Of a stretch of 64,000 nucleotides of DNA, positions 1-64,000 are shown piece after piece (positions within the stretch are counted from its first letter, which is position 1; each line of letters begins with the position of its first letter). The notes beneath the pieces were generated by a model. The model was not told the origin of the DNA. It saw only the letters and a program-made list of their open reading frames with translations, and made no database searches. The translations under genes and the position numbers were made by a program. The DNA is from Methylobacter sp. (GTDB lineage: Bacteria; Pseudomonadota; Gammaproteobacteria; Methylococcales; Methylomonadaceae): the NCBI GenBank assembly GCA_030684815.1, contig JAUXXQ010000024.1, positions 1-64,000 on the forward strand. The letters are read 5' to 3'.

Positions 1-1
1 G

Positions 2-115
2 AAAGACAAAGGCGCCAAAGTCATTTTATCGCTACGCGCCTTGGTGCAGTCCAAAGGACGCTGGCAACAGTTTTGGGATAAGGTTGATCAATATGGCGCG
101 GGCGTTTATGCTTAG
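2..115 (+). pseudogene. C-terminal end of an unidentified protein, possibly a transposase (cut by window edge)
   Basis: An open frame enters from the left edge and stops with TAG at 113-115. The 37 visible residues include VILSLRALVQSKGRW and end in DQYGAGVYA. The wording resembles the tail of ISKra4-like transposases. That is recall only, and too little is visible to be sure. The neighbours are two broken IS remnants, which fits a mobile-element origin. Whether the upstream part is intact cannot be seen. Confidence 0.35.
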
Positions 116-139
116 TTGACATTATAAAAAATCAGCACC

Positions 140-403
140 CAGTCGATTTGCGGTATTGCCTTTGATTCGTCTCATGATTTCACTGGGTGCCATAGTAGGC
201 GGAACACTCACCAAAATGTGTACATAATCCTTGCTAACCACTCCTCTCACGATCCGTATCTCAAACGTCTCACAAATTTGACGAACCAGGGCTTGAACTT
301 ATTCGGCAACATCCCCTGTCAAAATTTTGTAGCGGTATTTTGTCACCCAAACAAAGTGATACTCAATTTGAAAAACCGTATGACTGCCATACCTGTAATC
401 CAT
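140..403 (-). pseudogene. Truncated IS200-type transposase tnpA with in-frame stop
   Basis: On the minus strand, the ATG at 401-403 begins MDYRYGSHTVFQIEYHF, the expected start of an IS200/IS605-family Y1 transposase. The sequence is nearly identical to the copy at 2829-3082. A TAA at 299-301 replaces an arginine codon of the other copy (GAA CGA there, GAA TAA here). Homology stops at about 140, just after the codons for NTANRL, so the catalytic tyrosine region is missing. The stretch 404-470 upstream of the start can form a hairpin and probably retains the element's left end. The copy is dead, but it preserves the native N-terminus that the second copy has lost. Confidence 0.85.
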
Positions 404-554
404 GACACTCTCCAAAATGAACCATTTTATCAGCTGAAGCTAACCAGCTGGAAGCCGGTGGTTTTAACCTTGTGATGGAAACTAAACAACTGAGTCTCAA
501 GCACGCCTTCAGAAACGGCGAACGAAACTTAAAAAGCTCTCCGAATTCCTTTGA

Positions 555-749
555 ATTAACACCATACTCGGCAATCTCAAGACAAGCTTGGGCGGTTCGT
601 ATGATTCATTTGATTTCGCCAAATATGCCCCCCGCTATTTATCCGCGTTCACTTATCGGTTCAACCAGCACTTCCAACTTGATACACTCCCAACGCATCT
701 GCTGGTAGCTATCGCCACCATCGGGCCCCGGCCGACTGGCTTCGGTTAG
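555..749 (+). pseudogene. C-terminal remnant of an IS1595-like transposase
   Basis: The frame starting after the TGA at 552-554 and ending at TAG 747-749 encodes 64 residues. They include LGGSYDSFDFAKYAPRYLS, then YRFNQHFQLDTLPTHLL and a final TIGPRP. This is the typical tail of IS1595-superfamily transposases, in which a KYAxRYLAExxYRFNRRF-like stretch precedes the C-terminus. No N-terminal zinc-ribbon or catalytic part lies upstream, so only a fragment survives. It sits between the truncated IS200 copy and parA. Confidence 0.6.
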
Positions 750-811
750 CTGAAGCATGTAGCTAATCAGGAACAAGGTAAGATTTGCATTACATTCAAT
801 ATCAGATATAC

Positions 812-840
812 TGAACACTATTTTTAATTATGTTGAACAC
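812..840. promoter_or_regulatory. Direct repeat TGAACAC x2 before parA, possible operator
   Basis: The heptamer TGAACAC occurs at 812-818 and again at 834-840, 22 bp apart start to start (about two helical turns), ending 2 bp before the parA ATG. ParA-type proteins often autoregulate their own promoter, so this could be an operator. The function is inferred from position and repetition only. Confidence 0.35.
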
Positions 841-842
841 AT

Positions 843-1655
843 ATGTCAGATAAAAAAACTACTGTTATTGCTATTGCCAATCATAAAGGTGGTTGTGGTA
901 AAACGACCACAGTTATAAATCTTTCTGCCGAACTAGCAAAAATGGGATTAACGGTCTTGGTGATTGACTTAGATCCACAAGCTAATGCAAGTCTTCATAT
1001 AGGAAAAAAGCATCCAAGTGAAGTTGCTGTAACATGCGCAGAATTATTACTTTCAGAAGTCGAAAAATTACCCCTATCCATACATAGTGATACTAATATT
1101 GAAGGAGTATCGTTGATTTATGGTTCTTTGGCATTAGGTACAACAGAGGACGCATTAAAAGATAACGCACCTAGACCTTCGGAAGAACTACGCGACAAAA
1201 TCAAACCACTTCATGGTATTTACGATGTTATCTTAATTGACTGTCCTCCCAGTCTAAAATTACTTACTAGCAACGCACTAGCCGCAGCCACACATTTAAT
1301 TGTTCCAGTTGAATCAGGTTCGCAATATGGAATGTACGGTGTTACTGATTTAATGAAACTGGTTAAAAAAATACATCGGATTAACCCGGATTTGGAATTA
1401 ATTGGTGCCTTACTAATTCGTCATGACGAACGGCAAACTGTTTGTAAATTAATTGAAGCTTCAGCTAAAGATCAGATTGGCAAGTTAATTGATGTCAGAA
1501 TTCCAACTAGTACGAAGGTAAATCAGTCAGCTATTGCACAAATGAGTTTACATGCTTTAGATAGAACAGCAAAGGTTTCCAGAGAATTTAGACACTTAGC
1601 AGAACTTATTGCTCAACAATTGAACCTTATGGATAAAAATTCTAAGCATGGCTAA
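843..1655 (+). CDS. parA: ParA family partition ATPase
   Basis: The 270-residue Walker-type partition ATPase carries the deviant Walker A motif NHKGGCGKTTT near residue 13, a Walker A-prime region LVIDLDPQANAS near residue 40, and Walker B VILIDCPPSL near residue 130. ParA proteins pattern on the nucleoid and move ParB-bound DNA during segregation. There is no N-terminal helix-turn-helix, so it is the short (Soj or type Ib-like) form. It overlaps parB by 8 bp. Codon use is clearly more AT-rich than in the chromosomal genes downstream, and it is flanked by IS debris, so it was probably acquired with a plasmid or integrative element. No replication initiator accompanies it. Confidence 0.9.
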   Translation: MSDKKTTVIAIANHKGGCGKTTTVINLSAELAKMGLTVLVIDLDPQANASLHIGKKHPSEVAVTCAELLLSEVEKLPLSIHSDTNIEGVSLIYGSLALGTTEDALKDNAPRPSEELRDKIKPLHGIYDVILIDCPPSLKLLTSNALAAATHLIVPVESGSQYGMYGVTDLMKLVKKIHRINPDLELIGALLIRHDERQTVCKLIEASAKDQIGKLIDVRIPTSTKVNQSAIAQMSLHALDRTAKVSREFRHLAELIAQQLNLMDKNSKHG

Positions 1656-2562
1656 TGATTTAAAAAAAATGCTGGAACAAAAACTACAGCAAAATAATCG
1701 GCGGCACGCTGCGGCAGATCAATCTGTCGAATTTTCAGAAGGTAGAGAATACTGTTTAATTGCTTTAGATCGTCTTGATCCTAACCCATATCAACCACGT
1801 CGCATTTTTCCGAAAGATGAATTAGAAAATTTGGCTGCATCAATTGCTGAAATTGGATTATTAGAACCAATTTTAGTTCGAAAAATTGATAATCGATATC
1901 AAATTGCAGCTGGAGAAAGACGTTGGCGAGCTCACAAACTACTAAATAAGCATGCTATTGAAGTATTAATAACCAGTATTACTGATAGCGATATGGCTGT
2001 TTTTGCACTCGCAGAAAACATTGATCGTGAAGATTTGAGTGATTACGAAATTGGTCTAGCTTTACGTCAAATAGAAAATATTTTTCCTACTAAGAAAAAA
2101 TTAGCCGAATCATTAGGATTTAATCGTGAAGATATGTATCGCTATTTTTCATTTGATGAATTACCAGAATTTATTCGTACTGATCTCAATAGTAATCCTA
2201 GATTATTATCACGGTCAGCAGCAAGTGATATTAAGAGATTGTTAAAAAAAGAAAAAGACACGCCTATGATCGACAGCTGCTTAAAGGAAGCCTGGTCACT
2301 ATTATTAGCTAATGAATTAGATCAAACTAAATTAACAGGATACATTAATAAAAAACTAAAAGCATTTCGAGAAAACATAACTGAATGTCACATTCAAAGT
2401 TCATATAATTTAATTCAAGATACTAAAAAAGTCGGTAATATTGCATGGACTGATAAACACATTACTGTAAAGCTCAATGTAAATGCAATAAATGCAGAAC
2501 AAGAACAGAAAATAAAAGATTTTTTAGAAGAAATTCTGAAAGGTAAATTAACAAAAGTGTAA
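1648..2562 (+). CDS. parB: ParB/RepB/Spo0J family partition protein
   Basis: The 304-residue protein has the ParB N-terminal CTPase/nuclease-fold signatures NPYQPRR (about residue 46), GERRWRAHK (about 90) and LAENIDREDLSDYEIG (about 125). A central helix-turn-helix region follows, then a lysine-rich C-terminus. ParB binds parS centromere sites and stimulates ParA. It starts inside the end of parA (8 bp overlap) and shares that gene's AT-rich composition. The tail after about residue 200 is divergent from chromosomal ParB, in line with a plasmid-type protein. A perfect 10-bp inverted repeat sits exactly at its stop codon. Confidence 0.9.
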   Translation: MANDLKKMLEQKLQQNNRRHAAADQSVEFSEGREYCLIALDRLDPNPYQPRRIFPKDELENLAASIAEIGLLEPILVRKIDNRYQIAAGERRWRAHKLLNKHAIEVLITSITDSDMAVFALAENIDREDLSDYEIGLALRQIENIFPTKKKLAESLGFNREDMYRYFSFDELPEFIRTDLNSNPRLLSRSAASDIKRLLKKEKDTPMIDSCLKEAWSLLLANELDQTKLTGYINKKLKAFRENITECHIQSSYNLIQDTKKVGNIAWTDKHITVKLNVNAINAEQEQKIKDFLEEILKGKLTKV

Positions 2563-2580
2563 CAAGTTGCTACACTTTTG
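2552..2580 (+). terminator. Inverted repeat at the parB stop, probable terminator
   Basis: CAAAAGTGTA at 2552-2561 pairs perfectly with TACACTTTTG at 2571-2580, with a 9-nt loop. The stem overlaps the parB stop codon and is followed by a T-rich stretch (GTTGTTCTTAATT). A Rho-independent terminator is the simplest reading. A parS-like site is an alternative, because this perfect palindrome lies next to parB. Confidence 0.55.
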
Positions 2581-2597
2581 GTTGTTCTTAATTAAAC

Positions 2598-3331
2598 ACT
2601 AAACACCCACCAGCTAAAGCTGGTGGGTTTACATTACGGACTGGAAGTCCGGATACGCGTCGACTTAACTACGCGTCTTATGGAGGCTCCATCTTAAATT
2701 CATCGTTCGGATTGGGCTCAAAATGATGCTCCAAATATTGTTTAATCATCTCTTCCGTCATCTGCCCAACTGTGACGCAGAAGTATCCTCGCGCCCAAAA
2801 ATGTCGCCCACAATATCTCTTCTTCAGACGGTATGGCAGTCATACGGTTTTTCAAATTGAGTATCACTTTGTTTGGGTGACAAAATACCGCTACAAAATT
2901 TTGACAGGGGATGTTGCCGAACGAGTTCGAGCCCTGGTTCGTCAAATTTGTGAGACGTTTGAGATACGGATCGTGAGAGGAGTGGTTAGCAAGGATCATG
3001 TACACATTTTGGTGAGTGCCCCGCCTACTATGGCACCCAGTGAAATCATGAGACGAATCAAAGGCAATACCGCAAATCGACTGTTCGAGGAATTTCCACA
3101 TTTGAAGAAGAGATATTGGGGGCGCCATTTTTGGGCGCGAGGCTATTTCTGCGCGACGGTTGGGCAGATGACGGAAGAGATGATTAAACAATATTTGGAG
3201 CATCATTTTGAGCCTAATCCGAACGATGAATTTAAGATGGAGCCTCCATAAGACGCGTCGTTAAGTCGACGCGTATCCGGACTTCCAGTCCGTAAATCAA
3301 ACCCACCAGCTTTAGCTGGTGGTTGTTTAGT
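2598..3331 (+). mobile_element. IS200-type element rearranged into a 229-bp inverted-repeat palindrome
   Basis: The stretch 2598-2826 is an inverted copy of 3103-3331. Each arm contains the same subterminal hairpin (CCACCAGC-TAAA-GCTGGTGG type), the GTCGAC/ACGCGT region and the 3' end of tnpA. A normal IS200 element has one left end and one right end. This one has two right ends and no left end. The left arm joins the gene body at about 2827, just after the native start codons. The arms are nearly identical, with scattered small differences such as TTAACTACGCG against TTAACGACGCG, so the duplication is not brand new. Confidence 0.8.
2772..3251 (+). CDS. tnpA: IS200/IS605-family Y1 transposase with a replaced N-terminus
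   Basis: The body from about residue 20 (RYGSHTVFQIEYHFVWVTKY) to the end is a complete Y1 HUH transposase, with the metal-binding HVH motif in KDHVHILVS and the catalytic tyrosine in IKQYLEHHF. These single-strand transposases cut and join at subterminal hairpins. The native first codons (MDYR in the truncated copy at 403) are missing. The ORF instead opens at 2772 in an antisense copy of the gene's own 3' end, which contributes about 18 foreign residues. Whether that start is used, and whether the protein works, is unknown. The downstream hairpin at 3301-3322 is a normal right end. Confidence 0.8.
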   Translation: MTQKYPRAQKCRPQYLFFRRYGSHTVFQIEYHFVWVTKYRYKILTGDVAERVRALVRQICETFEIRIVRGVVSKDHVHILVSAPPTMAPSEIMRRIKGNTANRLFEEFPHLKKRYWGRHFWARGYFCATVGQMTEEMIKQYLEHHFEPNPNDEFKMEPP

Positions 3332-3332
3332 T

Positions 3333-3400
3333 CGTTTCATAAAATCAAATGGTCAACGTAGCTCAAAATGAAAAAATGCACAATGCAAGACCTGACCCTG
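3333..3400. repeat. Partial copy of the CAAGACCTGACCC repeat family
   Basis: This fragment (TTTCATAAAATCAAATGG...GCACAATGCAAGACCTGACCC) is a partly inverted, shortened copy of the repeat found in full at 23583-23721 and again at 19503 and 20229. It directly abuts the right end of the palindromic IS200 element and precedes a gene fragment. This family repeatedly marks gene break points in the window. Confidence 0.65.
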
Positions 3401-3428
3401 TTTTTGCTTTGACCCTGTTTTTGCTCGG

Positions 3429-3656
3429 CTGCTGGAAGAGGCCGACAGTCTGCCTCTGGGTGAAAAAGTCTGGGGAAATACCACGGTGGACTGGCCTTTT
3501 TATCAGCGCGACAGCCAGTACCGCTGTGCCTTTACAGGAAAGGTATTGGCGCCGCAACGGCATTTGTCCAAATGGCGTTTGCCTGTTGCGCAGCTGCTGG
3601 CAGATTTTCCGGTAGGGCTAATTACCGGTGACAAGAGCGTCTGTAAAAATACTTAG
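3429..3656 (+). pseudogene. C-terminal fragment resembling maltooligosyltrehalose synthase (TreY)
   Basis: The frame from 3429 to TAG 3654-3656 encodes 75 residues with LPLGEKVWGNTTVDWP near the start and LPVAQLLADFPVGLI near the end. TreY proteins end with a similar layout: a GLPVGEAVWGDT-like segment, a short beta domain, then LADFPVALL. The rest of the enzyme is absent, and the upstream junction lies within repeat DNA (CCCTGTTTTTGCT duplicated). The assignment rests on this motif pattern and is moderately sure. That it is a broken 3' remnant of a real gene is more certain than its name. Confidence 0.5.
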
Positions 3657-3783
3657 GTATGCGTACTAATTTTGCTTAAGAGAGCTTTGTTATAAGATTT
3701 AGCCGTAACAGTATTTGCAAGTTTGGAGCGCGATGTGGCTATTAATGACAAAGGCTGTTGAATACCAATTGGCCGTTCGACAT

Positions 3784-3975
3784 CCTCCCCCAGCTAAAGC
3801 AAGGGGATTCCTGATTGCTCAGGAGTGGGGTTGTATCGCTACTGCCCACTGGTTTCTGCTGTTGGCGACATTGTTGCATCGCTCACTAAGCGGTTATTCA
3901 AGACCCCGCACTGGTTGCTTGGTTATCGCTGAAAGTGAAGTCCCCTGAACGGCGGGGTTTTACGCTACTTAGTGA
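3784..3975 (+). ncRNA. Orphan omega-RNA-like structured element (IS200/IS605/IscB superfamily)
   Basis: The stretch opens with the hairpin CCCCCAGC-TAA-AGCAAGGGG, continues with CCTGATTGCTCAGG, and ends with TCCCCTGAACGGCGGGG. Between them lies a region reading CGCTCACTAAGCGGTTATTC. This style, a stem with a GCTAAAGC apex followed by several compact stems, is what I associate with HEARO/omega RNAs of IscB or with right ends of TnpB elements. No IscB or TnpB ORF is next to it. The downstream gene is an unrelated GGDEF protein. A structural RNA relic is the inference; the assignment is by pattern recall. Confidence 0.4.
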
Positions 3976-4086
3976 TAAAGCCGCAGAAGCTAGCGTGATA
4001 CTGGGTGTTTTCTCTAAATGAAGCGTCATTAAAAATGCCCCCCATTAAATTCCGGATAGTTCCTCTATCCGAGGAGTAAAAATGCA

Positions 4087-6246
4087 ATGTTTGAAAAACT
4101 TAAGGATGGTCTTCGTATATTCGGGGCATTTTTTTTTATGATGCCGCAATTAACGCCCAATAAGCTGGTTATTGAAACCTTGCGGGTTAGTGAGGCTAAG
4201 TACCGCAACCTGTTCGAACACATTGATCAGGGCGTCATTTATCTGGATGGGGCAGGGGTTGTGATTGCGGCTAACCAGGCCGTTGAGCACATTTTTGGTG
4301 TGTCCCGGGACAGGGTTGTTGGGCGCAAGTTTCTCGATACTTGCTTTAAGGCGATCAAAGAAGACGGTTCGGTGTTTCTGGAGCAGCAACAACCTTCGGT
4401 GTTGGCCTTACGCACGGGTAAACCTGTGGAGGGCATGGTAATGGGCTTGTTTAATGTTGACCGGCAAAGCTATACCTGGGTAGTTGTTAATTCGGTGCCC
4501 GAATTCAGGCAGGGTGAAGTTAGGCCTTATCAGATACTGATGACCTTGACCGATATTACCCAGCAAAAATTGTCTGAAGGTAAGTTAAGTTTGGCGTCGG
4601 TTATTTTTAACAATATCGGTGAGGGTATCTTTGTCACCGATAAGGATAAAAAAATAGTGTCGGTTAATGATGCCTTTACTGCCATGACCGGTTTTAGTTA
4701 TCAGGATGTGCATGGAAAAAGAGCGCATTTTTTGCAGGTAAAGAAAAATCATCTGAAAGTTGACGAAGCGGTCACTGAACAGGGTATGGGCATGAATAGC
4801 TGGCAAGGTGAGGTTTGGCGCCGCCATAAAAATAATAAGGACTTTCCGTCATGGACTACCGTTAGCGAGGTAAAAGACTCGGATGGTGCGGTTACCCATT
4901 ATGTCCATGTGTTTATGGATATTACGCATTTCAAAAAAGCCCAGGATCATTTGGGGTTTTTGGCCTATCACGATCCGTTGACTAAATTGCCTAACCGGCT
5001 GTTATTGAAAGACCGTATCGACCATTCCCTGCAAAATGCGGTGCGCGAAGGTTCGCAAGCGGCAGTGCTGTTTCTGGATTTGGATCGTTTTAAGAACATT
5101 AATGACACTTACGGGCATGATGTCGGCGACGGCTTGTTAATGGAAGTTGCAAAGCGCATCAAGAATCTTGTTAGAAAGGAAGACACCTTTTCACGTTATG
5201 CCGGTGATGAGTTTGTGGTCTTTATGGAGAATATTCCTGATGCTAAAAACCCTGCCAAATTGGCAAGAAAGTTGATCGGCACTTTCGATGCGCCGGTTTA
5301 TATTAAAGGCCACCGGTTAAAAATATCCACCAGCGTCGGTATCAGTTTGTTTCCGCAGGATGGCCGCGATACCGAAACGTTGATTAAAAACGCCGATGTG
5401 GCGATGTACCGTGCCAAGAAAGAAGGGCGCAATAACTTCCAATATTACAGCCCTGAGATGAACCATCAGGCGTTCGAGAAGATGACTATAGAAAGCGCTT
5501 TATGCCAGTCTATTGATCAACATGAGCTGATTTTGTATTACCAGCCGCAAGTGTGCCTTAAAACCGGAAAGCTGGTCGGCGTTGAATCATTGGTGCGCTG
5601 GATGCACCCCACCCGGGGCTTGATGTCGCCCCAGCAATTTATTCCGATAGCCGAGGAAATCGGCTTTATTGTCGCGCTGGGCGAATGGGTGTTACAAAAT
5701 GCCTGTATGCAGATGCGGCGCTGGTTGGATCAGGGTTTCCGGGTGAATAAAATGGTGGTTAATGTGTCTGCGGTGCAATTTTTGCGCTCCGATTTTGTCG
5801 CTACGGTTGAGCGGATATTAGCGTTGAGCGGGCTTGAGCCGCGTTATCTGGAGTTGGAGCTGGCCGGCGGCAATTTTATGGATAATTCGGAACAAACCAT
5901 CAAGGCGCTCAATCAATTGGTTACGGCGGGAATCGATTTGACCATTGACGATTTTGGCGTCGGTTGTTTTTCGTTCAATAACCTCAAGCGAATCCCGGTA
6001 AAAAAATTGAAAATCAATAGTTCATTTGTCGTTGATGTGGTGAATAACGCCGAGGACGAGGATATTGCCCGTGCGGTGATCGCCTTGGGCCATGGCTTGC
6101 ATTTGCAGGTCATTGCCATGGGCATTGAATCAAAAGCCCAGCAAAACCGTTTGTCGGATTTAGGCTGTGATGAAGGGCAGGGCTATTTATACGGCTATCC
6201 GGTGTTGCCTTGGTCAGAGGTTTTTCAAAAAATGATGAAGCAGTGA
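4087..6246 (+). CDS. PAS-PAS-GGDEF-EAL protein with a degenerate EAL domain
   Basis: This 719-residue cyclic-di-GMP signalling protein has PAS domains at about 30-155 and 165-285, GGDEF at about 290-455 and EAL at about 470-715. The GGDEF site reads RYAGDEF, preceded by RKED, a matching RxxD product-inhibition site, so diguanylate cyclase activity is plausible. The EAL domain keeps the first Glu (ESLVRW), the Asn (NVSAVQF) and the Asp pair (IDDFGVG). However, the TES motif glutamate is glycine (LELAGGNFM) and the catalytic Glu of the AEGVE motif is methionine (IAMGIES). Phosphodiesterase activity is therefore unlikely. No membrane segment is evident; two PAS domains suggest cytosolic sensing. 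GAGGAG precedes the start. It stands alone between mobile DNA and a DUF2934 gene. Confidence 0.92.
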   Translation: MFEKLKDGLRIFGAFFFMMPQLTPNKLVIETLRVSEAKYRNLFEHIDQGVIYLDGAGVVIAANQAVEHIFGVSRDRVVGRKFLDTCFKAIKEDGSVFLEQQQPSVLALRTGKPVEGMVMGLFNVDRQSYTWVVVNSVPEFRQGEVRPYQILMTLTDITQQKLSEGKLSLASVIFNNIGEGIFVTDKDKKIVSVNDAFTAMTGFSYQDVHGKRAHFLQVKKNHLKVDEAVTEQGMGMNSWQGEVWRRHKNNKDFPSWTTVSEVKDSDGAVTHYVHVFMDITHFKKAQDHLGFLAYHDPLTKLPNRLLLKDRIDHSLQNAVREGSQAAVLFLDLDRFKNINDTYGHDVGDGLLMEVAKRIKNLVRKEDTFSRYAGDEFVVFMENIPDAKNPAKLARKLIGTFDAPVYIKGHRLKISTSVGISLFPQDGRDTETLIKNADVAMYRAKKEGRNNFQYYSPEMNHQAFEKMTIESALCQSIDQHELILYYQPQVCLKTGKLVGVESLVRWMHPTRGLMSPQQFIPIAEEIGFIVALGEWVLQNACMQMRRWLDQGFRVNKMVVNVSAVQFLRSDFVATVERILALSGLEPRYLELELAGGNFMDNSEQTIKALNQLVTAGIDLTIDDFGVGCFSFNNLKRIPVKKLKINSSFVVDVVNNAEDEDIARAVIALGHGLHLQVIAMGIESKAQQNRLSDLGCDEGQGYLYGYPVLPWSEVFQKMMKQ

Positions 6247-6413
6247 GGCTAAAGGGGCAAAAAACATTGCTCCCTAAGTATTCGTACTAATTATGTTGAA
6301 CCATTATTAATGTTAGTATTTTCTAGGTGTTTGTACGCATTGTTCCGCGCCCGTTCTGCTCATAGAATGAAAATCGGAGGGCATTCCTTCGATAGCGGTA
6401 GTGGGGTGGCGTT

Positions 6414-6611
6414 ATGGCCGATTTTAATTCAGTGCAAAAGCTAAATAAACAGGCTATAGACAAAGATAAATTCCAAATGATGGTTGCAGAACGGGCGTAC
6501 TATAAATTTGAAAAAAGAGGATTTATAGCGGGACATGAAGCAGAGGATTGGTTTGAAGCTGAGTTGGAAATAAAAAACCAATACTTTTACTGGTCACAGG
6601 ATATTGAGTAG
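6414..6611 (+). CDS. Small DUF2934-family protein
   Basis: The 65-residue protein has the pattern MMVAERAYYKFEKRGF followed by GHEAEDWFEAELEI. This is the DUF2934 signature: an AYYxAExRGF helix, then a GHExEDWLxAExEI helix. The molecular role of DUF2934 is unknown. Members are common as small standalone proteins in methanotrophs and other environmental proteobacteria. It has its own start after a weak purine-rich site and is separated by 150-200 bp from both neighbours, so it is probably monocistronic. Confidence 0.75.
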   Translation: MADFNSVQKLNKQAIDKDKFQMMVAERAYYKFEKRGFIAGHEAEDWFEAELEIKNQYFYWSQDIE

Positions 6612-6793
6612 TTATTCTAAAGCCAATGGTTGTTAACTAACGTTAAGCCAAATCATAGGCTAATAATGCCTGATTTTTAGTAAGCGTTGCTTTCCTTTTT
6701 ATAACCAACAGGAATGCAACGTTTGTTATTTTAATAATGTGTAAAATGAGAAAATGGTTTTCTTAAAGTACGCTATTCGTAGCTTTTATAATA

Positions 6794-7531
6794 ATGGTGC
6801 TTAATATGAAAAGAAATAATATCGCCGAAATATCAGGTCAAGATAAATTAGTCGAACATAAACAGCGGGTGGCTTTTCATGAAGCAGGTCATGCGGCGGG
6901 TATTTATTTGAATAACAAGCTGAGACAGCTACCGCCGGTGTTTTTTAAAATTATGTTTAAAGATATGAGTGATGTCACCGATGCCGATATTATGGCCTAT
7001 GAGATGACCCATGATGATTGTATTGCTCGGGTCGAAGGTGGGCGCTTAATCGAGTGCTTACCGCCATCTACTGATAGATGGGTGGATGAGTTAACCGGCT
7101 ATGATAAAGCAATGGAAAAATTAATAAATGACTATAAGATGGCTTTTGATGCGGATATTATTAACCTGCTAATCGGGCCTCTAGCTGAAGCCAAGCATGT
7201 TGCCGATTCTGATGATGAGTTGTTTAATCATCAATTAGTCAATTTGAGAGCCCTAAAGAATTATGGCGGCAGATCAGACCTTGCCCTGGCTAATGAATAT
7301 TTAGACAGTTATTCTGCCAATAAAGAACAAAAAGATAATAAACTGGATGAATTATTTAACCTGGCTTTTGATTTTGTAAATAATGATGAAAATTGGGCGG
7401 CAATTACCCAGCTGGCCCATTATATTCTGAGTAATGACAAAAATATTATCGGTTGTGAGGAGGTTGTTTCAATACTCGATGACTCAGTCGAGCGGTTTAA
7501 AAATCGCAGAAGGGTCGTGAGGAATCATTAA
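6794..7531 (+). CDS. M41-like (FtsH protease domain-like) protein of unknown function
   Basis: The 245-residue protein has [11 protein letters not shown] near residue 33, the zinc HEXXH motif in the same wording as the FtsH protease domain ([11 protein letters not shown] in the next gene). A downstream LIGPLAEAKH segment resembles FtsH's [11 protein letters not shown], where the third zinc ligand follows. There is no AAA domain and no membrane segment. The rest is acidic and helical. It ends 1 bp before ftsH, so the two are co-transcribed. A free-standing M41-type peptidase or regulator of FtsH is the inference. I know no named family for it. The start could also be the ATG four codons later, at 6806. 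Confidence 0.7.
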   Translation: MVLNMKRNNIAEISGQDKLVEHKQRVAFHEAGHAAGIYLNNKLRQLPPVFFKIMFKDMSDVTDADIMAYEMTHDDCIARVEGGRLIECLPPSTDRWVDELTGYDKAMEKLINDYKMAFDADIINLLIGPLAEAKHVADSDDELFNHQLVNLRALKNYGGRSDLALANEYLDSYSANKEQKDNKLDELFNLAFDFVNNDENWAAITQLAHYILSNDKNIIGCEEVVSILDDSVERFKNRRRVVRNH

Positions 7532-7532
7532 C

Positions 7533-9479
7533 ATGAATAAGTCAGATGGAATTATTAAGGGCTTGCTGACGTTATTAGCCAGTTTGTTCAGTTATCTGAA
7601 AAACCTATTGATGGGTGCTTTACAGGCCTTATCCAAACAGGCGCCTGAGCGGGAACTTAATAAACCACAGGATAAATCAAACGGCTTTAGGTGGGGGAAA
7701 ATTCTTTTCTTTACCGGCTTATTTATCCTGGCACTGATGTTTATCAGCAGCATTCAAGACGTCCAGCGTGATGAAATTTCCTACAGCCAGTTTATCAAGC
7801 TGGTCAAAGACGAAAAAATCGACAAGGCAGTGGTCACCGAACGCTTTATTACTGGCGTGATCAAGCCTGATGAACCGGGTCAAGCAACCAAAAACTTTAT
7901 GACCGTTCCGTTGTGGCAAAACGACCTGGCGCAAATGCTGGCGCAGAATAAAGTCGATTTTGTGGTGAGGAGCACCGACAACTGGTTGAGTAATTTATTT
8001 TTCAACTGGATCATCCCGATGCTGATTTTGGTGTTGATCTGGTCATGGGTGATGCGCCGCACCACAGCGGGCGCGCAATCGTTTTTAAATTTGGGCGACA
8101 AAATCCGCATTCATCAGGACACGCAAGCCAATATTACCTTTAAAGATGTGGCGGGCGCCGATAGTGCCAAGCAGGAGCTTAACGAGTCCATCGATTTTTT
8201 AAAAACACCGGAAAAATTCCAGCGTTTGGGCGGGCGTATGCCTAAAGGCGTGTTGCTGGTCGGGCCGCCAGGAACCGGAAAAACCTTGTTGGCAAGGGCT
8301 GTGTCCGGGGAAGCGCAGGTGCCGTTTTTTAATATTAGCGGCTCGGAATTTATTGAATTGTTTGTCGGCGTCGGTGCCGCCCGGGTGCGCGAACTGTTTG
8401 AACAGGCGCGCAATAAAGCGCCCTGCATCATCTTTATTGATGAACTTGATGCCATTGGCCGTTCCCGTGGCGGCCCTGTGATGATTGGCGGGCATGATGA
8501 GCGCGAACAAACCTTAAACCAGTTACTGACTGAAATGGACGGCTTCGATACCTCGGTGGGCGTGGTGGTGATGGCGGCCACAAATCGCCCGGAAGTGCTG
8601 GATAAGGCGCTGCTGCGGGCAGGCCGATTTGACCGCCAGATTGTAGTAGATAAGCCGGATTTACAAGACCGCATTGAGATTCTTAACCTGCATACCCAAG
8701 GCTTAACGCTGGCTAAGGACATTGATTTATCGGTCATTGCCAGGCGTACACCGGGCTTGGTCGGTGCCGACCTTGCCAATATTGCCAACGAAGCGGCGAT
8801 TATGGCGACGCGGGTCGGGCACGATAAAGTCGAAAAAGAAGATTTTGAGTCGGCCATCGACCGCATTTTGGCCGGGCCGGAAAAGAAGAACCGGGTGTTA
8901 AATCCAGACGAAAAACGCCGTGTGGCTTTTCACGAAGCAGGGCACGCGCTGGTCGCCGAGCATGTGCCGACTGGGCAGCCGGTGCATAAAATTTCCATCA
9001 TTCCGCGTGGCGTGTCGGCGTTGGGTTTTACCTTGCAATTGCCGGTGGAAGAAAAGTTTTTATCGACCGAGCATGAGCTTAAAGACCAGTTGGCGATTTT
9101 GCTTGGCGGGCGCATGGCCGAAGAAATTGCGTTGGGCAGTATTTCGTCCGGCGCCCAAAACGATTTGGAAAAAGCCAGTGACATAGCCCGCACCATGGTT
9201 TGCAGTTTGGGCATGAGCAAAAAAATGGGGCCGTTGACTTATGGTAAACGTCAGCAGCTGCAATTTCTGGAAACAGAAACCTCGGAGTACCGAAATTATT
9301 CCGATGTGACCGCGAGGCTGATTGATACCGAAATCATCGCCTTGGTTGAAGAAGCCGAAACCCGCGCCCGCGAAATTATCAGCGCCAACCGCTCGGCATT
9401 GGAACAGCTGGCCCAAGTGCTGCAGGAAAAAGAAGTGATTAATCGCGATGAAATGATGGCTTTGCTGGGCAAGTTATAA
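7533..9479 (+). CDS. ftsH: ATP-dependent zinc metalloprotease FtsH
   Basis: This 648-residue membrane AAA protease has Walker A GPPGTGKT near residue 245, Walker [12 protein letters not shown] near 305, the second region of homology [19 protein letters not shown], and the zinc site HEAGH near 467. Two membrane segments flank a periplasmic domain (about 57-75 and 150-170). An extra N-terminal stretch of about 50 residues with a hydrophobic helix ([16 protein letters not shown]) precedes the usual first membrane segment, which is longer than E. coli FtsH at that end. It directly follows the M41-like gene (1 bp gap), probably one operon. The linkage to a second M41-like protein rather than rlmE/folP suggests an accessory FtsH paralogue. 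Confidence 0.95.
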
Positions 9480-9773
9480 AACAGAAACGACCAGCGCGAA
9501 AACAAAGACGAAAATGACGAACAGTGCAAATAGGCCTGTTTTGGTCAATTCCGCTCTCATGCGTTTCAGTTCGGCCAATAATTCGAGCTTGGGATTATCC
9601 GCATTCAGGATTTTTTTGCAGCGTCCACGGAACGTTTGTAGTTCTTCTTGGGCTTCTTGTTCGGCAATGATTTGGCTTATTTTTGAATAAAAATGACCGC
9701 ATTTTGGGCACTTTATCCCGTTGCCGTTATCTTCATGGCCACATAGTGAGCATTTATGCATTTGATTTTCCAT
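9474..9773 (-). CDS. Small zinc-ribbon protein with a C-terminal membrane anchor
   Basis: The 99-residue protein begins MHKCSLCGHEDNGNGIKCPKCG, two CxxC pairs forming a zinc ribbon. A coiled-coil-like acidic helix follows (about 25-70), then one C-terminal hydrophobic segment [19 protein letters not shown]. It is predicted to be tail-anchored with a cytosolic zinc finger. It converges on ftsH, overlapping its stop codon by 6 bp. The function is unknown. Confidence 0.65.
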   Translation of the reverse strand: MENQMHKCSLCGHEDNGNGIKCPKCGHFYSKISQIIAEQEAQEELQTFRGRCKKILNADNPKLELLAELKRMRAELTKTGLFALFVIFVFVFALVVSVL

Positions 9774-9940
9774 AGAAATAGGGTTTTGACAAGCACGGCT
9801 TGACAGCTGGAAGCTAGGTTGGTCAAGCGATTATACCCAACTGGCCGCCGCAATTTCCATTATGAAAATATTGCCCGGTTTTTGGGAGGTTATTATTTGG
9901 ATGCGCAACCATTTTTGCGGGACGCGAATAAAGATCAGTG

Positions 9941-9970
9941 TTGACACGGTCAAGAATGGCGCTGTAGAAT
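9941..9970 (+). promoter_or_regulatory. Strong sigma-70-type promoter for cspA with a long leader
   Basis: TTGACA at 9941-9946 and TAGAAT at 9965-9970 are separated by 18 bp. Transcription would begin near 9977, leaving a leader of about 140 nt before the cspA ATG at 10120. Long structured leaders are usual for cold-shock mRNAs. The rest of the 9774-10119 gap shows no convincing gene; a short minus-strand frame there looks spurious. Confidence 0.6.
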
Positions 9971-10119
9971 GCGCCCAGCTTGAAATAGTTTTACCGTTAT
10001 GCTTAATCTTTACGTTCTTCATGTGATTGTTCGTCCTGTTATCATTAAGTAATTATCTAATTTCCCAGCTCCATCGGCCTTTAATAAGGCTTCAATTACT
10101 AAAAATAGGATTACATTAC

Positions 10120-10320
10120 ATGACTACTGGTATCGTTAAATGGTTTAACGCTGAAAAAGGTTTTGGTTTTATTCAGCAAGAAAATGGCCCTGACGTTTTT
10201 GTTCACTTTCGTAACATCAACAGTTCTGGCTTTAAATCTCTTGATGAAGGACAGAAAGTACAGTTTACTGTTACTCAAGGACAAAAAGGCCCGCAAGCAG
10301 AAGAAGTAACACTCGTCTAA
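10120..10320 (+). CDS. cspA: Cold-shock protein (CspA family)
   Basis: The 66-residue cold-shock domain protein reads [16 protein letters not shown] (RNP1 region) then DVFVHFRNI (RNP2 region), binding single-stranded RNA/DNA as an RNA chaperone. The ATG at 10120 gives the standard CspA length, with AGGA seven bases upstream. Upstream in-frame starts would add non-homologous residues. RNP2 is VHFR rather than the more common VHFS/VHHS. A perfect palindromic terminator follows 15 bp after the stop, so it is monocistronic. Confidence 0.95.
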
Positions 10321-10334
10321 TTGTACGGCAGATA

Positions 10335-10372
10335 GAAAAAACCGTAGCTCCCTAGGGAGCTACGGTTTTTTT
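10335..10372 (+). terminator. Rho-independent terminator of cspA
   Basis: The palindrome AAAACCGTAGCTCCC / GGGAGCTACGGTTTT has a minimal CTAG-type centre, followed by a run of T residues, immediately after the cspA stop codon. The A-run on the left also makes it potentially bidirectional. Confidence 0.9.
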
Positions 10373-10528
10373 ATGCCCGGTGATAAAGCAAAAATCAGTC
10401 GTTGTTGTTGCGGCAAATAGTATCTTCCGGCATTCAAATAAAACAATAGCGGGATAATATTTCTTCAGCGCCGTTAAACTCTTTTATAATGGCGCGATTA
10501 TAAGGACTACAGGCTATGTGCCCATTCT

Positions 10529-12115
10529 ATGACTGATTTGAATAACGCGCTTTTAACACGTTTGGACTGGCTGAATGCAAACGGCCATCAGCAACTGCTT
10601 TGCGGCGGGCTTAAAGGTATTGAGAAGGAAAGCCTGCGCATCTGTAAAGACGGGCTGATTGCCCAAACGCCGCACCCTACAGCACTCGGTGCGGCGTTGA
10701 CCCATCCCTACATCACCACGGATTATTCCGAAGCGCTGATAGAACTGATTACCCCGCCGTTTGCCGATGTTAAGGACTCTCTGGCGTATTTGCATAACTT
10801 GCATCAGTTCGTTTACGGGCATTTGGAGAATGAAATCCTGCTCGGCACCAGTATGCCTTGCGGCATTAACGGCGATGAAAGCATCCCTATTGCCGACTAT
10901 GGCAGCTCCAATATAGGCCGGATGAAGCATGTTTATCGTCATGGTTTGTGGCATCGTTACGGCAGAACCATGCAGTCCATTGCCGGCATCCATTTTAATT
11001 ACTCGGTGCCTGAAGCCTTGTGGCCGGTGCTGCAGCAGGAAAAAAACAGCCCGCTAAATCTGGCTCAGTTCACTGATGATGCCTATTTTGGCTTGATCCG
11101 AAATTTCCAGCGCATGGGCTGGTTGATTCTGTATTTGTTCGGCGCATCACCCGCTATCTGCAAGAACTTTTTTAACAGCCGTCCGGCTTTAATGGCGCAG
11201 TTTGAAGAATTCGACAGCGGCACACTTTATCATCCTTATGCCACCTCGTTGCGCATGAGCGACATCGGTTACAAAAGCAAAAATCAGGCTAAGCTGAAAA
11301 TTGATTACAATTCGGTGGAAGGCTATGTCAGCAGCTTGGGCGCGGCGATTGCGACGCCTTATCCCGAGTATGAAGCAATCGGCACGCGGGTGGACGGGCA
11401 ATACCGCCAGCTGAACAGTAATATTTTGCAGATTGAAAATGAGTTTTACAGCACCATGCGCCCCAAACAAATTGCCCAGTCCGGCGAAAAGCCGACGCTG
11501 GCGCTCAAACGGCGCGGCGTCCGCTATATAGAAATGCGCTCGTTGGATTTGGACTTGTTTAACCCTATCGGCATTGATGAAGATAAGGCGCGTTTTATCG
11601 AGGCGCTGTTGCTGACCTGTCTGTTGCAGGACAGCCCGAAAACCTCGGATCAGGAACACGAGGTCAACAATGCCAATCAACTGGCAGTGGCTAATTTTGG
11701 CCGAAAACCCGGCTTGATGCTGAATAAAAATCAGCAAACAATTTTGCTAAAAGACTGGGCGGCTGAGATTCTTCAGTCTATGCAAGCGGTCTGCGCCATT
11801 CTTGACCAGGGTAATGCCGATAAACGCTACAGCACGGCCTTGGAAAAACAGCGGTTGCTGGTCGAAAAGCCTGATTTAACCGCGTCGGCGCGGATGTTGG
11901 AGCAAATGACGCAGCACCAGCAGCCGTTTGCCCGTTTTGCCTTAAATACGTCCATCGAACATGCCCAGTATTTTAAAAGCAAGCCGCTGGATAATGACAA
12001 GACACAGCAGTTTGAGTTAATGGCGATAGAGTCTCATGACAAACAGCGGGAAATAGAAAGCAAACCGCAGATTCCTTTTGATGACTTTTTGCAGCAGTAT
12101 TTTTTGCAAGCGTAA
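10529..12115 (+). CDS. gshA: Glutamate-cysteine ligase
   Basis: The 528-residue protein is the gammaproteobacterial type-1 GshA, which joins glutamate and cysteine with ATP in the first step of glutathione synthesis. Recognisable segments are GIEKESLRI (about residue 30), SEALIELITPP (about 70), GIHFNYSVP (about 155) and YIEMRSLDLDLFNPIGI (about 335). The length matches E. coli GshA (518). The cysH gene for assimilatory sulfate reduction follows after 39 bp, a functional neighbourhood of cysteine and thiol metabolism. Confidence 0.95.
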   Translation: MTDLNNALLTRLDWLNANGHQQLLCGGLKGIEKESLRICKDGLIAQTPHPTALGAALTHPYITTDYSEALIELITPPFADVKDSLAYLHNLHQFVYGHLENEILLGTSMPCGINGDESIPIADYGSSNIGRMKHVYRHGLWHRYGRTMQSIAGIHFNYSVPEALWPVLQQEKNSPLNLAQFTDDAYFGLIRNFQRMGWLILYLFGASPAICKNFFNSRPALMAQFEEFDSGTLYHPYATSLRMSDIGYKSKNQAKLKIDYNSVEGYVSSLGAAIATPYPEYEAIGTRVDGQYRQLNSNILQIENEFYSTMRPKQIAQSGEKPTLALKRRGVRYIEMRSLDLDLFNPIGIDEDKARFIEALLLTCLLQDSPKTSDQEHEVNNANQLAVANFGRKPGLMLNKNQQTILLKDWAAEILQSMQAVCAILDQGNADKRYSTALEKQRLLVEKPDLTASARMLEQMTQHQQPFARFALNTSIEHAQYFKSKPLDNDKTQQFELMAIESHDKQREIESKPQIPFDDFLQQYFLQA

Positions 12116-12154
12116 TTCAATCAAACCGAACAGCAGCAACAAGGAAAAAACATC

Positions 12155-12877
12155 ATGACAAGCTTTGATATAGAACCACTACAAACCGAGCTGACGGATA
12201 AAAATCCGCGCGTTATCCTGAAAAAAGCGCTGGGGCTGTTCGATAATATCGCCGTTTCATTCAGCGGTGCGGAAGATGTGGTGCTGATTGACATGGCTTT
12301 GGCAATCAGAAAGGACATACAAGTTTTTTCTTTGGATACCGGGCGCTTGCATCCCGAAACCTATCGCTTTATCGAAAAGGTCAGGAAGCATTACCACATC
12401 GATATTGAATTATTGACGCCAGACCGCGATGTGCTGGATAGCTTTGTCAAAAACAAAGGCCTGTTCAGTTTCTATGAAGACGGCCATCAAGAATGTTGCG
12501 GCATCCGCAAGGTTGAGCCGTTAAAACGCAAACTGGCGCAAGTCGATGCCTGGATTACCGGGCAGCGTAAAGACCAGAGCCTGGACACGCGGCAAGATGT
12601 TCCTGAGGTGCAGATAGACACGGCCTTTTCTACAGACGAACATCCAGTGGTTAAATTCAATCCCTTGCTCAACTGGAGTTCCGCGCAAGTCTGGGATTAT
12701 ATTGAAGCCTATCAGGTGCCGTATAACGAACTGCATCAGCAAGGTTTTATCAGCATAGGCTGCGAGCCATGTACCCGCCCTGTGTTGCCCAATCAACACG
12801 AAAGAACCGGGCGCTGGTGGTGGGAGGCCGGGGCGAAAAAAGAGTGCGGCTTACATGCGGGAAATTTGCAAAAATAA
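12155..12877 (+). CDS. cysH: Thioredoxin-dependent adenylylsulfate/PAPS reductase, [4Fe-4S] type
   Basis: The 240-residue PAPS-reductase-fold protein reduces activated sulfate to sulfite. The nucleotide-binding segment is [15 protein letters not shown] (about 35). The conserved pairs [15 protein letters not shown] (about 112) and GCEPCTRP (about 205) are the four iron-sulfur ligands typical of APS reductases. The C-terminal ECGLH is the catalytic cysteine motif. Because the FeS cysteines are present, APS is the more likely substrate than PAPS. It may be co-transcribed with gshA. Confidence 0.93.
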
Positions 12878-12894
12878 GGCTGAACCAGCACCGT

Positions 12895-13320
12895 TTAGGC
12901 CAACTTTTTAGCCGCCGTTTTTAGCCTGACGATCAGACGCCGATAATCCTCGTCACTTAAGGCATCATTGACAATCAGCAGCGATTGTTTCCGCGTAGAG
13001 TCTTTAACATGCAAAAATAGCGCAAACACGGTGATGACGGTTGAATTGAGGATTTCAACCGCTTTAAACTCAGTGCCGTCGGATATTTCCCAGCCCAAGG
13101 CATCGGATTGTTTGATAATCAGCTGTTGGTTTTTTAAGCGCCGTCTAAGCCAGAAAAAATGGCTGCAAATTGCGCATAACAAGGCTAATTTGACCCCAAT
13201 CGGCAAGGCATTGACGATACTCGACGCCAGCGCCAACCCATGAAAAAAAACCAGCCACTGTACCAATCGCCGGGAGCTTTTGACTTCGATGAATAGCGGC
13301 AGTTCCGGTTTTTTGGGCAC
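12895..13320 (-). CDS. ygfX: YgfX-like (CptA) membrane protein
   Basis: This 141-residue protein has two adjacent membrane segments near residues 21-60 (VQWLVFFHGLALASSIVNAL, then LALLCAICSHFFWL), followed by a soluble beta-rich C-terminus. This is the YgfX/CptA layout. In Enterobacteria, ygfX pairs with sdhE (ygfY), and ygfZ is nearby. Here ygfZ is 335 bp away and divergent, supporting the call. No sdhE is visible between them. The start codon is GTG. Confidence 0.65.
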   Translation of the reverse strand: MPKKPELPLFIEVKSSRRLVQWLVFFHGLALASSIVNALPIGVKLALLCAICSHFFWLRRRLKNQQLIIKQSDALGWEISDGTEFKAVEILNSTVITVFALFLHVKDSTRKQSLLIVNDALSDEDYRRLIVRLKTAAKKLA

Positions 13321-13380
13321 TTTGGCGCACTCCTTGTTAAATAGCGGTACCTGATCAGCGACTGCTGAAAATAATTAAAT

Positions 13381-13583
13381 AGAACACGGACGGCACAGAT
13401 AGGACGGATTTACACGGTTTTTTGGCTACCAATTTAAGCAGGGACAAACTGGGAACGCCAAGCTGGGGCTTGGCGTTCCCGGCCACCCATTTAAAACTGT
13501 TCCGGCTTAAGTGGGTAGCCGGTTTTTTATATGCTGTGTTTTTAATCAGTGATTATCCGTTTAATCAGTGCTATCCGTGTTCT
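13381..13583. repeat. Nested inverted-repeat element (AACACGGAT family, copy 1)
   Basis: The outer arms AGAACACGGA (13381) and ATCCGTGTTCT (to 13583) are inverted. Inside lies GGCTACCAATTTAAGC paired with GCTTAAGTGGGTAGCC. At the centre, GGGAACGCCAAGC pairs with GCTTGGCGTTCCC. The same outer arms with different centres recur at 48459-48707 and 60179-60292. This fills the gap between ygfX and ygfZ; no gene is supported there. Confidence 0.75.
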
Positions 13584-13654
13584 ATTTCCTTTTTCGCTGA
13601 GTAGTTACAAACAGCGATATAATCAGCGCACTTTAAAACCAACTCTGTTATCTG

Positions 13655-14629
13655 ATGAATTCTAACTGGAAAAATTTTCTGCTGTCTAATAACGCATCAA
13701 TCGACAACGATGCCGCTATTGTTTTCCCTGAACATCAAGGCGACCGGCGCATTTATGCCCTGGCGCATCTGGGCGTTTTGACCCTTACAGGACGCGATGC
13801 GACAACGTTCTTGCAAGGACAAATCACCTGCAACATTAACGACATCAGCGATATCAAAAGCAGCCTCGGCGCCATTTGCAATCCTAAGGGCAGGGTAATC
13901 AGCACTTTTTTGCTGGTCAAAAACGGCGCTGATTTTTTGATGATTTTGCCGAAAGAATTAGTGGCCGCCGTGCAAAAAAGACTGCAAATGTATGTGTTGC
14001 GCGCCGATGTGCGGCTGACCGACAACTCGGACGAACTCTGCTTACTCGGCTTGCGCGAAGGTGAGCCGCAACTTGATGAAGCGCAAAAATCCACTTTTGC
14101 CACGACTCGGCAAGCCGCTATTTCAGTTGAGCTTGCTAACCGCCATTTGCTTATTGCGACGCTTGAACAGGCCGAAACGCTCTGGTCGGAACAACTCGCG
14201 CTGGGCTTTTTGCCGGAAGCTTCAGCGCAATGGCGCTGTTTTGACATCATTGCCGGGATTCCCTGGCTGACAGCGGCGACCTCGGAAGAGTTTATTCCGC
14301 AAATGCTGAATTTGGACAAGTTGGGCGGCATCAGTTTTAACAAAGGCTGTTACACCGGCCAGGAAATCGTGGCGAGGACGCATTACTTGGGCAAAGCCAA
14401 ACGGGAAATGTTTGCCGCCGAATGCCCTGTTTCAGAAGCGCCAGAAAATAATGCCAGCATTATTGATGACGATTCTGCACAAGATGTCGGCAAAGTGCTG
14501 TGCGCACAAACCAGGCAAAATACGTGCTACCTGCTGATTGTTCTGCACGTTTCCGACACGCCTCGTTATAATCTGCGCTTAAAAGACCGGCCGGATAAGG
14601 TCACCTTGCTAACCGCCCCAAACAGTTAA
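13655..14629 (+). CDS. ygfZ: Folate-binding protein YgfZ
   Basis: The 324-residue protein is GcvT-like and folate-dependent, supporting repair or assembly of certain Fe-S enzymes. The diagnostic motif KGCYTGQEIVART with its essential cysteine is at about residue 230. TFLQGQITCNI near residue 50 and AICNPKGRVIS near 70 are also typical. It ends 4 bp before ctaA, so the two are probably co-transcribed. Confidence 0.93.
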   Translation: MNSNWKNFLLSNNASIDNDAAIVFPEHQGDRRIYALAHLGVLTLTGRDATTFLQGQITCNINDISDIKSSLGAICNPKGRVISTFLLVKNGADFLMILPKELVAAVQKRLQMYVLRADVRLTDNSDELCLLGLREGEPQLDEAQKSTFATTRQAAISVELANRHLLIATLEQAETLWSEQLALGFLPEASAQWRCFDIIAGIPWLTAATSEEFIPQMLNLDKLGGISFNKGCYTGQEIVARTHYLGKAKREMFAAECPVSEAPENNASIIDDDSAQDVGKVLCAQTRQNTCYLLIVLHVSDTPRYNLRLKDRPDKVTLLTAPNS

Positions 14630-14633
14630 AACT

Positions 14634-15608
14634 ATGAACCCACAAGCCGCTGCGCGTTTTCGCCGACTAGGCGTATTGACCATTTTTGCCGTTTATTTTG
14701 TCATTCTTGTCGGTGGCATTGTCAGGGCTTCCGGTGCCGGCATGGGTTGCCCCGACTGGCCGACCTGCTTTGGGCAATGGGTGCCGCCTACCGATGAAGC
14801 GCAGTTACCGGCCAATTACCATGAAATTTATGCCGGGCGCGGTTATCAGGATACGCAATTTAACCTGGTAAAAACCTGGACTGAATACACCAACCGGCTG
14901 GTTGGCGTCAGCATCGGTTTTTTAATCATGCTGACCGCCTGGTCGTCGCGCATTTACCTTAAAACCGACAAAAGCATTTTTTATTTGGCGGTGACCGTGT
15001 TTTTATTGGTCGGCTTTCAGGGCTGGCTCGGTTCGACCGTAGTCGCCAGCAATCTCAAGCCGATAATGATCACCTTGCACATGCTATTAGCTTTGTTCAT
15101 CGTTGCCTTGTTGATTTACACCATTGCCCGTTCGCAACGCGATGTTCTCGCCCAACTCGACATTCGGGCGCTGCCGGAAAAATTCAAAACCGTGTTGATT
15201 GCAGCGATGGTGATGACTTTGGTGCAGGTGGCGATGGGGACGCAGGTGCGCGAAGCAGTCGACTTTATTTCCCATAACCATGCGTATATCGAGCGCCAAT
15301 ACTGGCGTGACGACTTCCCGATTATTTTTTACATACACCGTTCGTTCTCGTCGATTATTTTGTTCACTAACCTGTGGCTGGCCTGGAAAATTGTCCGCGC
15401 CGTCGATAAAAACAGCCTGTTGCGCACGCTGGGTTTAGCGCTGGCCGGGCTGGTTGTTACCGCGATATTGGCGGGCGTCAGCCTTGACCGATTGGGCATG
15501 CCGCCGGTTGCGCAACCGATTCATCTGTTAATGGCCAATTTGATTTTCGGCGCACAGTTTTTTCTGTACAGCTGCCTAAATTACGCCGAAAAAACAACGG
15601 CAACCTGA
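14634..15608 (+). CDS. ctaA: Heme A synthase, variant with EYTNR in place of the usual ExxHR
   Basis: The 324-residue COX15/CtaA protein has about eight membrane segments and converts heme O to heme A for cytochrome oxidase. It starts RRLGVLTIFAVYFVILVGG and has a loop GCPDWPTCFGQWVPP with two cysteines. The helix-2 motif normally ExxH reads WTEYTNRLVG, so the expected histidine ligand is asparagine. Later histidines (TLHMLLALF, IHRSFSSII, PIHLLMANL) are kept. A similar EYxNR form and GCPDWPxCFG loop are known to me from Bacteroidetes-type CtaA. This may therefore be that subclass rather than a defect. Confidence 0.88.
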   Translation: MNPQAAARFRRLGVLTIFAVYFVILVGGIVRASGAGMGCPDWPTCFGQWVPPTDEAQLPANYHEIYAGRGYQDTQFNLVKTWTEYTNRLVGVSIGFLIMLTAWSSRIYLKTDKSIFYLAVTVFLLVGFQGWLGSTVVASNLKPIMITLHMLLALFIVALLIYTIARSQRDVLAQLDIRALPEKFKTVLIAAMVMTLVQVAMGTQVREAVDFISHNHAYIERQYWRDDFPIIFYIHRSFSSIILFTNLWLAWKIVRAVDKNSLLRTLGLALAGLVVTAILAGVSLDRLGMPPVAQPIHLLMANLIFGAQFFLYSCLNYAEKTTAT

Positions 15609-15648
15609 TGTTTATTTTCGTTCAAGATCGAACCTTATTGGCTATAGC

Positions 15649-16815
15649 ATGACGCAACTCAAAAAAGACCCCCAGATAGTAATGACAACGCAAGCCAGAT
15701 TCGTAAACTCGCGTTATTTACGGGACTTTTTTAAGCATTTCCTGCCGAACTCGCAGGCGGTTGCGCTGGCCATTATTCTGGTGGTCAGTTTCGTGCTGAT
15801 TTACACCCTGTCCGATTTATTGATGCCGGTTTTTGTCTCCATCGTGCTGGCTTATTTGCTGGAAGGCTTGGTGGGCAAGGCCGAAAGCATGAAAATGCCG
15901 CGCCAGCTCGCGGTTTATTTGGTGTTTTCAGCATTCATGGCGTGCCTGATTTTTCTTTTATTTTATTTGATGCCGCTGGTTGGGCAGCAGGCGGTTGAGC
16001 TTATACAGGACATACCGGCGATACTTAACGGCATAAAATCAGGCATCATGCGCTTGCCGGAGATGTATCCGCACATGATTTCCGCAAGCAAAATCCACCA
16101 GATCATCTTTGCCTTTCAGCAGGAATTGTTGAGCTATGGACAAAAGATGCTGTCGAATTCCGGGACATCGGTGATGGGCTTGGTGGGCTCTGTGATGGGT
16201 CTGGTCAGCGTGATGATTTATTTGTTCCTGGTGCCGATGATGGTGTTTTTCTTTTTGAAAGACAAACAGCTGTTAGTTGCGTGGTTTTTACAATTTATGC
16301 CCCGGGACAGGAGCTTGAGCGTGCGCGTTTGGGAAGAGGTCGATATGCAGATCGGCAATTATGTGCGCGGCAAATTTAGCGAGGTTTTTATCCTGTGGGC
16401 TATCAGCTATATCACCTATGTGGCGATGGGTCTGAATTACGCCATGTTGCTGGCGGTTTTGATGGGGCTGCAGGTCATCATCCCTTATATTGGCGCAACA
16501 CTGGTGACCTTTCCGGTGTTGGGCGTGGCCTATTTTCAGTGGGGCTTGGGCAGCGACGAGTTTATGTATGTGGTCATTGCCTACTCGGTCATTCAGGCGC
16601 TGGACGGCGTTGTCTTGGTGCCGGTATTGTTTTCCGAAGCGGTCAATTTACATGCCGTCGCCATCATTATCGCCATTTTGTTTTTTGGCGGCTTATGGGG
16701 ATTTTGGGGCGTATTCCTAGCCATTCCGCTGGCCACGGTTGTCAAGGCGGTACTGACTGCCTGGCCGAGGATTGGCGACAAGAGCCTTAATACCGCCATC
16801 AAAATTGGTGAATAG
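15649..16815 (+). CDS. AI-2E family (PerM/TqsA-like) transporter
   Basis: This 388-residue polytopic membrane protein has N-terminal helices including LADLLMPVFVSIVLAYLLEG-like wording (YTLSDLLMPVFVSIVLAYLL), a soluble amphipathic middle (about 110-175) and C-terminal helices ending in FGGLWGFWGVFLAIPLATVV, the AI-2E/PerM signature. Substrates in this family vary (autoinducer export, Na+/H+), so none is assigned. It is convergent with sseA; a REP-like hairpin lies between them. An internal ATG nine codons in could also be the start. Confidence 0.88.
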   Translation: MTQLKKDPQIVMTTQARFVNSRYLRDFFKHFLPNSQAVALAIILVVSFVLIYTLSDLLMPVFVSIVLAYLLEGLVGKAESMKMPRQLAVYLVFSAFMACLIFLLFYLMPLVGQQAVELIQDIPAILNGIKSGIMRLPEMYPHMISASKIHQIIFAFQQELLSYGQKMLSNSGTSVMGLVGSVMGLVSVMIYLFLVPMMVFFFLKDKQLLVAWFLQFMPRDRSLSVRVWEEVDMQIGNYVRGKFSEVFILWAISYITYVAMGLNYAMLLAVLMGLQVIIPYIGATLVTFPVLGVAYFQWGLGSDEFMYVVIAYSVIQALDGVVLVPVLFSEAVNLHAVAIIIAILFFGGLWGFWGVFLAIPLATVVKAVLTAWPRIGDKSLNTAIKIGE

Positions 16816-16882
16816 CGTCCACAAAAGCCACGAAATTTTCGTGTTTTTTCGTGGAAGTAGTTGTGCAAAAGTTTTTTGGCAT

Positions 16883-16933
16883 GTGTGGGAGTGGCTTTAG
16901 CCGCGACAATCGTGGCTAAAGCCGCTCCCACAC
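16883..16933. repeat. REP-like hairpin between convergent genes
   Basis: GTGTGGGAGTGGCTTTAGCC and GGCTAAAGCCGCTCCCACAC form a near-perfect long stem with a short loop. Related GTGGGAGCGGC hairpins occur at 37780-37848 and 52233-52298. Its place between convergent genes suggests a bidirectional terminator or mRNA-stabilising REP. Confidence 0.75.
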
Positions 16934-16941
16934 CAATCATG

Positions 16942-17775
16942 TTAAATAACCGCCCGGTTTTTATTCCTAATCCACTCGCTCCACGAGCCCGCATAAAGTT
17001 TAGAGCCGGTTAATCCGGCATATTCCATCGCCAGTAAATTGTGGCAGGCGGTGACGCCGGAGCCGCAATAATGCACGACCTGTTCGGGAGCGTTCGCGCC
17101 TGTCAAGCGCTTAAATTGCCCGCGCAATGTTTCCGGCGATAAAAATAAACCGTTGCCATCCAGATTTAACTGAAAAGCGCGGTTTAATGCGCCGGGAATA
17201 TGACCGGCCACTGGGTCGATAGGTTCTTGTTCGCCGCGATAGCGTTCCGGGGTGCGCGCATCAATCAGGCAAATAGCTTTTCGAGCCAGGCTGTTTTGCA
17301 CTTGCAAGGCAGTAAGCCATGCGCTTTCGTTCAGGTACGGCCTGAATGCAGCCGGTTTAACGCGGGGCAACACGGTGGTGACAGGAAACCCCAGCTTTTG
17401 CCAGTGCTTGATGCCGCCATCCAATACGGCAACCTTGTCGTGTCCCATGCAACGCAATAACCACCAGAGACGCCCGGCAAAAGCGCCGCCTGCATCGTCA
17501 TAAACCACCACTTGGCGGGTGTTGGAAATGCCCCAGCCGCCCAGTTTTTTTGCCAATAAAGCAAAGTCCGGCAACGGGTGGCGGCCGGTAAAATCGGTGA
17601 TGGCTGAGGACAGGTCTTTATTCAGATGCGCGTAGCGGGCGTTGGCGATGTGGCCGTGCCGGTAGGCTTTAGCGCCGGATTCGCTATCCGCTAAGGAAAA
17701 GCGGCAGTCAACGATAATCCAATGGTTAAGGTGTTGTTCGAGTGTGGCGGCGGAAATCAGTGTCGTGTAAGTCAT
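16942..17775 (-). CDS. sseA: 3-mercaptopyruvate/thiosulfate sulfurtransferase
   Basis: This 277-residue tandem-rhodanese protein has an inactive N-terminal rhodanese (VDCRFSLAD start) and a catalytic C-terminal domain with the loop HYCGSGVTACHN. CGSGVTA is the form typical of mercaptopyruvate sulfurtransferases (SseA) rather than thiosulfate-specific CRKGVTA. GHIANARYAHL and GHIPGALNRAF are the usual rhodanese signatures in each half. It lies 4 bp downstream of the quinone oxidoreductase gene on the same strand, so the two likely form an operon. Confidence 0.92.
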   Translation of the reverse strand: MTYTTLISAATLEQHLNHWIIVDCRFSLADSESGAKAYRHGHIANARYAHLNKDLSSAITDFTGRHPLPDFALLAKKLGGWGISNTRQVVVYDDAGGAFAGRLWWLLRCMGHDKVAVLDGGIKHWQKLGFPVTTVLPRVKPAAFRPYLNESAWLTALQVQNSLARKAICLIDARTPERYRGEQEPIDPVAGHIPGALNRAFQLNLDGNGLFLSPETLRGQFKRLTGANAPEQVVHYCGSGVTACHNLLAMEYAGLTGSKLYAGSWSEWIRNKNRAVI

Positions 17776-17779
17776 CGTT

Positions 17780-18763
17780 TTATACCGTTAGAATAATTTT
17801 GCCAATATGTTGGCTGCTTTCCATGAGTTGATGGGCTTTTGCGGCGTCGCTGAGCGCAAAGGTCGAATCGATAACCGGCTTGATCTGCCCCGACGCCAAT
17901 AACGGCCAGACCTTATTACCCAGTTCGGCGGCGATTGCCGCTTTAAAATGGTCGTCCCGCGCCCTTAACGTAGAGCCGGTCAGGGTCAGCCGTTTGAGCA
18001 TAATTGGTAACAGGTTTAGCTCTGCTTTAATGCCCCTTTGCAGGGCGATTTGCACCAGCCGCGCCTCGTCAGCCATACAGGCCAGATTGCGCGGCAGATA
18101 GTCGCCGCCGATCATGTCCAAAATAATATCCACGCCTTTATTGTCGGTCAACTGCTTGACTGCTTCCACAAAATCCTGTTCTTTGTAGTTGATCGCTGCA
18201 TCGGCGCCCAGTTGCAGGCAAAACGCGCATTTTTCTTTAGAACCCGCAGTGACGATGACCTTAGCGCCAAAGGCTTTAGCCAATTGTATGGCCGTCGTGC
18301 CTATGCCGCTACTGCCGCCATGCACCAACAGCGTTTCGTCAGACTGCAAGCGGGCGCGGTCGAACACATTGCTCCACACCGTGAAAAAAGTTTCCGGCAA
18401 GGCGGCGGCTTGGATAAAAGACAAGTTTTCCAGTATCGGCAGACAGTGTGCCGCCGAGGCTAGGCAATATTCAGCATAACCGCCGCCAGTCACCAACGCG
18501 CAAACCCGGTCGCCTTGTTTTAAATGGCTGATATCAGAGCCCACCGCCTGCACCGTGCCTGCAACTTCCAGTCCCGGAATATCGGATGCACCGGCCAGCG
18601 GCGGATAAAGGCCCAGTCGCTGCATCACATCGGGGCGATTAACCCCAGCGGCGGCAACTTTAATCAGCACTTGGTTGGCCGACGGCACAGGAATAGCGCG
18701 TCGAGTGGGCTTTAAAGCACTGTTATCAATTTCAATGGCGAGCATTTGTCCGTTAAATGGCAT
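17780..18763 (-). CDS. NAD(P)H quinone oxidoreductase (zinc-independent MDR superfamily)
   Basis: The 327-residue medium-chain dehydrogenase/reductase has the quinone reductase hallmarks: GVNRPDVMQRLGLYPPLAGAS near 55 (PIG3-type wording), the nucleotide-binding loop VHGGSSGIGTTAIQLAKAFG near 145, and DMIGGDYLPRNL near 215. There is no catalytic-zinc cysteine, so NADPH-dependent quinone reduction is likelier than alcohol oxidation. It is the first gene of a pair with sseA. Confidence 0.9.
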   Translation of the reverse strand: MPFNGQMLAIEIDNSALKPTRRAIPVPSANQVLIKVAAAGVNRPDVMQRLGLYPPLAGASDIPGLEVAGTVQAVGSDISHLKQGDRVCALVTGGGYAEYCLASAAHCLPILENLSFIQAAALPETFFTVWSNVFDRARLQSDETLLVHGGSSGIGTTAIQLAKAFGAKVIVTAGSKEKCAFCLQLGADAAINYKEQDFVEAVKQLTDNKGVDIILDMIGGDYLPRNLACMADEARLVQIALQRGIKAELNLLPIMLKRLTLTGSTLRARDDHFKAAIAAELGNKVWPLLASGQIKPVIDSTFALSDAAKAHQLMESSQHIGKIILTV

Positions 18764-18831
18764 TATTGCACTACCCTAAAAAATAATTATAAATCAAAGT
18801 ATTATGGTATCGATTATAAACGCTGTTGGTT

Positions 18832-18918
18832 TCCCATTTAAAGCGGGACAAGTGTGCCGAAGTAGACCTTCCAGGTTTTTAAAACCTGGAAGGTCTGTCC
18901 CGTGTTAAGTTGATAGCC
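18832..18918. repeat. Repeat family A (ACCTTCCAGGTTT hairpin), copy 1
   Basis: The unit reads CCATTTAAAGCGGGACAAG, then an 18-bp stem AGACCTTCCAGGTTT/AAACCTGGAAGGTCT, then GTCCCGTGTTAAGTTGATA. Further copies are at 19620-19706, 41585-41723 (interrupted), 43846-43878 (stem only, changed on both arms) and 55432-55505. Confidence 0.85.
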
Positions 18919-18925
18919 ACGCTGT

Positions 18926-19480
18926 TCAACGGTAAGAGCGCGCTTGATGACGCAAATTATCCAATTCCCGTTGGTGGAAATAAAAATCATCGCGCAGGCG
19001 TTCCCGTTTGCGGTCCAGCTCACGAATCTCACCCCTAACCTTTGCGCGTTGCTCGTCCGTTAATTTTTTATCGCCCAAATTTTTTTCTTTGCCGGAAAGT
19101 TCATTATCCACACTTTCGAGAGTAGAGCGGTCTTCATATACAGCAAAAGCCGCAGCATGGTAACGTCGAAACAGCGCGTCAACCGATTGTGGGCATACAT
19201 AATGGTAAGGCTGTCCGCTCAAACCCACTTCAAAAGCATTATCAAGCTGACAATAGGTCATTAATCCCTGTTCGCGACCTGCAAAATAAGCCGGATTATT
19301 CACCGCAATGCCATACTCCGAACAAGCGCGTACATGTTCTGACAACCGGCTAGCCGGTTGACCTGTATAACCGTCATTGATGCCCAGCCCAAACCAATCG
19401 CCGCGCACACAGTCTTCCCGGCTCAGCGTTGCACAGCCGGTTAAAAAAATAACACATAGAAACCCAGTTAAACGCCGCAA
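18926..19480 (-). CDS. DUF2799 lipoprotein
   Basis: The 184-residue protein has a lipoprotein signal peptide (FLCVIFLTGC lipobox, Cys at about 16) and the DUF2799 body with WFGLGINDGYTGQP near 30, GREQGLMTYCQ near 68, and a charged coiled-coil end (about 118-180). It is probably an outer-membrane-attached periplasmic protein of unknown function. The frame opens with TTG, preceded by a strong AAAGGGGG Shine-Dalgarno. No in-frame ATG precedes the lipobox, so TTG is the best start. Confidence 0.75.
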   Translation of the reverse strand: MRRLTGFLCVIFLTGCATLSREDCVRGDWFGLGINDGYTGQPASRLSEHVRACSEYGIAVNNPAYFAGREQGLMTYCQLDNAFEVGLSGQPYHYVCPQSVDALFRRYHAAAFAVYEDRSTLESVDNELSGKEKNLGDKKLTDEQRAKVRGEIRELDRKRERLRDDFYFHQRELDNLRHQARSYR

Positions 19481-19502
19481 ATGACACCCCCTTTAAACAT
19501 AC

Positions 19503-19618
19503 TTTTTTTTCATTTTGAGCTACGTTGACCATTTGATTTTATGAAACGAAATAAAGTATCAGGTCTTGAATTTTGCACAATCAAATTGCTTTAAAGAAAT
19601 GCACAATGCAAGACCTGG
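19503..19618. repeat. MITE-like repeat D, left-truncated copy
   Basis: The copy runs from TTTTTTTCATTTTGAGC to GCACAATGCAAGACCTG. It shares its whole body with the copies at 20229-20354 and 23583-23721 but lacks the left terminal inverted repeat. It lies directly next to repeat A copy 2. Confidence 0.8.
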
Positions 19619-19619
19619 C

Positions 19620-19706
19620 TTTCCATTTAAAGCGGGACAAGCATGCCGAAGTAGACCTTCCAGGTTTTAAAAACCTGGAAGGTCTGTCCCGTGTTAAGTT
19701 GATAAC
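19620..19706. repeat. Repeat family A, copy 2
   Basis: Nearly identical to the copy at 18832-18918, from TTCCATTTAAAGCGGGACAA to TTAAGTTGATA, with the same CCTTCCAGGTTT hairpin. It is fused on both sides to repeat-D sequence. Confidence 0.85.
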
Positions 19707-19729
19707 CCAAGACCTGACCCTTAGCTGCT

Positions 19730-19818
19730 GGAACGGGGGTAATCATAATCGAGGTAGAGCGGCTCGTTACAACAGGCAATAAAAAGCCCCCTTAAGTTTT
19801 AACTTTGCGAGGGCTTTG
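19730..19818 (+). ncRNA. Possible tracrRNA remnant upstream of the cas9 fragment
   Basis: Between repeat D and cas9 lies GCGGCTCGTTACAACAGGC, then AAAGCCC (19783-19789) paired with GGGCTTT (19811-19817). Type II-C tracrRNAs have a similar order: a GUUGCUACAAUAAGGC-like segment and then a GC-rich 3' hairpin. There is no CRISPR array in the window to test anti-repeat complementarity, so this could equally be a simple terminator. Confidence 0.3.
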
Positions 19819-19924
19819 GTCGCTTGAAAGCGTTGCCTACGGAAAACAATTCCATTGGTATGAAAAGCAAACAATAGGCTATAGTTGGTTACACTACGGT
19901 TATAGATTATAGACAAGGACTCAA

Positions 19925-20228
19925 ATGGGCAAGAAAATTTTAGGGCTGGATTTAGGCAGTAATTCAATTGGCTGGGCATTACTGGAAGAAAACAATGGCA
20001 AACCTGACAAAATCATCAACCTTGGCAGTCGAATTTTCACCAAAGCTGTCGAAGAAAAAACACCCACGCCTAAAAACGTTAAACGCCGAAACGCCCGGCT
20101 TTTAAGGCGCGTTCTCCAGCGCCGCGCAAGGCGTAAATTACGAATGCTCAATTATCTGATCAAGCTAAATTTCCTGCCGCAAGAACTTGCTGCCAATCCG
20201 ACCCCGGAAATTATCCTTAACCGGAAAG
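19925..20228 (+). pseudogene. cas9: Cas9 N-terminal fragment, truncated by a repeat
   Basis: About 101 native codons remain. They contain the RuvC-I motif ILGLDLGSNSIGWALLEE with its catalytic Asp9 and the arginine-rich bridge helix KRRNARLLRRVLQRRARRK (about 48-67), then YLIKLNFLP. These are the two N-terminal landmarks of Cas9, with wording close to compact type II-C proteins. At about 20229 the reading frame runs into MITE-like repeat D and stops at 20278. RuvC-II, HNH, RuvC-III and the PAM-interacting domain are gone. No cas1, cas2 or array is present. The fragment cannot cleave DNA. Confidence 0.88.
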
Positions 20229-20354
20229 ACATTGTGCATTTTTTCATTTTGAGCTACGTTGACCATTTGATTTTATGAGAGAAATAAAGTATCAGGTCTT
20301 GAATTTTGCACAATCAAATTGCTTTAAAGAAATGCACAATGCAAGACCTGACCC
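20229..20354. repeat. MITE-like repeat D at the cas9 break point
   Basis: The repeat runs from ATTGTGCATTTTTTCATTTTG to ATGCACAATGCAAGACCTGACCC. The cas9 homology ends where it starts, and nothing cas9-like follows it. The missing remainder implies a deletion in addition to any insertion. The following 110 bp consist of degenerate CTTAGCTT/GACCCTTAGCT short repeats. Confidence 0.85.
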
Positions 20355-20472
20355 TTAGCTTCTTTCTTAGCTTCTTAGCTTTTGACCCTTAGCTTTGACC
20401 CTTAGCTGACCTTAGCTTTTCGCCTCACCTATCTGGCCAATAACCAGAAATAACCCACCACAAAAGATATTT

Positions 20473-21567
20473 ATGGAAATTAAGCAAGTCGTTATTCATG
20501 AGCTAATAAAGAACTCCGGCACAACTACTGCTAGCACGAAGCCTGCTAAAAAACTTTTAGATATTGACTCGGCGCTAGTTAATGAACTTGTTATCGAACT
20601 CAATAAGCTTTATGGAACCAAGGGTAATAATGCAATTTACGGTACTTTTTCCCGCACAAATGTGACTAATGAGTTTCCTAAGTACACGGATCACTACCTT
20701 GCAGATGACTCGGATGCTCGGTTCGTGGCTTTAAGTATAAGGTGTATGGCTGAACTTGAGAGAGAAGCAGGCGCGCAGCAATCTTCTACCGGAGGTTATC
20801 TTGTTTTTGCCAGCTATAAAGAACAGCATGATTTTTTAATGATTGCGATGATCAAGGATAAGCAAGGACTACAGGTAAATGCTGATCTGGAGCCGGTGAG
20901 TATTACTGCAATTGATTTGTCTAAAATTCACCAAGCGGCCCGCATAAATCTGAATTCATTAGCCAGTATTACAAGCAGTGAAGAAGCCCAGGAAGTTGAT
21001 GAGGCAAAAACGTATTTAAGTTTTGTCAGTCCAAGAACCAACCACGATGTATCCGGCTACTTTATTAAAGCATTAGATTGTTTAGATGGTGTTCCTACGG
21101 CAAAAGCAACTAATAATGCATTTGCGGCCGTCGATGCGTTTTGCCAATCCAATCAAGATTTAATACCGCTCAGGGCTAAGGTAAAAGATTCGTTAATTGA
21201 GTATCTTGAGACCTGTCTACGCCATAAAGAACCGGCAACGCTTTCTGGGATAGAGCATGTGATTCGCCAAGTGGTGCCAGCAGGCAAGCATACTTTAGTT
21301 GATGGATTTTCAGAATTCGCGAACAACGAAGAGCATCAATTACCCGAGGCTTTTGGGGTTAACGGTGCTAAACTTAAAGCCTATACTCGTATTAAATCGA
21401 AAACTCAGGATTGGGAACTTAGTTTCCAGAGAAATGCCTTGGGAACCGATGCAGACAGTGGGTTACGTTACGATAAAGATACCGGTTCGTTGACTATCCG
21501 ATGTTCAACCGACTTACAAAAACAGATCGAGGATCAGTTAAATACCAACACCCATGCAAACCAGTGA
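20473..21567 (+). CDS. NdpA/YejK-like nucleoid-associated protein
   Basis: The 364-residue protein resembles the 37-kDa nucleoid-associated family. It begins IKQVVIHELIKNSGTT, has an early ASYKEQHDFLMIAMIKDKQG beta segment (about 118), the YLSFVSPRTNHDVSGYFIKAL stretch near 193, and a C-terminal nucleic-acid-binding-like domain. E. coli YejK is about 335 residues and binds DNA. The next gene overlaps it by 14 bp, so the two are one translationally coupled unit. It lies in repeat-rich accessory DNA beside a cas9 relic. That raises the possibility of a defence role, which the sequence itself does not prove. Confidence 0.7.
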   Translation: MEIKQVVIHELIKNSGTTTASTKPAKKLLDIDSALVNELVIELNKLYGTKGNNAIYGTFSRTNVTNEFPKYTDHYLADDSDARFVALSIRCMAELEREAGAQQSSTGGYLVFASYKEQHDFLMIAMIKDKQGLQVNADLEPVSITAIDLSKIHQAARINLNSLASITSSEEAQEVDEAKTYLSFVSPRTNHDVSGYFIKALDCLDGVPTAKATNNAFAAVDAFCQSNQDLIPLRAKVKDSLIEYLETCLRHKEPATLSGIEHVIRQVVPAGKHTLVDGFSEFANNEEHQLPEAFGVNGAKLKAYTRIKSKTQDWELSFQRNALGTDADSGLRYDKDTGSLTIRCSTDLQKQIEDQLNTNTHANQ

Positions 21568-22852
21568 GCAATTTAAACAACTGATAACGCTGTACCGTCT
21601 GTTAGACCGACCTGCGTTAGAAGGCAATATGTTTCAAACGGAGGCGACTTGTTCGCCCGATTTGAGAAATTTGCTGCGTGCTTTGTGGTTAAGCAAAAAA
21701 TATACGATTGAATTAACGGTTGATGGAAAAAATATTTCAACAGAGATGGAAGACGACTTTCCAGAACTGAAAGAAAATCAATCGCTATCTATAAAACTTA
21801 CTATCCCTCGAAATGATAAAGGTTTTTTTTATAAAAACATATCGGAATGGGTTGCCTTAGCCGGATCTTTAAAAAAAGGCCGTATTGCACCAAACACCTA
21901 TCTGGCTGATGAAGACCTGATTGTTAATGATGAACAGGGTAATACTGAGGTTGCTAAGGTTAAACAAATTTGTCAGCTTATCGAACAATTGAATGAAGTG
22001 GCGCATTACCATGATGACAAACAGGGAACTAATGCCGCGTATCGATTAGTGTTTGTCGTCCCTGATAAAGACGACAAAGTTTATCGCCCAGTCATTCTTG
22101 AAACACAATTAACAGAAGATATTTTACGGGCGGAACAACCTGATATTTCTTTGCTGTGTAACATTTTGCAAGAACATCATACTGGCGGCAATAATATCCA
22201 TGCCATTGAGCGGCTGAGTGTTTATCGGATTGCATTGGCGGAAATCATTGAAAAAATACCCAAAGACACCAAGGCATTTCCCTATTTAGTCAAACATTGG
22301 CCTGATGTGACAGAAAGTTTTAACAAATCTTGGGAGCGTTATCTAAGCGGTTTTTCATTTAACAAACTCAAAACTGAAATGGCGAAACAGCAGATAGAGT
22401 TCTCGCAGAAATTAAGCGACATCGTCGCCAGTTTAAGTGGTCGCTTATTTAGTCTGCCGATTTCCATTGCAGGCATTGTTTTACTTGAAAAAGCCAACTC
22501 ATCTTTGGCGAATTGGGCTTATTTATTAGGCAGCCTATTGGTCTCGTATATGGTTTTTAGTGCAATAAAGATACAGCAAGAAAACCTTGAAAATGCTAAG
22601 GCCAGCTATGCAATGGTATTTTCAGAGATTGATAAAGAGATAAATGAGAAAAACAGCTCTATCCAAGATGAGCTTAGAAAAGTTAAAGACAGGCTGTCTA
22701 CAACTTTTTCAAAACTGAAATGTAAGTTAGCTTTTTATAGTTTTATAGCTTGGTTGCCATTGCTTGTTGCTATTATCTATATCATCGTTAAAGACGATCA
22801 ACTAATTCTACAAATAATCGAACAACTACACCGAAATAAAAATGACGTGTAG
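21554..22852 (+). CDS. Unknown two-domain protein with C-terminal membrane helices
   Basis: The 432-residue protein has a soluble N-terminal region of about 290 residues, no recognised motif, and four hydrophobic stretches in the C-terminal third: SGRLFSLPISIAGIVLL (about 295), WAYLLGSLLVSYMVFSAI (about 320), then a coiled coil (about 340-385) and FYSFIAWLPLLVAIIYIIV (about 393). It is coupled to the NdpA-like gene by a 14-bp overlap. It could be a membrane effector or anchor for that DNA-binding partner, which is inference. I do not recognise the family. Confidence 0.65.
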   Translation: MQTSEQFKQLITLYRLLDRPALEGNMFQTEATCSPDLRNLLRALWLSKKYTIELTVDGKNISTEMEDDFPELKENQSLSIKLTIPRNDKGFFYKNISEWVALAGSLKKGRIAPNTYLADEDLIVNDEQGNTEVAKVKQICQLIEQLNEVAHYHDDKQGTNAAYRLVFVVPDKDDKVYRPVILETQLTEDILRAEQPDISLLCNILQEHHTGGNNIHAIERLSVYRIALAEIIEKIPKDTKAFPYLVKHWPDVTESFNKSWERYLSGFSFNKLKTEMAKQQIEFSQKLSDIVASLSGRLFSLPISIAGIVLLEKANSSLANWAYLLGSLLVSYMVFSAIKIQQENLENAKASYAMVFSEIDKEINEKNSSIQDELRKVKDRLSTTFSKLKCKLAFYSFIAWLPLLVAIIYIIVKDDQLILQIIEQLHRNKNDV

Positions 22853-22960
22853 AAGCAAGACAGGGTCAGGTCTGACCTGGCCGTGGAGTTGCTGACTTGT
22901 AATGGCCTCGCACAACGATTATTTTCAGCTAATGGACAAGATAATAGTGCTGCTTTCTCA

Positions 22961-23308
22961 ATGAGCAAACCAGAATCCAAGGCTACTGTTCAAAAGTCAA
23001 TTATTGACGCAATTGCATTTCTAAAAGATGCGCACACCATGAAAGAAAAGGAAATTCATCAATTTCTTGAAAATAATAAAAGTCATTTTTTCCAGCTTCA
23101 GGCTAGAGCCGATCAAGGCGAGGCTGTTGCGCAATATTGTACTGGGCAATGTTTTTTTAATGGAATCGGTGTTACGAAGGATAAAAACAAAGGCTTTTTG
23201 TATTTTATGAAGGCGGCTGAGCAAGGACATGCTGATGCACAGTATAGACTCGGCTTTTGTTTTTTTTGGGGACACGGGGTATCTCCAGTTGAAAAACTCG
23301 CTAAAGAA
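22961..23308 (+). pseudogene. Sel1-repeat protein truncated by repeats
   Basis: From ATG 22961 the frame gives about 115 residues with Sel1-type repeats: GEAVAQYCTGQCFFNGIGV, then FMKAAEQGHADAQYRLGF, then GHGVSPVEKLAKEWLI. The third repeat is cut off where palindromic CTCGTTCCCAAG repeats begin at about 23309. The frame then continues meaninglessly to 23452. Sel1 proteins usually mediate protein contacts. This one has lost its C-terminus. A start further upstream at a GTG (22883) is possible but falls in repeat DNA. Confidence 0.6.
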
Positions 23309-23530
23309 TGGCTTATCTCGTTCCCAAGTTCCAACTTGGGAATGCATACCCTCAAGCTCTGCTTGATGTCCTCAGGCGGGACGGGGTTTGCAACCCCGTT
23401 TTTAACGTTTAATATCTCGCTCCCAAGCTCTGGCTTGGGAGTGACTACCTGACAAGCTCTGCTTGCTGGATAACGTCAAGCAGAGCTTGAAGGTATGCGT
23501 TCCCAAGCTGGAGCTTGGGAACGAGACAAA
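23309..23530. repeat. Cluster of short palindromic repeats (TTCCCAAGCTxxAGCTTGGGAA type)
   Basis: Successive hairpins CTCGTTCCCAAG...CTTGGGAATG, CAAGCTCTGCTTG, GGCGGGACGGGG...CCCCGTT, CTCCCAAGCTC..GCTTGGGAG and GCGTTCCCAAGC...GCTTGGGAACG follow one another. They end with a reverse copy of the first unit. No gene is supported from 23309 to 23742. Confidence 0.75.
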
Positions 23531-23582
23531 TGCTTTATCTATAACGCAAGACAGGGTCAGGTCTTGCATTGAGCGCAAGACA

Positions 23583-23721
23583 GGGTCGGTCTTGCATTGT
23601 GCATTTTTTTCATTTTGAGCTACGTTGACCATTTGATTTTATGAAACGAAATAAAGTATCAGGTCTTGAATTTTGCACAATCAAATTGCTTTAAAGAAAT
23701 GCACAATGCAAGACCTGACCC
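23583..23721. repeat. MITE-like repeat D, full copy with terminal inverted repeats
   Basis: The left end GGGTCGGTCTTGCATTGTGC and the right end GCACAATGCAAGACCTGACCC are inverted repeats of about 20-25 bp around a core with TGAGCTACGTTGACCATT. At about 139 bp, with terminal inverted repeats, no ORF and four copies in the window, it behaves like a miniature transposable element. A partial extra left end lies just upstream at 23549-23570. Confidence 0.8.
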
Positions 23722-23742
23722 TTAGCTGCTTCTTAGCTGCTG

Positions 23743-24486
23743 TTACTTTGATTTTCGGTTGCCTGTGAGTAAGCGTTCATACTCATCTTTAACCACTGCG
23801 TAACACTCGCACACTCGCTTTTCAAGTTCGCGGCGTTTCAACACTGTAATCCGGCCACGCCCGCGTGCAATCAACTTATCAGATTCTAACTGGCCAAGGA
23901 CTTTGGTTACGCTTTCCCGGCGTATACCCAATAATTGCCCAATTCTAGCCTGCGTTATGACCACTTTATTGTCATACAATCTGTCCAAGGTCATCAACAG
24001 CCATCTGCAAACTTGCTGTTCCAGATTATGATGCTGGTTGCATACTGCAACTTGAGAGGTCTGAGCAAGTAAGCCTTGCGTATAAAGCAGGGCTAAGTGT
24101 TGCAGTTTGCCCCCTAACGAGAATTCTTGTTTTATCAATTTACGGCTGAGTCGATAAGCATAACCTACGCTTTGCACTTCGGTGCTAGTAGGCAAGCTCT
24201 CCCCACCCATAAAAATGGATATGCCAATGATACCCTCGTTACCCACCAGAGCGGTTGCGCTGGTCGAACCGTCTTCCAGAGAGTAGACCATCGACACAAT
24301 GCCAGAGACAGGGAAGTGCACAAATTTTATATGGTCACCTGATTCGGATATCGTCAATCCCAAGGGTAACTCAACGAGCTTAAGATCGGGTAACAAACGT
24401 TTATAATCTGCGTCAGAAAGGGCTGCAATGATGAGGTTTTGCTTAGGATCTGGGGGCAAATCGTCTGTTATTATCGTTGGTGACAT
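23743..24486 (-). CDS. Crp/Fnr-family transcriptional regulator
   Basis: A cyclic-nucleotide-binding-type sensor domain (about 20-140, with HFPVSGIVSMVYSLEDG and LVGNEGIIGISIFMGG) precedes a C-terminal winged helix ITQARIGQLLGIRRESVTKV. No Fnr-type cysteine cluster is seen at the N-terminus, so oxygen sensing by FeS is unlikely. The ligand is unknown. The frame opens at TTG 24501; ATG 24486 is the more usual codon and is used here, giving about 247 residues. It is divergent from the WYL-GGDEF gene. Confidence 0.88.
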   Translation of the reverse strand: MSPTIITDDLPPDPKQNLIIAALSDADYKRLLPDLKLVELPLGLTISESGDHIKFVHFPVSGIVSMVYSLEDGSTSATALVGNEGIIGISIFMGGESLPTSTEVQSVGYAYRLSRKLIKQEFSLGGKLQHLALLYTQGLLAQTSQVAVCNQHHNLEQQVCRWLLMTLDRLYDNKVVITQARIGQLLGIRRESVTKVLGQLESDKLIARGRGRITVLKRRELEKRVCECYAVVKDEYERLLTGNRKSK

Positions 24487-24642
24487 GTTTTGAATATCCA
24501 AGTATGAAGATCGTTGATTGGATTATACCTCACGCGGTATCTTTACTGAATCTGGGCAAGAAATCGTATAAATACTAAAATTGTACTTTGGCGTTGAATT
24601 CGCTTTTGTATAAGAAATTTCCATCACCACAATAATCCAATT

Positions 24643-25911
24643 ATGAATAAAGAAACCGCAGAGGCATTGGTTTTACATTTTGCCCAAAAATACTTGTCAG
24701 ACATGTTGCCGACGGATACGTTTACGCAATTGGATGCCGCTAACGCCACGGTTCATCAAGCAGTGCAGGCGTGGGACAAAAAAATCACACTGTCCAGCCA
24801 TTGGGGCGGCATCATCGAAAATAAAAGCAAACACGCGGTTGCTAAGACGGTTGATGTTTTTAAGCAGGCTTTGTTTGAGCAGAAAAAACTCTGTTTGCAC
24901 TATGAGGGCAAGGACAAGCCGTTTAACTTTAACCCTTTCGGCCTTGTCGCTCGGGATCAACAATATTTTTTGGTCGGCTCTTATTGGGATAACACTGAGC
25001 CTTTTTTATTGTCGGCAAGAAAAGTCCAATCACTGTACTTGACCGATGAAGCCGGTTTGTTGCCGATTGATGATTTTAATCTGGCGACTTTTGCCGATGC
25101 TTATTTGAACCATCCGCAATCACCGCCGGAGGTTATTGAACAGTTGGTGGTCGAGTTTCCCGAATCGGTGTATTCCTATGTTAAAAACTACCCGTTGCAA
25201 TGCGACAGTGTCAGTTTAACGGAACCGGAAGGTAATCCGGCGTATTTCACATTGACGGCGATCCGGGTGGGCAATAATGTGCGCTTGCAGCAATGGCTAA
25301 CCGGATTTCATGATGAGGCGCATGTTTTAGAGCCATTTTCACTGAAGAAAATCGTCAATCTGTCTTATATCGACCAGCTCACTAATCTTTATAACCGCAA
25401 GGGTTTTGACCGCCAGTTACAACGGGCGATTGAAAAATTCCATCGCGATTCCTGTTCTATTTTCTCCCTGCTGGTCATCGATATTGATAAATTCAAAGCC
25501 ATTAATGATGATAACGGCCATATCGTTGGCGATAACGCGTTAAAGCTGATTGCCGATTGTTTGCGCCAGTACGATGCCATTCGCTATGGCGGCGAGGAGT
25601 TTATTGTGGCGCTGGAATTGGATTGCAATACGGCTTTCGCGGTTGCTGAGCGCATCCGGCTTTCGGTGGCGGCTTTGACGATAGTTACCGGAAATACGGT
25701 GATACAACCGACTATCAGCATTGGTATTGCCGAATTTCCAGCACATCTGCCGCAGGCCGATCAGCAGAAAATACAAGTAACAAACCAGCCATTATCGACC
25801 GAGGTGAAGTTTGAATTGATCAAGGCGATTACCGACAGTGCTGATAAGGCCTTGTATCAGGCAAAAGAGCAGGGACGGAACCGTTGTGTTATTGCTGAAA
25901 CTGGGGCTTAA
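24643..25911 (+). CDS. WYL domain-GGDEF fusion protein (probable diguanylate cyclase)
   Basis: In this 422-residue protein, residues about 75-150 form a WYL-type domain (KLCLHYEGKDKPFNFNPFGL, FLVGSYWD, FLLSARKVQSLYLTD), followed by a WCX-like segment (about 165-245). Residues about 250-415 form a GGDEF domain with DQLTNLYNRKGFD, a metal-site VIDIDKFKAIND, and an intact active site RYGGEEF. No RxxD inhibition site is at the usual place (RQYDAIRYGGEEF lacks it). WYL domains normally sit behind a helix-turn-helix and bind nucleic acid or other ligands. Here no DNA-binding domain precedes it. c-di-GMP synthesis gated by a WYL ligand is the inference. Confidence 0.85.
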   Translation: MNKETAEALVLHFAQKYLSDMLPTDTFTQLDAANATVHQAVQAWDKKITLSSHWGGIIENKSKHAVAKTVDVFKQALFEQKKLCLHYEGKDKPFNFNPFGLVARDQQYFLVGSYWDNTEPFLLSARKVQSLYLTDEAGLLPIDDFNLATFADAYLNHPQSPPEVIEQLVVEFPESVYSYVKNYPLQCDSVSLTEPEGNPAYFTLTAIRVGNNVRLQQWLTGFHDEAHVLEPFSLKKIVNLSYIDQLTNLYNRKGFDRQLQRAIEKFHRDSCSIFSLLVIDIDKFKAINDDNGHIVGDNALKLIADCLRQYDAIRYGGEEFIVALELDCNTAFAVAERIRLSVAALTIVTGNTVIQPTISIGIAEFPAHLPQADQQKIQVTNQPLSTEVKFELIKAITDSADKALYQAKEQGRNRCVIAETGA

Positions 25912-25949
25912 ACGCTAAGAGTCTTGGTAACGTATAGCGGACCAACTAT

Positions 25950-26768
25950 TTAAATTTGAATGCCATGCGCGAAGTTGTGTAATGAGCAGATCAACACGAC
26001 CCCAGCTGCAATCAGGGCAATCTGTTGCAATGAGGTTTTCATGTCGGTCTTTTTGTGCAACGACGGGATCAAGTCGGCGACCGCAATATAAATAAAGCTC
26101 GATGCCGCCAGCGCCAGAAAATAGGGCAGGCGGTCATGTAAATCGGCCAAGCTGAAATAGGCCAGTACGCCGCCCAAAACGGTGCTCAGGCTGGCCAGTA
26201 TGTTGTAAAACAGTGCCTTACTTTTGGAATAACCGCTGTGCAACAAAATGGCGAAATCGCCGACTTCCTGCGGGATTTCGTGCGCGGCAACGGCCAGGCT
26301 GGTGACGATGCCCAAATGCACATCGGTTAAAAATGCCGCCGCGATTAACACGCCATCGACAAAGTTATGGATACTGTCGCCTAAAATAATCAATGCGCCG
26401 GCCGATTTGGCGATGCCATGACTATGGCTGTGGCCGTGATCATGCTCGTCTTCGTCGCTGTGCGCCTCGCAGCTGCCGGAATGGCAATGCCGCCAAATCA
26501 GCAATTTTTCCAGCACAAAAAAACCGAGTATGCCCGCCAAAATGGTTGCGGACAAGGTTCGGAACTGCGCCGGTTCGACCGATTCAAATGCTTCGGGAAT
26601 CAAGCCCCAAAAGGCGACTGCCAATAAGGCGCCTATCGCGAAACTGATGCCGTGCGGCAACACGGCGCGCCGTTGATGCTCGCGCAACAATAAAAAAACC
26701 GCAGCCGCCATGACGCTCAACACGCCGCCGACTGCGGTGAAGATGATAATTAATGCCAGTAAACTCAC
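25950..26768 (-). CDS. ZIP-family metal transporter
   Basis: The 272-residue protein has about eight membrane helices and a histidine-rich cytosolic loop HCHSGSCEAH...EHDHGHSHSHG (about 97-118) typical of ZIP importers. The metal-binding helix motif HNFVDGVLIAAAF (about 140) and HEIPQEVGDFAILL (about 167) are the ZIP signatures for helices IV and V. Zinc is likely and other divalent metals are possible. The start is GTG. It lies 4 bp downstream of pgeF on the same strand and probably belongs to the rluD-pgeF operon. Confidence 0.9.
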   Translation of the reverse strand: MSLLALIIIFTAVGGVLSVMAAAVFLLLREHQRRAVLPHGISFAIGALLAVAFWGLIPEAFESVEPAQFRTLSATILAGILGFFVLEKLLIWRHCHSGSCEAHSDEDEHDHGHSHSHGIAKSAGALIILGDSIHNFVDGVLIAAAFLTDVHLGIVTSLAVAAHEIPQEVGDFAILLHSGYSKSKALFYNILASLSTVLGGVLAYFSLADLHDRLPYFLALAASSFIYIAVADLIPSLHKKTDMKTSLQQIALIAAGVVLICSLHNFAHGIQI

Positions 26769-26772
26769 TCTG

Positions 26773-27507
26773 TTACGCTCTCCATATTAGCGTCGCCATA
26801 CGCCCGGTTATTTTATCCCTGCGGTAGGAATAAAAACGTTCCTGTTCGGTGACGGTGCAAAAACCGCCGCCGTAAACCTTATTAATACCCCGCATCGCCA
26901 GTTCGATGCGGGCGAGCTGATAAATGTCGGCCAGCCATTTGCCGTTAGTTTGCGACTTAAAAGCGGGGGCAAAGGCTGTTGATTTTGCGACGAAGGCTTC
27001 ACGCACTTCAGCGCCGATTTCAAAGCAGTCCGGGCCGATGGCAGGCCCTAGCCAAACCATAAAGTCGTTATTTCCCATTGCTGCCAAGGTATTGCCGATG
27101 ATGCCCGCCAGCAATCCTTTCCAACCGGCATGAATCGCGGCAATCTGGCTGCCGTCGGTAGTGCAGACCAGCAGCGGCAAACAGTCTGCGGTCAACACCG
27201 CGCACACCACGCCGGGTTCAGACGTATAACTGGCGTCGGCTTGTTGCAAGGGCGTTGTGATAATGGCCGGGACTGCGCGGTTGCTGTGGGTTTGCTCCAG
27301 CCAAACCGGTTCGCTAGGCAAATCCAGCATGTTTTTAATGATGTGCCGGTTTTTCCTGACTAAATCAGCATCGTCGCCCACATGCAGCGCCGGATTAAGG
27401 CTGCTGTAAACACCGCGACTGACGCCGCCGCTACGTAACGTGGTCGCGGCATGGATATTAGCAGGCGCTGGCCAGTCCGGCGTTAGCCAGGGTTTAATCG
27501 CGCTCAT
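26773..27507 (-). CDS. pgeF: Peptidoglycan editing factor PgeF (YfiH, multicopper-polyphenol-oxidase fold)
   Basis: The 244-residue protein has the laccase-like YfiH domain: LEQTHSN near 71, LTADCLPLLV near 105, AIHAGWKGLLAGII near 123 (metal-site His and Cys). The family hydrolyses wrongly incorporated L-Ser-containing peptidoglycan precursors and is also called purine nucleoside phosphorylase/LACC1-like. It overlaps rluD by 14 bp, the classic rluD-yfiH pair of gammaproteobacteria. Confidence 0.92.
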   Translation of the reverse strand: MSAIKPWLTPDWPAPANIHAATTLRSGGVSRGVYSSLNPALHVGDDADLVRKNRHIIKNMLDLPSEPVWLEQTHSNRAVPAIITTPLQQADASYTSEPGVVCAVLTADCLPLLVCTTDGSQIAAIHAGWKGLLAGIIGNTLAAMGNNDFMVWLGPAIGPDCFEIGAEVREAFVAKSTAFAPAFKSQTNGKWLADIYQLARIELAMRGINKVYGGGFCTVTEQERFYSYRRDKITGRMATLIWRA

Positions 27508-28438
27508 TAGCGGCCAAGGCGGCCAGCAGGCGCGTCATGTCGTCAGGCATGGGTTGTTCCCATTCGCAATACTCATCGGTCACCGGATGCTGCAAACCCA
27601 ATTTCGCCGCATGTAAGGCCTGCCGTTTGAAACTGCGCAATTCTTTTTCCAGTTGCTCGCTGCAATCCGGCGGCATTTGAAAACGCCCGCCGTAAACCTG
27701 ATCGCCGAGTAACGGAAAACGGATGTGCGCCATGTGTACCCTGATTTGATGGGTACGGCCGGTTTCCAATTTGACTTGAACCAACGTGTGGCGGGTGAAG
27801 CGCTGGCTTACGCGGTAATGCGTCACCGCGTCTTTGCCGTTCTCCCGGACGGCATAACGTTTTCTGTCGGTCGGATGGCGGCCGATAGGTTCATCGACAG
27901 TGCCGCCAGCGGTCATGCGGCCTCGGGTAATAGCCAGATATTCGCGGGTAATGGCTCTATCTTGCAGCTGGCTGGTCAAGCTGTTATGCGCCTGCAAGGT
28001 TTTGGCAATCATCAGCAAGCCGCTGGTTTCCTTGTCGATTCGGTGCACAATGCCAGCTCGGGGCAATGTTTCCAAGTTAGAGTCATGGTTTAGCAGTGCG
28101 TTCAGCAGCGTGCCGTTCCAATTGCCCACCGCCGGATGCACCACGAGACCTGCCGGTTTATTAACAATCAGCAGACTGTCATCTTCAAAAATAATCTCCA
28201 GCGGAATCGGTTCCGGCTCTGCGGTGATGACCACTTCCGCCTCGGCGTCGAGTTCGATGGTTTCACCGCCGACCAGTTTGTCTTTGGCTTTCAGTGTCAG
28301 GCCGTTCACCTGCACCCGCCCATCTTTAACCCAGGTTTGTAGTTTGCTGCGCGAATAATCCGCAAACAGCTCGGCAAGCACTTGATCCAAGCGCATACCC
28401 GCCAATTCATAAGGCACTTCTTCCGTCAATCTTGTCAT
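27494..28438 (-). CDS. rluD: 23S rRNA pseudouridine synthase RluD
   Basis: The 314-residue protein has an N-terminal S4 RNA-binding domain (MRLDQVLAELFADYSRSKLQ, VNGLTLKAKDKLVGGE) and a catalytic domain with HRIDKETSGLLMIAK near residue 135, where the Asp is catalytic, and GRTHQIRVHMAH near 227. It modifies helix 69 uridines in the large subunit. It is divergent from bamD, an arrangement conserved in gammaproteobacteria. Confidence 0.94.
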   Translation of the reverse strand: MTRLTEEVPYELAGMRLDQVLAELFADYSRSKLQTWVKDGRVQVNGLTLKAKDKLVGGETIELDAEAEVVITAEPEPIPLEIIFEDDSLLIVNKPAGLVVHPAVGNWNGTLLNALLNHDSNLETLPRAGIVHRIDKETSGLLMIAKTLQAHNSLTSQLQDRAITREYLAITRGRMTAGGTVDEPIGRHPTDRKRYAVRENGKDAVTHYRVSQRFTRHTLVQVKLETGRTHQIRVHMAHIRFPLLGDQVYGGRFQMPPDCSEQLEKELRSFKRQALHAAKLGLQHPVTDEYCEWEQPMPDDMTRLLAALAANERD

Positions 28439-28557
28439 AACAAGTTCTTCTGATTAACCCATTGTTAAGTTATACTCGCCGGTCACTCAAGTCTCCTCAA
28501 GTATCGCAGTTAAATCCAGCGAGAAAACCCACAATATTACAACGTGTCGTTAGCACT

Positions 28558-29403
28558 ATGCGATTAATTTTAATTAAATTTTTATTTATCTGTTGTTTAG
28601 GTTTGTCCCTGCAAGGCTGCGAAACGCTGCAAAGCCTGACTGGCGGCGCTTCCGACTCTACGGCAGAAGATGAATATGCCGACTGGAATGCCGAACAGTT
28701 CCGCACCCAGGCAAAGGTGGCGGTCGATAACGGCAATTATGACAAAGCCATCAAGCTTTATGAGGCTTTGGAGTCGCGTTATCCTTTTGGCGAAGATTCG
28801 GCGCAAACGCAGCTGGATGTGGCTTATGCGTATTATAAAAACGACGACCCGGAATCTGCCGTCGCTGCCGCCGACCGTTTTATCAAAACCAACCCGCGCA
28901 ATTCCAGCGTCGATTATGCTTATTATTTAAAAGGCTTGGTCAATTACAATCGCGGCATCGGTTTTATCGACCGCTTTTTGCCTACTGACACCTCGCAACG
29001 CGACCCCGGCGATGCGCGCACCGCTTACGAAAATTTTGCCGAACTGATCCGCCGTTTCCCGGCCAGCAAATACGTGCCCGATGCACGGCAACGCATGATT
29101 GCGCTGAACAATAATCTGGCGATGCATGAAGTCCACGTCGCCCGTTTTTACATAAAGCGTAAAGCCTATATTGCCGCCGTCAATCGGGCATCCGGCGTTG
29201 TGGAAAAGTACCCGCGTACCCCGGCCGTCCCTTATGCCCTGCAAATTATGCAGGAAGCCTACACTGAGCTTGGCCTGACCGATTTGGCCAAAGACACCGC
29301 CAAGGTCTATGACCTGAACTATCCTAATGGCCCCCCTGTTGCCGAACATAAAGAAGCCACTTTTTCGCATAAGGTTTGGGATTTTATCGGTTTGGAAAAA
29401 TAG
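28558..29403 (+). CDS. bamD: Outer membrane protein assembly factor BamD
   Basis: This is an essential lipoprotein of the BAM beta-barrel assembly machine. From ATG 28558 it has a signal peptide with lipobox LSLQGC and then tetratricopeptide repeats (YDKAIKLYEALESRYPFG, AQTQLDVAYAYYKNDDPE, YYLKGLVNYNRG). A frame extension back to 28462 would put 32 residues ahead of the signal peptide, so 28558 is preferred. The mature length fits BamD. It is divergent from rluD, as in E. coli and relatives. Confidence 0.94.
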   Translation: MRLILIKFLFICCLGLSLQGCETLQSLTGGASDSTAEDEYADWNAEQFRTQAKVAVDNGNYDKAIKLYEALESRYPFGEDSAQTQLDVAYAYYKNDDPESAVAAADRFIKTNPRNSSVDYAYYLKGLVNYNRGIGFIDRFLPTDTSQRDPGDARTAYENFAELIRRFPASKYVPDARQRMIALNNNLAMHEVHVARFYIKRKAYIAAVNRASGVVEKYPRTPAVPYALQIMQEAYTELGLTDLAKDTAKVYDLNYPNGPPVAEHKEATFSHKVWDFIGLEK

Positions 29404-29445
29404 GTTTAAGACGGCGGTTTTTTTAGTTTTTGATGGGGATACTGT

Positions 29446-30099
29446 ATGCACACAAACCAACCGACTTATGACGATATTTTAAGGCTTTTTCAGGAGACGG
29501 CCTTTAGCTTCCAAGAAACCGACCGCAGATTTAAAGAAACCGATATTAAATTTCAAGAAACCGATCTTAAATTTCAAGAAACTGACCGTAAAATCGAAGA
29601 GATGAGTCGTGAAGTTAAGACGATGAGTCGTGAAATCAAAGCGGTCGGTCGTGAAGTCAAGAGGGTCAATGAATCTCTCGGACGGCTTGGCAACCGTTTG
29701 GGCGATTTTGTCGAAGAAATGGTGCGTCCGGCCGCCGTTCGCTTGTTTCGTGAACAAGGCATTGATGTCCATGAAGTTCATCGGGGCGTGGAGGCTAGTC
29801 GTGGCGGCGATGACATTGAAATCGATTTGCTGGTGGTCAACACCACCGATGTGGTCGCAGTGGAGTGTAAAAGCCTGTTAAGTAGCGATGACGTGAACCA
29901 GCACGTGGTCAATTTGAATAAGCTGAAAAGGATGTTGCCGACCTATGCCGAAAAGCGGGTCATGGGCGCTGTTGCGGCCATGGTGTTGCCGGATAATGTT
30001 GCGCGTTATGCCTATCGGCAGGGCTTGTTTGTAATTGCACAATCGGGCGATCATTTATTAATCCGTAACGATGCCAAATTTAAGCCCCATATTTGGTAG
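29446..30099 (+). CDS. Coiled-coil protein with PD-(D/E)XK-like domain (DUF3782-like)
   Basis: In this 217-residue protein, residues about 18-85 are tandem heptads (FQETDRR, FKETDIK, FQETDLK, FQETDRK, then MSREVK units), also visible as direct DNA repeats at 29510-29650. The C-terminal domain has EIDLLVVNTTDVVAVECKS near 125-143, the D...ExK pattern of restriction-endonuclease-like folds. Such proteins are common in cyanobacteria and methanotrophs and their role is unknown. The repeat region may expand or contract between strains. Confidence 0.7.
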   Translation: MHTNQPTYDDILRLFQETAFSFQETDRRFKETDIKFQETDLKFQETDRKIEEMSREVKTMSREIKAVGREVKRVNESLGRLGNRLGDFVEEMVRPAAVRLFREQGIDVHEVHRGVEASRGGDDIEIDLLVVNTTDVVAVECKSLLSSDDVNQHVVNLNKLKRMLPTYAEKRVMGAVAAMVLPDNVARYAYRQGLFVIAQSGDHLLIRNDAKFKPHIW

Positions 30100-30257
30100 C
30101 CGTCTGGGGCGTTGACTTCAAAAAATCAAATTGGTGCTATGGCTTTATTTAATCGGCAAGCAATGCTAAAGTAATTGCCTATTAAAACACTTGGTATTTA
30201 TTTCGGATACCGGCTGTTGACACCACACCTTACTTCAACTTTATTTAGGAGAATCTC

Positions 30258-30839
30258 ATGGCTTTTGAACTTCCTGCTTTACCTTATGCAAAAGACGCGT
30301 TAGCACCTCATATCTCTGCTGAAACACTTGAGTTTCATCATGGCAAACATCATCAAACTTATGTCACCAACCTGAACAATCTGGTTCCTGGAACCGAATT
30401 TGAAGGTTTGTCGTTGGAAGAAATCATCATGAAATCATCCGGCGGTGTTTTCAATAACGCGGCACAAATCTGGAACCACACGTTCTATTGGAACAGTTTG
30501 GCACCGAATGCAGGCGGCGAACCTACTGGCGCGTTGGCCGATGCGATTAACGCCACTTTCGGTTCTTTTGCAAAATTTAAAGAAGAATTCACCAAATGCG
30601 CAGTGACCACATTCGGCTCAGGTTGGGCGTGGCTGGTACAAAATGCCGACGGCAGTTTGGCACTGGTCAGCACCAGCAATGCCGGTTGCCCGTTAACTAC
30701 AGGCCAAAAACCGTTGTTGACTTGCGACGTTTGGGAACATGCGTATTACATCGATTTCCGCAATGCGCGTCCGGCTTATCTGGAAGCATTTTGGGCATTG
30801 GTTAACTGGGATTTTGCTGCAAAAAACTTTGCCGCTTAA
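30258..30839 (+). CDS. sodB: Superoxide dismutase [Fe]
   Basis: The 193-residue protein has all four metal ligands: [10 protein letters not shown] (His26 region), NHTFYWNSL (His about 73) and [18 protein letters not shown] (Asp and His about 157-161). The start [20 protein letters not shown] is typical of iron SodB. It removes superoxide in the cytosol, useful next to oxygen-sensitive nitrogenase. GGAGAA precedes the ATG and a terminator follows. Confidence 0.96.
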
Positions 30840-30913
30840 TGTCGAAACCCGGCTAGACGCAAGCGTTATGGGTTTCCTACCTATTGCGTCGTAGCCGTTT
30901 TTAAGTAGTATAA

Positions 30914-30950
30914 GAAACCTTCTGCATCGGTCGATGCAGGAGGTTTTTTT
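30914..30950 (+). terminator. Rho-independent terminator after sodB
   Basis: AAACCTTCTGCATCG and CGATGCAGGAGGTTT form a stem (one mismatch) with a GT loop followed by TTTTTTT, 75 bp after the sodB stop and just before the next gene's ribosome-binding site. Confidence 0.85.
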
Positions 30951-30964
30951 ATGGGAGCAATAAA

Positions 30965-31660
30965 ATGGCTACAGTTTTAATTACCGGTGCCAATCGCGGA
31001 TTGGGTTTGGAATTTTGCCGCCAATATGCGGCTGACGGCTGGCAGGTTATCGCCTGCTGTCGTAACCCCGATGACGCGTTTGATTTGAATAACCTCGCCA
31101 GCCACTATCCGTCGCTTCAGTTGGAAGCGTTGGATGTGTCAGCATTTGAACAAATTGATGCCTTGTCGCGAAAATTGGCGGGATTGTCGATTGATGTGCT
31201 GGTTAACAATGCCGGTATTTATGCCGACACTAAAAACAACGGTTTTGGTCAGTTAGATTATCAGGCATGGGCGCAATCGTTGTTGGTCAATACCCAAGCG
31301 CCGATGAAAATGGCGGAAGCGTTTTTGCCGCAAATCGGACGCAGCGACAAAAAATTGATTGTGAATATCAGCAGCCTGATGGGCAGCATTGCCGATAACG
31401 ACAGCGGCGGCAGCATTTTGTATCGATCCAGCAAGGCGGCGCTGAATGCGGCGATGAAAAGCCTGGCGATTGAGCTCCAAGCTCAATCTATTGGTGTATT
31501 GATTTTGCATCCGGGTTGGGTCAGAACCGATATGGGCGGCCCTAATGGTCTAATTGATGCCGAACAAAGCGTTGCCGGAATGCGCGCGGTGTTAGAGCAT
31601 TTTTCCTTGGCGCAATCCGGCAGCTTCGTCAAATATGACGGGACTGCTATGCCGTGGTGA
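30965..31660 (+). CDS. Short-chain dehydrogenase/reductase
   Basis: The 231-residue SDR has the cofactor motif TGANRGLG near residue 8, NNAGIY near 80, catalytic Ser (NISSLMGS, about 137) and YRSSKAALN (catalytic Tyr and Lys, about 153-157), then HPGWVRTDMGG. The C-factor (CsgA)-like subgroup is the closest in wording. The substrate cannot be told. It is followed 5 bp later by the DUF3455 gene, likely co-transcribed. Confidence 0.88.
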   Translation: MATVLITGANRGLGLEFCRQYAADGWQVIACCRNPDDAFDLNNLASHYPSLQLEALDVSAFEQIDALSRKLAGLSIDVLVNNAGIYADTKNNGFGQLDYQAWAQSLLVNTQAPMKMAEAFLPQIGRSDKKLIVNISSLMGSIADNDSGGSILYRSSKAALNAAMKSLAIELQAQSIGVLILHPGWVRTDMGGPNGLIDAEQSVAGMRAVLEHFSLAQSGSFVKYDGTAMPW

Positions 31661-31665
31661 ACGCT

Positions 31666-32160
31666 ATGCTGAAAAGAATTTTGATTTTATCGGCGCTGTC
31701 GCAAGGCGCAGCTTATGCCGAGATACCCGAGTCGATTAAAGTGCCTGAAGGCTACGTTGCCGTATTGACCGCACATGCAAAAGGCGACCAGATTTACCAA
31801 TGTAGCGTTAATGAAGGCCAATATTCATGGCAAACGCTGGCGCCTGATGCCAAGTTGTTTGACGATCACGGCGCCATTATCGGCAATCACCGTGCCGGGC
31901 CGCTGTGGGAATATAAGGAAGGCAGCCGCGTGCTCGGACGGGTGCTGAAGAAAATCGACCAGACGCCCGGTTCGGGCATTGCCTGGTTGCTGGTTGAAGT
32001 GGTGTCCCACGAGGGCGATGGCTTGTTTGCCAACGTCCGCTTTATTAACCGCATCAATACCCAAGGCGGTTTGCCGCCTGTATCAGCTTGCGACGCCAAT
32101 CATTTGGGCAGCGAAAAACGGATTGCCTATACAGCGGATTATATTTTTTATGGGCGATAG
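31666..32160 (+). CDS. Secreted DUF3455 protein
   Basis: Starting from ATG 31666 (two GTG codons upstream at 31654 and 31657 are less likely), the protein has a signal peptide LKRILILSALSQGAAYA. The DUF3455 body follows: GDQIYQCSV, YSWQTLAPDAKLFD, GNHRAGPLWEYKEGS, GIAWLLVEV, INTQGGLPPVSACDANHLG and YTADYIFYG. It is predicted periplasmic or extracellular, of unknown function. It is convergent with the rnf operon, with only 3 bp between stop codons. Confidence 0.8.
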   Translation: MLKRILILSALSQGAAYAEIPESIKVPEGYVAVLTAHAKGDQIYQCSVNEGQYSWQTLAPDAKLFDDHGAIIGNHRAGPLWEYKEGSRVLGRVLKKIDQTPGSGIAWLLVEVVSHEGDGLFANVRFINRINTQGGLPPVSACDANHLGSEKRIAYTADYIFYGR

Positions 32161-32163
32161 CGG

Positions 32164-32424
32164 CTAACGCTTGCGCCGTTGCACCGTTTGCGGGTCGACG
32201 GTGATTTGGCGATAAATTTCCACTCTGTCGCCATCTTTTACCACGCTGTCCAGCGGGGTGATTTTGCCGAATATGCCCACTTTTTGGCTGGCAAGATTTA
32301 TTTCAGGATACAGATTTAACAGGCCGGACAGCTTGATGGTTTCTTCTATCGTGCTGCTGTCCGGTACTTCTAGCCGCATCCATAGCTGCCTATCCGATTC
32401 TGCATAACAAACGCCGACGTTCAT
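32164..32424 (-). CDS. rnfH: RnfH family protein
   Basis: The 86-residue protein has a ubiquitin-like beta-grasp fold: VGVCYAESDRQLWMRLEVP, then VGIFGKITPLDSVVKDGDRV and a basic end PQTVQRRKR. RnfH (UPF0125) is regularly the last gene of rnf operons, role unclear. The ATG at 32424 overlaps the rnfE stop (ATGA), so it is translationally coupled. A longer frame reading through from 32727 is a shadow of rnfE. Confidence 0.88.
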   Translation of the reverse strand: MNVGVCYAESDRQLWMRLEVPDSSTIEETIKLSGLLNLYPEINLASQKVGIFGKITPLDSVVKDGDRVEIYRQITVDPQTVQRRKR

Positions 32425-33134
32425 GATTCCTCCTCTGCAATTGCGGGGCTTAATACGGTTACCGGGACTTTTCTTTGTGCCAGTTTTTGGTCTATCAGAC
32501 GTTTGCCGACGATTAAAAAAGCCAGCATGATGAAGCCGCCGGGCGGCAATGCCATTAATAAAAAACCTTTGTAATTGGGGATGACGGTGATTTCCAAAAA
32601 CCTGAACGATTCGCCCAGTAACACCGAGGCATTGGCGAACAGCGTGCCCGAGGCACTGATTTCCCTGGTCGCGCCGAGTACAACCAGAACCAGGGTAAAA
32701 CCCAAGCCCATCATCAAACCATCCCACAACGCATGTTTCACCGGCTGTTTGGATGCGAAAGCTTCGGCGCGGCCTAATAAAGCGCAGTTGGTGACGATCA
32801 AGGCAATGAACAGGCCTAACACTTTATACAGCTCGTGCGCCCAAGCATTCATTAAAATATCGACCAGCGTCACCAGTGCGGCGATCAGCAGCACGAAAAT
32901 CGGGATGCGGATTTCGCTGGGGATTAAATGGCGCACCGCTGAAATCAGGCCGTTGGAGGCGATGATGACCGCCAGTGTGGCAAGTCCCATGCCCAAGCCG
33001 TTGGTCGCAGTCCCCGTGACGGCGAGTAAGGGGCACAGCGCCAAGTTTTGCCCGAATACGATGTTATTGTTCCATAAGCCGTCGGTGGCGATTTTGCGGT
33101 AAGTCTCCGATAAAAACATGGGCGTGCTCCTCAA
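32421..33134 (-). CDS. rnfE: Electron transport complex subunit RnfE
   Basis: This 237-residue integral membrane subunit of the ion-translocating Rnf complex has about six helices. Typical segments are GLWNNNIVFGQNLALCPLLAVT (about 15-36) with the cysteine now known to help bind an intramembrane FeS cluster with RnfA, and LGLFIALIVTNCALLGRAEAFA (about 105-126). Rnf uses NADH and ion motive force to reduce ferredoxin, feeding nitrogenase. It overlaps rnfG by 4 bp. Confidence 0.95.
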   Translation of the reverse strand: MRSTPMFLSETYRKIATDGLWNNNIVFGQNLALCPLLAVTGTATNGLGMGLATLAVIIASNGLISAVRHLIPSEIRIPIFVLLIAALVTLVDILMNAWAHELYKVLGLFIALIVTNCALLGRAEAFASKQPVKHALWDGLMMGLGFTLVLVVLGATREISASGTLFANASVLLGESFRFLEITVIPNYKGFLLMALPPGGFIMLAFLIVGKRLIDQKLAQRKVPVTVLSPAIAEEES

Positions 33135-33778
33135 GGGTTAATCAGTTGTTCTTGATGCGCTTTAAATAGCTGCAAGCCGCGATAAATGGCCTGCACCGAC
33201 TTGCGCGGGGTGATGGTCGCACCGGCAAATTGGTCGAATTCGCCGCCGTCTTTTTTGACCGCCCATTGTTGTTTGCTCAAATTTTCCAGTGAGCGGCCTA
33301 CAAAGTTCAATATCCAATTCGACTTGCTGACTTCGATTTTGTCACCTAAACCGGGGGTTTCTTTGTGGCTGAGTACGCGCACACCCAGAATTTTTCCGTC
33401 GCGGTCTATGCCCATGATCATGTTGATTGCGCCGGAATAGCCGTCGGGGGCGGTGAACTTAAAGCACACTGCATTGACCTTACCGGCTTTTTTGGCGATA
33501 TAAACGGTGGTTTCCTTGGCGCCGATATTGTAGTCAGCAGACGGGATATTCAGCGTGTCTTTTAGCATGTCGTTGTCGTAAAGCGCGGCGGGCACCACTT
33601 CTGCCAGCGACTTTTTCAAGTCTTCATCAAGCCGTTGTTGGATAATGCCTTCATTAGTATAATTGGTAAGGCCTAACAGTACGCTGGCAAGCAAGGCGAA
33701 GGCCGCTAAAATGCCTGCTTGAAATCCCAGCGTGTTTCTAAGCTGAGCCAGTTTTGCAAAGTCCAGTCGGTTGCTCAT
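33131..33778 (-). CDS. rnfG: Electron transport complex subunit RnfG
   Basis: The 215-residue protein has an N-terminal membrane helix (FQAGILAAFALLASVLLGL) and a periplasmic flavoprotein domain. The covalent FMN site reads FAGATITPRKSV near residue 186, with the flavinylated threonine in (S/A)GATxT. GYSGAINMIMGID and HKETPGLGDKI are conserved landmarks. Flavinylation would need an ApbE, which is not in the window. It starts 26 bp after rnfD. Confidence 0.94.
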   Translation of the reverse strand: MSNRLDFAKLAQLRNTLGFQAGILAAFALLASVLLGLTNYTNEGIIQQRLDEDLKKSLAEVVPAALYDNDMLKDTLNIPSADYNIGAKETTVYIAKKAGKVNAVCFKFTAPDGYSGAINMIMGIDRDGKILGVRVLSHKETPGLGDKIEVSKSNWILNFVGRSLENLSKQQWAVKKDGGEFDQFAGATITPRKSVQAIYRGLQLFKAHQEQLINP

Positions 33779-33803
33779 GGGTTTATCCTAAAAAAATCAG
33801 TGT

Positions 33804-34877
33804 CTACGATTTCGGTATTTCAAGCGGCTTGCCTTTACGGTCGCGCCCGTAGATCCGGGGTTTAATGTAATGGTCGATCAACGGCGTCGCTGAATTCATC
33901 AGCAACACCGCAAAACCCGCGCCTTCAGGATAAGCGCCCCAAGTGCGGATAATGAAAATCAGCAGCCCGCAACTCGCGCCGAACACCAACTGTCCTGTAG
34001 CGGTATTCGGCGAAGTGACATAATCGGTGGCGATGAACAAGGCCACACACATCAGCGCGCCGGAATTCAAATGCAGCAATGGGCTGATGTAATGTTCGCT
34101 GTCGATGCCATGAAAAACCTGGGCTAAAAGGGCTACCGTGAGTAATAAAGACACCGGGATTTGCCATTGGATGACTTTTTGTTGCAGCAGCCACAAGCCG
34201 CCCAAACTTAGCAACAGCGAGGAGGTTTCGCCCAGACTGCCGCGTGTCCAACCGATAAGGTTAAGGAAATTGGAATTGTCCTTGAGGATGTCGGTCAATA
34301 AATGGTTTTGGGAAAATTCGGTTTTGACAAAGCCCAGTGTGGTCGCGCCAGTGCTGGCGTCGATGTTAACCAAGCCTAAAAAAGTAATGCGCAAACCTTC
34401 GATAAAATCGGGGCTGCTTGCAAGGATAATCGGCGACACATTCGCCCAGGTGGTCATTTCGATAGGAAAAGAAATCAGCAGCGCAACGCGGGCCAGCATC
34501 GCCGGGTTGAACAGGTTTTGCCCCAGGCCGCCGTAAACCTGTTTGCCCAAAATAATCGCCAGCCCCGAACCGACCACGCCTATCCACCACGGCGCCCAAG
34601 GCGGCAAGGTCATTGCCAGCAGCCAGCCGGTCAATAGCGCCGAACCGTCCATGATGACCGGTTTGACCGCCTTGCCACGTAGGCGCACACAAAAGGCTTC
34701 AAAAAATAGCGCCGACAACAGGGTAACCACAAACAAATTAAACGCAGGCCAGCCGAAACAAAACAGGCCGAATGCGGTTGCTGGCATCAGCGCGAACATG
34801 ACTTGCCACATGATACGGCTGACGCTGTTGTTGGCGCCGACATGCGCGCCGCTGTTTGGTTTTAGGTGCGTTATCAT
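33804..34877 (-). CDS. rnfD: Electron transport complex subunit RnfD
   Basis: This 357-residue polytopic membrane subunit has SGAHVGANNSVSRIMWQVM at the start, GSALLTGWLLAMTLPPWAPWW near 78, KQVYGGLGQNLFNPAM near 111, and the covalent FMN attachment region DASTGATTLGF near 178. It carries electrons and couples them to Na+/H+ transport. Its start overlaps the rnfC stop by 4 bp. Confidence 0.94.
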   Translation of the reverse strand: MITHLKPNSGAHVGANNSVSRIMWQVMFALMPATAFGLFCFGWPAFNLFVVTLLSALFFEAFCVRLRGKAVKPVIMDGSALLTGWLLAMTLPPWAPWWIGVVGSGLAIILGKQVYGGLGQNLFNPAMLARVALLISFPIEMTTWANVSPIILASSPDFIEGLRITFLGLVNIDASTGATTLGFVKTEFSQNHLLTDILKDNSNFLNLIGWTRGSLGETSSLLLSLGGLWLLQQKVIQWQIPVSLLLTVALLAQVFHGIDSEHYISPLLHLNSGALMCVALFIATDYVTSPNTATGQLVFGASCGLLIFIIRTWGAYPEGAGFAVLLMNSATPLIDHYIKPRIYGRDRKGKPLEIPKS

Positions 34878-36358
34878 GCCGCTGTCTCCTGCTCGGCTTT
34901 AAGCCGTTCCCGTTCCGCTTTCGCCGCAATCCGCGCCAGCTCGTCTTCGCGTTGTTGTTGGGCAATGCGTTCCATGCGGGCATTGCGCGCATCAATCAGT
35001 TTTTTGGTCTGTTCGGCTTTATGTTGCGCCTGTTGCCGGGCCATCACTTCACCGGAGGCGTATTTAAAATACTGCACCAAGGGAATATTGGACGGGCAGA
35101 TGTACGAGCAGCAACCGCAGCTGATGCAATCTTTCAGGCCTAAGTCCACCGCCGCATCGAGTTGGTTAATGCGGATGTTGTTGGCCATATCCAACGGCCT
35201 AAGCCCCGCCGGGCAAACACTGACGCAACTGGCGCAACGGATGCAGGGTTGTTCATCGGTGTTTTTAAGTTCGTTCGTGGTCAAGGCCAGGATGCCGCTG
35301 GTGGCTTTCACTGTCGGCAAACTGCTATGCGGCAGCGAATCGCCCATCATCGGGCCGCCCATGATAATGCGCGCGGTGTTTTCTGTGTTCACTTCGCAAA
35401 AGGCGAACAGTTCGGAGATTAAGGTGCCGAACGGAACCTCGACATTCATTGGGCGATTGACTGCGCCGCCTGCTACGGTGACTACGCGGCTCAGCAGCGG
35501 TTGTCCATGGCGTATCGCTTTATGCACGGCATGGGCGGTGCCGACATTATGGATGGTGACGCCGATTTCCGATGAGCGGCAGCCGACCGGGACTTCCCGG
35601 CCGGTCACATAACGGATTAACTGCCTGTCCCAGCCCATCGGGTAGCGGGTGGGGATTTGCATGACTTTAATCTGCACATAAGGCTCGGCGGCGGCTTGCA
35701 TCGCCAAAAAAGCCTGCGGTTTGTTGTTTTCAATCGCCACCACTGCGCTTTTAGTCCCCATGCCGTGCAGCATCAAACGCACACCGTCGATAATCTCTGC
35801 GGCGCGTTCCTGCATCAAGCGATCATCGCAACATAAATAAGGTTCGCATTCCGCGCCATTGATGATGAGGGTGTCGATCTGGTTTTCCCGCCCCATATTG
35901 AGTTTGACTACCGTTGGGAAGGTTGCGCCGCCCAAGCCGACAATGCCCGCCGCGCCGACGCGCAAACTGATTTCTTCAGCATCAAGTTGGAACGGGTCGG
36001 CAGCAACGGATGTTTTTAGCCATTCGTCCTTGCCGTCGGTTTCCAGCACAATCATGCGGATAGGCAAGGCGGACGGATGCGGTGCCGGATAATCGTTAAC
36101 GTCGAGGATAATGCCAGAACTGGGTGCATGGACGGGCGCAGAAACCAGTCCTTGGCTGTGCGCTAACAACTGGCCTTTCAGCACTTTTTCGCCCACTTTG
36201 ATGACCGGTTCCGCCGCTTTGCCGACATGCTGTTGCAGCGGGATGTACAGTTTTTTCGGCAAAGGGAAATCGTTGACGATAGGCAATGCGGTCGCTGCTT
36301 TACGTTCCTCGGCATGGACGCCGCCGCGAATGCGCAGTTTTTTAAAAAAACTTAACAT
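34874..36358 (-). CDS. rnfC: Electron transport complex subunit RnfC
   Basis: This 494-residue NADH-oxidising peripheral subunit carries two [4Fe-4S] motifs, CIRCASCVSVCPAGLRP (about 375) and CISCGCCSYICPSNIP (about 414), and the NADH/FMN binding domain with GAAGIVGLGGATFPT (about 131) and INGAECEPYLCCDDRLM. The C-terminal tail is a short charged helix without the long alanine/lysine repeats seen in E. coli RsxC. It overlaps rnfB by 7 bp. Confidence 0.95.
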   Translation of the reverse strand: MLSFFKKLRIRGGVHAEERKAATALPIVNDFPLPKKLYIPLQQHVGKAAEPVIKVGEKVLKGQLLAHSQGLVSAPVHAPSSGIILDVNDYPAPHPSALPIRMIVLETDGKDEWLKTSVAADPFQLDAEEISLRVGAAGIVGLGGATFPTVVKLNMGRENQIDTLIINGAECEPYLCCDDRLMQERAAEIIDGVRLMLHGMGTKSAVVAIENNKPQAFLAMQAAAEPYVQIKVMQIPTRYPMGWDRQLIRYVTGREVPVGCRSSEIGVTIHNVGTAHAVHKAIRHGQPLLSRVVTVAGGAVNRPMNVEVPFGTLISELFAFCEVNTENTARIIMGGPMMGDSLPHSSLPTVKATSGILALTTNELKNTDEQPCIRCASCVSVCPAGLRPLDMANNIRINQLDAAVDLGLKDCISCGCCSYICPSNIPLVQYFKYASGEVMARQQAQHKAEQTKKLIDARNARMERIAQQQREDELARIAAKAERERLKAEQETAA

Positions 36359-36924
36359 ACGGCATTACCCCCTGTTTCAAGCGCCTGCACCGGAACAGCT
36401 TGCGGTTTAGCCCAGCGCCAGTTGCGTAAAGTCACCTCAACCGGGTGCATTTGCAGGCATTCGGTTGGGCAGACCTCCACGCATTTTTTACAGGCAATGC
36501 AGGCATCGGCAACCACCGCATGGATTTGTTTGGGCGCGCCGACAATGGCATCGGTCGGGCAGACTTTAAAACAACGGGTGCAACCGGTACAGGTGTCTTC
36601 GCTGACTCTGGCAACCAGCAATTCGGGTTCTTTAACCTCGCTCAAATCCAGGTCAATGCCCAATAACGCGGCGATTTGCTCGGCCAACGCGCTGCCGCCG
36701 GGCGGGCATAGCGTTGCAGGTGCATTGCCCTCGGCCAAGGCTTCGGCGGCCGGCCTGCAACCGGGGAAACCGCATTGGCCGCATTGCGAGCCGGGCAGCA
36801 AGGCTTCGAGTTCATCGACAACCGGGCTGCTTTCAACTTTTAAATACTTGGCGGCAACACCCAGCAACAAGCCCAAAAACAGGCCTAACAAAGTCAAACT
36901 TACAATGGCGGATAAAACGTACAT
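36352..36924 (-). CDS. rnfB: Electron transport complex subunit RnfB
   Basis: The 190-residue protein has an N-terminal membrane helix, then the cluster motif LLPGSQCGQCGFPGCRPAA (about 44-62) and two ferredoxin-type motifs CTGCTRCFKVCPTDAI and CIACKKCVEVCPTECL (about 112-158). It is the ferredoxin-reducing module of Rnf. The gap to rnfA is 18 bp. Confidence 0.95.
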   Translation of the reverse strand: MYVLSAIVSLTLLGLFLGLLLGVAAKYLKVESSPVVDELEALLPGSQCGQCGFPGCRPAAEALAEGNAPATLCPPGGSALAEQIAALLGIDLDLSEVKEPELLVARVSEDTCTGCTRCFKVCPTDAIVGAPKQIHAVVADACIACKKCVEVCPTECLQMHPVEVTLRNWRWAKPQAVPVQALETGGNAVC

Positions 36925-36942
36925 GGTTTCTTTCCTTGCAAA

Positions 36943-37524
36943 TTATTTGCTGTAAAGCCCCGCAAAACCCATAAATGCCAGCGATAAAATACCGGCGGTG
37001 ATAAACGCAATCGGCGTACCGGCAAATAATGCCGGGACTGCCATTAACGCCAGCCGTTCGCGCAAACCGGCAAACAGCACCATCACCAAAGTAAAGCCGA
37101 GCGCCGAACCGAAGCCGAAAATTAGGCTCTGCATAAAGCCGTATTGTTCCTGCACATTGAGCAACGCCACGCCCAACACCGCGCAATTGGTGGTGATCAG
37201 CGGCAGGAAAATGCCCAATATCTGATACAGCACCGGGCTGGTTTTATGCACCACCATTTCGGTGAACTGCACCACAGCGGCAATCACCAGAATAAAAGCG
37301 AGTATGCGCAAAAATTGAATATTAAAAGGCGCCAAAATAAAGTGTTCCAGCAGCCAACTGGTCATTGCCGCCAAGGTCAGCACAAAGGTTGTCGCCAAGC
37401 CCATGCTCAACGCCGAATCCAGCTTTTTCGAGACGCCCATAAACGGGCATAAGCCGAGAAACTTCACCAGCACCACGTTGTTGACCAGAGCCGTGCCTAA
37501 TAAAAGTAATAGATAGTCGCCCAC
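36943..37524 (-). CDS. rnfA: Electron transport complex subunit RnfA
   Basis: The 193-residue membrane subunit is the first gene of rnfABCDGE-H. The start [19 protein letters not shown] with [16 protein letters not shown] and later [14 protein letters not shown] are diagnostic; the paired cysteines help form the membrane FeS cluster with RnfE. The start codon is GTG at 37522-37524, the only one that gives the canonical N-terminus. A sigma-54 element and two NifA-type sites lie upstream, so the operon is expected to be on only under nitrogen fixation. Confidence 0.95.
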
Positions 37525-37565
37525 TGTTTTTTCCAGTCCGTTTGTAAAGCATTTAATCGGATATA

Positions 37566-37581
37566 AGCAGCAATTATGCCA
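37566..37581 (-). promoter_or_regulatory. Sigma-54 -24/-12 promoter of the rnf operon
   Basis: On the minus strand the sequence TGGCATAATTGCTGCT has GG and GC 10 nt apart, matching TGGCAC-N5-TTGCA at all core positions but two. It lies about 42 bp from the rnfA start, with two NifA-type sites 65-120 bp upstream. Confidence 0.7.
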
Positions 37582-37646
37582 ATTGCGGGCACAGCACGGT
37601 CAGCGGTCAACGCGCTAAAAAACACACCAAAACAGTGCATGAAGTC

Positions 37647-37662
37647 TGTTGTAAAGCATACA
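37647..37662. promoter_or_regulatory. NifA upstream activator site (rnf, proximal)
   Basis: TGT-TGTAAAGCAT-ACA is an exact TGT-N10-ACA match, about 66 bp upstream of the sigma-54 element facing rnfA. Confidence 0.75.
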
Positions 37663-37686
37663 TACCGACAGCGATAAAAATGGCGC

Positions 37687-37702
37687 TGTCGCAAAACTTA
37701 CA
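37687..37702. promoter_or_regulatory. NifA upstream activator site (rnf, distal)
   Basis: TGT-CGCAAAACTT-ACA is a second exact TGT-N10-ACA site, 40 bp beyond the first. That spacing (about four helical turns) would place both on the same DNA face. Confidence 0.75.
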
Positions 37703-37779
37703 TGGGTGGGGCGATGCCTACGTTGCGATTCGCTAACTTGCATCGTTCCCACGCTCCGGCGCTCATCGTTATACATAAG

Positions 37780-37848
37780 TTGTGGGAGCGGCCACCCGGC
37801 CGCGAACAATCGTGCGCTGTTCGCGGCCGGGTGGCCGCCCCCACAACA
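37780..37848. repeat. REP-like hairpin between rnf and nifL
   Basis: TTGTGGGAGCGGCCACCCGG and CCGGGTGGCCGCCCCCACAA form a long stem enclosing GCGAACAATCGTGCGCTGTTCGC. A close relative is at 52233-52298. It sits between the rnf regulatory region and nifL and could insulate the two. Confidence 0.8.
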
Positions 37849-37876
37849 TTAACTTGGCGCTATATTTGCATAAATA

Positions 37877-39529
37877 ATGTTAAAGCCCTCTCACCCACGG
37901 CCAACACTTATGAAAAAAACTGCATTGCGCTTCTTACAGACCCATACCAATATGACCCGTGTCATCGGCGAACTTGCGCCAGATTTATTCGGCGAAGGCC
38001 ATGAAAACAAAGGCGATGAGATGCTCTACAAGCTGTTTGTGGAAACCGTCGAACAAGCGCCGATAGCCATTTCCATTACCGATAAAAAAGCCAAAATACT
38101 GTATGTTAACGAAGAGTTTTGCCGTATTACCGGTTACCAGCCTGAAGATGTTTTAGGCGAGAACGAATCGCTGTTATCGGACAAACGCACCCCCAGAAAC
38201 GTGTACCGCGATTTATGGCGCACCATCAGCAGCAAGCTGATATGGCGCGGAACCTTATGTAACCGGCATAAGTCCGGCGAGCGTTATTTGTCCGATTTGA
38301 CCATTGCACCGATGTTGGACGAATCCGGGGCGGTCACGCACTACATTGGTATGCACCGCGATATTACCCAGTCTTATGAATCTGAAAAAAAGGTCATCAA
38401 CCAAAAACTGTTGATCGAATCTGTCATCAACTCATCGCCGATTGCTATGGTCGTGCTTGACGACCAGGACAGGGTTATCCTGGATAACCATAACTACAAA
38501 GCACTGGTCAGCGACTTGGATAAGGGCGAGCCTGCGCTGTATTTTTTACACAAACTGCGCGATGAAATGGGCGGTTTATGGGCGGAGCTGCAAAGCAAGG
38601 AACAAGGCTTTAATCACCGTGAGTTCAAAGTCGAAAGCAAGGGTAGCCAGAAAATCCGTTGGTTTTCCTGTGCAGGGAACTGGTTTGTGGAGAACGAAGT
38701 CAATGCCGATGCCTTTTTTGGTCAAGTCGCCAAACAGTATCTGATACTGACGTTGACCGACATCACCCGGCAACGCAGGCAGCTGGAAGAATTGCATATA
38801 CAGACGCTAAAAACCGTGATGGCCGAAGATGAGCGGGTGCGCGGTATCCGTGAAACATTGTTGGGTGCGATGCACCAAATCCAGATGCCGATGAACCAAA
38901 TTAGGGCGGCCGAACAGATTTTACGGCACAAGGGTGATAAGCAACATGTCGGTTTATTGCAGAGTTTGCAGCAAATTCAGCAGTCCGGCGAAGAAGCGGT
39001 GGCGACCATGCAAAAATGCATACCCGAGATTGTGCAAACCGCCGTTATTCCAGTCAACCTGAACCAGATTCTGCATGAAATGCTGTTGCTCAATAACCAG
39101 CGGATTTGCAGTAATGATATCGAGGTGCATTGGCAGCCGTTGCCGGACTTGCCGACCATGCTGGGTTCTGAAAACCGTCTGCGCATTTTGTTCAAACAAT
39201 TGATAGACAATGCGATTGATGCGGTATGCGCGTCAAACTGTATGGAAAAGCGTTTTAAAATAAATACCTACACCGATGCCGATTTGATTTATGTGTGCAT
39301 CGAAGACAGCGGTTCGGGCATTCCGGTTGAAAAACGCGCCAAAGTCTTTGAGCCTTTTTACACCACGCGCCCGATGGGCGGCAATCAGGCCGGTATGGGA
39401 CTGGTCATGGCAAAGGAGATTGTCAACCAGCATCAGGGCCTCATCGAAATCGACCCGGATTGCGAACAGGGTTGCCGCTTTAAAATCAGCTTTCCTGCGC
39501 ACAGGCAGATAGTTAAGGGGATAGAGTGA
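37877..39529 (+). CDS. nifL: Nitrogen fixation negative regulator NifL
   Basis: The 550-residue protein antagonises NifA in response to oxygen and fixed nitrogen. A first PAS domain (about 55-170, EQAPIAISITDKKAKILYVN, HYIGMHRDIT) would bind FAD. A second PAS-like region follows (about 185-310), then a dimerisation helix with GAMHQIQMPMNQIR (about 334) and a GHKL ATPase domain with LIDNAIDAV, DSGSGIPVEKR and GMGLVMAKEIV. The N and G boxes are intact, so ATP/ADP binding is expected. The start could also be ATG 37910. It overlaps nifA, giving the coupled synthesis typical of the nifLA pair. Confidence 0.93.
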   Translation: MLKPSHPRPTLMKKTALRFLQTHTNMTRVIGELAPDLFGEGHENKGDEMLYKLFVETVEQAPIAISITDKKAKILYVNEEFCRITGYQPEDVLGENESLLSDKRTPRNVYRDLWRTISSKLIWRGTLCNRHKSGERYLSDLTIAPMLDESGAVTHYIGMHRDITQSYESEKKVINQKLLIESVINSSPIAMVVLDDQDRVILDNHNYKALVSDLDKGEPALYFLHKLRDEMGGLWAELQSKEQGFNHREFKVESKGSQKIRWFSCAGNWFVENEVNADAFFGQVAKQYLILTLTDITRQRRQLEELHIQTLKTVMAEDERVRGIRETLLGAMHQIQMPMNQIRAAEQILRHKGDKQHVGLLQSLQQIQQSGEEAVATMQKCIPEIVQTAVIPVNLNQILHEMLLLNNQRICSNDIEVHWQPLPDLPTMLGSENRLRILFKQLIDNAIDAVCASNCMEKRFKINTYTDADLIYVCIEDSGSGIPVEKRAKVFEPFYTTRPMGGNQAGMGLVMAKEIVNQHQGLIEIDPDCEQGCRFKISFPAHRQIVKGIE

Positions 39530-41070
39530 TGACTGAGCGACTCAAACTGATCGAAGCCGAACTCGATACGCTGTACATTATCAGCCAAGTATTGAACAGT
39601 CCGCACGATTTGCATGGCAAATTGCAGGCAGTGTTGGAGATATTGCACAAACGCTCGGGGATGCGTTCCGGCATGATCACGCTACGCGAAATTGAAAATA
39701 ACAGCATGATTGTCAGCGTCGTCCATAGCGACGGCAGCGGCCATTTTACCGAGCCGGTGCGCTACCATCCGGGCGAAGGATTGATGGGCGTGATCCTTGA
39801 TGAAGGCAGCACCATTGTGGTTGAAAAGCTATCCGAGGAGCCGCGTTTTTTAGGCCGTCTTGGCCTGTACGACCCCGAACTGCCGTTTATCGGATCGCCG
39901 ATTTACATAGAGGAGGGCGACACTATCGGCGTATTGGCGGCCCAACCGGACAATAGCCTGTTTCTGGGCGAGCGCGCCCGTTTTATGGAGATGATTGCCA
40001 ACCTGATTGCGCAAAGCGTCAAAATGCTGCGTGGCATCGAACGCAAACAGCGCAACTTGCTCAGCGAACGCGACCAACTCAAACAGGCACTGATCAAAAA
40101 TTACAGCTTTGAAAACATCATCGGCCATTCGCCGCCGATGCTAAAAGTGTTCGATTTAATCCGCCAGGTTGCAAAATGGAACACCACGGTATTAATCCGG
40201 GGCGAATCAGGAACCGGCAAAGAAGTCGTCGCCAATGCGATACACTTTAATTCGGGCTGTGCCGGCGGGCCGTTTTTAAAACTCAATTGCGCCGCCCTGC
40301 CTGACACCTTATTGGAGTCCGAATTGTTCGGCCACGAAAAAGGCGCGTTCAGCGGCGCGGTCAGCCAACGCAAAGGCCGTTTTGAATTGGCCGACAACGG
40401 CACCCTGTTTCTCGATGAAATCGGCGAAATTTCCGCCTCGTTCCAAGCCAAATTGTTACGCGTGTTGCAGGAAGGCGAATTTGAACGGGTCGGCGGCACG
40501 CAAACCATCAAGGTCAATGTGCGCATTATTGCCGCCACCAACCGCGACCTTGAAGAAGAAGTGACCAAAGGCGAGTTCAGGGAAGATTTGTATTACCGTC
40601 TTAACGTGATGCCGGTGTTCATGCCGCCATTGCGCGAGCGGACGGAAGACATTCCGCAGCTGTCCGAATTTTTGCTGGGCAGGATTTCGCAGCAACAAGG
40701 CGGCAGGCCGCTGGAAATCAAAGAAAGCGCGATACGCATCTTGATGAAACACAGCTGGCCGGGCAACGTCCGCGAACTGGCAAATAGGCTAGAGCGCGCC
40801 GCCATCATGAGTCCCAACGGCAGCATCGACCGCGACGTGATGGTCAGCACCGGATTAGAAGATGAAATCGGCACCGGCATCAGCCATAAAGCGCAAAAAG
40901 TGCCTGCGGTTGATTTTAATGATGAGAACATGGACGACCGGGAACGGGTCATCGCCGCGTTGGAGCAAAGCGGCTGGGTGCAAGCGAAAGCGGCGCGCCT
41001 GTTGAACATGACGCCAAGGCAGATTGCCTACCGGATTTTGACGCTGGATATTACGATGAAGCAGATTTGA
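39529..41070 (+). CDS. nifA: Nif-specific transcriptional activator NifA
   Basis: The 513-residue sigma-54-dependent activator has an N-terminal GAF domain (about 20-165), an AAA+ domain with Walker A GESGTGKE (about 226) and the sigma-54 contact loop GAFSGA, and a Fis-type helix-turn-helix at the end (WVQAKAARLLNMTPRQIAYR). No CxxxxC oxygen-sensing linker is evident, which fits a NifL-controlled NifA. The ATG at 39529 overlaps the nifL TGA by one base; a GTG one codon earlier is possible. Its predicted targets are the TGT-N10-ACA sites listed. Confidence 0.95.
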   Translation: MTERLKLIEAELDTLYIISQVLNSPHDLHGKLQAVLEILHKRSGMRSGMITLREIENNSMIVSVVHSDGSGHFTEPVRYHPGEGLMGVILDEGSTIVVEKLSEEPRFLGRLGLYDPELPFIGSPIYIEEGDTIGVLAAQPDNSLFLGERARFMEMIANLIAQSVKMLRGIERKQRNLLSERDQLKQALIKNYSFENIIGHSPPMLKVFDLIRQVAKWNTTVLIRGESGTGKEVVANAIHFNSGCAGGPFLKLNCAALPDTLLESELFGHEKGAFSGAVSQRKGRFELADNGTLFLDEIGEISASFQAKLLRVLQEGEFERVGGTQTIKVNVRIIAATNRDLEEEVTKGEFREDLYYRLNVMPVFMPPLRERTEDIPQLSEFLLGRISQQQGGRPLEIKESAIRILMKHSWPGNVRELANRLERAAIMSPNGSIDRDVMVSTGLEDEIGTGISHKAQKVPAVDFNDENMDDRERVIAALEQSGWVQAKAARLLNMTPRQIAYRILTLDITMKQI

Positions 41071-41218
41071 TTAGGGTTATTTTCGAGAAAAAAATAGAGT
41101 CCACGCTTATCACGAAAGCCAGGAAGAAAGCGGTCGAGAAAATCTTGTTAAAAGGTTTTTCGTGCCTTTCGTGGACAATTCTTTTACTAGACACTCCCCA
41201 AAGCATTTAGGAGCAACA

Positions 41219-41479
41219 ATGACCATTTTATACGTGCAGCATGATTACGCGGTGTTCGGCTTTGGTGAAACCAGGACAGAGGCCATTGCAATGGCCGCGC
41301 AATGGTTACCGGATGAAACCGGCAAACAAGGCTGTTCAGTCGATTATGCCGCAAACTTGTTGGTGGCTTCGCCAAAGCCCGGACAGATGGCGCTATACGA
41401 AACCGACGAAATTATTCCCGCCGATGCCGAGAACTGGGGCGGGGAAGAGCTGCTGGAATGGTATTACGATGTGGCTTGA
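41219..41479 (+). CDS. Small hypothetical protein downstream of nifA
   Basis: The 86-residue acidic protein starts MTILYVQHDYAVFGFGETR and ends EELLEWYYDVA. AGGAG precedes ATG 41219. No family is recognised and no cysteine cluster is present. It lies 148 bp after nifA, separated by an inverted GTCCACGA...TCGTGGAC repeat, and may be transcribed independently. Confidence 0.6.
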   Translation: MTILYVQHDYAVFGFGETRTEAIAMAAQWLPDETGKQGCSVDYAANLLVASPKPGQMALYETDEIIPADAENWGGEELLEWYYDVA

Positions 41480-41584
41480 GGTGGCTTGTTATGCCCATTT
41501 ACCCACAGCCTAGCATCAAACCTAACTTAGCATTTTATTCGCCACGAAGGCCATAAAACAATGCAGGCCGGTTTGGTGTTTTTT

Positions 41585-41723
41585 GGCTATCAACTTAACA
41601 CGGGGCAGACCTTCCAGGTTTTTACTGGAGCCGCTCCCGGCGGCTCCAGCACTTCCGCTATCCATGGCAGTCGTAAAACCTGGAAGGTCTACTTCGGCAA
41701 GCTTGTCCTGCTTTAAATGGGAA
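41585..41723. repeat. Repeat family A, inverted copy with a replaced loop
   Basis: The arms are as in the other copies (TATCAACTTAACACGGGGC on the left, CAAGCTTGTCCTGCTTTAAATGG on the right), but the hairpin's short loop is expanded to about 60 bp. That loop contains its own hairpin CTGGAGCCGC-TCCC-GGCGGCTCCAG. It looks like an insertion precisely at the tip of the stem. Confidence 0.75.
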
Positions 41724-41749
41724 GTCTGTTTTTTAAAGCGATATAAAAG

Positions 41750-41900
41750 CAAAAGCCCCCGCATGAATCATCATGCAAGGGCTTATAAGACATCCTACGG
41801 GATTGCAATCACCGGTGCAGGACGGCCACCGAGGTGGACTTAAGCCCGATGCCGAAACAGAGCGGGGAATGGTTAATTTACCTATTGATGACCTTGGTTG
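41750..41900 (-). ncRNA. Candidate small RNA with terminator, minus strand
   Basis: On the minus strand, a GC-rich stretch (CACCTCGGTGGCCGTCCTGC, CACCGGTGATTGCAATCCC) runs into AAGCCCTTGCATGATGATTC, which pairs with ATGCGGGGGCTTTT at 41750-41780, a good Rho-independent terminator. No convincing ORF explains the stretch 41730-41920. A structured RNA, or the relic of one, is the inference. Confidence 0.35.
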
Positions 41901-41924
41901 CGACTATAAATCGATCATCAAGGT

Positions 41925-42386
41925 CTATTTTTTCTCTGAAATCACCCGCCTCAAACAAACCAACTGCGTCGATTGCCAGCCTTGCCGTTGATAAAACCCC
42001 AGCGCGGGAGCGTTGTTTTTATCCGCCAGCAACTGCAAGCGTTTAAGCCCCCGTTGCTTGGCCCACTTAACAACCTCAGCGAGTAGTTTTGCGCCTATGC
42101 CTTGATTATGGACATCAGCCGCTACCACTAAATCTTCCAGCAGACCGACCTCGCCGCCTTCGGCTGTAGAAATCAAAATTTGTAGGCTGCACATGGCGCA
42201 CAGGCCATTGCCGGAAGCCAATTCGGCCACCCAAATACAGGCATTGTCGCTGTGCAGTAGCAACTGTAATCCACGCGCCTGTTTGTCTGCATCGAAATCA
42301 AAATCGGCTTCAATCGCGAACAAAGTTTGTAACAGCACGACCAGTTGCGGGACATCCTTTGGTTGTGCCGTCCGTATATTGACCAT
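41925..42386 (-). CDS. GNAT family N-acetyltransferase
   Basis: The 153-residue protein shows the GNAT acetyl-CoA-binding pattern: LLEDLVVAADVHNQGIGAKLLAEVVKW (motif A, with Q/GxGxxL/A near 95) and a C-terminal ALGFYQRQGWQ (motif B). The acceptor is unknown. It is on the minus strand 10 bp downstream of the unknown gene at 42397, so it is probably the third gene of the NifA-controlled SIR2-like operon. Confidence 0.85.
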   Translation of the reverse strand: MVNIRTAQPKDVPQLVVLLQTLFAIEADFDFDADKQARGLQLLLHSDNACIWVAELASGNGLCAMCSLQILISTAEGGEVGLLEDLVVAADVHNQGIGAKLLAEVVKWAKQRGLKRLQLLADKNNAPALGFYQRQGWQSTQLVCLRRVISEKK

Positions 42387-42396
42387 TGTTAAATGC

Positions 42397-42834
42397 CTAC
42401 ATGACTTTGGTATAGGCGCGGCGCAATAATTCCATTTCCGCAGGCGGCCTGCCGCGCAGTTCCGGCAATGTCCGCATCCGGCACTCCCGGCTTTGCATCA
42501 GCTTGTGCGGCGGGTCGAGCAGCATGAATCGCGCCATGTGGACGGTGATAATGCCGCTGGGGGTGTCGATTTGTTCGCTAAACTCCGGCTCGACGCGCAG
42601 CAGGTCATTGTCCAATTGCAACAACTGGTTGATGTTACTGACCAGCATGGCCGGATGGGTGCAGACTTTTTCGCTGATGAACTGTTCAGGTTCCAGCGCG
42701 CTGGATAAGGCTGGCAGCGGCTCGGGAAAGCAAATGCTGCCGTTGGCGTGTTGGGCGAACAGTATCAAGGCACTGATGTCGCCTTTGTAATACAGCAGCA
42801 GCCGGTGCTTGGCGAAACTATTGGGCTCGACCAT
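42397..42834 (-). CDS. Unknown protein coupled to the SIR2-like gene
   Basis: The 145-residue protein starts MVEPNSFAKHRLLLYYKGD and ends LRGRPPAEMELLRRAYTKVM. No catalytic motif is recognised. Its ATG overlaps the stop of the SIR2-like gene (ATGA), so the two are translationally coupled. The shared NifA/sigma-54-like promoter ties it to nitrogen fixation. Confidence 0.7.
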   Translation of the reverse strand: MVEPNSFAKHRLLLYYKGDISALILFAQHANGSICFPEPLPALSSALEPEQFISEKVCTHPAMLVSNINQLLQLDNDLLRVEPEFSEQIDTPSGIITVHMARFMLLDPPHKLMQSRECRMRTLPELRGRPPAEMELLRRAYTKVM

Positions 42835-43673
42835 CAGTGCAGCACAAGTTCAAGCAGGTCTTCAACGCCCGCATCGATTATTTCCAAGCCTATTTTTTTG
42901 CAATAGCGTATTTCTTTATTGGTCGGGTTTTTGTTTAAAACCCAGCCTTTATGCTCGGCCGCGCCGTAAACGATGTCGCTCATCACCATGCGCTCCGAAT
43001 CCCGGTTTAGCGGCATGCCTATAAACAGGTATTGCTTGCCTTTGCGGTATTCTTTCAGGAAATCGGGTATGGCAAAGCCGCCCATCAGCTCGGTGATATA
43101 ATCGACATAATCGGCATCGGATGCGATGTAATTGGCTTCGGGTTTGGGTGTGCCCAACGGTTTGAAGAGTATGGGGAACCGGTGGTCAATCTGTTCCTGC
43201 GGTATTTCAAAATAATCACTGCCGTCATAGTGGTAGATTTTAAAGCGGAACTGGCTGGCGGTGATCCGTGCGACGCCAACAATCAGCGTATGTTCTTCAT
43301 CGGCATAGCTATCCTGTAATTGGGTGTCGCGGTTGATGTCGATCACATACGCGGGTCGCCATTCCGCCAGCCAATCGTGTACTGCGGCACGGGTGTATTC
43401 GGTTTCGCCGTATAACTTGGTCAGGAACTGGCCGAGAAAATTCCGGCCCCGTTTGAGTTCCTGGTTCATTGCCGCCCGGGGGAACTCGTACATCAGTTTG
43501 GGCGCCATCGGCTTGCCGTTGTTCATCGCCAAAATCAGGCTGTTGCTGTCGGCAGGCATCGGCGCGCCGGTGGCTTTGTTGGTGGCATCGAACAGCGCGC
43601 CAGGGCCCAGATAAGGCACGACTGAGTTGTCGTACAAACCGCTTAATATTTCAGAAAAAACCGTGGAAGACAT
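42834..43673 (-). CDS. SIR2-like domain protein, divergent from nifH
   Basis: The 279-residue protein starts at ATG 43673 (GGAG eight bases before it; the frame extends upstream to 43760, but without a ribosome-binding site). It opens SSTVFSEILSGLYDNSVVPYLGPGAL, reminiscent of the SIR2-like NAD-binding start in which GxGxS is altered. The C-terminal half has QYLFIGMPLNRDSERMV and GWVLNKNPTNKEIRYCKKIGLEII, typical of the SIR2-like Rossmann fold (SSD near RYCKK). NAD hydrolysis or binding is possible. An NAD-linked regulatory role in nitrogenase control is inference. It is the first gene of the operon. Confidence 0.7.
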   Translation of the reverse strand: MSSTVFSEILSGLYDNSVVPYLGPGALFDATNKATGAPMPADSNSLILAMNNGKPMAPKLMYEFPRAAMNQELKRGRNFLGQFLTKLYGETEYTRAAVHDWLAEWRPAYVIDINRDTQLQDSYADEEHTLIVGVARITASQFRFKIYHYDGSDYFEIPQEQIDHRFPILFKPLGTPKPEANYIASDADYVDYITELMGGFAIPDFLKEYRKGKQYLFIGMPLNRDSERMVMSDIVYGAAEHKGWVLNKNPTNKEIRYCKKIGLEIIDAGVEDLLELVLH

Positions 43674-43709
43674 TGCAAACTCCATTAATAAGTAGGGTAT
43701 CTTTATATA

Positions 43710-43725
43710 AGCAATATTCAATCCA
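43710..43725 (-). promoter_or_regulatory. Sigma-54-like promoter of the SIR2-like operon
   Basis: The minus-strand sequence TGGATTGAATATTGCT keeps GG and GC 10 nt apart and a full TTGCT -12 box; -22/-21 differ from the TGGCAC consensus. It lies about 25 bp before the start codon at 43673 once the +1 is allowed for. Confidence 0.5.
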
Positions 43726-43802
43726 GTTTTTAATAAACAATATAAATAACTGATTAACAAGAAGTTAAAGGTTTTGTTGGTTGGTAAATGCAGCGGGCAT
43801 TT

Positions 43803-43818
43803 TGTTCTGTTTATAACA
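43803..43818. promoter_or_regulatory. NifA upstream activator site (SIR2-like operon)
   Basis: TGT-TCTGTTTATA-ACA is an exact TGT-N10-ACA match, 78 bp upstream of the minus-strand sigma-54-like element. It could alternatively assist nifH, which it faces at a distance of about 380 bp. Confidence 0.65.
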
Positions 43819-43845
43819 ATGGCTCACATTTTTATATACGGGCGC

Positions 43846-43878
43846 AGACGTTCCAGGTTTTAAAAACCTGGAACGTCT
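43846..43878. repeat. Repeat family A stem between divergent nif operons
   Basis: AGACGTTCCAGGTTT and AAACCTGGAACGTCT form the family A hairpin. Both arms carry a compensating change (CGTTCC/GGAACG) relative to the other copies (CCTTCC/GGAAGG), which suggests the stem pairing is under selection. Confidence 0.7.
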
Positions 43879-44076
43879 AACTGCAAGGCTCTTGAATAGG
43901 CAGGATGTCATTGGATTTCGAAGATGGGTTAAACCTGTAGTTACAGTTGATAAATTGGAGTGCAAACCTTGGTTTGCATCAGTACAAGCTGAGGCTTGTA
44001 CCCCAACCACCCGATTTAACCCACTACTCCGAGATGTATATTAAAGACGGGCAATCTATAACGCCAATAACCGCAC

Positions 44077-44092
44077 TGTTACTAAGCCTACA
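44077..44092. promoter_or_regulatory. NifA upstream activator site (nifH)
   Basis: TGT-TACTAAGCCT-ACA is an exact TGT-N10-ACA match, about 97 bp upstream of the nifH -24 element. Confidence 0.85.
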
Positions 44093-44188
44093 GAACACAA
44101 CAAAATGTTTGAAACACAACGTTTATTGCTCTGATTGAAAACGATAATAATCTTTATTATTCAATATGTTAATATCTGTTATTGCAAT

Positions 44189-44204
44189 TGGCACAGCCCT
44201 TGCT
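44189..44204 (+). promoter_or_regulatory. Sigma-54 promoter of nifHDK
   Basis: TGGCACAGCCCTTGCT matches TGGCAC-N5-TTGC(A/T) perfectly. Transcription would start near 44216, giving a leader of about 37 nt before the nifH ATG with GAGGAGA as ribosome-binding site. Confidence 0.93.
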
Positions 44205-44237
44205 TTATCCCTAATGTCATCAACAACAACGTCCTAA

Positions 44238-45134
<897 letters not shown>

Positions 45135-45145
45135 ATCCGAACAAC

Positions 45146-45172
45146 CGTAGGGTATGCACGGCATACCCTACG
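45146..45172 (+). terminator. Stem-loop between nifH and nifD (attenuator or mRNA stabiliser)
   Basis: CGTAGGGTATGC and GCATACCCTACG form a perfect 12-bp stem with a 3-nt loop. There is no strong T-run after it, so partial termination or 3' protection of nifH mRNA is likelier than full termination. Confidence 0.7.
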
Positions 45173-45231
45173 ATTTCTATCCTAAAACCTGTCTGTTGGG
45201 GGATTACCCACGGCACAAGTAGGAGATACTC

Positions 45232-46713
45232 ATGGCTGCTCTAACAAAAGAAGAGACCGAAGCGCTTATTCAAGAAGTGCTGGAAGTCTATCCCGAACAA
45301 GCCAGGAAAGATCGCGCCAAGCATTTGGCGGTTAACGACCAATCCCTGGAAAAATCAAACAAATGCATCACTTCAAACCGTAAATCCCAGCCCGGCGTCA
45401 TGACCATTCGCGGTTGCGCGTATGCCGGTTCCAAGGGTGTGGTTTGGGGCCCGATTAAAGATATGATCCATATCTCGCACGGCCCGGTCGGTTGCGGACA
45501 ATATTCCCGCGCCGGTCGTCGTAACTATTATGTCGGCACCACCGGCGTCAATACGTTCGGTACGATGAACTTTACTTCCGATTTTCAGGAAAAAGACATC
45601 GTGTTCGGCGGCGATAAAAAGCTCGCCAAAATCATGCTTGAAATCGAACAATTGTTCCCGTTGAACAAAGGTATCAGTATTCAATCGGAATGCCCAATCG
45701 GTTTGATCGGCGACGATATTGAAGCGGTCGCCAAAAAAGCCAACAAAGAAATCAACAAGCCAGTCGTGCCGGTGCGTTGCGAAGGTTTCCGTGGCGTTTC
45801 CCAATCGTTAGGCCATCACATTGCTAACGATGCAATCCGTGACTGGGTATTGGAAAACCGTGACGGCGACGACAGCTTCCCAACAACGCCTTACGATGTC
45901 GCTGTCATCGGCGATTACAACATCGGCGGCGATGCCTGGGCTTCACGGACGTTGCTCGAAGAAATGGGCTTGCGCGTAGTCGCCCAATGGTCCGGCGACG
46001 GCACCATTGCGGAAATGGAAAAAACGCCCAAGGTGAAATTGAATTTAATCCATTGCTATCGCTCAATGAACTACATTGCCCGGCACATGGAAGAAAAATA
46101 CAAAATCCCCTGGATTGAGTACAACTTCTTCGGCCCCACCAAAATTGCCGAATCGTTACGCAAGATTGCTGCGTTATTCGATGAAACAATTCAGGCAGGC
46201 GCTGAAAAAGTGATCGCCAAATACCAAGCTGAATACGATGCGGTTATTGCCAAATATAAACCGCGCCTGCAAGGTAAGCGTGTGATGTTGTATGTCGGCG
46301 GTTTGCGTCCTCGTCACGTAATCGGTGCTTATGAAGATTTGGGCATGGAAGTGGTCGGTACCGGCTACGAATTCGGCCATAACGACGACTACGACCGTAC
46401 CATTAAAGAAATGGGCAACGCGACGTTGATTTATGACGATGTGACCGGCTATGAATTTGAAGAGTTCGTCAAGAAGGTTAAACCTGATTTGATCGGTTCC
46501 GGCATCAAGGAAAAGTACATTTTCCAAAAGATGGGTATCCCGTTCCGGCAAATGCACTCCTGGGATTATTCAGGCCCTTATCACGGTTATGACGGCTTTG
46601 CCATCTTCGCCCGCGATATGGACATGACATTGAACAACCCTTGCTGGAAACAGGTGACAGCGCCTTGGAAAACTACTGAAAGTCCAGACGTAGCCGTTGC
46701 TGCAAGCGCTTAA
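45232..46713 (+). CDS. nifD: Nitrogenase MoFe protein alpha chain NifD
   Basis: The 493-residue protein has the P-cluster cysteines in [33 protein letters not shown] and [15 protein letters not shown]. The FeMo-cofactor ligands are Cys in [12 protein letters not shown] (about 275) and His in [16 protein letters not shown] (about 446). The spacing fits the molybdenum enzyme (group I). Separated from nifH by a hairpin and from nifK by paired GGTGGGCA repeats. Confidence 0.98.
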
Positions 46714-46716
46714 CCT

Positions 46717-46793
46717 GTAGGGTGGGCAGGCTTTTTTGCCCACGCTGAAAGTTGCAAAAGATAAGGTGGGCAAAACAGCATTGCCCACCCTAC
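46717..46793. repeat. GGTGGGCA/TGCCCACC inverted repeats between nifD and nifK
   Basis: GTAGGGTGGGCA (46717) pairs with TGCCCACCCTAC (to 46793), and each side also forms its own short hairpin (GTGGGCAGGCTTTTTTGCCCAC; GGTGGGCAAAACAGCATTGCCCACC). A related unit lies between iscA and nifU at 53143-53200. Confidence 0.75.
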
Positions 46794-46841
46794 CATTCCC
46801 TCAATCGTCGTCCACAGATTAGTGGCGCGTAGGAGATTATC

Positions 46842-48413
46842 ATGAGTCAAGAAGTCGAAAACATACAACCGAGCTATCCTCTATTCCGCAACGACGAATA
46901 CAAGGAGAGCCTCGCCAACAAACGTGAAGCTTACGAAGAGCGTCATCCTCAGGAAAAAATTGACGAAGTGTTCCAATGGACAACCACCAAGGAATACCAA
47001 GAAGTCAATTTCAACCGCGAAGCGTTAACGGTGAACCCGGCTAAAGCCTGCCAACCTTTAGGCGCTGTCTTGTGCGCATTGGGCTTTGAAAAAACCATGC
47101 CTTATGTACACGGTTCGCAAGGTTGTGTCGCTTATTTCCGTACCTATTTCAACCGTCATTTCAAAGAGCCTGTGGCTTGCGTTTCCGACTCGATGACTGA
47201 AGATGCGGCGGTGTTCGGCGGCCAGAAAAACATGATGGCTGGCTTGGAAAACGCCAAAGCCTTATACAAACCGGAAATCATTGCGGTATCGACCACCTGT
47301 ATGGCGGAAGTGATCGGTGACGACTTAAACGCGTTTATCAACAACGCCAAAAATGCCGGTCATATCGAACAGGATTTTCCGACACCTTACGCGCACACCC
47401 CAAGCTTTGTCGGCAGCCATACCACCGGCTGGGACAATATGTTCGAGGGCATGTTGAAGTATTTCACGCTGAACCACATGGACGACAAGAAAGTCGGTTC
47501 TAATGGCAAGATTAACCTGGTTCCCGGCTTTGAAACTTACTTGGGCAATTTCCGTGTCATGCACCGCATGATGAAAGAAATGGGCGTTGATTATTCGTTA
47601 TTGAGCGACCCTTCCGAAGTCCTGGATACGCCTGCTGACGGCACTTTCCGTTTGTACTCCGGCGGCACTACCCAGGCTGAAGTGAAAGACGCCCCTAACG
47701 CAATCGATACGTTGTTGCTGCAACCCTGGCAGTTGGATAAAACCAAAAAGTATGTGCAAAACATCATGCATCAACCCGCCACCGCCATCAATATCCCGAT
47801 GGGCCTGGAATGGACGGATGAGTTTTTGATGAAGGTGTCGGAATTGACCGGCAAACCGATTCCTGCTTCATTGGAACTGGAGCGCGGCCGCCTGGTGGAC
47901 ATGATGACCGACTCGCACACTTGGCTGCACGGCAAGAAATTCTCCTTGTACGGCGATGCGGATTTCGTCATGGGCATGACCAAATTCCTGCTGGAAGTGG
48001 GTGCCGAACCGGCTGACGTATTGTGCAATCATGCCAACAAACGTTGGGCGAAAGCGATGGATAAAATGCTCAAAGCCTCGCCTTACGGCCAAAAAACCGA
48101 AGTCCATATCGGCAAAGACTTATGGCATTTCCGTTCATTGGTGTTCACCAACAAACCGGACTTCATGATCGGCAATTCTTACGGCAAGTTTATCCAGCGC
48201 GACACACTGTATAAAGGTGAGGAGTTTGAAGTGCCGTTGATCCGTATCGGCTTCCCAATCTTTGACCGTCATCATCTGCACAGAATGACCACGCTGGGTT
48301 ATGAGGGCGCCATTTACATGCTGACAACCTTGGTTAATGCGGTGCTGGAGCAGTTGGACAAAGAAACCAGAGGCATGGGCACAACTGACTATAACTACGA
48401 TTTGGTTCGTTAA
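46842..48413 (+). CDS. nifK: Nitrogenase MoFe protein beta chain NifK
   Basis: The 523-residue protein provides the other half of the P-cluster: Cys in NPAKACQPLGAVLCALGFE, PYVHGSQGCVAYFRTYFNRH and VSTTCMAEVIGDD. The serine ligand region CVSDSMTEDAAVFGG is also present. The longer N-terminus (about 60 residues before the first cysteine) is the Azotobacter/Klebsiella form that wraps NifD. RBS is GTAGGAGA. Confidence 0.98.
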   Translation: MSQEVENIQPSYPLFRNDEYKESLANKREAYEERHPQEKIDEVFQWTTTKEYQEVNFNREALTVNPAKACQPLGAVLCALGFEKTMPYVHGSQGCVAYFRTYFNRHFKEPVACVSDSMTEDAAVFGGQKNMMAGLENAKALYKPEIIAVSTTCMAEVIGDDLNAFINNAKNAGHIEQDFPTPYAHTPSFVGSHTTGWDNMFEGMLKYFTLNHMDDKKVGSNGKINLVPGFETYLGNFRVMHRMMKEMGVDYSLLSDPSEVLDTPADGTFRLYSGGTTQAEVKDAPNAIDTLLLQPWQLDKTKKYVQNIMHQPATAINIPMGLEWTDEFLMKVSELTGKPIPASLELERGRLVDMMTDSHTWLHGKKFSLYGDADFVMGMTKFLLEVGAEPADVLCNHANKRWAKAMDKMLKASPYGQKTEVHIGKDLWHFRSLVFTNKPDFMIGNSYGKFIQRDTLYKGEEFEVPLIRIGFPIFDRHHLHRMTTLGYEGAIYMLTTLVNAVLEQLDKETRGMGTTDYNYDLVR

Positions 48414-48458
48414 GTTGTAACCTTTCACCACGAAGTACAAGGTCTTTTAGTTAAAAAT

Positions 48459-48707
48459 AGAACACGGATGCCAAAAGTAGGCGCCTCTAGGCGACACGGA
48501 TTTAACTGATAAGCGCGGATATAGTAAGTAGTTATTCAAACGTTTTTTAACAAAGTTGCAGGAGTAAAACAGCTTTAGCTGTTTTACCGCCAATAGCTAA
48601 AGCTATTGGACTCCAGCGTAAATGTTACAAAAATAAGCTTACCTACCCTATGGTTTGAGCTATAAAAAATCCGTTTAAATCCGTCTTATCTGTGCTATCC
48701 GTGTTCT
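48459..48707. repeat. AACACGGAT inverted-repeat element, copy 2, with a cruciform inside
   Basis: The outer arms ATAGAACACGGATG and ATCCGTGTTCT are inverted. Between them lie ACGGATTTAACTGATAAG, a double-hairpin unit at 48561-48614 (GGAGT/ACTCC outer stem, GTAAAACAGCT/AGCTGTTTTAC and CCAATAGCT/AGCTATTGG inner stems), and AAATCCGTTTAAATCCGTC. It fills the nifK-nifT gap; no gene or nif promoter is seen there. Confidence 0.75.
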
Positions 48708-48775
48708 GTTGCCAAGTCTCTTTATGGTGAGATTCAGCCTTCACAACCTTACATGCGTGTAAACGGAGAAAACCA

Positions 48776-49000
48776 ATGCCTAGTGTCATGTTGAAAAAAA
48801 ATGCAGAGGGCAAATTAGTCTTCTACGTGCCCAAAAAAGATTTGGAAGAAGTGGCGGAATCGGTTGAATTCGACAGCTCCGATAAATGGGGCGGCGAAGT
48901 CCTGCTCAGTGACGGTTCAAAATATTATTTCGAACCGCTGGACGGACAACCGGATTTCCCTGTCACTTTACGCGCAAAACGCTTAGATTCAGGAGAATAA
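48776..49000 (+). CDS. nifT: NifT/FixU protein
   Basis: The 74-residue protein of the NifT family has a C-terminal TLRAKRLDSGE and a VMLKKNAEGKLVFYVPKKDLEE start. NifT follows nifK in most diazotrophs; its role is minor or unknown. CGGAGA precedes the ATG. It leads a dense run of short nif genes (nifT, fdxN, nafY-like). Confidence 0.93.
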   Translation: MPSVMLKKNAEGKLVFYVPKKDLEEVAESVEFDSSDKWGGEVLLSDGSKYYFEPLDGQPDFPVTLRAKRLDSGE

Positions 49001-49002
49001 TC

Positions 49003-49203
49003 ATGGCCTTATATATTGTTGCAGCAGATTGTATTTCATGTGGCGACTGCGAACCGGTGTGCCCGACCAACTCCATCACCGAAGGCAAAATTGTCTTCGA
49101 AATCGACAAAAAAACCTGTACCGAATGCGAGGGCGATTTTGACATACCGCAATGCGTCAAAGTATGCCCGATCGATAACTGCATCCTGCCGCTAGAGGCG
49201 TAA
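49003..49203 (+). CDS. fdxN: 2[4Fe-4S] ferredoxin, FdxN-type
   Basis: The 66-residue ferredoxin has CISCGDCEPVCP and CTECEGDFDIPQCVKVCP, where the second cluster motif has the extended C-x2-C-x8-C-x3-C loop seen in FdxN/Alvin-type ferredoxins. It can serve as electron donor or in cofactor synthesis. It is 2 bp after nifT and 4 bp before the next gene. Confidence 0.93.
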   Translation: MALYIVAADCISCGDCEPVCPTNSITEGKIVFEIDKKTCTECEGDFDIPQCVKVCPIDNCILPLEA

Positions 49204-49207
49204 GCAG

Positions 49208-49900
49208 ATGGACAGCCAGGCTATCTCACGGGAACTGGCTTTACGTATCGGGCTGGCCGCTCGCGCTTTGCCCGATACCGATGCCAAACGCTTGTTGTCG
49301 GTATTGACCGATTGCATCGGCCTTCCGCTCACCGAACAAAAACTGCTCGGCCTCACTATTGATGCGCTTAAAACCGCCTCAGCGGGTGAGTTCGCTGCCA
49401 TTGACCCGCCATTACTGACCCATGCGTTAAGCATCCTTAAATCCGGCCTTAATGCACCCGCGCAACAGACTTATAACGACGGTGACATGCCCGGTTCGGT
49501 GCGTATCGCCTGCGCCAGCAATGACGGCATCAATGTTGACGGCCATTTCGGTTCTTGCAACCAATTCATGGTTTATCAGGTTTCCGCCGATGAAACCCGT
49601 TTAATTGACATCCGCAACACTGACTGCCAGCAGGAAGTTGAAGATAAAAACTTGTTTAGGGCGGAATTGATACAGGATTGCCAAGTGCTTTATATCGCCT
49701 CGGTCGGCGGCCCTGCGGCGGCAAAAATCGTCAAACTGGGCATTCATCCGATTAAATTGCCTGCCGTTGATGCCATTGCCGGGGTGCTTAACCAACTGCA
49801 AAGCGTGATTGCCGGGACGCCGCCGCCTTGGCTGGCCAAGGTTATGGGGATTGAGGCCAGCGAGCGTTTTCATTTTGAACGGGAGGAGGCGACAGGATGA
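49208..49900 (+). CDS. nifY: NafY/NifY-like dinitrogenase FeMo-cofactor carrier
   Basis: The 230-residue protein has a helical N-terminal domain (about 1-95), the apo-dinitrogenase-binding part of NafY, and a C-terminal NifX/NifB-like domain beginning VRIACASNDGINVDGHFGSCNQFMVY and containing YIASVGGPAAAKIVKLGIHPIK. The HFG histidine is a FeMo-co contact in this family. Position after nifHDKT matches nifY in Azotobacter. Confidence 0.85.
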   Translation: MDSQAISRELALRIGLAARALPDTDAKRLLSVLTDCIGLPLTEQKLLGLTIDALKTASAGEFAAIDPPLLTHALSILKSGLNAPAQQTYNDGDMPGSVRIACASNDGINVDGHFGSCNQFMVYQVSADETRLIDIRNTDCQQEVEDKNLFRAELIQDCQVLYIASVGGPAAAKIVKLGIHPIKLPAVDAIAGVLNQLQSVIAGTPPPWLAKVMGIEASERFHFEREEATG

Positions 49901-50163
49901 TCAGCAGCGAACAAGTCAACGCGATAGCGGCAAAAATCGAAACCATGGGCGTCGATGAAGCCACGGTGACTGAGTTGAGGCAGCAGTATCAACCCATTCA
50001 TTTCACCTACTGTATGGATGACGATCTGCCCAACAATAAACCGGTCATTGAGGGGGATGGCTTCAACCTTTATTTAATCGACGGGCGCGAACATTGTTTG
50101 TGCCTGACCGACGATTACGATGCCGCAACGGGTATTGTCGTTGCAGAGATCATCCCGGACTGA
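49897..50163 (+). CDS. Nif-cluster hypothetical protein (DUF6129-like)
   Basis: This 88-residue acidic protein (ISSEQVNAIAAKIETMGV ... TYCMDDDLPNNKPVIEGDGF ... REHCLCLTDDYD) overlaps the nifY-like gene by 4 bp. It resembles small uncharacterised proteins found at the same place in other nif clusters; the DUF number is from memory. Function unknown. Confidence 0.6.
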   Translation: MISSEQVNAIAAKIETMGVDEATVTELRQQYQPIHFTYCMDDDLPNNKPVIEGDGFNLYLIDGREHCLCLTDDYDAATGIVVAEIIPD

Positions 50164-50176
50164 ACGGAAGCTAAGC

Positions 50177-50962
50177 ATGTCCGATCATGAGAACGCTGTC
50201 AGCGTCCCTTTTGCCGATTGCAGTTTATGCCCTTTTCGCGGCAAAACCTTGCTGATGGGGCGCTGTATGCCCGGCGACACTTGCGTGTTGGTGGAAAGCG
50301 GCCGGCAAATCGACCGCTTTTTCCGCGTCAATCCGGGATACGCCGAGCATTATCTGCAAGACGGCTTTTGGGAGCGGCGCGCCATTGCCGTCCGTTACGC
50401 ACCGCAAAAGGCACTGGGTGCGCTGATTGACGATGAGGACGAAGTGGTCAGGCGCGCGGTTGCCTATCGCATACCCGTATCCCAGCTGTATCTGTTAATC
50501 GATGATGCGGATAGGGAAGTGCGTATGACCGTTGCCGACCGCATAGCGCCCGAAGACCTGGAAAAAATGGCGGACGATAAAGATTACATCGTCAGGTTGA
50601 CTGTCGCCAAACGGCTGCCGAAAGGCCGCCTGTTCCGCTTTATCCGCGATAAAGACCTGGAAGTGCGAAAAATCGTCGCCGAACGGCTGCCCGAAGTCAG
50701 CCTGGGTCTGATGGCTCATGACAGCGCGCCTGAAGTCAGGCGCATTGTCGCCGAACGCATGAGCCCGGATGATGCCGTGATCATGCTGCATGATGCCGAC
50801 TGGGTGGTGCGTTATACCGTCGCCCAACGCGTTGCGCCGGAGGCATTGACCTGCTTGCTCGATGATCCTGAGCCTGATGTCAAGGCGGCGGCACGAGAAC
50901 GCTTAACACACCACTCCCAAAGCGCAGACGGGAAGGAAAAACCGGGGACTGACCATGGCTGA
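50177..50962 (+). CDS. lrv: [4Fe-4S] leucine-rich-variant repeat (LRV) protein
   Basis: In this 261-residue protein, an N-terminal cysteine cluster (CSLCPFRGKTLLMGRCMPGDTC, four cysteines in 22 residues) is followed by about eight LRV/HEAT-like 24-residue repeats (VVRRAVAYRIP, EVRMTVADRIA, IVRLTVAKRLP, EVRKIVAERLP, EVRRIVAERMS, VVRYTVAQRVA). It matches the LRV FeS protein first described beside the Azotobacter vinelandii nif genes. The role is unknown; protein-binding is likely. ATG 50177 is the first start clear of the upstream stop. Confidence 0.88.
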   Translation: MSDHENAVSVPFADCSLCPFRGKTLLMGRCMPGDTCVLVESGRQIDRFFRVNPGYAEHYLQDGFWERRAIAVRYAPQKALGALIDDEDEVVRRAVAYRIPVSQLYLLIDDADREVRMTVADRIAPEDLEKMADDKDYIVRLTVAKRLPKGRLFRFIRDKDLEVRKIVAERLPEVSLGLMAHDSAPEVRRIVAERMSPDDAVIMLHDADWVVRYTVAQRVAPEALTCLLDDPEPDVKAAARERLTHHSQSADGKEKPGTDHG

Positions 50963-51917
50963 GCAACACTTTCACCTCGATGGGCAACAGCTTGCAAAAA
51001 TCTGCAAACACACCTTGCCCGACTCGGACGACGGCTTATTGCTGGCAACATTGCAAGCACTGAACCCGGCTTATCCGGTTCGTCTGGCCAAAACCGGTGA
51101 TGAATGGTATCGCCTTGGCGGCATTGTCGATAGGGAGGGCAAACGTATCGCCAATGACCTGATTGAATGGACGGAACGGACTTATGTCGAATGCGGCAAA
51201 AACCTACAAACCCTGATTGAGCACGCCCAAGAAGAGCAACTGATTGCCACACAACAAACCGGCACTACCCTACATTTTATTGTCCAAACCGGCAGCAAAG
51301 CCGAGCAGTTCATACAAATAGATATCGATAAAACCTATGAGATGTCAGCCCGCTTGCTGGTTAATGAAAGTTATCCGCCGGAGGACTTGGAAGAATTTAT
51401 TGATCCGTTGGAGCCGGAATGTATAGAAACATTCTGCATCGGAACGCCGCGTTATTCTTATCGACGTAAAACTGACGTGGCGGTTTTCATGGATGAAATC
51501 AATAAATACCATCTCGATGAACACCCGGTGCAGCGTTTTATGGACGACTGGAACCGCAGCAGCGCGCTGCAAAAAGCCGTGCTGTCCGATGACTGGATTG
51601 TGCGGCCTTTCCGGCATACCGGGCGTTTCGGCGAACACATCATCAATGTCGAAATCATCAATACCCAGCAAAAAAACGTGCCGCAACTGGACGATATTAG
51701 CGGCAAAAAAGGCACCTCTCTGCATAACCTGCTGACCCGGTTCGACCGTCAGGCCGGTTATCCGTTTGCCTGGTTTTTTTATATGGTCAAAGGCAAGCTG
51801 GTTTCCCCGCACAGCGGCCTGGCGGTTTTTAAGGATATTAGCGGCGATTTTTCTTACTTGCCCGAACGCGATATTGCGGTACTTAAAGATTGGATTAACA
51901 CGCCTTATAGCGTGTAG
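50955..51917 (+). CDS. Unknown nif-cluster protein, 320 residues
   Basis: The protein overlaps lrv by 8 bp. It has no recognised domain. The N-terminal part (about 1-130) contains CKHTLPDSDDGLLLATLQAL and CGKNLQTLIEHAQEE; the middle has KYHLDEHPVQRFMDDWNRSSALQKAVLSDD in two runs; the end is DIAVLKDWINTPYSV. No signal or membrane segments. Coupling to LRV suggests a joint function, perhaps as partners in nitrogenase maturation; that is inference. Confidence 0.65.
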   Translation: MAEQHFHLDGQQLAKICKHTLPDSDDGLLLATLQALNPAYPVRLAKTGDEWYRLGGIVDREGKRIANDLIEWTERTYVECGKNLQTLIEHAQEEQLIATQQTGTTLHFIVQTGSKAEQFIQIDIDKTYEMSARLLVNESYPPEDLEEFIDPLEPECIETFCIGTPRYSYRRKTDVAVFMDEINKYHLDEHPVQRFMDDWNRSSALQKAVLSDDWIVRPFRHTGRFGEHIINVEIINTQQKNVPQLDDISGKKGTSLHNLLTRFDRQAGYPFAWFFYMVKGKLVSPHSGLAVFKDISGDFSYLPERDIAVLKDWINTPYSV

Positions 51918-51967
51918 TTTTTTCATCAACTGCATTGCAGTCATTTTCAACATTAGGAGTCAACACC

Positions 51968-52186
51968 ATGTCAATTGCACAAATAAAAGCTTTCTCTGAA
52001 CAGGCCAAAACAGATCCTGAATTAAAAGAGAAACTGTTAGCGGTACAAAAAATCAGGGAACTGATTGCCTTGGGCAAAGAATATAATTTTGAACTGGATG
52101 AAGTGGAACTTTATCCGCCCAACGAACCGCAGTTTGTTGAAGAACAGTTGTCAGAAAAAATGGCCAAGGCGCTATTGAGAGTTTAA
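51968..52186 (+). CDS. Nif11 domain protein
   Basis: The 72-residue protein has the Nif11 pattern: SIAQIKAFSEQAKTDPELKEKL, then a short acidic tail. Nif11 was named for nif-cluster proteins; relatives serve as leader peptides of ribosomal peptides, but no Gly-Gly plus core peptide is seen here. The ATG at 51968 has AGGAG 10 bases upstream. Function within nitrogen fixation is unknown. Confidence 0.8.
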   Translation: MSIAQIKAFSEQAKTDPELKEKLLAVQKIRELIALGKEYNFELDEVELYPPNEPQFVEEQLSEKMAKALLRV

Positions 52187-52232
52187 TGCCCTGAGTTTAA
52201 AGAAGCATCATTGAGAAAGGTACTCTATGTAA

Positions 52233-52298
52233 GTTGTGGGAGCGGCCACCCGGCCGCGAACAATCGCGCTGTTCGCGCCGAGGTCGACGCTCCCACAA
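52233..52298. repeat. REP-like hairpin between nif11 and nifZ
   Basis: GTTGTGGGAGCGGCCACCCGG is followed by CGCGAACAATCGCGCTGTTCGCG and CGACGCTCCCACAATC. It is a slightly diverged version of 37780-37848 and sits between convergent genes, where it could end transcription from both sides. Confidence 0.8.
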
Positions 52299-52314
52299 TC
52301 ATTCGTGATGAAAA

Positions 52315-52578
52315 TTAATTAACCAATTTAGGCTCCACCGTCAAATCCTCAAGCCAGCAGCCAATCGGGTTGCCCAGATTCATCTCCTTATCCTCAAAAC
52401 GCACCAGAAAAACACTGCGCTCCGGCTCTTCCTCCACATGCCCGATCAGGGTGAGAACACCGCGAGTACCGGCCTCAGCCAGTAAAGTACCTTCAACACC
52501 GCCGGGTATTGAGCCATCATCAGTAATCGTCTTTGCTGCATAAACGACATCGCCTATCTCTAAATCTTCTACTTTCAT
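52315..52578 (-). CDS. nifZ: Nitrogen fixation protein NifZ
   Basis: The 87-residue protein starts MKVEDLEIGDVVYAAKTI and contains LLAEAGTRGVLTLIGHVEE. NifZ helps form the second P-cluster of NifDK. It is the only nif structural/assembly gene here on the minus strand, divergent from iscA-nif; a NifA site (52597-52612) lies in the shared gap. No good sigma-54 element facing nifZ was found. Confidence 0.85.
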   Translation of the reverse strand: MKVEDLEIGDVVYAAKTITDDGSIPGGVEGTLLAEAGTRGVLTLIGHVEEEPERSVFLVRFEDKEMNLGNPIGCWLEDLTVEPKLVN

Positions 52579-52596
52579 TGCTTATCCCCTTTGTTT

Positions 52597-52612
52597 TGTA
52601 GCAAACCTTACA
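52597..52612. promoter_or_regulatory. NifA upstream activator site (iscA-nif / nifZ)
   Basis: TGT-AGCAAACCTT-ACA is an exact TGT-N10-ACA match, 108 bp from the sigma-54 element for iscA-nif and 19 bp from the nifZ start. Confidence 0.75.
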
Positions 52613-52719
52613 TTGTCAGTTGCGTGTGTGAGCGAAACCTGTGTGCTAATACATTATTTATTATGCGGATACTGACATTAATGCCTTATTAAACAATATA
52701 TTAAAAACAAATAACAAAA

Positions 52720-52735
52720 TGGCATACAGGTTGCT
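52720..52735 (+). promoter_or_regulatory. Sigma-54 promoter of iscA-nif-nifUS
   Basis: TGGCATACAGGTTGCT has a perfect -24 GG / -12 GC spacing and TTGCT; only the last base of TGGCAC differs. Start of transcription would be near 52747, 29 nt before the ATG. Confidence 0.85.
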
Positions 52736-52775
52736 TTAAACATTAACAAGAACAATGCCACAATTTTAGGAGCGC

Positions 52776-53138
52776 ATGAAAATGATTACATTAACAGAGA
52801 AGGCCATTAGTGCCGTAGGCCGTTTTATTGCCGGATCGGAAACGCCAACAGCAGGTTTGCGGATAGAAGTCACCGATGGCGGTTGCTCAGGCTACCAATA
52901 CGGTTTGAAGCTCGAAGGCAGCCAAACGCCGGAAGATACCGTCATCGATTGCGGTGAGGTGAAGGTGTTTATCGACCCAGCCAGCTTGCCGATGCTGGAC
53001 GGCATGTCGGTCGATTTTCTCGATACCCTTGACGGTTCGGGATTCAAATTTACCAACCCCAATGCGGCTAAAAGTTGTGCTTGCGGCACTTCGTTTAATA
53101 CCAGCAGCGAAGGCACTGGAACTAAAACCTGTTCTTAA
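52776..53138 (+). CDS. iscA: Nif-specific IscA iron-sulfur carrier
   Basis: The 120-residue A-type carrier has GLRIEVTDGGCSGYQYGLKL and SCACGTSF, giving the three conserved cysteines that hold the cluster. It starts the FeS-assembly operon iscA-nif, nifU, nifS. A GGTGGGCAG/TTGCCCACC hairpin follows it before nifU. Confidence 0.92.
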   Translation: MKMITLTEKAISAVGRFIAGSETPTAGLRIEVTDGGCSGYQYGLKLEGSQTPEDTVIDCGEVKVFIDPASLPMLDGMSVDFLDTLDGSGFKFTNPNAAKSCACGTSFNTSSEGTGTKTCS

Positions 53139-53247
53139 TTTGTTGGGTGGGCAGGTTTTTTTTGCCCACCGGAACGCGATAAAAGGGCGTTGCCCACCGT
53201 ACATGCTGCGCTAACGCATCAGCAAACCAATTTCCGAGGATAAAGCC

Positions 53248-54156
53248 ATGTGGGACTATTCAGACAAAGTTAAAGAACATTTTTTCAACCCGAAAAATGC
53301 GGGCGCGGTGGTTGATGCCAATGCGACCGGCGAAGTGGGTTCCATCAGCTGCGGCGATGCCTTGCGGCTGACGCTGAAGGTCGATGACGACAGCGAAGTC
53401 ATCCTCGAAGCGGGCTTCCAAACCTTCGGTTGCGGTTCGGCGATTGCGTCGTCATCGGTGCTGACCGAAATCATCAAGGGCATGACGCTGGATGAGGCGT
53501 TGAAAGTGACCAACCAGGATATTGCCGACCAACTCGAAGGCTTGCCGCCGGAAAAAATGCATTGTTCGGTGATGGGGCGGGAAGCCTTGCAAGCGGCGAT
53601 AGCCAATTATCGCGGCGAAGAATGGAAAGACGACCATGAAGAAGGCGCGTTGATCTGCAAATGTTTTGCAATCGATGCGGTGATGATCGAGGAAATGGTT
53701 TGGGCCAATAAATTGCGCACCGTTGAAGACGTCACCAACTTCACCAAAGCGGGCGGCGGTTGTGCGGCGTGCCATGAAGATATTGAAGCCATTTTGGAAA
53801 AAGTGTTGGCGGAAAAAGGCGAAAAATTCGATCCCGGCGCGGCACCGGTTAAGAAACCTGCGGAAACAATTGCCGCTGTTAAAGGGCCGTTGACCAATTT
53901 GCAACGCATTAAAAAAATAGAGGAAGTCCTGGAGTCGCTAAGGCCTTCGTTGATGGCGGACGGCGGCGACGTGGAACTGGTCGAAGTTATCGGCAACACC
54001 GCTTACGTCAACATGACCGGCGCGTGTAATGGGTGCCAGATGGCGGCGATGACCATTGCCGGCATACAACAACGCTTGATGGAAGTGATGGGCGAATTTA
54101 TTAAAGTGGTACCGGCATCGGAAATGGCGAAACTGGTCAATATAGAGGTGGCGTGA
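53248..54156 (+). CDS. nifU: Fe-S cluster scaffold NifU
   Basis: The 302-residue protein has three modules: IscU-like N-terminus ([31 protein letters not shown]; three cysteines), a central permanent [2Fe-2S] ferredoxin-like part ([21 protein letters not shown]), and a C-terminal Nfu domain ([12 protein letters not shown]). It receives sulfur from NifS and loads clusters onto nitrogenase proteins. It overlaps nifS by 4 bp. Confidence 0.96.
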
Positions 54157-55364
54157 TGACTGACATTTATCTTGATAATAATGCCACCACCAAGGTCGAT
54201 CCGGCGGTGGTTGATGTGATGATCCCGTATTTTCTTGAGCAATACGGTAATCCGTCATCCATCCATAAATTTGCCGACGGCGTGGCGCGTGGGCTTAAAC
54301 AGGCGCGACAACAAGTGCAAGCCTTGATCGGTGCTGAACATGATTCTGAAATCATTTTCACCTCGTGCGGCACCGAATCCAACTCCACAGCGATTCTTTC
54401 AGCAATCAAAGCCCAGCCGGACAAGAAAGAAATCATTACCACCACAGTTGAGCATCCGGCGATTTTAACCCTGTGCGAGTACCTTGAAAAAGAGGGTTAC
54501 ACCATCCACCGGTTGCCGGTCGATAAAGCTGGGCGCTTAAAATTGGATGCTTATCAAAGGTTGTTGTCCGACCAAGTCGCAATCGTTTCGGTGATGTGGG
54601 CGAACAACGAAACCGGCACGATTTTCCCGGTTGCGGAAATGGCGGAGATGGCCAATGCCGCAGGCGTAATGTTCCATACCGATGCGGTGCAGGCGGTGGG
54701 CAAAATCCCGATGATGGTGCAGGATACCAAAATCGATATGTTGTCATTGTCGGGGCACAAATTACATGCGCCCAAAGGCATCGGCGTTTTATACCTGCGT
54801 CGCGGTACCCGTTACCGGCCTTTATTGCGCGGCGGCCATCAAGAGCGTGGCAGACGAGCAGGGACTGAAAACAGCGCGTCGATTGTCGGCCTCGGCAAAG
54901 CCTGCGAACTGGCGCAGAACTTTATCGAATATGAGAACACCCAAGTCAAAGCCATGCGCGACCGATTGGAGCAAGGCATTACCGAGCAAATCGGCCATTG
55001 TTTCGTCACTGGCGACCTGTACAACCGCCTGCCGAACACCACGGACATTGCCTTTGAATATATCGAAGGCGAGTCGATTTTGATGTTGTTGAATAAAGCC
55101 GGTATCGCCGCATCGAGCGGTTCGGCCTGTACTTCAGGTTCGTTGGAACCTTCGCATGTGATGCGGGCTATGGATATTCCCTACACCGCCGCACACGGTA
55201 CGATAAGGTTTTCGTTTTCGCGTTATAACACCATGGCGGAAGTGGAGAAAGTCATCGAAGTGATGCCCGGCATTGTAGCGACCTTGCGCAAATTGTCGCC
55301 GTATTGGTCAGGCGATGGCCCGGTAGCAAATCCTGAACAGGCTTTTGCACCGACTTATGCGTAG
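54153..55364 (+). CDS. nifS: Cysteine desulfurase NifS
   Basis: The 403-residue PLP enzyme has the cofactor lysine in [13 protein letters not shown] and the persulfide cysteine in [32 protein letters not shown] is the standard NifS opening. It supplies sulfur for FeS and FeMo-cofactor synthesis together with NifU. Confidence 0.96.
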
Positions 55365-55431
55365 TGAGTTTTACTAAGGCTATTTCCGGGAAATATACTT
55401 TGAACGGTTAAGCTTTCAGCTTATGTTAGGC

Positions 55432-55505
55432 GCAAAAATGCCGAACTACAGACCTTCCAGGTTTTAAAAAACCTGGAAGGTCTGTCCTGCGTTAAGTTGA
55501 TAGCC
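55432..55505. repeat. Repeat family A, copy after nifS
   Basis: GCAAAAATGCCGAACTACAG then the CCTTCCAGGTTT hairpin and TGTCCTGCGTTAAGTTGATAG. It lies in the nifS-nifE gap and may end the nifUS transcript ahead of the nifE promoter. The rest of that gap shows only the nifE control sites. Confidence 0.8.
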
Positions 55506-55644
55506 ATAATCTTTTTACCTGTCATTAATGGGAAGTTACTCCCAAGGTATTATTGTTTTAGCCGGTAACTTCCGATTACTACCATTATCTTGATTCCACA
55601 TCCTTGCACCAATAAGCCTGCTTGTCATATCCATTCACCCGTTT

Positions 55645-55660
55645 TGTAGGCTTTCCTACA
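55645..55660. promoter_or_regulatory. NifA upstream activator site (nifE)
   Basis: TGT-AGGCTTTCCT-ACA is an exact TGT-N10-ACA match and itself an inverted repeat, only 45 bp upstream of the nifE -24 element, closer than usual. Confidence 0.8.
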
Positions 55661-55704
55661 AACCAATGCCCCATAAAATCCAATAATTTCAACGCTATAC
55701 GATA

Positions 55705-55720
55705 TGGCACACCGATTGCT
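55705..55720 (+). promoter_or_regulatory. Sigma-54 promoter of nifENX
   Basis: TGGCACACCGATTGCT is a perfect TGGCAC-N5-TTGCT match, about 35 bp before the nifE ATG. Confidence 0.93.
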
Positions 55721-55754
55721 TTAGTTAAGGTAAACAAAGCTATGGGTCAAGCCG

Positions 55755-57152
55755 ATGAAATCAACTAAAGACATTGCTGCGCTGCTGGACGAACCGGCTT
55801 GTGAGCATAACAAGAAGGAAAAATCCGGTTGCGCCAAACCTAAACCCGGCGCTTCGGCGGGCGGCTGCGCGTTTGACGGTGCGCAGATTGCCTTGCTGCC
55901 GATTGCCGATGTTGCGCATATCGTGCATGGGCCGATTGCTTGTGCGGGCAGTTCTTGGGATAACCGGGGCACGCGCTCTTCCGGCGCGGATTTGTACCGC
56001 ATCGGCATGACCACCGATTTGACCGAACAAGACATTGTGATGGGTCGTTCGGAAAAGCGTTTGTTCCATGCGATTAAGCAGGCGATAGATACTTATTCAC
56101 CGCCTGCCGTGTTTATTTACAACACCTGCGTTCCGGCTTTGATTGGCGACGATATTAATGCAATTTGTAAATCCGCCCAAGAACGCTGGGGCGTTCCGGT
56201 GGTGCCGATTGATTCTGCCGGATTTTACGGCACCAAGAATTTGGGCAACCGCATTGCCGGTGATGCCATGGTCAATCATGTGATCGGTACCCGCGATCCC
56301 GACCCCTTGCCGTTAACTGTGCAACGTGCGGAAATCATCATCCACGATGTCAACCTGATTGGCGAATACAACATTGCCGGTGAATTCTGGCATGTGCTGC
56401 CGTTGCTCGATGAACTCGGCTTACGCGTGTTATGCACTCTATCCGGCGATGCGCGTTTCCGCGAAGTGCAAACTATGCACAAGGCCGAAGTCAATATGAT
56501 GGTGTGTTCCAAAGCGATGGTCAATGTCGCCCGCAAGTTGCAACAACAGTACGGCACGCCGTGGTTTGAAGGCAGTTATTACGGCATTACCGATACCAGC
56601 CAGTCGTTACGCGATTTTGCTAGGGCGCTTAATGACCCTGATTTAACCGAACGCACCGAAACGCTGATATTGCGCGAAGAAACCCGGATCAGGAAAGAAC
56701 TGGAACCGTGGAAAGCGCGGCTGAAAGGCAAACGGGTATTGCTGTTTACCGGCGGCGTAAAAAGCTGGTCGGTGATTTCCGCATTGCAGGATTTGGGCAT
56801 GGTGGTGGTGGCGACCGGCACCAAGAAATCCACCGAAGAAGACAAGGCCAGAATCCGCGAACTGATGGGCGAAGATACGGTGATGATTGACGATGGCAGC
56901 CCGAGAGCCTTGCTGAAAATCGTCCATGATTACAAAGCCGATATTTTGATTGCAGGCGGCCGCAACATGTACACCGCGTTAAAAGCCAAGGTGCCGTTTT
57001 TGGATATTAACCAGGAACGCGAATTCGGTTATGAGGGCTATCAGGGCATGTTGGAGCTGGTGCGCCAGCTGGCATTGACGATTGAAAGCCCGGTCTGGGA
57101 GGCGGTTCGGGCGCCAGCGCCGTGGAAAAAACGGGAGGTGAACAATGGCTGA
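55755..57152 (+). CDS. nifE: FeMo-cofactor scaffold NifE
   Basis: The 465-residue NifD paralogue has [37 protein letters not shown] and [16 protein letters not shown] carrying the cluster cysteines. With NifN it forms the scaffold on which NifB-co matures. It overlaps nifN by 8 bp. ATG 55755 is preferred; an upstream ATG at 55742 gives only a short out-of-frame peptide. Confidence 0.96.
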
Positions 57153-58542
57153 CATCCTGAAAAGAAACAAAGCGCTATCGGTCAATCCGCTGAAAGCCAG
57201 CCAACCGATAGGCGGCTCGTTGGCGACACTGGGTTTTAACCGGGCGATGCCGATGTTGCACGGCTCGCAAGGCTGCACCGCGTTCGCCAAGGTGTTTTTT
57301 GTGCGCCATTTCCGGGAGCCTATTCCGTTGCAAAGCACCGCGATGGATCAAGGCAGTTCGGTGATGGGCGCGGATGAAAATGTGGTTGAAGGCATTAAGA
57401 CCATTGCCGAAAAATCGCGCCCTGCGCTGATTACGATTTTGACCACTGGCCTTTCGGAAACCCAAGGCGCGGATGTGCATAGAAATGTCCGGGAGTTTCG
57501 GGAAGCCAATCCCGAATTTGCCGATGTTGCGGTGGTTGCAGTCAATACGCCCGATTTTACCGGCAGCGTCGAAACCGGCTTTGCCGCGACGCTGACTGAA
57601 ATTATCCGCGCCTTGGTGCCGGATGCTAAAGAGGCCGGAACTTATCCCGGCAAACGAAAACGCCAAGTGAACGTCCTGGTCAATTACATGCTGACGCCCG
57701 GCGACCTGGAAGCGATGCGGGATATTTTCGAGCAATTCCAGCTCAGGCCGGTGTTCGTGCCGGACATTTCCGATTCGCTGGATGGCTGTTTGACCGATGA
57801 GGATTTCAGCCCGGTGACTATCGGCGGCACTTTAATCTCTGAAATGGCGACATTAGGCGATGCGCTGGCGACGGTGGTTATCGGGCCGTCATTACTCAAA
57901 GCGGCTGAATTATTGGAACAAAAAACCGGCGTTCCGACCTACAACCTCGACCATCTTTACGGCCTGAAAGCCAATGACGCGCTGATGTCCGCCTTGGCTG
58001 AAATCAGCGGCAACGATGTGCCTGAACGCATTGAACGGCAGCGCTCACAGTTACAAGACGCCATGCTGGACACGCATTTTATGCTCGGCCAGTTGCGCAT
58101 TGCCATTGCCGCCGACGCAGATTTATTGAACGCGTTTGTCGAGCAAGTCCAGGAAATGGGCGCGGAAGTCGTGGCCGCCGTCACGTCCTGCAACGTGCCG
58201 CTGCTGCCCAGAATTCCTGTCGCCAGCATCAAAATCGGCGACCTTGAGGATATGGAATTGATCGGCAAAGCCAACAAAGTACAGTTGGTGATCGGCAATT
58301 CCCATGCGGTCGATACCGCCGAACGCTTGGGTACACCGATTTTAAGAGCCGGATTTCCGCTTTACGACATCATCGGCGGCTACCAAAAAACCTGGGTCGG
58401 TTATCGCGGCTCGCGGCAAACACTGTTCGATTTGGCCAACCTGGTCATCAATTTTTCGCATGAAGAAATTCCGGTTTACCGTTCGATATACGGTCAAAAA
58501 CCGGCCAGCGAACTTAGCAACTACCCGCCGATATGTCATTAA
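57145..58542 (+). CDS. nifN: FeMo-cofactor scaffold NifN
   Basis: The 465-residue NifK paralogue begins [18 protein letters not shown], then [19 protein letters not shown] with one of the few conserved cysteines (the FeMo-protein P-cluster set is reduced, as expected in NifN). [12 protein letters not shown]-like wording ([10 protein letters not shown]) is near residue 350. It overlaps both nifE (8 bp) and nifX (10 bp). Confidence 0.95.
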
Positions 58543-59018
58543 CCAGACGCCTGGCACTTGTGCAAGGCACTGATGAGGAAAAGTTTATGGAAACCGCATT
58601 AAAAGTAGCCTTCGCCACCACCGATATGGAAACGGTCAACCAGCATTTCGGCTCGGCCAAATCTTTCGCGATTTATGCGGTGGATAGGGACGACGCGCAA
58701 TTTCTGGAAGCCGCCGAGTTTGGCGAGCTTAAACAAGACGGCAATGAAGATAAATTGTCGGTCAAGATTGAATTGCTGAACGGCTGCGCGGCGGTGTATT
58801 GCCAAGCCGTCGGCGGTTCGGCGATTACCCAGCTGATTGCTAAAGGCATACAGCCGGTCAAGGTGCATGAAGGCGGCAGGATTAAAGACCTGATCGTTGA
58901 TCTGCAAAACGAGATGAAAGCCGGGCCGTCGAGCTGGCTGGCAAAAGCGATTAACCAACACAAAGGCCCCGATCCAGAGCGTTTTAATGCTATGGAAGAT
59001 GAAGGTTGGGATGAATAA
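58533..59018 (+). CDS. nifX: NifX, FeMo-cofactor precursor carrier
   Basis: The 161-residue protein has the NifX core KVAFATTDMETVNQHFGSAKSF (two runs) and YCQAVGGSAITQLIAKGIQPVK. It shuttles NifB-co or VK-cluster between NifB, NifEN and NifDK. Overlap with nifN by 10 bp supports the start at 58533. A pair of short hairpins (GACGCTGGAGCGTC and CCCACGCCGGAGCGTGGG) follows before the next gene. Confidence 0.94.
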   Translation: MSLTRRLALVQGTDEEKFMETALKVAFATTDMETVNQHFGSAKSFAIYAVDRDDAQFLEAAEFGELKQDGNEDKLSVKIELLNGCAAVYCQAVGGSAITQLIAKGIQPVKVHEGGRIKDLIVDLQNEMKAGPSSWLAKAINQHKGPDPERFNAMEDEGWDE

Positions 59019-59128
59019 CATTCCGCTAATTCCCTAGCCCCAGCTATACGAGACGCTGGAGCGTCTAACCCTGCATTCCCACGCCGGAGCGTGGGAACGA
59101 TAATTTACAACTTAACGGAGAAAACAAT

Positions 59129-59602
59129 ATGGCCACTGCCGCATTAGTCGTACAAGAAGACGATGTCAATTTAGGTTCCGACATTGTCAAAGACATGATC
59201 AAACAATTACGCGCAATTGATTCTTACGATACCTATGACGGTTGGTCGGAAGCCCGGATCATCGACCCTCTCGTATTGACCAAAGAACGCAAGAAAGACA
59301 TTCCGGTGATCGGCGACCCCGATGAAATCACCATCGCCCGCTTAAAAGCCTATTACAACTCATTGGCAACATTGATCGAGAAAAAATCCGGGCTGATGGC
59401 CGCGCCTATGGTTCATCTCAGCCACGAAGGTTTTGGCCGTGCCTTGATCATGGTCGGCAAGCTGGTCGTAGTCGATAAAATCCTGCGCGACACCCACCGT
59501 TTCGGCTTTTCCAGCTTGGAAGACCTGCGTGAAAAAAGCGACCAGATCATCGAAAAAGCGCTGGGGCTGATTGAAAAATACAATGCGGCCGCGACCGACT
59601 GA
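59129..59602 (+). CDS. NifX-associated nitrogen fixation protein (DUF269)
   Basis: The 157-residue protein begins DIVKDMIKQLRAIDSYDTYDG and contains LSHEGFGRALIMVGKLVV. This is the NifX-associated family (orf5 beside nifX in Azotobacter). Function unknown, consistently linked to molybdenum nitrogenase. CGGAGAA precedes its ATG. Confidence 0.92.
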   Translation: MATAALVVQEDDVNLGSDIVKDMIKQLRAIDSYDTYDGWSEARIIDPLVLTKERKKDIPVIGDPDEITIARLKAYYNSLATLIEKKSGLMAAPMVHLSHEGFGRALIMVGKLVVVDKILRDTHRFGFSSLEDLREKSDQIIEKALGLIEKYNAAATD

Positions 59603-59611
59603 GGGGCGCTT

Positions 59612-59836
59612 ATGTCTGAAGAACTGAAAAAACTGGAAAAAGAAGTCAAAAAGACCAAACGACTGGCTAATGAACAAGCCATGGTATTGCATGACTTGAT
59701 TGAAGACAGCCTGCCTGAAGGCTACGGCGACCTGTTAGGTATCGCCCAGGCGACATTTGAAGCCTGTAAAGCCTGGGATGAAGCCAACCAAAAACTGATT
59801 GCCGCGCAATCCGAAGCGGCCTCGGTAGGAGAATAG
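59612..59836 (+). CDS. CCE_0567-family (DUF683) nif-associated protein
   Basis: The 74-residue all-helical protein has [19 protein letters not shown] then [20 protein letters not shown]. Relatives are small metalloproteins found next to the NifX-associated gene. It lies 9 bp after its neighbour and 2 bp before the ferredoxin gene. Confidence 0.9.
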
Positions 59837-59838
59837 CC

Positions 59839-60156
59839 ATGTCTGATTTTGTAACTGGCGTGACCTTTGGCGGCACGGAGTGGACGCCTGCTTATGTCAC
59901 CGACATTAACCAAAAGACCTGCATCGGCTGCGGCCGTTGTTTTAAAGTCTGCCCGCGTGATGTGTTTGATCTGGTGGAAAAAGCCGAAGCGCTTGACCCT
60001 GATGATTTCGATGACGATTACGGCGATTTTGAAGACGATGACGACAACAGCATGGTGATGAGTTTAAAAAACAAACTCGATTGCATCGGCTGCGAAGCGT
60101 GCTCCAAAGTCTGCCCGAAAAGCTGTTTTACCCACGAACATAAACAAGCTGCGTAA
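59839..60156 (+). CDS. fdxB: Nif-specific ferredoxin III (FdxB)
   Basis: The 105-residue ferredoxin has [16 protein letters not shown] and [16 protein letters not shown] for two [4Fe-4S] clusters, separated by a strongly acidic insert ([18 protein letters not shown]). The long acidic loop is distinctive of FdxB. It supports FeMo-cofactor synthesis or electron supply. Confidence 0.94.
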
Positions 60157-60178
60157 CTATTCAGCAGTTAAAAGAATG

Positions 60179-60292
60179 GAACACAGATGACACGGATTGG
60201 ACTGATAAATACGGATTAAAAAACGAAAAACAAACTTGGCTTCCGCTTTAAAAATCCGTTTAAATCCGTCCAATCCGTGTCATCCGTGTTCT
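60179..60292. repeat. AACACGGAT inverted-repeat element, copy 3
   Basis: GAACACAGATGACACGGATT (60179) and AATCCGTGTCATCCGTGTTC (to 60291) are inverted and the least degenerate arms of the three copies. The core is a short A/T-rich stretch. Confidence 0.8.
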
Positions 60293-60319
60293 ATTTAATT
60301 TTTTAAAAGGATCACGATC

Positions 60320-60643
60320 ATGCCCAGACCCGAAAAACATGTATTCGTATGTACCCAAAACCGTCCGCAAGGCCATCCTCGCGGTTCTTGTGCTGCCAGC
60401 GGTTGTGCCGACATCATGAATGAATTTATGAATGAGATACAAAGCCGCAATCTGTTTGAAAAAATTGCCCTGACCAATACCGGTTGCATGGGGCCTTGCG
60501 GAGTCGGCCCTAGCGTGCTGGTTTATCCCGAAGGGGTGATGTACGGCAAGCTGAAAAAGGACGACGTTAAGACCATCATCGAACAACATCTGTTAGGCGG
60601 CACACCGGTTGCCGAGCTGATGGTTCCTGCCGAGGTCTGGTAA
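60320..60643 (+). CDS. Thioredoxin-like [2Fe-2S] ferredoxin
   Basis: The 107-residue protein has HVFVCTQNRPQGHPRGSC, then NTGCMGPCGVGPSVLVYPEG. The C-x(10-12)-C ... C-xxx-C pattern is that of the thioredoxin-fold [2Fe-2S] ferredoxins (Azotobacter FdIV/2FeFd and Clostridium type), often found in nif clusters. It overlaps the next gene by 1 bp. Confidence 0.92.
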   Translation: MPRPEKHVFVCTQNRPQGHPRGSCAASGCADIMNEFMNEIQSRNLFEKIALTNTGCMGPCGVGPSVLVYPEGVMYGKLKKDDVKTIIEQHLLGGTPVAELMVPAEVW

Positions 60644-61140
60644 TGGCGTCAGTTGCGTTTGTAGAAGAACGGGTGCTGTTCAGCCCGAATATGCCCGCCG
60701 AAGTTAACAATCTTCTGCAAGCCGCTGTAGCTGCAAGTCCGGTTGACCAAAGCCGTGCAGAAACGCTGTTTTTACAAGCGCAGGCACTGGATAGCCGTTG
60801 TTTGCAAACCTATTTTGCGCTGTATAAGTTTTATTTTTTCCAAAAACGCTTGGCTGATGCTGAACGGATTGTTGTGGCAGGACTTGAGGAAGCGGCACGA
60901 CAAGGCGGCTTTCCCAGCGACTATCGCCGATTGGCTCAAAACCGGCAAAAATGGGACTTATATGCCAATGAGATTACCCTGTTTTATTTATATACACTGA
61001 AAGCCTTGGCGTTTATCAAGCTAAGGCTTGGCTTTGCCCTAGAGGCGCAACTGGTTTTATCGCATTTACAACAGCTCGATCCGCAAGACCTTTCCGGTGC
61101 GTCGGTGATTATGGATTTAGCGGCGGGGGTTGCCGGATGA
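60643..61140 (+). CDS. TPR-like nif-cluster protein
   Basis: This 165-residue helical protein resembles tetratricopeptide repeats (SRAETLFLQAQALDSRCLQTY, FFQKRLADAERIVVAGLEEA, GFALEAQLVLSHLQQLDPQD). It is coupled by overlap to the ferredoxin before it (1 bp) and the next gene (4 bp). It may be a partner or chaperone; the specific role is unknown. Confidence 0.7.
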   Translation: MASVAFVEERVLFSPNMPAEVNNLLQAAVAASPVDQSRAETLFLQAQALDSRCLQTYFALYKFYFFQKRLADAERIVVAGLEEAARQGGFPSDYRRLAQNRQKWDLYANEITLFYLYTLKALAFIKLRLGFALEAQLVLSHLQQLDPQDLSGASVIMDLAAGVAG

Positions 61141-61514
61141 TCGATTTGTCTGAGCAAATAACAAACAACCGTGAACTGGGCGCATCCATTTGCCTGCGGT
61201 TGACTGAAGAAATCAACGGATTGGGTTTTGCCTCAGCAGACATCCAATACCATCCAAATTATGACGATGCCGTCTTTATGCTGATCAAAGACCCTTATAC
61301 CGGGGAGCATAACTTGACCGGCTACTGGTACGATGTAACAAAAAAGCAAACTATCGGTAGGCTCCAATTCAACAGCGACGGCAGCTTTTACGCCGAATAC
61401 GATGTGGTCAAACCGCATCCGACCAAGCCCCGGCGCTTTGTTGAAGGCGTCACTGCGTGGGGCAAAAGCGGGCAGATCAAATCCGAACCTAAATTATTGG
61501 ATATGCCCGAATAA
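61137..61514 (+). CDS. Unknown nif-cluster protein, 125 residues
   Basis: It starts MIDLSEQITNNRELGASICL and has HPNYDDAVFMLIKDPYTGEH, GYWYDVTKKQTIGRLQFN and AEYDVVKPHPTKPRRFVE. No metal-ligand cluster or family is recognised. Coupled to the TPR-like gene by a 4-bp overlap; the DUF364 gene follows after 5 bp. Confidence 0.65.
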   Translation: MIDLSEQITNNRELGASICLRLTEEINGLGFASADIQYHPNYDDAVFMLIKDPYTGEHNLTGYWYDVTKKQTIGRLQFNSDGSFYAEYDVVKPHPTKPRRFVEGVTAWGKSGQIKSEPKLLDMPE

Positions 61515-61519
61515 CCGCT

Positions 61520-62470
61520 ATGGAAAATCCGACGCGAATCTACGAGCTGTTGCTGGATTATGCCGCCAGCGACACCACGGTCACCGAGTTAAACATCGGC
61601 CTAGTGTGGACGGTTTGTAAGGCGCAATACACCGGCCTGGCGATGAGTCCCGGCATTCCAACGCGTACCCTGTCGTGGCCGGGCACCTTGGCCGGTAAGA
61701 CCTTGGCGGAATTGGCCGGATGGATTACCGACTGGGAACCTTACAAAGCCACGGTGGCGATGGCGGCGATCAATTGCAGCTTGAACCGCTATGAACTCCC
61801 GGCCGGTATCACTCTGTTGCCGACTCCCGGTAACGCCAATCTGGCGGTTTTCGAACATTTTTTGCCCCGGCTGCAAGGCAAGAAAGTCGTCGTCATCGGC
61901 CATTATCCGGGCATTGAACGCTATGCCGAACAGATCAACCTCAGCATCATCGAACGCCAGCCCGGCGCTTCCGATTACCCCGATCCCGCCTGCGAATTTT
62001 TAGTGCCCGACGCCGACTGGGTGTTTTTAACGGCCAGTTCCATCACCAACAAAACCTTCCCGCGCCTGGCCGAACTGGCCCAACACGCCACAACAGTATT
62101 GATGGGGCCGACCGTGCCCTGGCTGCCCGAACTGCACACCTTCGGCATTGATTATCTGGCGGGTATTGAAATCATCGACCCGGTAAAACTGTCACAAACA
62201 GCGGCGGAAGGCGGCGGTGTGCGCATTTTTGACGAGGCGGTGCGTTACCGTATTGTTGACCTGACACCCGACAACAGCATGGCGTGGTTGAAGGATCAAA
62301 TCGCCCAAGATTATGAACACAGGCAACGGCTAAACCGGACTATGGAGCAGTGGTACAATTCCGGGCAAAAAGGCCGCTTCCCTGAGTTTAACCGGCTCAA
62401 TCAGGTAACGGCCAAGCTTTCGCGCATGGACAGCAGCTATAAGCGGCTGTGGGATGTGCATTCGGCATGA
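61520..62470 (+). CDS. DUF364 (heavy-metal chelation domain) protein
   Basis: The 316-residue protein has an N-terminal DUF4213-like domain (about 1-110; SPGIPTRTLSWPGTLAGKTL) and a Rossmann-like DUF364 domain with KKVVVIGHYPGIERYAE (about 120) and FLTASSITNKTFPRLAELA, TTVLMGPTVPWLPELHTFGI. Relatives are proposed to bind heavy metals. As the last gene of the nif run, a role in molybdenum or other metal handling for nitrogenase is inferred. Confidence 0.82.
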   Translation: MENPTRIYELLLDYAASDTTVTELNIGLVWTVCKAQYTGLAMSPGIPTRTLSWPGTLAGKTLAELAGWITDWEPYKATVAMAAINCSLNRYELPAGITLLPTPGNANLAVFEHFLPRLQGKKVVVIGHYPGIERYAEQINLSIIERQPGASDYPDPACEFLVPDADWVFLTASSITNKTFPRLAELAQHATTVLMGPTVPWLPELHTFGIDYLAGIEIIDPVKLSQTAAEGGGVRIFDEAVRYRIVDLTPDNSMAWLKDQIAQDYEHRQRLNRTMEQWYNSGQKGRFPEFNRLNQVTAKLSRMDSSYKRLWDVHSA

Positions 62471-62554
62471 GCAACGCATTTAATCAAAGTATCCGCTGAT
62501 AGGCGTTCGCTTTTGGCTTTTGAAGGGAAACTTTGTTGTATTTATTATATGAAT

Positions 62555-64000
62555 TCAAGAGGGCTTGGCAGGGTTGTAATTGCGAAAATCAATGTCCGGG
62601 AAAATATTGTCCATAATCTCCAGCGCGGTTAAATAACGCTCGTTGATCCTGTTTTTGCGGATGCTGTCGTGCAGGTAATTAAAGCGCGCTAGGTGGTCGG
62701 TGATGCGCTTGTTGGCATAGTCGATGGTGGTGCCCGATTTCATGATGAACGGCCAATCGGACGCCTGTGCCAGTAAAATAGACCGTGCCGCTTGGTTTAA
62801 TGTCCGGGTCTGTAACGGTGTCAAGGTTAAGCCTTGGACATCGCGCGCCAATTTTTCCATGTCGGTTTCGGCTTTGTGCAGCAAAGGATAAATCCAGTCG
62901 TTGCTGTCATTGATCCAGTAACTTGAATAACCCTGGTCGCCCCAGGTTGAAGCGGCTGGCGTGGCCGTCTGTGGCGCCGGTTGCCCCGTTAAATAGTCGC
63001 GGCAACTGACCAGCTGTAGGCCATTGCTGTTTTCGCTGGCCAATCTGAGCACCGATTCCAGCCAGTAAGTGCCTTCAAACCACCAATGGCCGAACAGCTC
63101 GGCATCGTAAGGCGCGACAATGAGCGGCGGCCTGTCCATAGCTGCCGCCAACGGGTGTATTTGCTGTTGGCGTTTGTTGATAAAATCCTGGGCATGTTGG
63201 TAGGCTTTTGCCTTGGCGCGCTTTGGGTTATAAATGTCTTTGGGCTGGTCGCCGCCAGTGACACGATGATATTTGATGCCGGTATTGATGCGGGTTTCGC
63301 CGTCGAGGATATAGGGCGCGATATACGCCAAATCCAGCTCAAAACCAATGTCGCGGTAATATTCGCGGTAATCGAAATCGCCCGGATAGCCTTCTTTTGA
63401 GCTCCAAACCTGCCGCGACGATTCGGGGTCACGGGCAAAAGCGGTAACACCGTTGGCGCAAGCCAGCGGTGCATAAACGCCATCACGGGGCGATGGGCTG
63501 GCGTCCAAAATGCCGTGGCTGTCGACAAAAAAATAGCCGATGCCGGCATCGGCCAATGCGTTTTCCAGCCCCGGATAATAGCCGCATTCCGGCAGCCAAA
63601 AGCCGTTCGGCGCAACACCGAAATGGGCTTTAAAAGTGGCGACACCGGTATTAATCTGATTACGCACCGCGGTTTCGCTGACATTGAGCAGCGGCAAAAA
63701 GCCATGGGTTGCGGCGGTGGTTATCAATTCCAGCTTGCCGGTGGCCTGATGTTGCTTAAACGCGGCGAGTAAATCGCCACGGTAACGCTGCTGATAAGTA
63801 TTTAGCGTGTGCAGAAAAAAGCGGCGATATAAGCGCGCCAATTTCCGGTATTCCGGCTGTTTGCGGGTTCTGACAATTTCCTTTTCCGCCAGTTCCAGAC
63901 GGCTCTGCAAATAAGCCAAATAACGCGCTTGCAGCAAGCCGTCGTGTAACATGGCTATTAATGTTGGCGATAATGACAGTGTCAGCCGGTAATCTATGTT
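62555..64000 (-). CDS. GH57 family 1,4-alpha-glucan branching enzyme (5' end outside the window)
   Basis: Catalytic Glu is in GFWLPECGYYPG and catalytic Asp in IVAPYDAELFGHWWFEG, the two GH57 signature motifs. The reading frame continues past the ATG at 63952 up to the window edge with YRLTLSLSPTLIAMLHD, the conserved N-terminal segment, so the gene is cut by the window. It branches glycogen or makes alpha-1,6 links. It is convergent with the nif cluster and may link to the trehalose/glycogen system of which a treY-like scrap survives at 3429. Confidence 0.9.
   Translation of the reverse strand, partial: NIDYRLTLSLSPTLIAMLHDGLLQARYLAYLQSRLELAEKEIVRTRKQPEYRKLARLYRRFFLHTLNTYQQRYRGDLLAAFKQHQATGKLELITTAATHGFLPLLNVSETAVRNQINTGVATFKAHFGVAPNGFWLPECGYYPGLENALADAGIGYFFVDSHGILDASPSPRDGVYAPLACANGVTAFARDPESSRQVWSSKEGYPGDFDYREYYRDIGFELDLAYIAPYILDGETRINTGIKYHRVTGGDQPKDIYNPKRAKAKAYQHAQDFINKRQQQIHPLAAAMDRPPLIVAPYDAELFGHWWFEGTYWLESVLRLASENSNGLQLVSCRDYLTGQPAPQTATPAASTWGDQGYSSYWINDSNDWIYPLLHKAETDMEKLARDVQGLTLTPLQTRTLNQAARSILLAQASDWPFIMKSGTTIDYANKRITDHLARFNYLHDSIRKNRINERYLTALEIMDNIFPDIDFRNYNPAKPS

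Follow-up and report, generated by a model that had tools for sequence, protein, structure and literature searches.

Genes for SIR2-like proteins have been recorded inside or beside nitrogen-fixation (nif) clusters in several bacteria. In Z. mobilis, the SIR2-like gene ZMO1821 of the nif island is reported to be upregulated under nitrogen fixation and has been proposed to encode a deacetylase, with NifA, NifH and NifK found acetylated in the same organism (PMC8600466). For Rcc03262, the SIR2 protein of the R. capsulatus nif cluster (operon nifB1-rcc03265-nifZT-rcc03262), values are given in the wild type, with "NF", taken here to mean not found, in a nifA double mutant (PMC6925177). The M. loti gene msi351 is listed within a NifA-regulated cluster, and an msi351::lacZ mutant is described as fully effective in symbiosis (PMC3538637). 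Other printed examples are PST_1325 of the P. stutzeri nif island, a SIR2 family gene numbered directly before nifH PST_1326 (PMC11332353), and a nifZ-nifT-SIR2 arrangement in Rhodovulum (PMC9412634). The order nifA-nifB-4Fe4S-nifZ-nifT-SIR2 is found on R. etli p42d, where the SIR2 gene is RHE_RS30545. Apart from the reports cited here, the matches listed by searches of the open full-text literature included no study of what nif SIR2-like proteins do. An earlier note on the locus considered below knew of no described system of its kind; SIR2-like nif genes and the deacetylase idea for ZMO1821 are already in print, and the acylation-based control that it suggested is therefore close to a published proposal (PMC8600466).

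In the window, by which is meant the whole stretch of 64,000 nucleotides analysed, three minus-strand genes lie divergent from nifH (44253-45134, plus strand; TIGR01287 over its cut-off), as the earlier note had described. The gene nearest to nifH encodes a SIR2-like, nif-linked protein of 279 aa (42834-43673), identified by a PF13289 SIR2_2 match (29.8 bits, cut-off 24.5), AlphaFold2 modeling, Foldseek comparison, homologues and synteny, with its start taken as the ATG at 43673. It is followed by a gene for a 145-aa protein (42397-42834, minus strand) with no Pfam match over the cut-off, no NCBIfam match at E 1 and an unusable structure model (pLDDT 56), and, after a spacing of 10 bp, by a gene for a GNAT-family acetyltransferase of 153 aa (41925-42386, minus strand; PF00583, 61.8 bits, cut-off 20.7), for which no NCBIfam equivalog exceeded its cut-off among the 25 matches listed. 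The SIR2-like gene and the middle gene do overlap, as claimed, but by a single base in the form TGATG and not as ATGA. The nif region as a whole runs from rnf genes through nifL (37877-39529, plus strand; TIGR02938, 597.8 bits) and nifA (39526-41070, plus strand; TIGR01817, 661.1 bits) to the three minus-strand genes and then nifHDK, the names rnf and nifDK being assigned by eye on translations. Loci whose SIR2 protein is 92-95% identical to that of the window belong to Methylobacter, according to the homologue search, in line with a Methylobacter-like methanotroph as the source of the window. Similar palindromic stretches of the ACGTTCCAGGTTT / ACCTTCCAGGTTT type, recognized by eye, flank the operon at about 43847-43877 and 41607-41690, and are possibly a repeated REP-like element.

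Upstream of the SIR2-like gene, both promoter features named in the earlier note are present. A sigma-54-like -24/-12 element, CTGGATTGAATATTGCT, occupies 43710-43726 on the minus strand, 53 bp before the ATG, and a motif match to TGT-N10-ACA, the NifA-type upstream activator site, lies at 43803-43818. On the nifH side, a second TGT-N10-ACA match is found at 44077-44092, together with a plus-strand sigma-54-like element, TTGGCACAGCCCTTGCT, at 44188-44204 that scores 15.55 of 16.25 under a scheme built in this analysis from a -24/-12 consensus. By itself, the element of the SIR2-like gene is borderline (13.05 versus a shuffle 95% point of 12.95), and its homologues were surveyed at 79 of 80 loci, one (L064) being left out because too little upstream DNA was available. 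A sigma-54-like score of at least 12.5 precedes the SIR2 homologue in 73 of these 79 loci, compared with 83 of 544 control open reading frames (ORFs) from the same loci, and the homologues' elements mostly stand approximately 48-62 bp before the start. A TGT-N10-ACA site occurs 40-200 bp upstream of that element in 64/79 loci versus 26/544 control ORFs. The 79 loci are related by descent and hence not independent; even with shared descent allowed for, control by NifA and sigma-54 is credible because the elements recur far above the control ORFs. Predicted NifA/sigma-54 control of the SIR2-like gene, claimed previously for the whole operon, is thereby well supported. Where nifH is divergent, one TGT-N10-ACA site might serve nifH as well.

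The link to nitrogen fixation extends to other diazotrophs. Among the 80 loci, nifH lies divergent within 2 kb in 40, divergent at a greater distance in 4 and on the same strand in 3, and is absent from the examined stretch in 33. Among 61 relatives, including the window's own genome, the SIR2 gene occurs in 29, nifH in 28 and both in 26, i.e., in 26 of 28 nifH-positive versus 3 of 33 nifH-negative genomes; the three relatives with the SIR2 gene and without nifH are 77-81% complete. In a family from another class of the phylum (f63, 149 genomes), 38 carry the SIR2 gene, 38 carry nifH and 35 carry both, which amounts to 35/38 genomes with nifH versus 3/111 without it. Across a sample of 397 genomes from the phylum, the window-type profile found the SIR2 gene in 20, with nifH in 44 and both in 17; these first counts are lower bounds because that profile alone was used. 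Adding a second profile raised the number to 18 of the 44 nifH genomes (through G423), plus a fragment in G429. This second profile covered the 44 nifH genomes only; for the 353 nifH-negative ones, searched with the window-type profile, the 3 carriers detected are a minimum. Co-occurrence with nifH was assessed by Fisher tests on the first counts. In two genomes with the SIR2 gene and no nifH match (G103 and G269), the gene sits in a nifA-nifB-nifT cluster. Three others with a SIR2-like gene and no nifH at E 1e-80 (G128, G583 and G597) are listed as 99-100% complete. In a class sample of 377 genomes, in which the SIR2 gene alone was sought, 38 carry it. No full-length copy was found with either profile in 26 of the 44 nifH genomes of the phylum sample, so the gene is not essential; in three nifH-positive genomes (G391, G411 and G248), a search of 13 kb each with the two profiles revealed no SIR2-like ORF near nifH. 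The SIR2 gene defines a nif-linked proteobacterial family that comprises two subclades and tracks nifH.

Members of the window type often lie near nifH, draT, nifQ or hemerythrin genes. The second type shares 25-30% identity with the window type; each of the 13 loci examined over a longer stretch has nifT within approximately 2 kb. These 13 include the rhizobial loci, where the gene and its counterpart on the R. etli symbiotic plasmid are 99.4% identical. A later set of loci, extracted with 1.5 kb flanks, gave nifH matches at 12 of the 22 of window type and nifT matches at 2 of the 6 of second type, while none of the genes sought was found in 2/22 and 4/6, respectively. The two types align over 267 columns (hhalign E 4.7e-33) and cluster together, separately from 13 ordinary SIR2_2 proteins (support 100/99), in a tree whose long outgroup branches were flagged by the tool; only 58% of its bootstrap trees unite the second subclade on one side of a branch. 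When 72,556 plasmids were searched by BLAST with the window protein, 72 records were returned, which by name comprise 70 from rhizobia and their kin, one from Methylococcus and one from Paraburkholderia. At three second-type loci, a DegT/DnrJ/EryC1-type aminotransferase gene (approximately 290 bits each) lies between nifT and the SIR2 gene (L114:4918-6111, L121:11557-12777 and L124:6496-7707); we know of no nif role for such an enzyme. Three more SIR2_2 matches occur in the window's own genome (G000), in frames of 816, 434 and 422 aa on contigs C105, C70 and C180, and are perhaps defence-type proteins. A ThsA homologue (688 bits to PDB 8wc0) is found at locus L131 in a genome of the same genus (G011).

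Of the three minus-strand genes, the SIR2 gene alone shows conservation with nif. What follows its homologue varies across the 80 loci: the middle gene comes directly after it in 12, of which 11 continue with a GlcF-like gene (199.8 bits to the GlcF model, below the cut-off of 333). In relatives, the middle gene thus belongs with the GlcF-like gene; the closest protein to that GlcF in the window's own genome is only 38% identical. In the loci examined, a GNAT gene accompanies another SIR2 homologue only at L053, with 33% identity, and a remnant of 29 residues (76% identity) persists at L027, making the acetyltransferase nearly private to this genome. The idea of a single SIR2-acetyltransferase system built from the three genes was accordingly rejected on the context of the GNAT and middle genes in relatives, and both are probably passengers of the transcript in this genome. 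Elsewhere, the SIR2 gene is followed by a flavodoxin and a Rieske protein, or by a Cys-rich small protein, which matches DUF1289 under its cut-off, and a hemerythrin. The latter pair, with a Cys-rich protein of 73-108 aa, stands closely behind the SIR2-like gene in 8 of the 80 loci (L063, L064, L065, L066, L069, L071, L073 and L088), sometimes with draT before and draG behind, which hints at an oxygen-related nif operon. A DUF364 protein is encoded in the window at 61520-62470 (PF04016, 131.6 bits); its homologue (cluster c38) directly follows SIR2 in L035, L038 and L040 and lies one gene further in L031.

The SIR2 assignment held under structure prediction, where its failure had been named in the earlier note as a refutation. 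The AlphaFold2 model of the SIR2-like protein (pLDDT 83, pTM 0.85) was matched by Foldseek to the SIR2 domain of DSR2 in the PDB (E 5.3e-9, query TM 0.60) and also to those of KomC and ThsA, all among the best 50 of 449 matches. PF13289 scores of 52.8-75.3 bits were obtained for all 10 second-subclade proteins scanned. On this modeling, the protein is predicted to have a SIR2 (Rossmann-type) fold and to belong to the SIR2_2 family. By comparison, no Pfam match to the classical sirtuin families was obtained for it at E 1, and a zinc ribbon is absent because the protein has one Cys only. Considering that the window-type profile gave no match to PDB sequences at E 1 and only the second-subclade profile reached ThsA among them, the window protein was tied to the catalytic positions via the alignment of the two subclades.

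In the ThsA profile alignment of the second subclade, W-Y-D falls on T-N-Y-D and K-P-L-G on K-M-H-G, with one ThsA entry in that output showing Ala at the Asn. The Asn of T-N-Y-D and the His of K-M-H-G are presumably the catalytic residues, and the PDB titles DSR2 H171A and KomC H146N agree with a catalytic His. The window protein keeps the Asn of N-x-D and has Leu at the His position (residues 115 and 174 in the A1 numbering, in which the count starts one codon upstream of the ATG). Across the window type, Asn is present in 87/87 proteins and His in 0/87 (Met in 70, Leu in 17), with Asn in 22/22 and His in 0/22 of a later sample; in the second type, Trp replaces the Asn in 51/51 and His is found in 31/51, compared with Trp in 6/6 and His in 0/6 later on. 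Redundancy was retained in the rows of the window-type set of 87 and of the later samples of 22 and 6. Asn and His together were thus found in none of the 87 and 22 window-type or the 51 and 6 second-type proteins. Of the 14 ordinary SIR2_2 proteins of relatives, 13 have N-x-D by pattern and 10 of these also have HG in the expected place; with HG missing by pattern in 3 of the 13, the absence of His is not unique to the nif-linked family. A new point is that the active site, as read from the alignments, is degenerate in every family member examined, from which we infer that sirtuin-type catalysis has been lost. The acylation or NAD-consuming chemistry envisaged in the earlier note accordingly found no support.

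Whether a ligand site has been kept is a separate matter. N115, R116, D117, G175, D187 and D189 are each invariant in the 87 window-type proteins, as is Trp-Tyr in the 51 of the second type, and such strict conservation of pocket-side motifs suggests a retained site. The entry titles DSR2 H171A-NAD+ and KomC H146N-NAD-fragment likewise suggest that binding can persist once the His is lost. On the other hand, nucleotide binding may be lost too, since the Ser of the ThsA GAG-x-S loop is replaced in the nif-linked protein (PYLGPGAL) and the last Gly is D or A in 9/51 second-type proteins.

The reading tentatively preferred here, at somewhat less than an even chance, is that the SIR2-like product is a non-catalytic, nucleotide-binding nif accessory protein, acting as a sensor or in assembly and switched on by NifA and sigma-54, with the middle and GNAT genes as passengers. 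Because no examined member has both Asn and His, a role as deacetylase or NADase is unlikely, and a helper or sensor is the more likely kind of protein. NifA and sigma-54 would switch on the gene together with nifH, a step strongly supported by the promoter motifs. The protein, without the Asn/His pair, most likely would neither deacetylate nor hydrolyse NAD in the sirtuin way. The remaining steps are guesses: the nucleotide pocket may be kept as a ligand site, the protein might serve as a non-catalytic sensor or assembly factor of NAD(H) or ADP-ribose type, and this factor might touch nitrogenase or its maturation machinery while the cell fixes nitrogen. A bolder form, in which a widespread pseudo-sirtuin of the nif regulon binds NAD(H) or an ADP-ribose ligand uncleaved and ties the activity or assembly of nitrogenase to the redox or energy state of the cell, independently of DraT/DraG and NifL, seems rather unlikely as a whole. 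The full effectiveness of the M. loti mutant and the many nifH genomes in which the gene is missing argue against a strong role.

The alternative that survives best, possible if on the unlikely side, is a structural factor for nif maturation or stability that uses the SIR2 fold as a nucleotide-free scaffold in the NifB-NifZ-NifT cofactor pathway or in MoFe-protein maturation. It fits the replaced catalytic positions, the p42d gene order and the second subclade, which is mostly also near nifB in the loci where it adjoins nifT; yet the pocket-side motifs are strictly conserved, the window type lies near nifH, draT or nifQ and not nifT, and nifT was matched in only two of the six later second-type loci. 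It is improbable that the protein is an active NAD-dependent deacetylase or deacylase working with acetyltransferases to set how far nitrogenase and NifA are acetylated, the proposal published for ZMO1821. The expression of ZMO1821, the acetylated Nif proteins and the GNAT gene adjoining the SIR2-like gene in the window are in its favor, but the Asn/His pair is missing throughout the compared set (to which ZMO1821 does not belong), classical sirtuin matches and a zinc ribbon are lacking, and the GNAT is not conserved beside SIR2 homologues.

A third part of the DraT/DraG switch, which ADP-ribosylates NifH, looked promising from the neighbourhood: draT occurs in 9/80 and draG in 12/80 loci, all outside methanotrophs (counted by protein clusters, with family membership confirmed for two draT and one draG), draT in 5/28 and draG in 3/28 later loci, and draT is also present on another contig of the window's own genome. 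Co-occurrence ruled this partnership out as a working candidate and leaves it with little probability. The 44 nifH genomes divide into 9 with both genes, 9 with SIR2 only, 19 with draT only and 7 with neither (two-sided Fisher p 0.20, in the negative direction; 8/9/20/7 and p 0.11 with the first profile alone), and Z. mobilis has the nif SIR2 gene, with draT/draG stated as not identified in the account given by PMC8594446. A defence NADase of ThsA or DSR2 type captured by the nif regulon, a possibility also raised before, is very improbable: the nearest solved folds are DSR2, KomC and ThsA (among the best 50 of 449) and four second-type proteins match ThsA models weakly in PADLOC (13-21 bits), but the protein is a single 279-aa domain without the catalytic pair, its distribution follows nifH, neither the three window genes nor L065 matched in PADLOC, and a search of 50,697 phage records at E 1e-3 found no match.

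That a functionally uncharacterized gene accompanies nifH so closely across several proteobacterial groups leaves a gap in the parts list for nif engineering. What was found at the active site speaks against the deacetylase reading in print and directs experiments toward searches for ligands and partners; NAD(H) sensing, if true, would connect nitrogenase to redox state by a route that does not depend on DraT.

Compared with known systems, the three genes share with the DraT/DraG switch an NAD theme and, at some loci, neighbouring genes, but contain neither of its domains and show no co-occurrence with it. Classical sirtuin deacetylases of CobB type have the SIR2 superfamily name in common with the window protein, which differs in lacking their family match, zinc Cys and catalytic His. 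The SIR2_2 defence NADases ThsA, DSR2 and KomC are similar in SIR2_2 fold, GxG loop and the D of N-x-D, whereas the nif-linked protein is without the Asn and His pair and without a second domain. The R. etli homologue RHE_RS30545 belongs to the second subclade and shares 25% identity with the window protein across 96%; the family is linked to msi351 through the R. etli cluster, called complete in PMC3538637. Like the window gene, rcc03262, msi351, ZMO1821, PST_1325 and the Rhodovulum gene are SIR2-like and lie inside or beside nif, a likeness drawn solely from their printed contexts. The window gene is a member of an already noticed, functionally little-studied nif-linked family.
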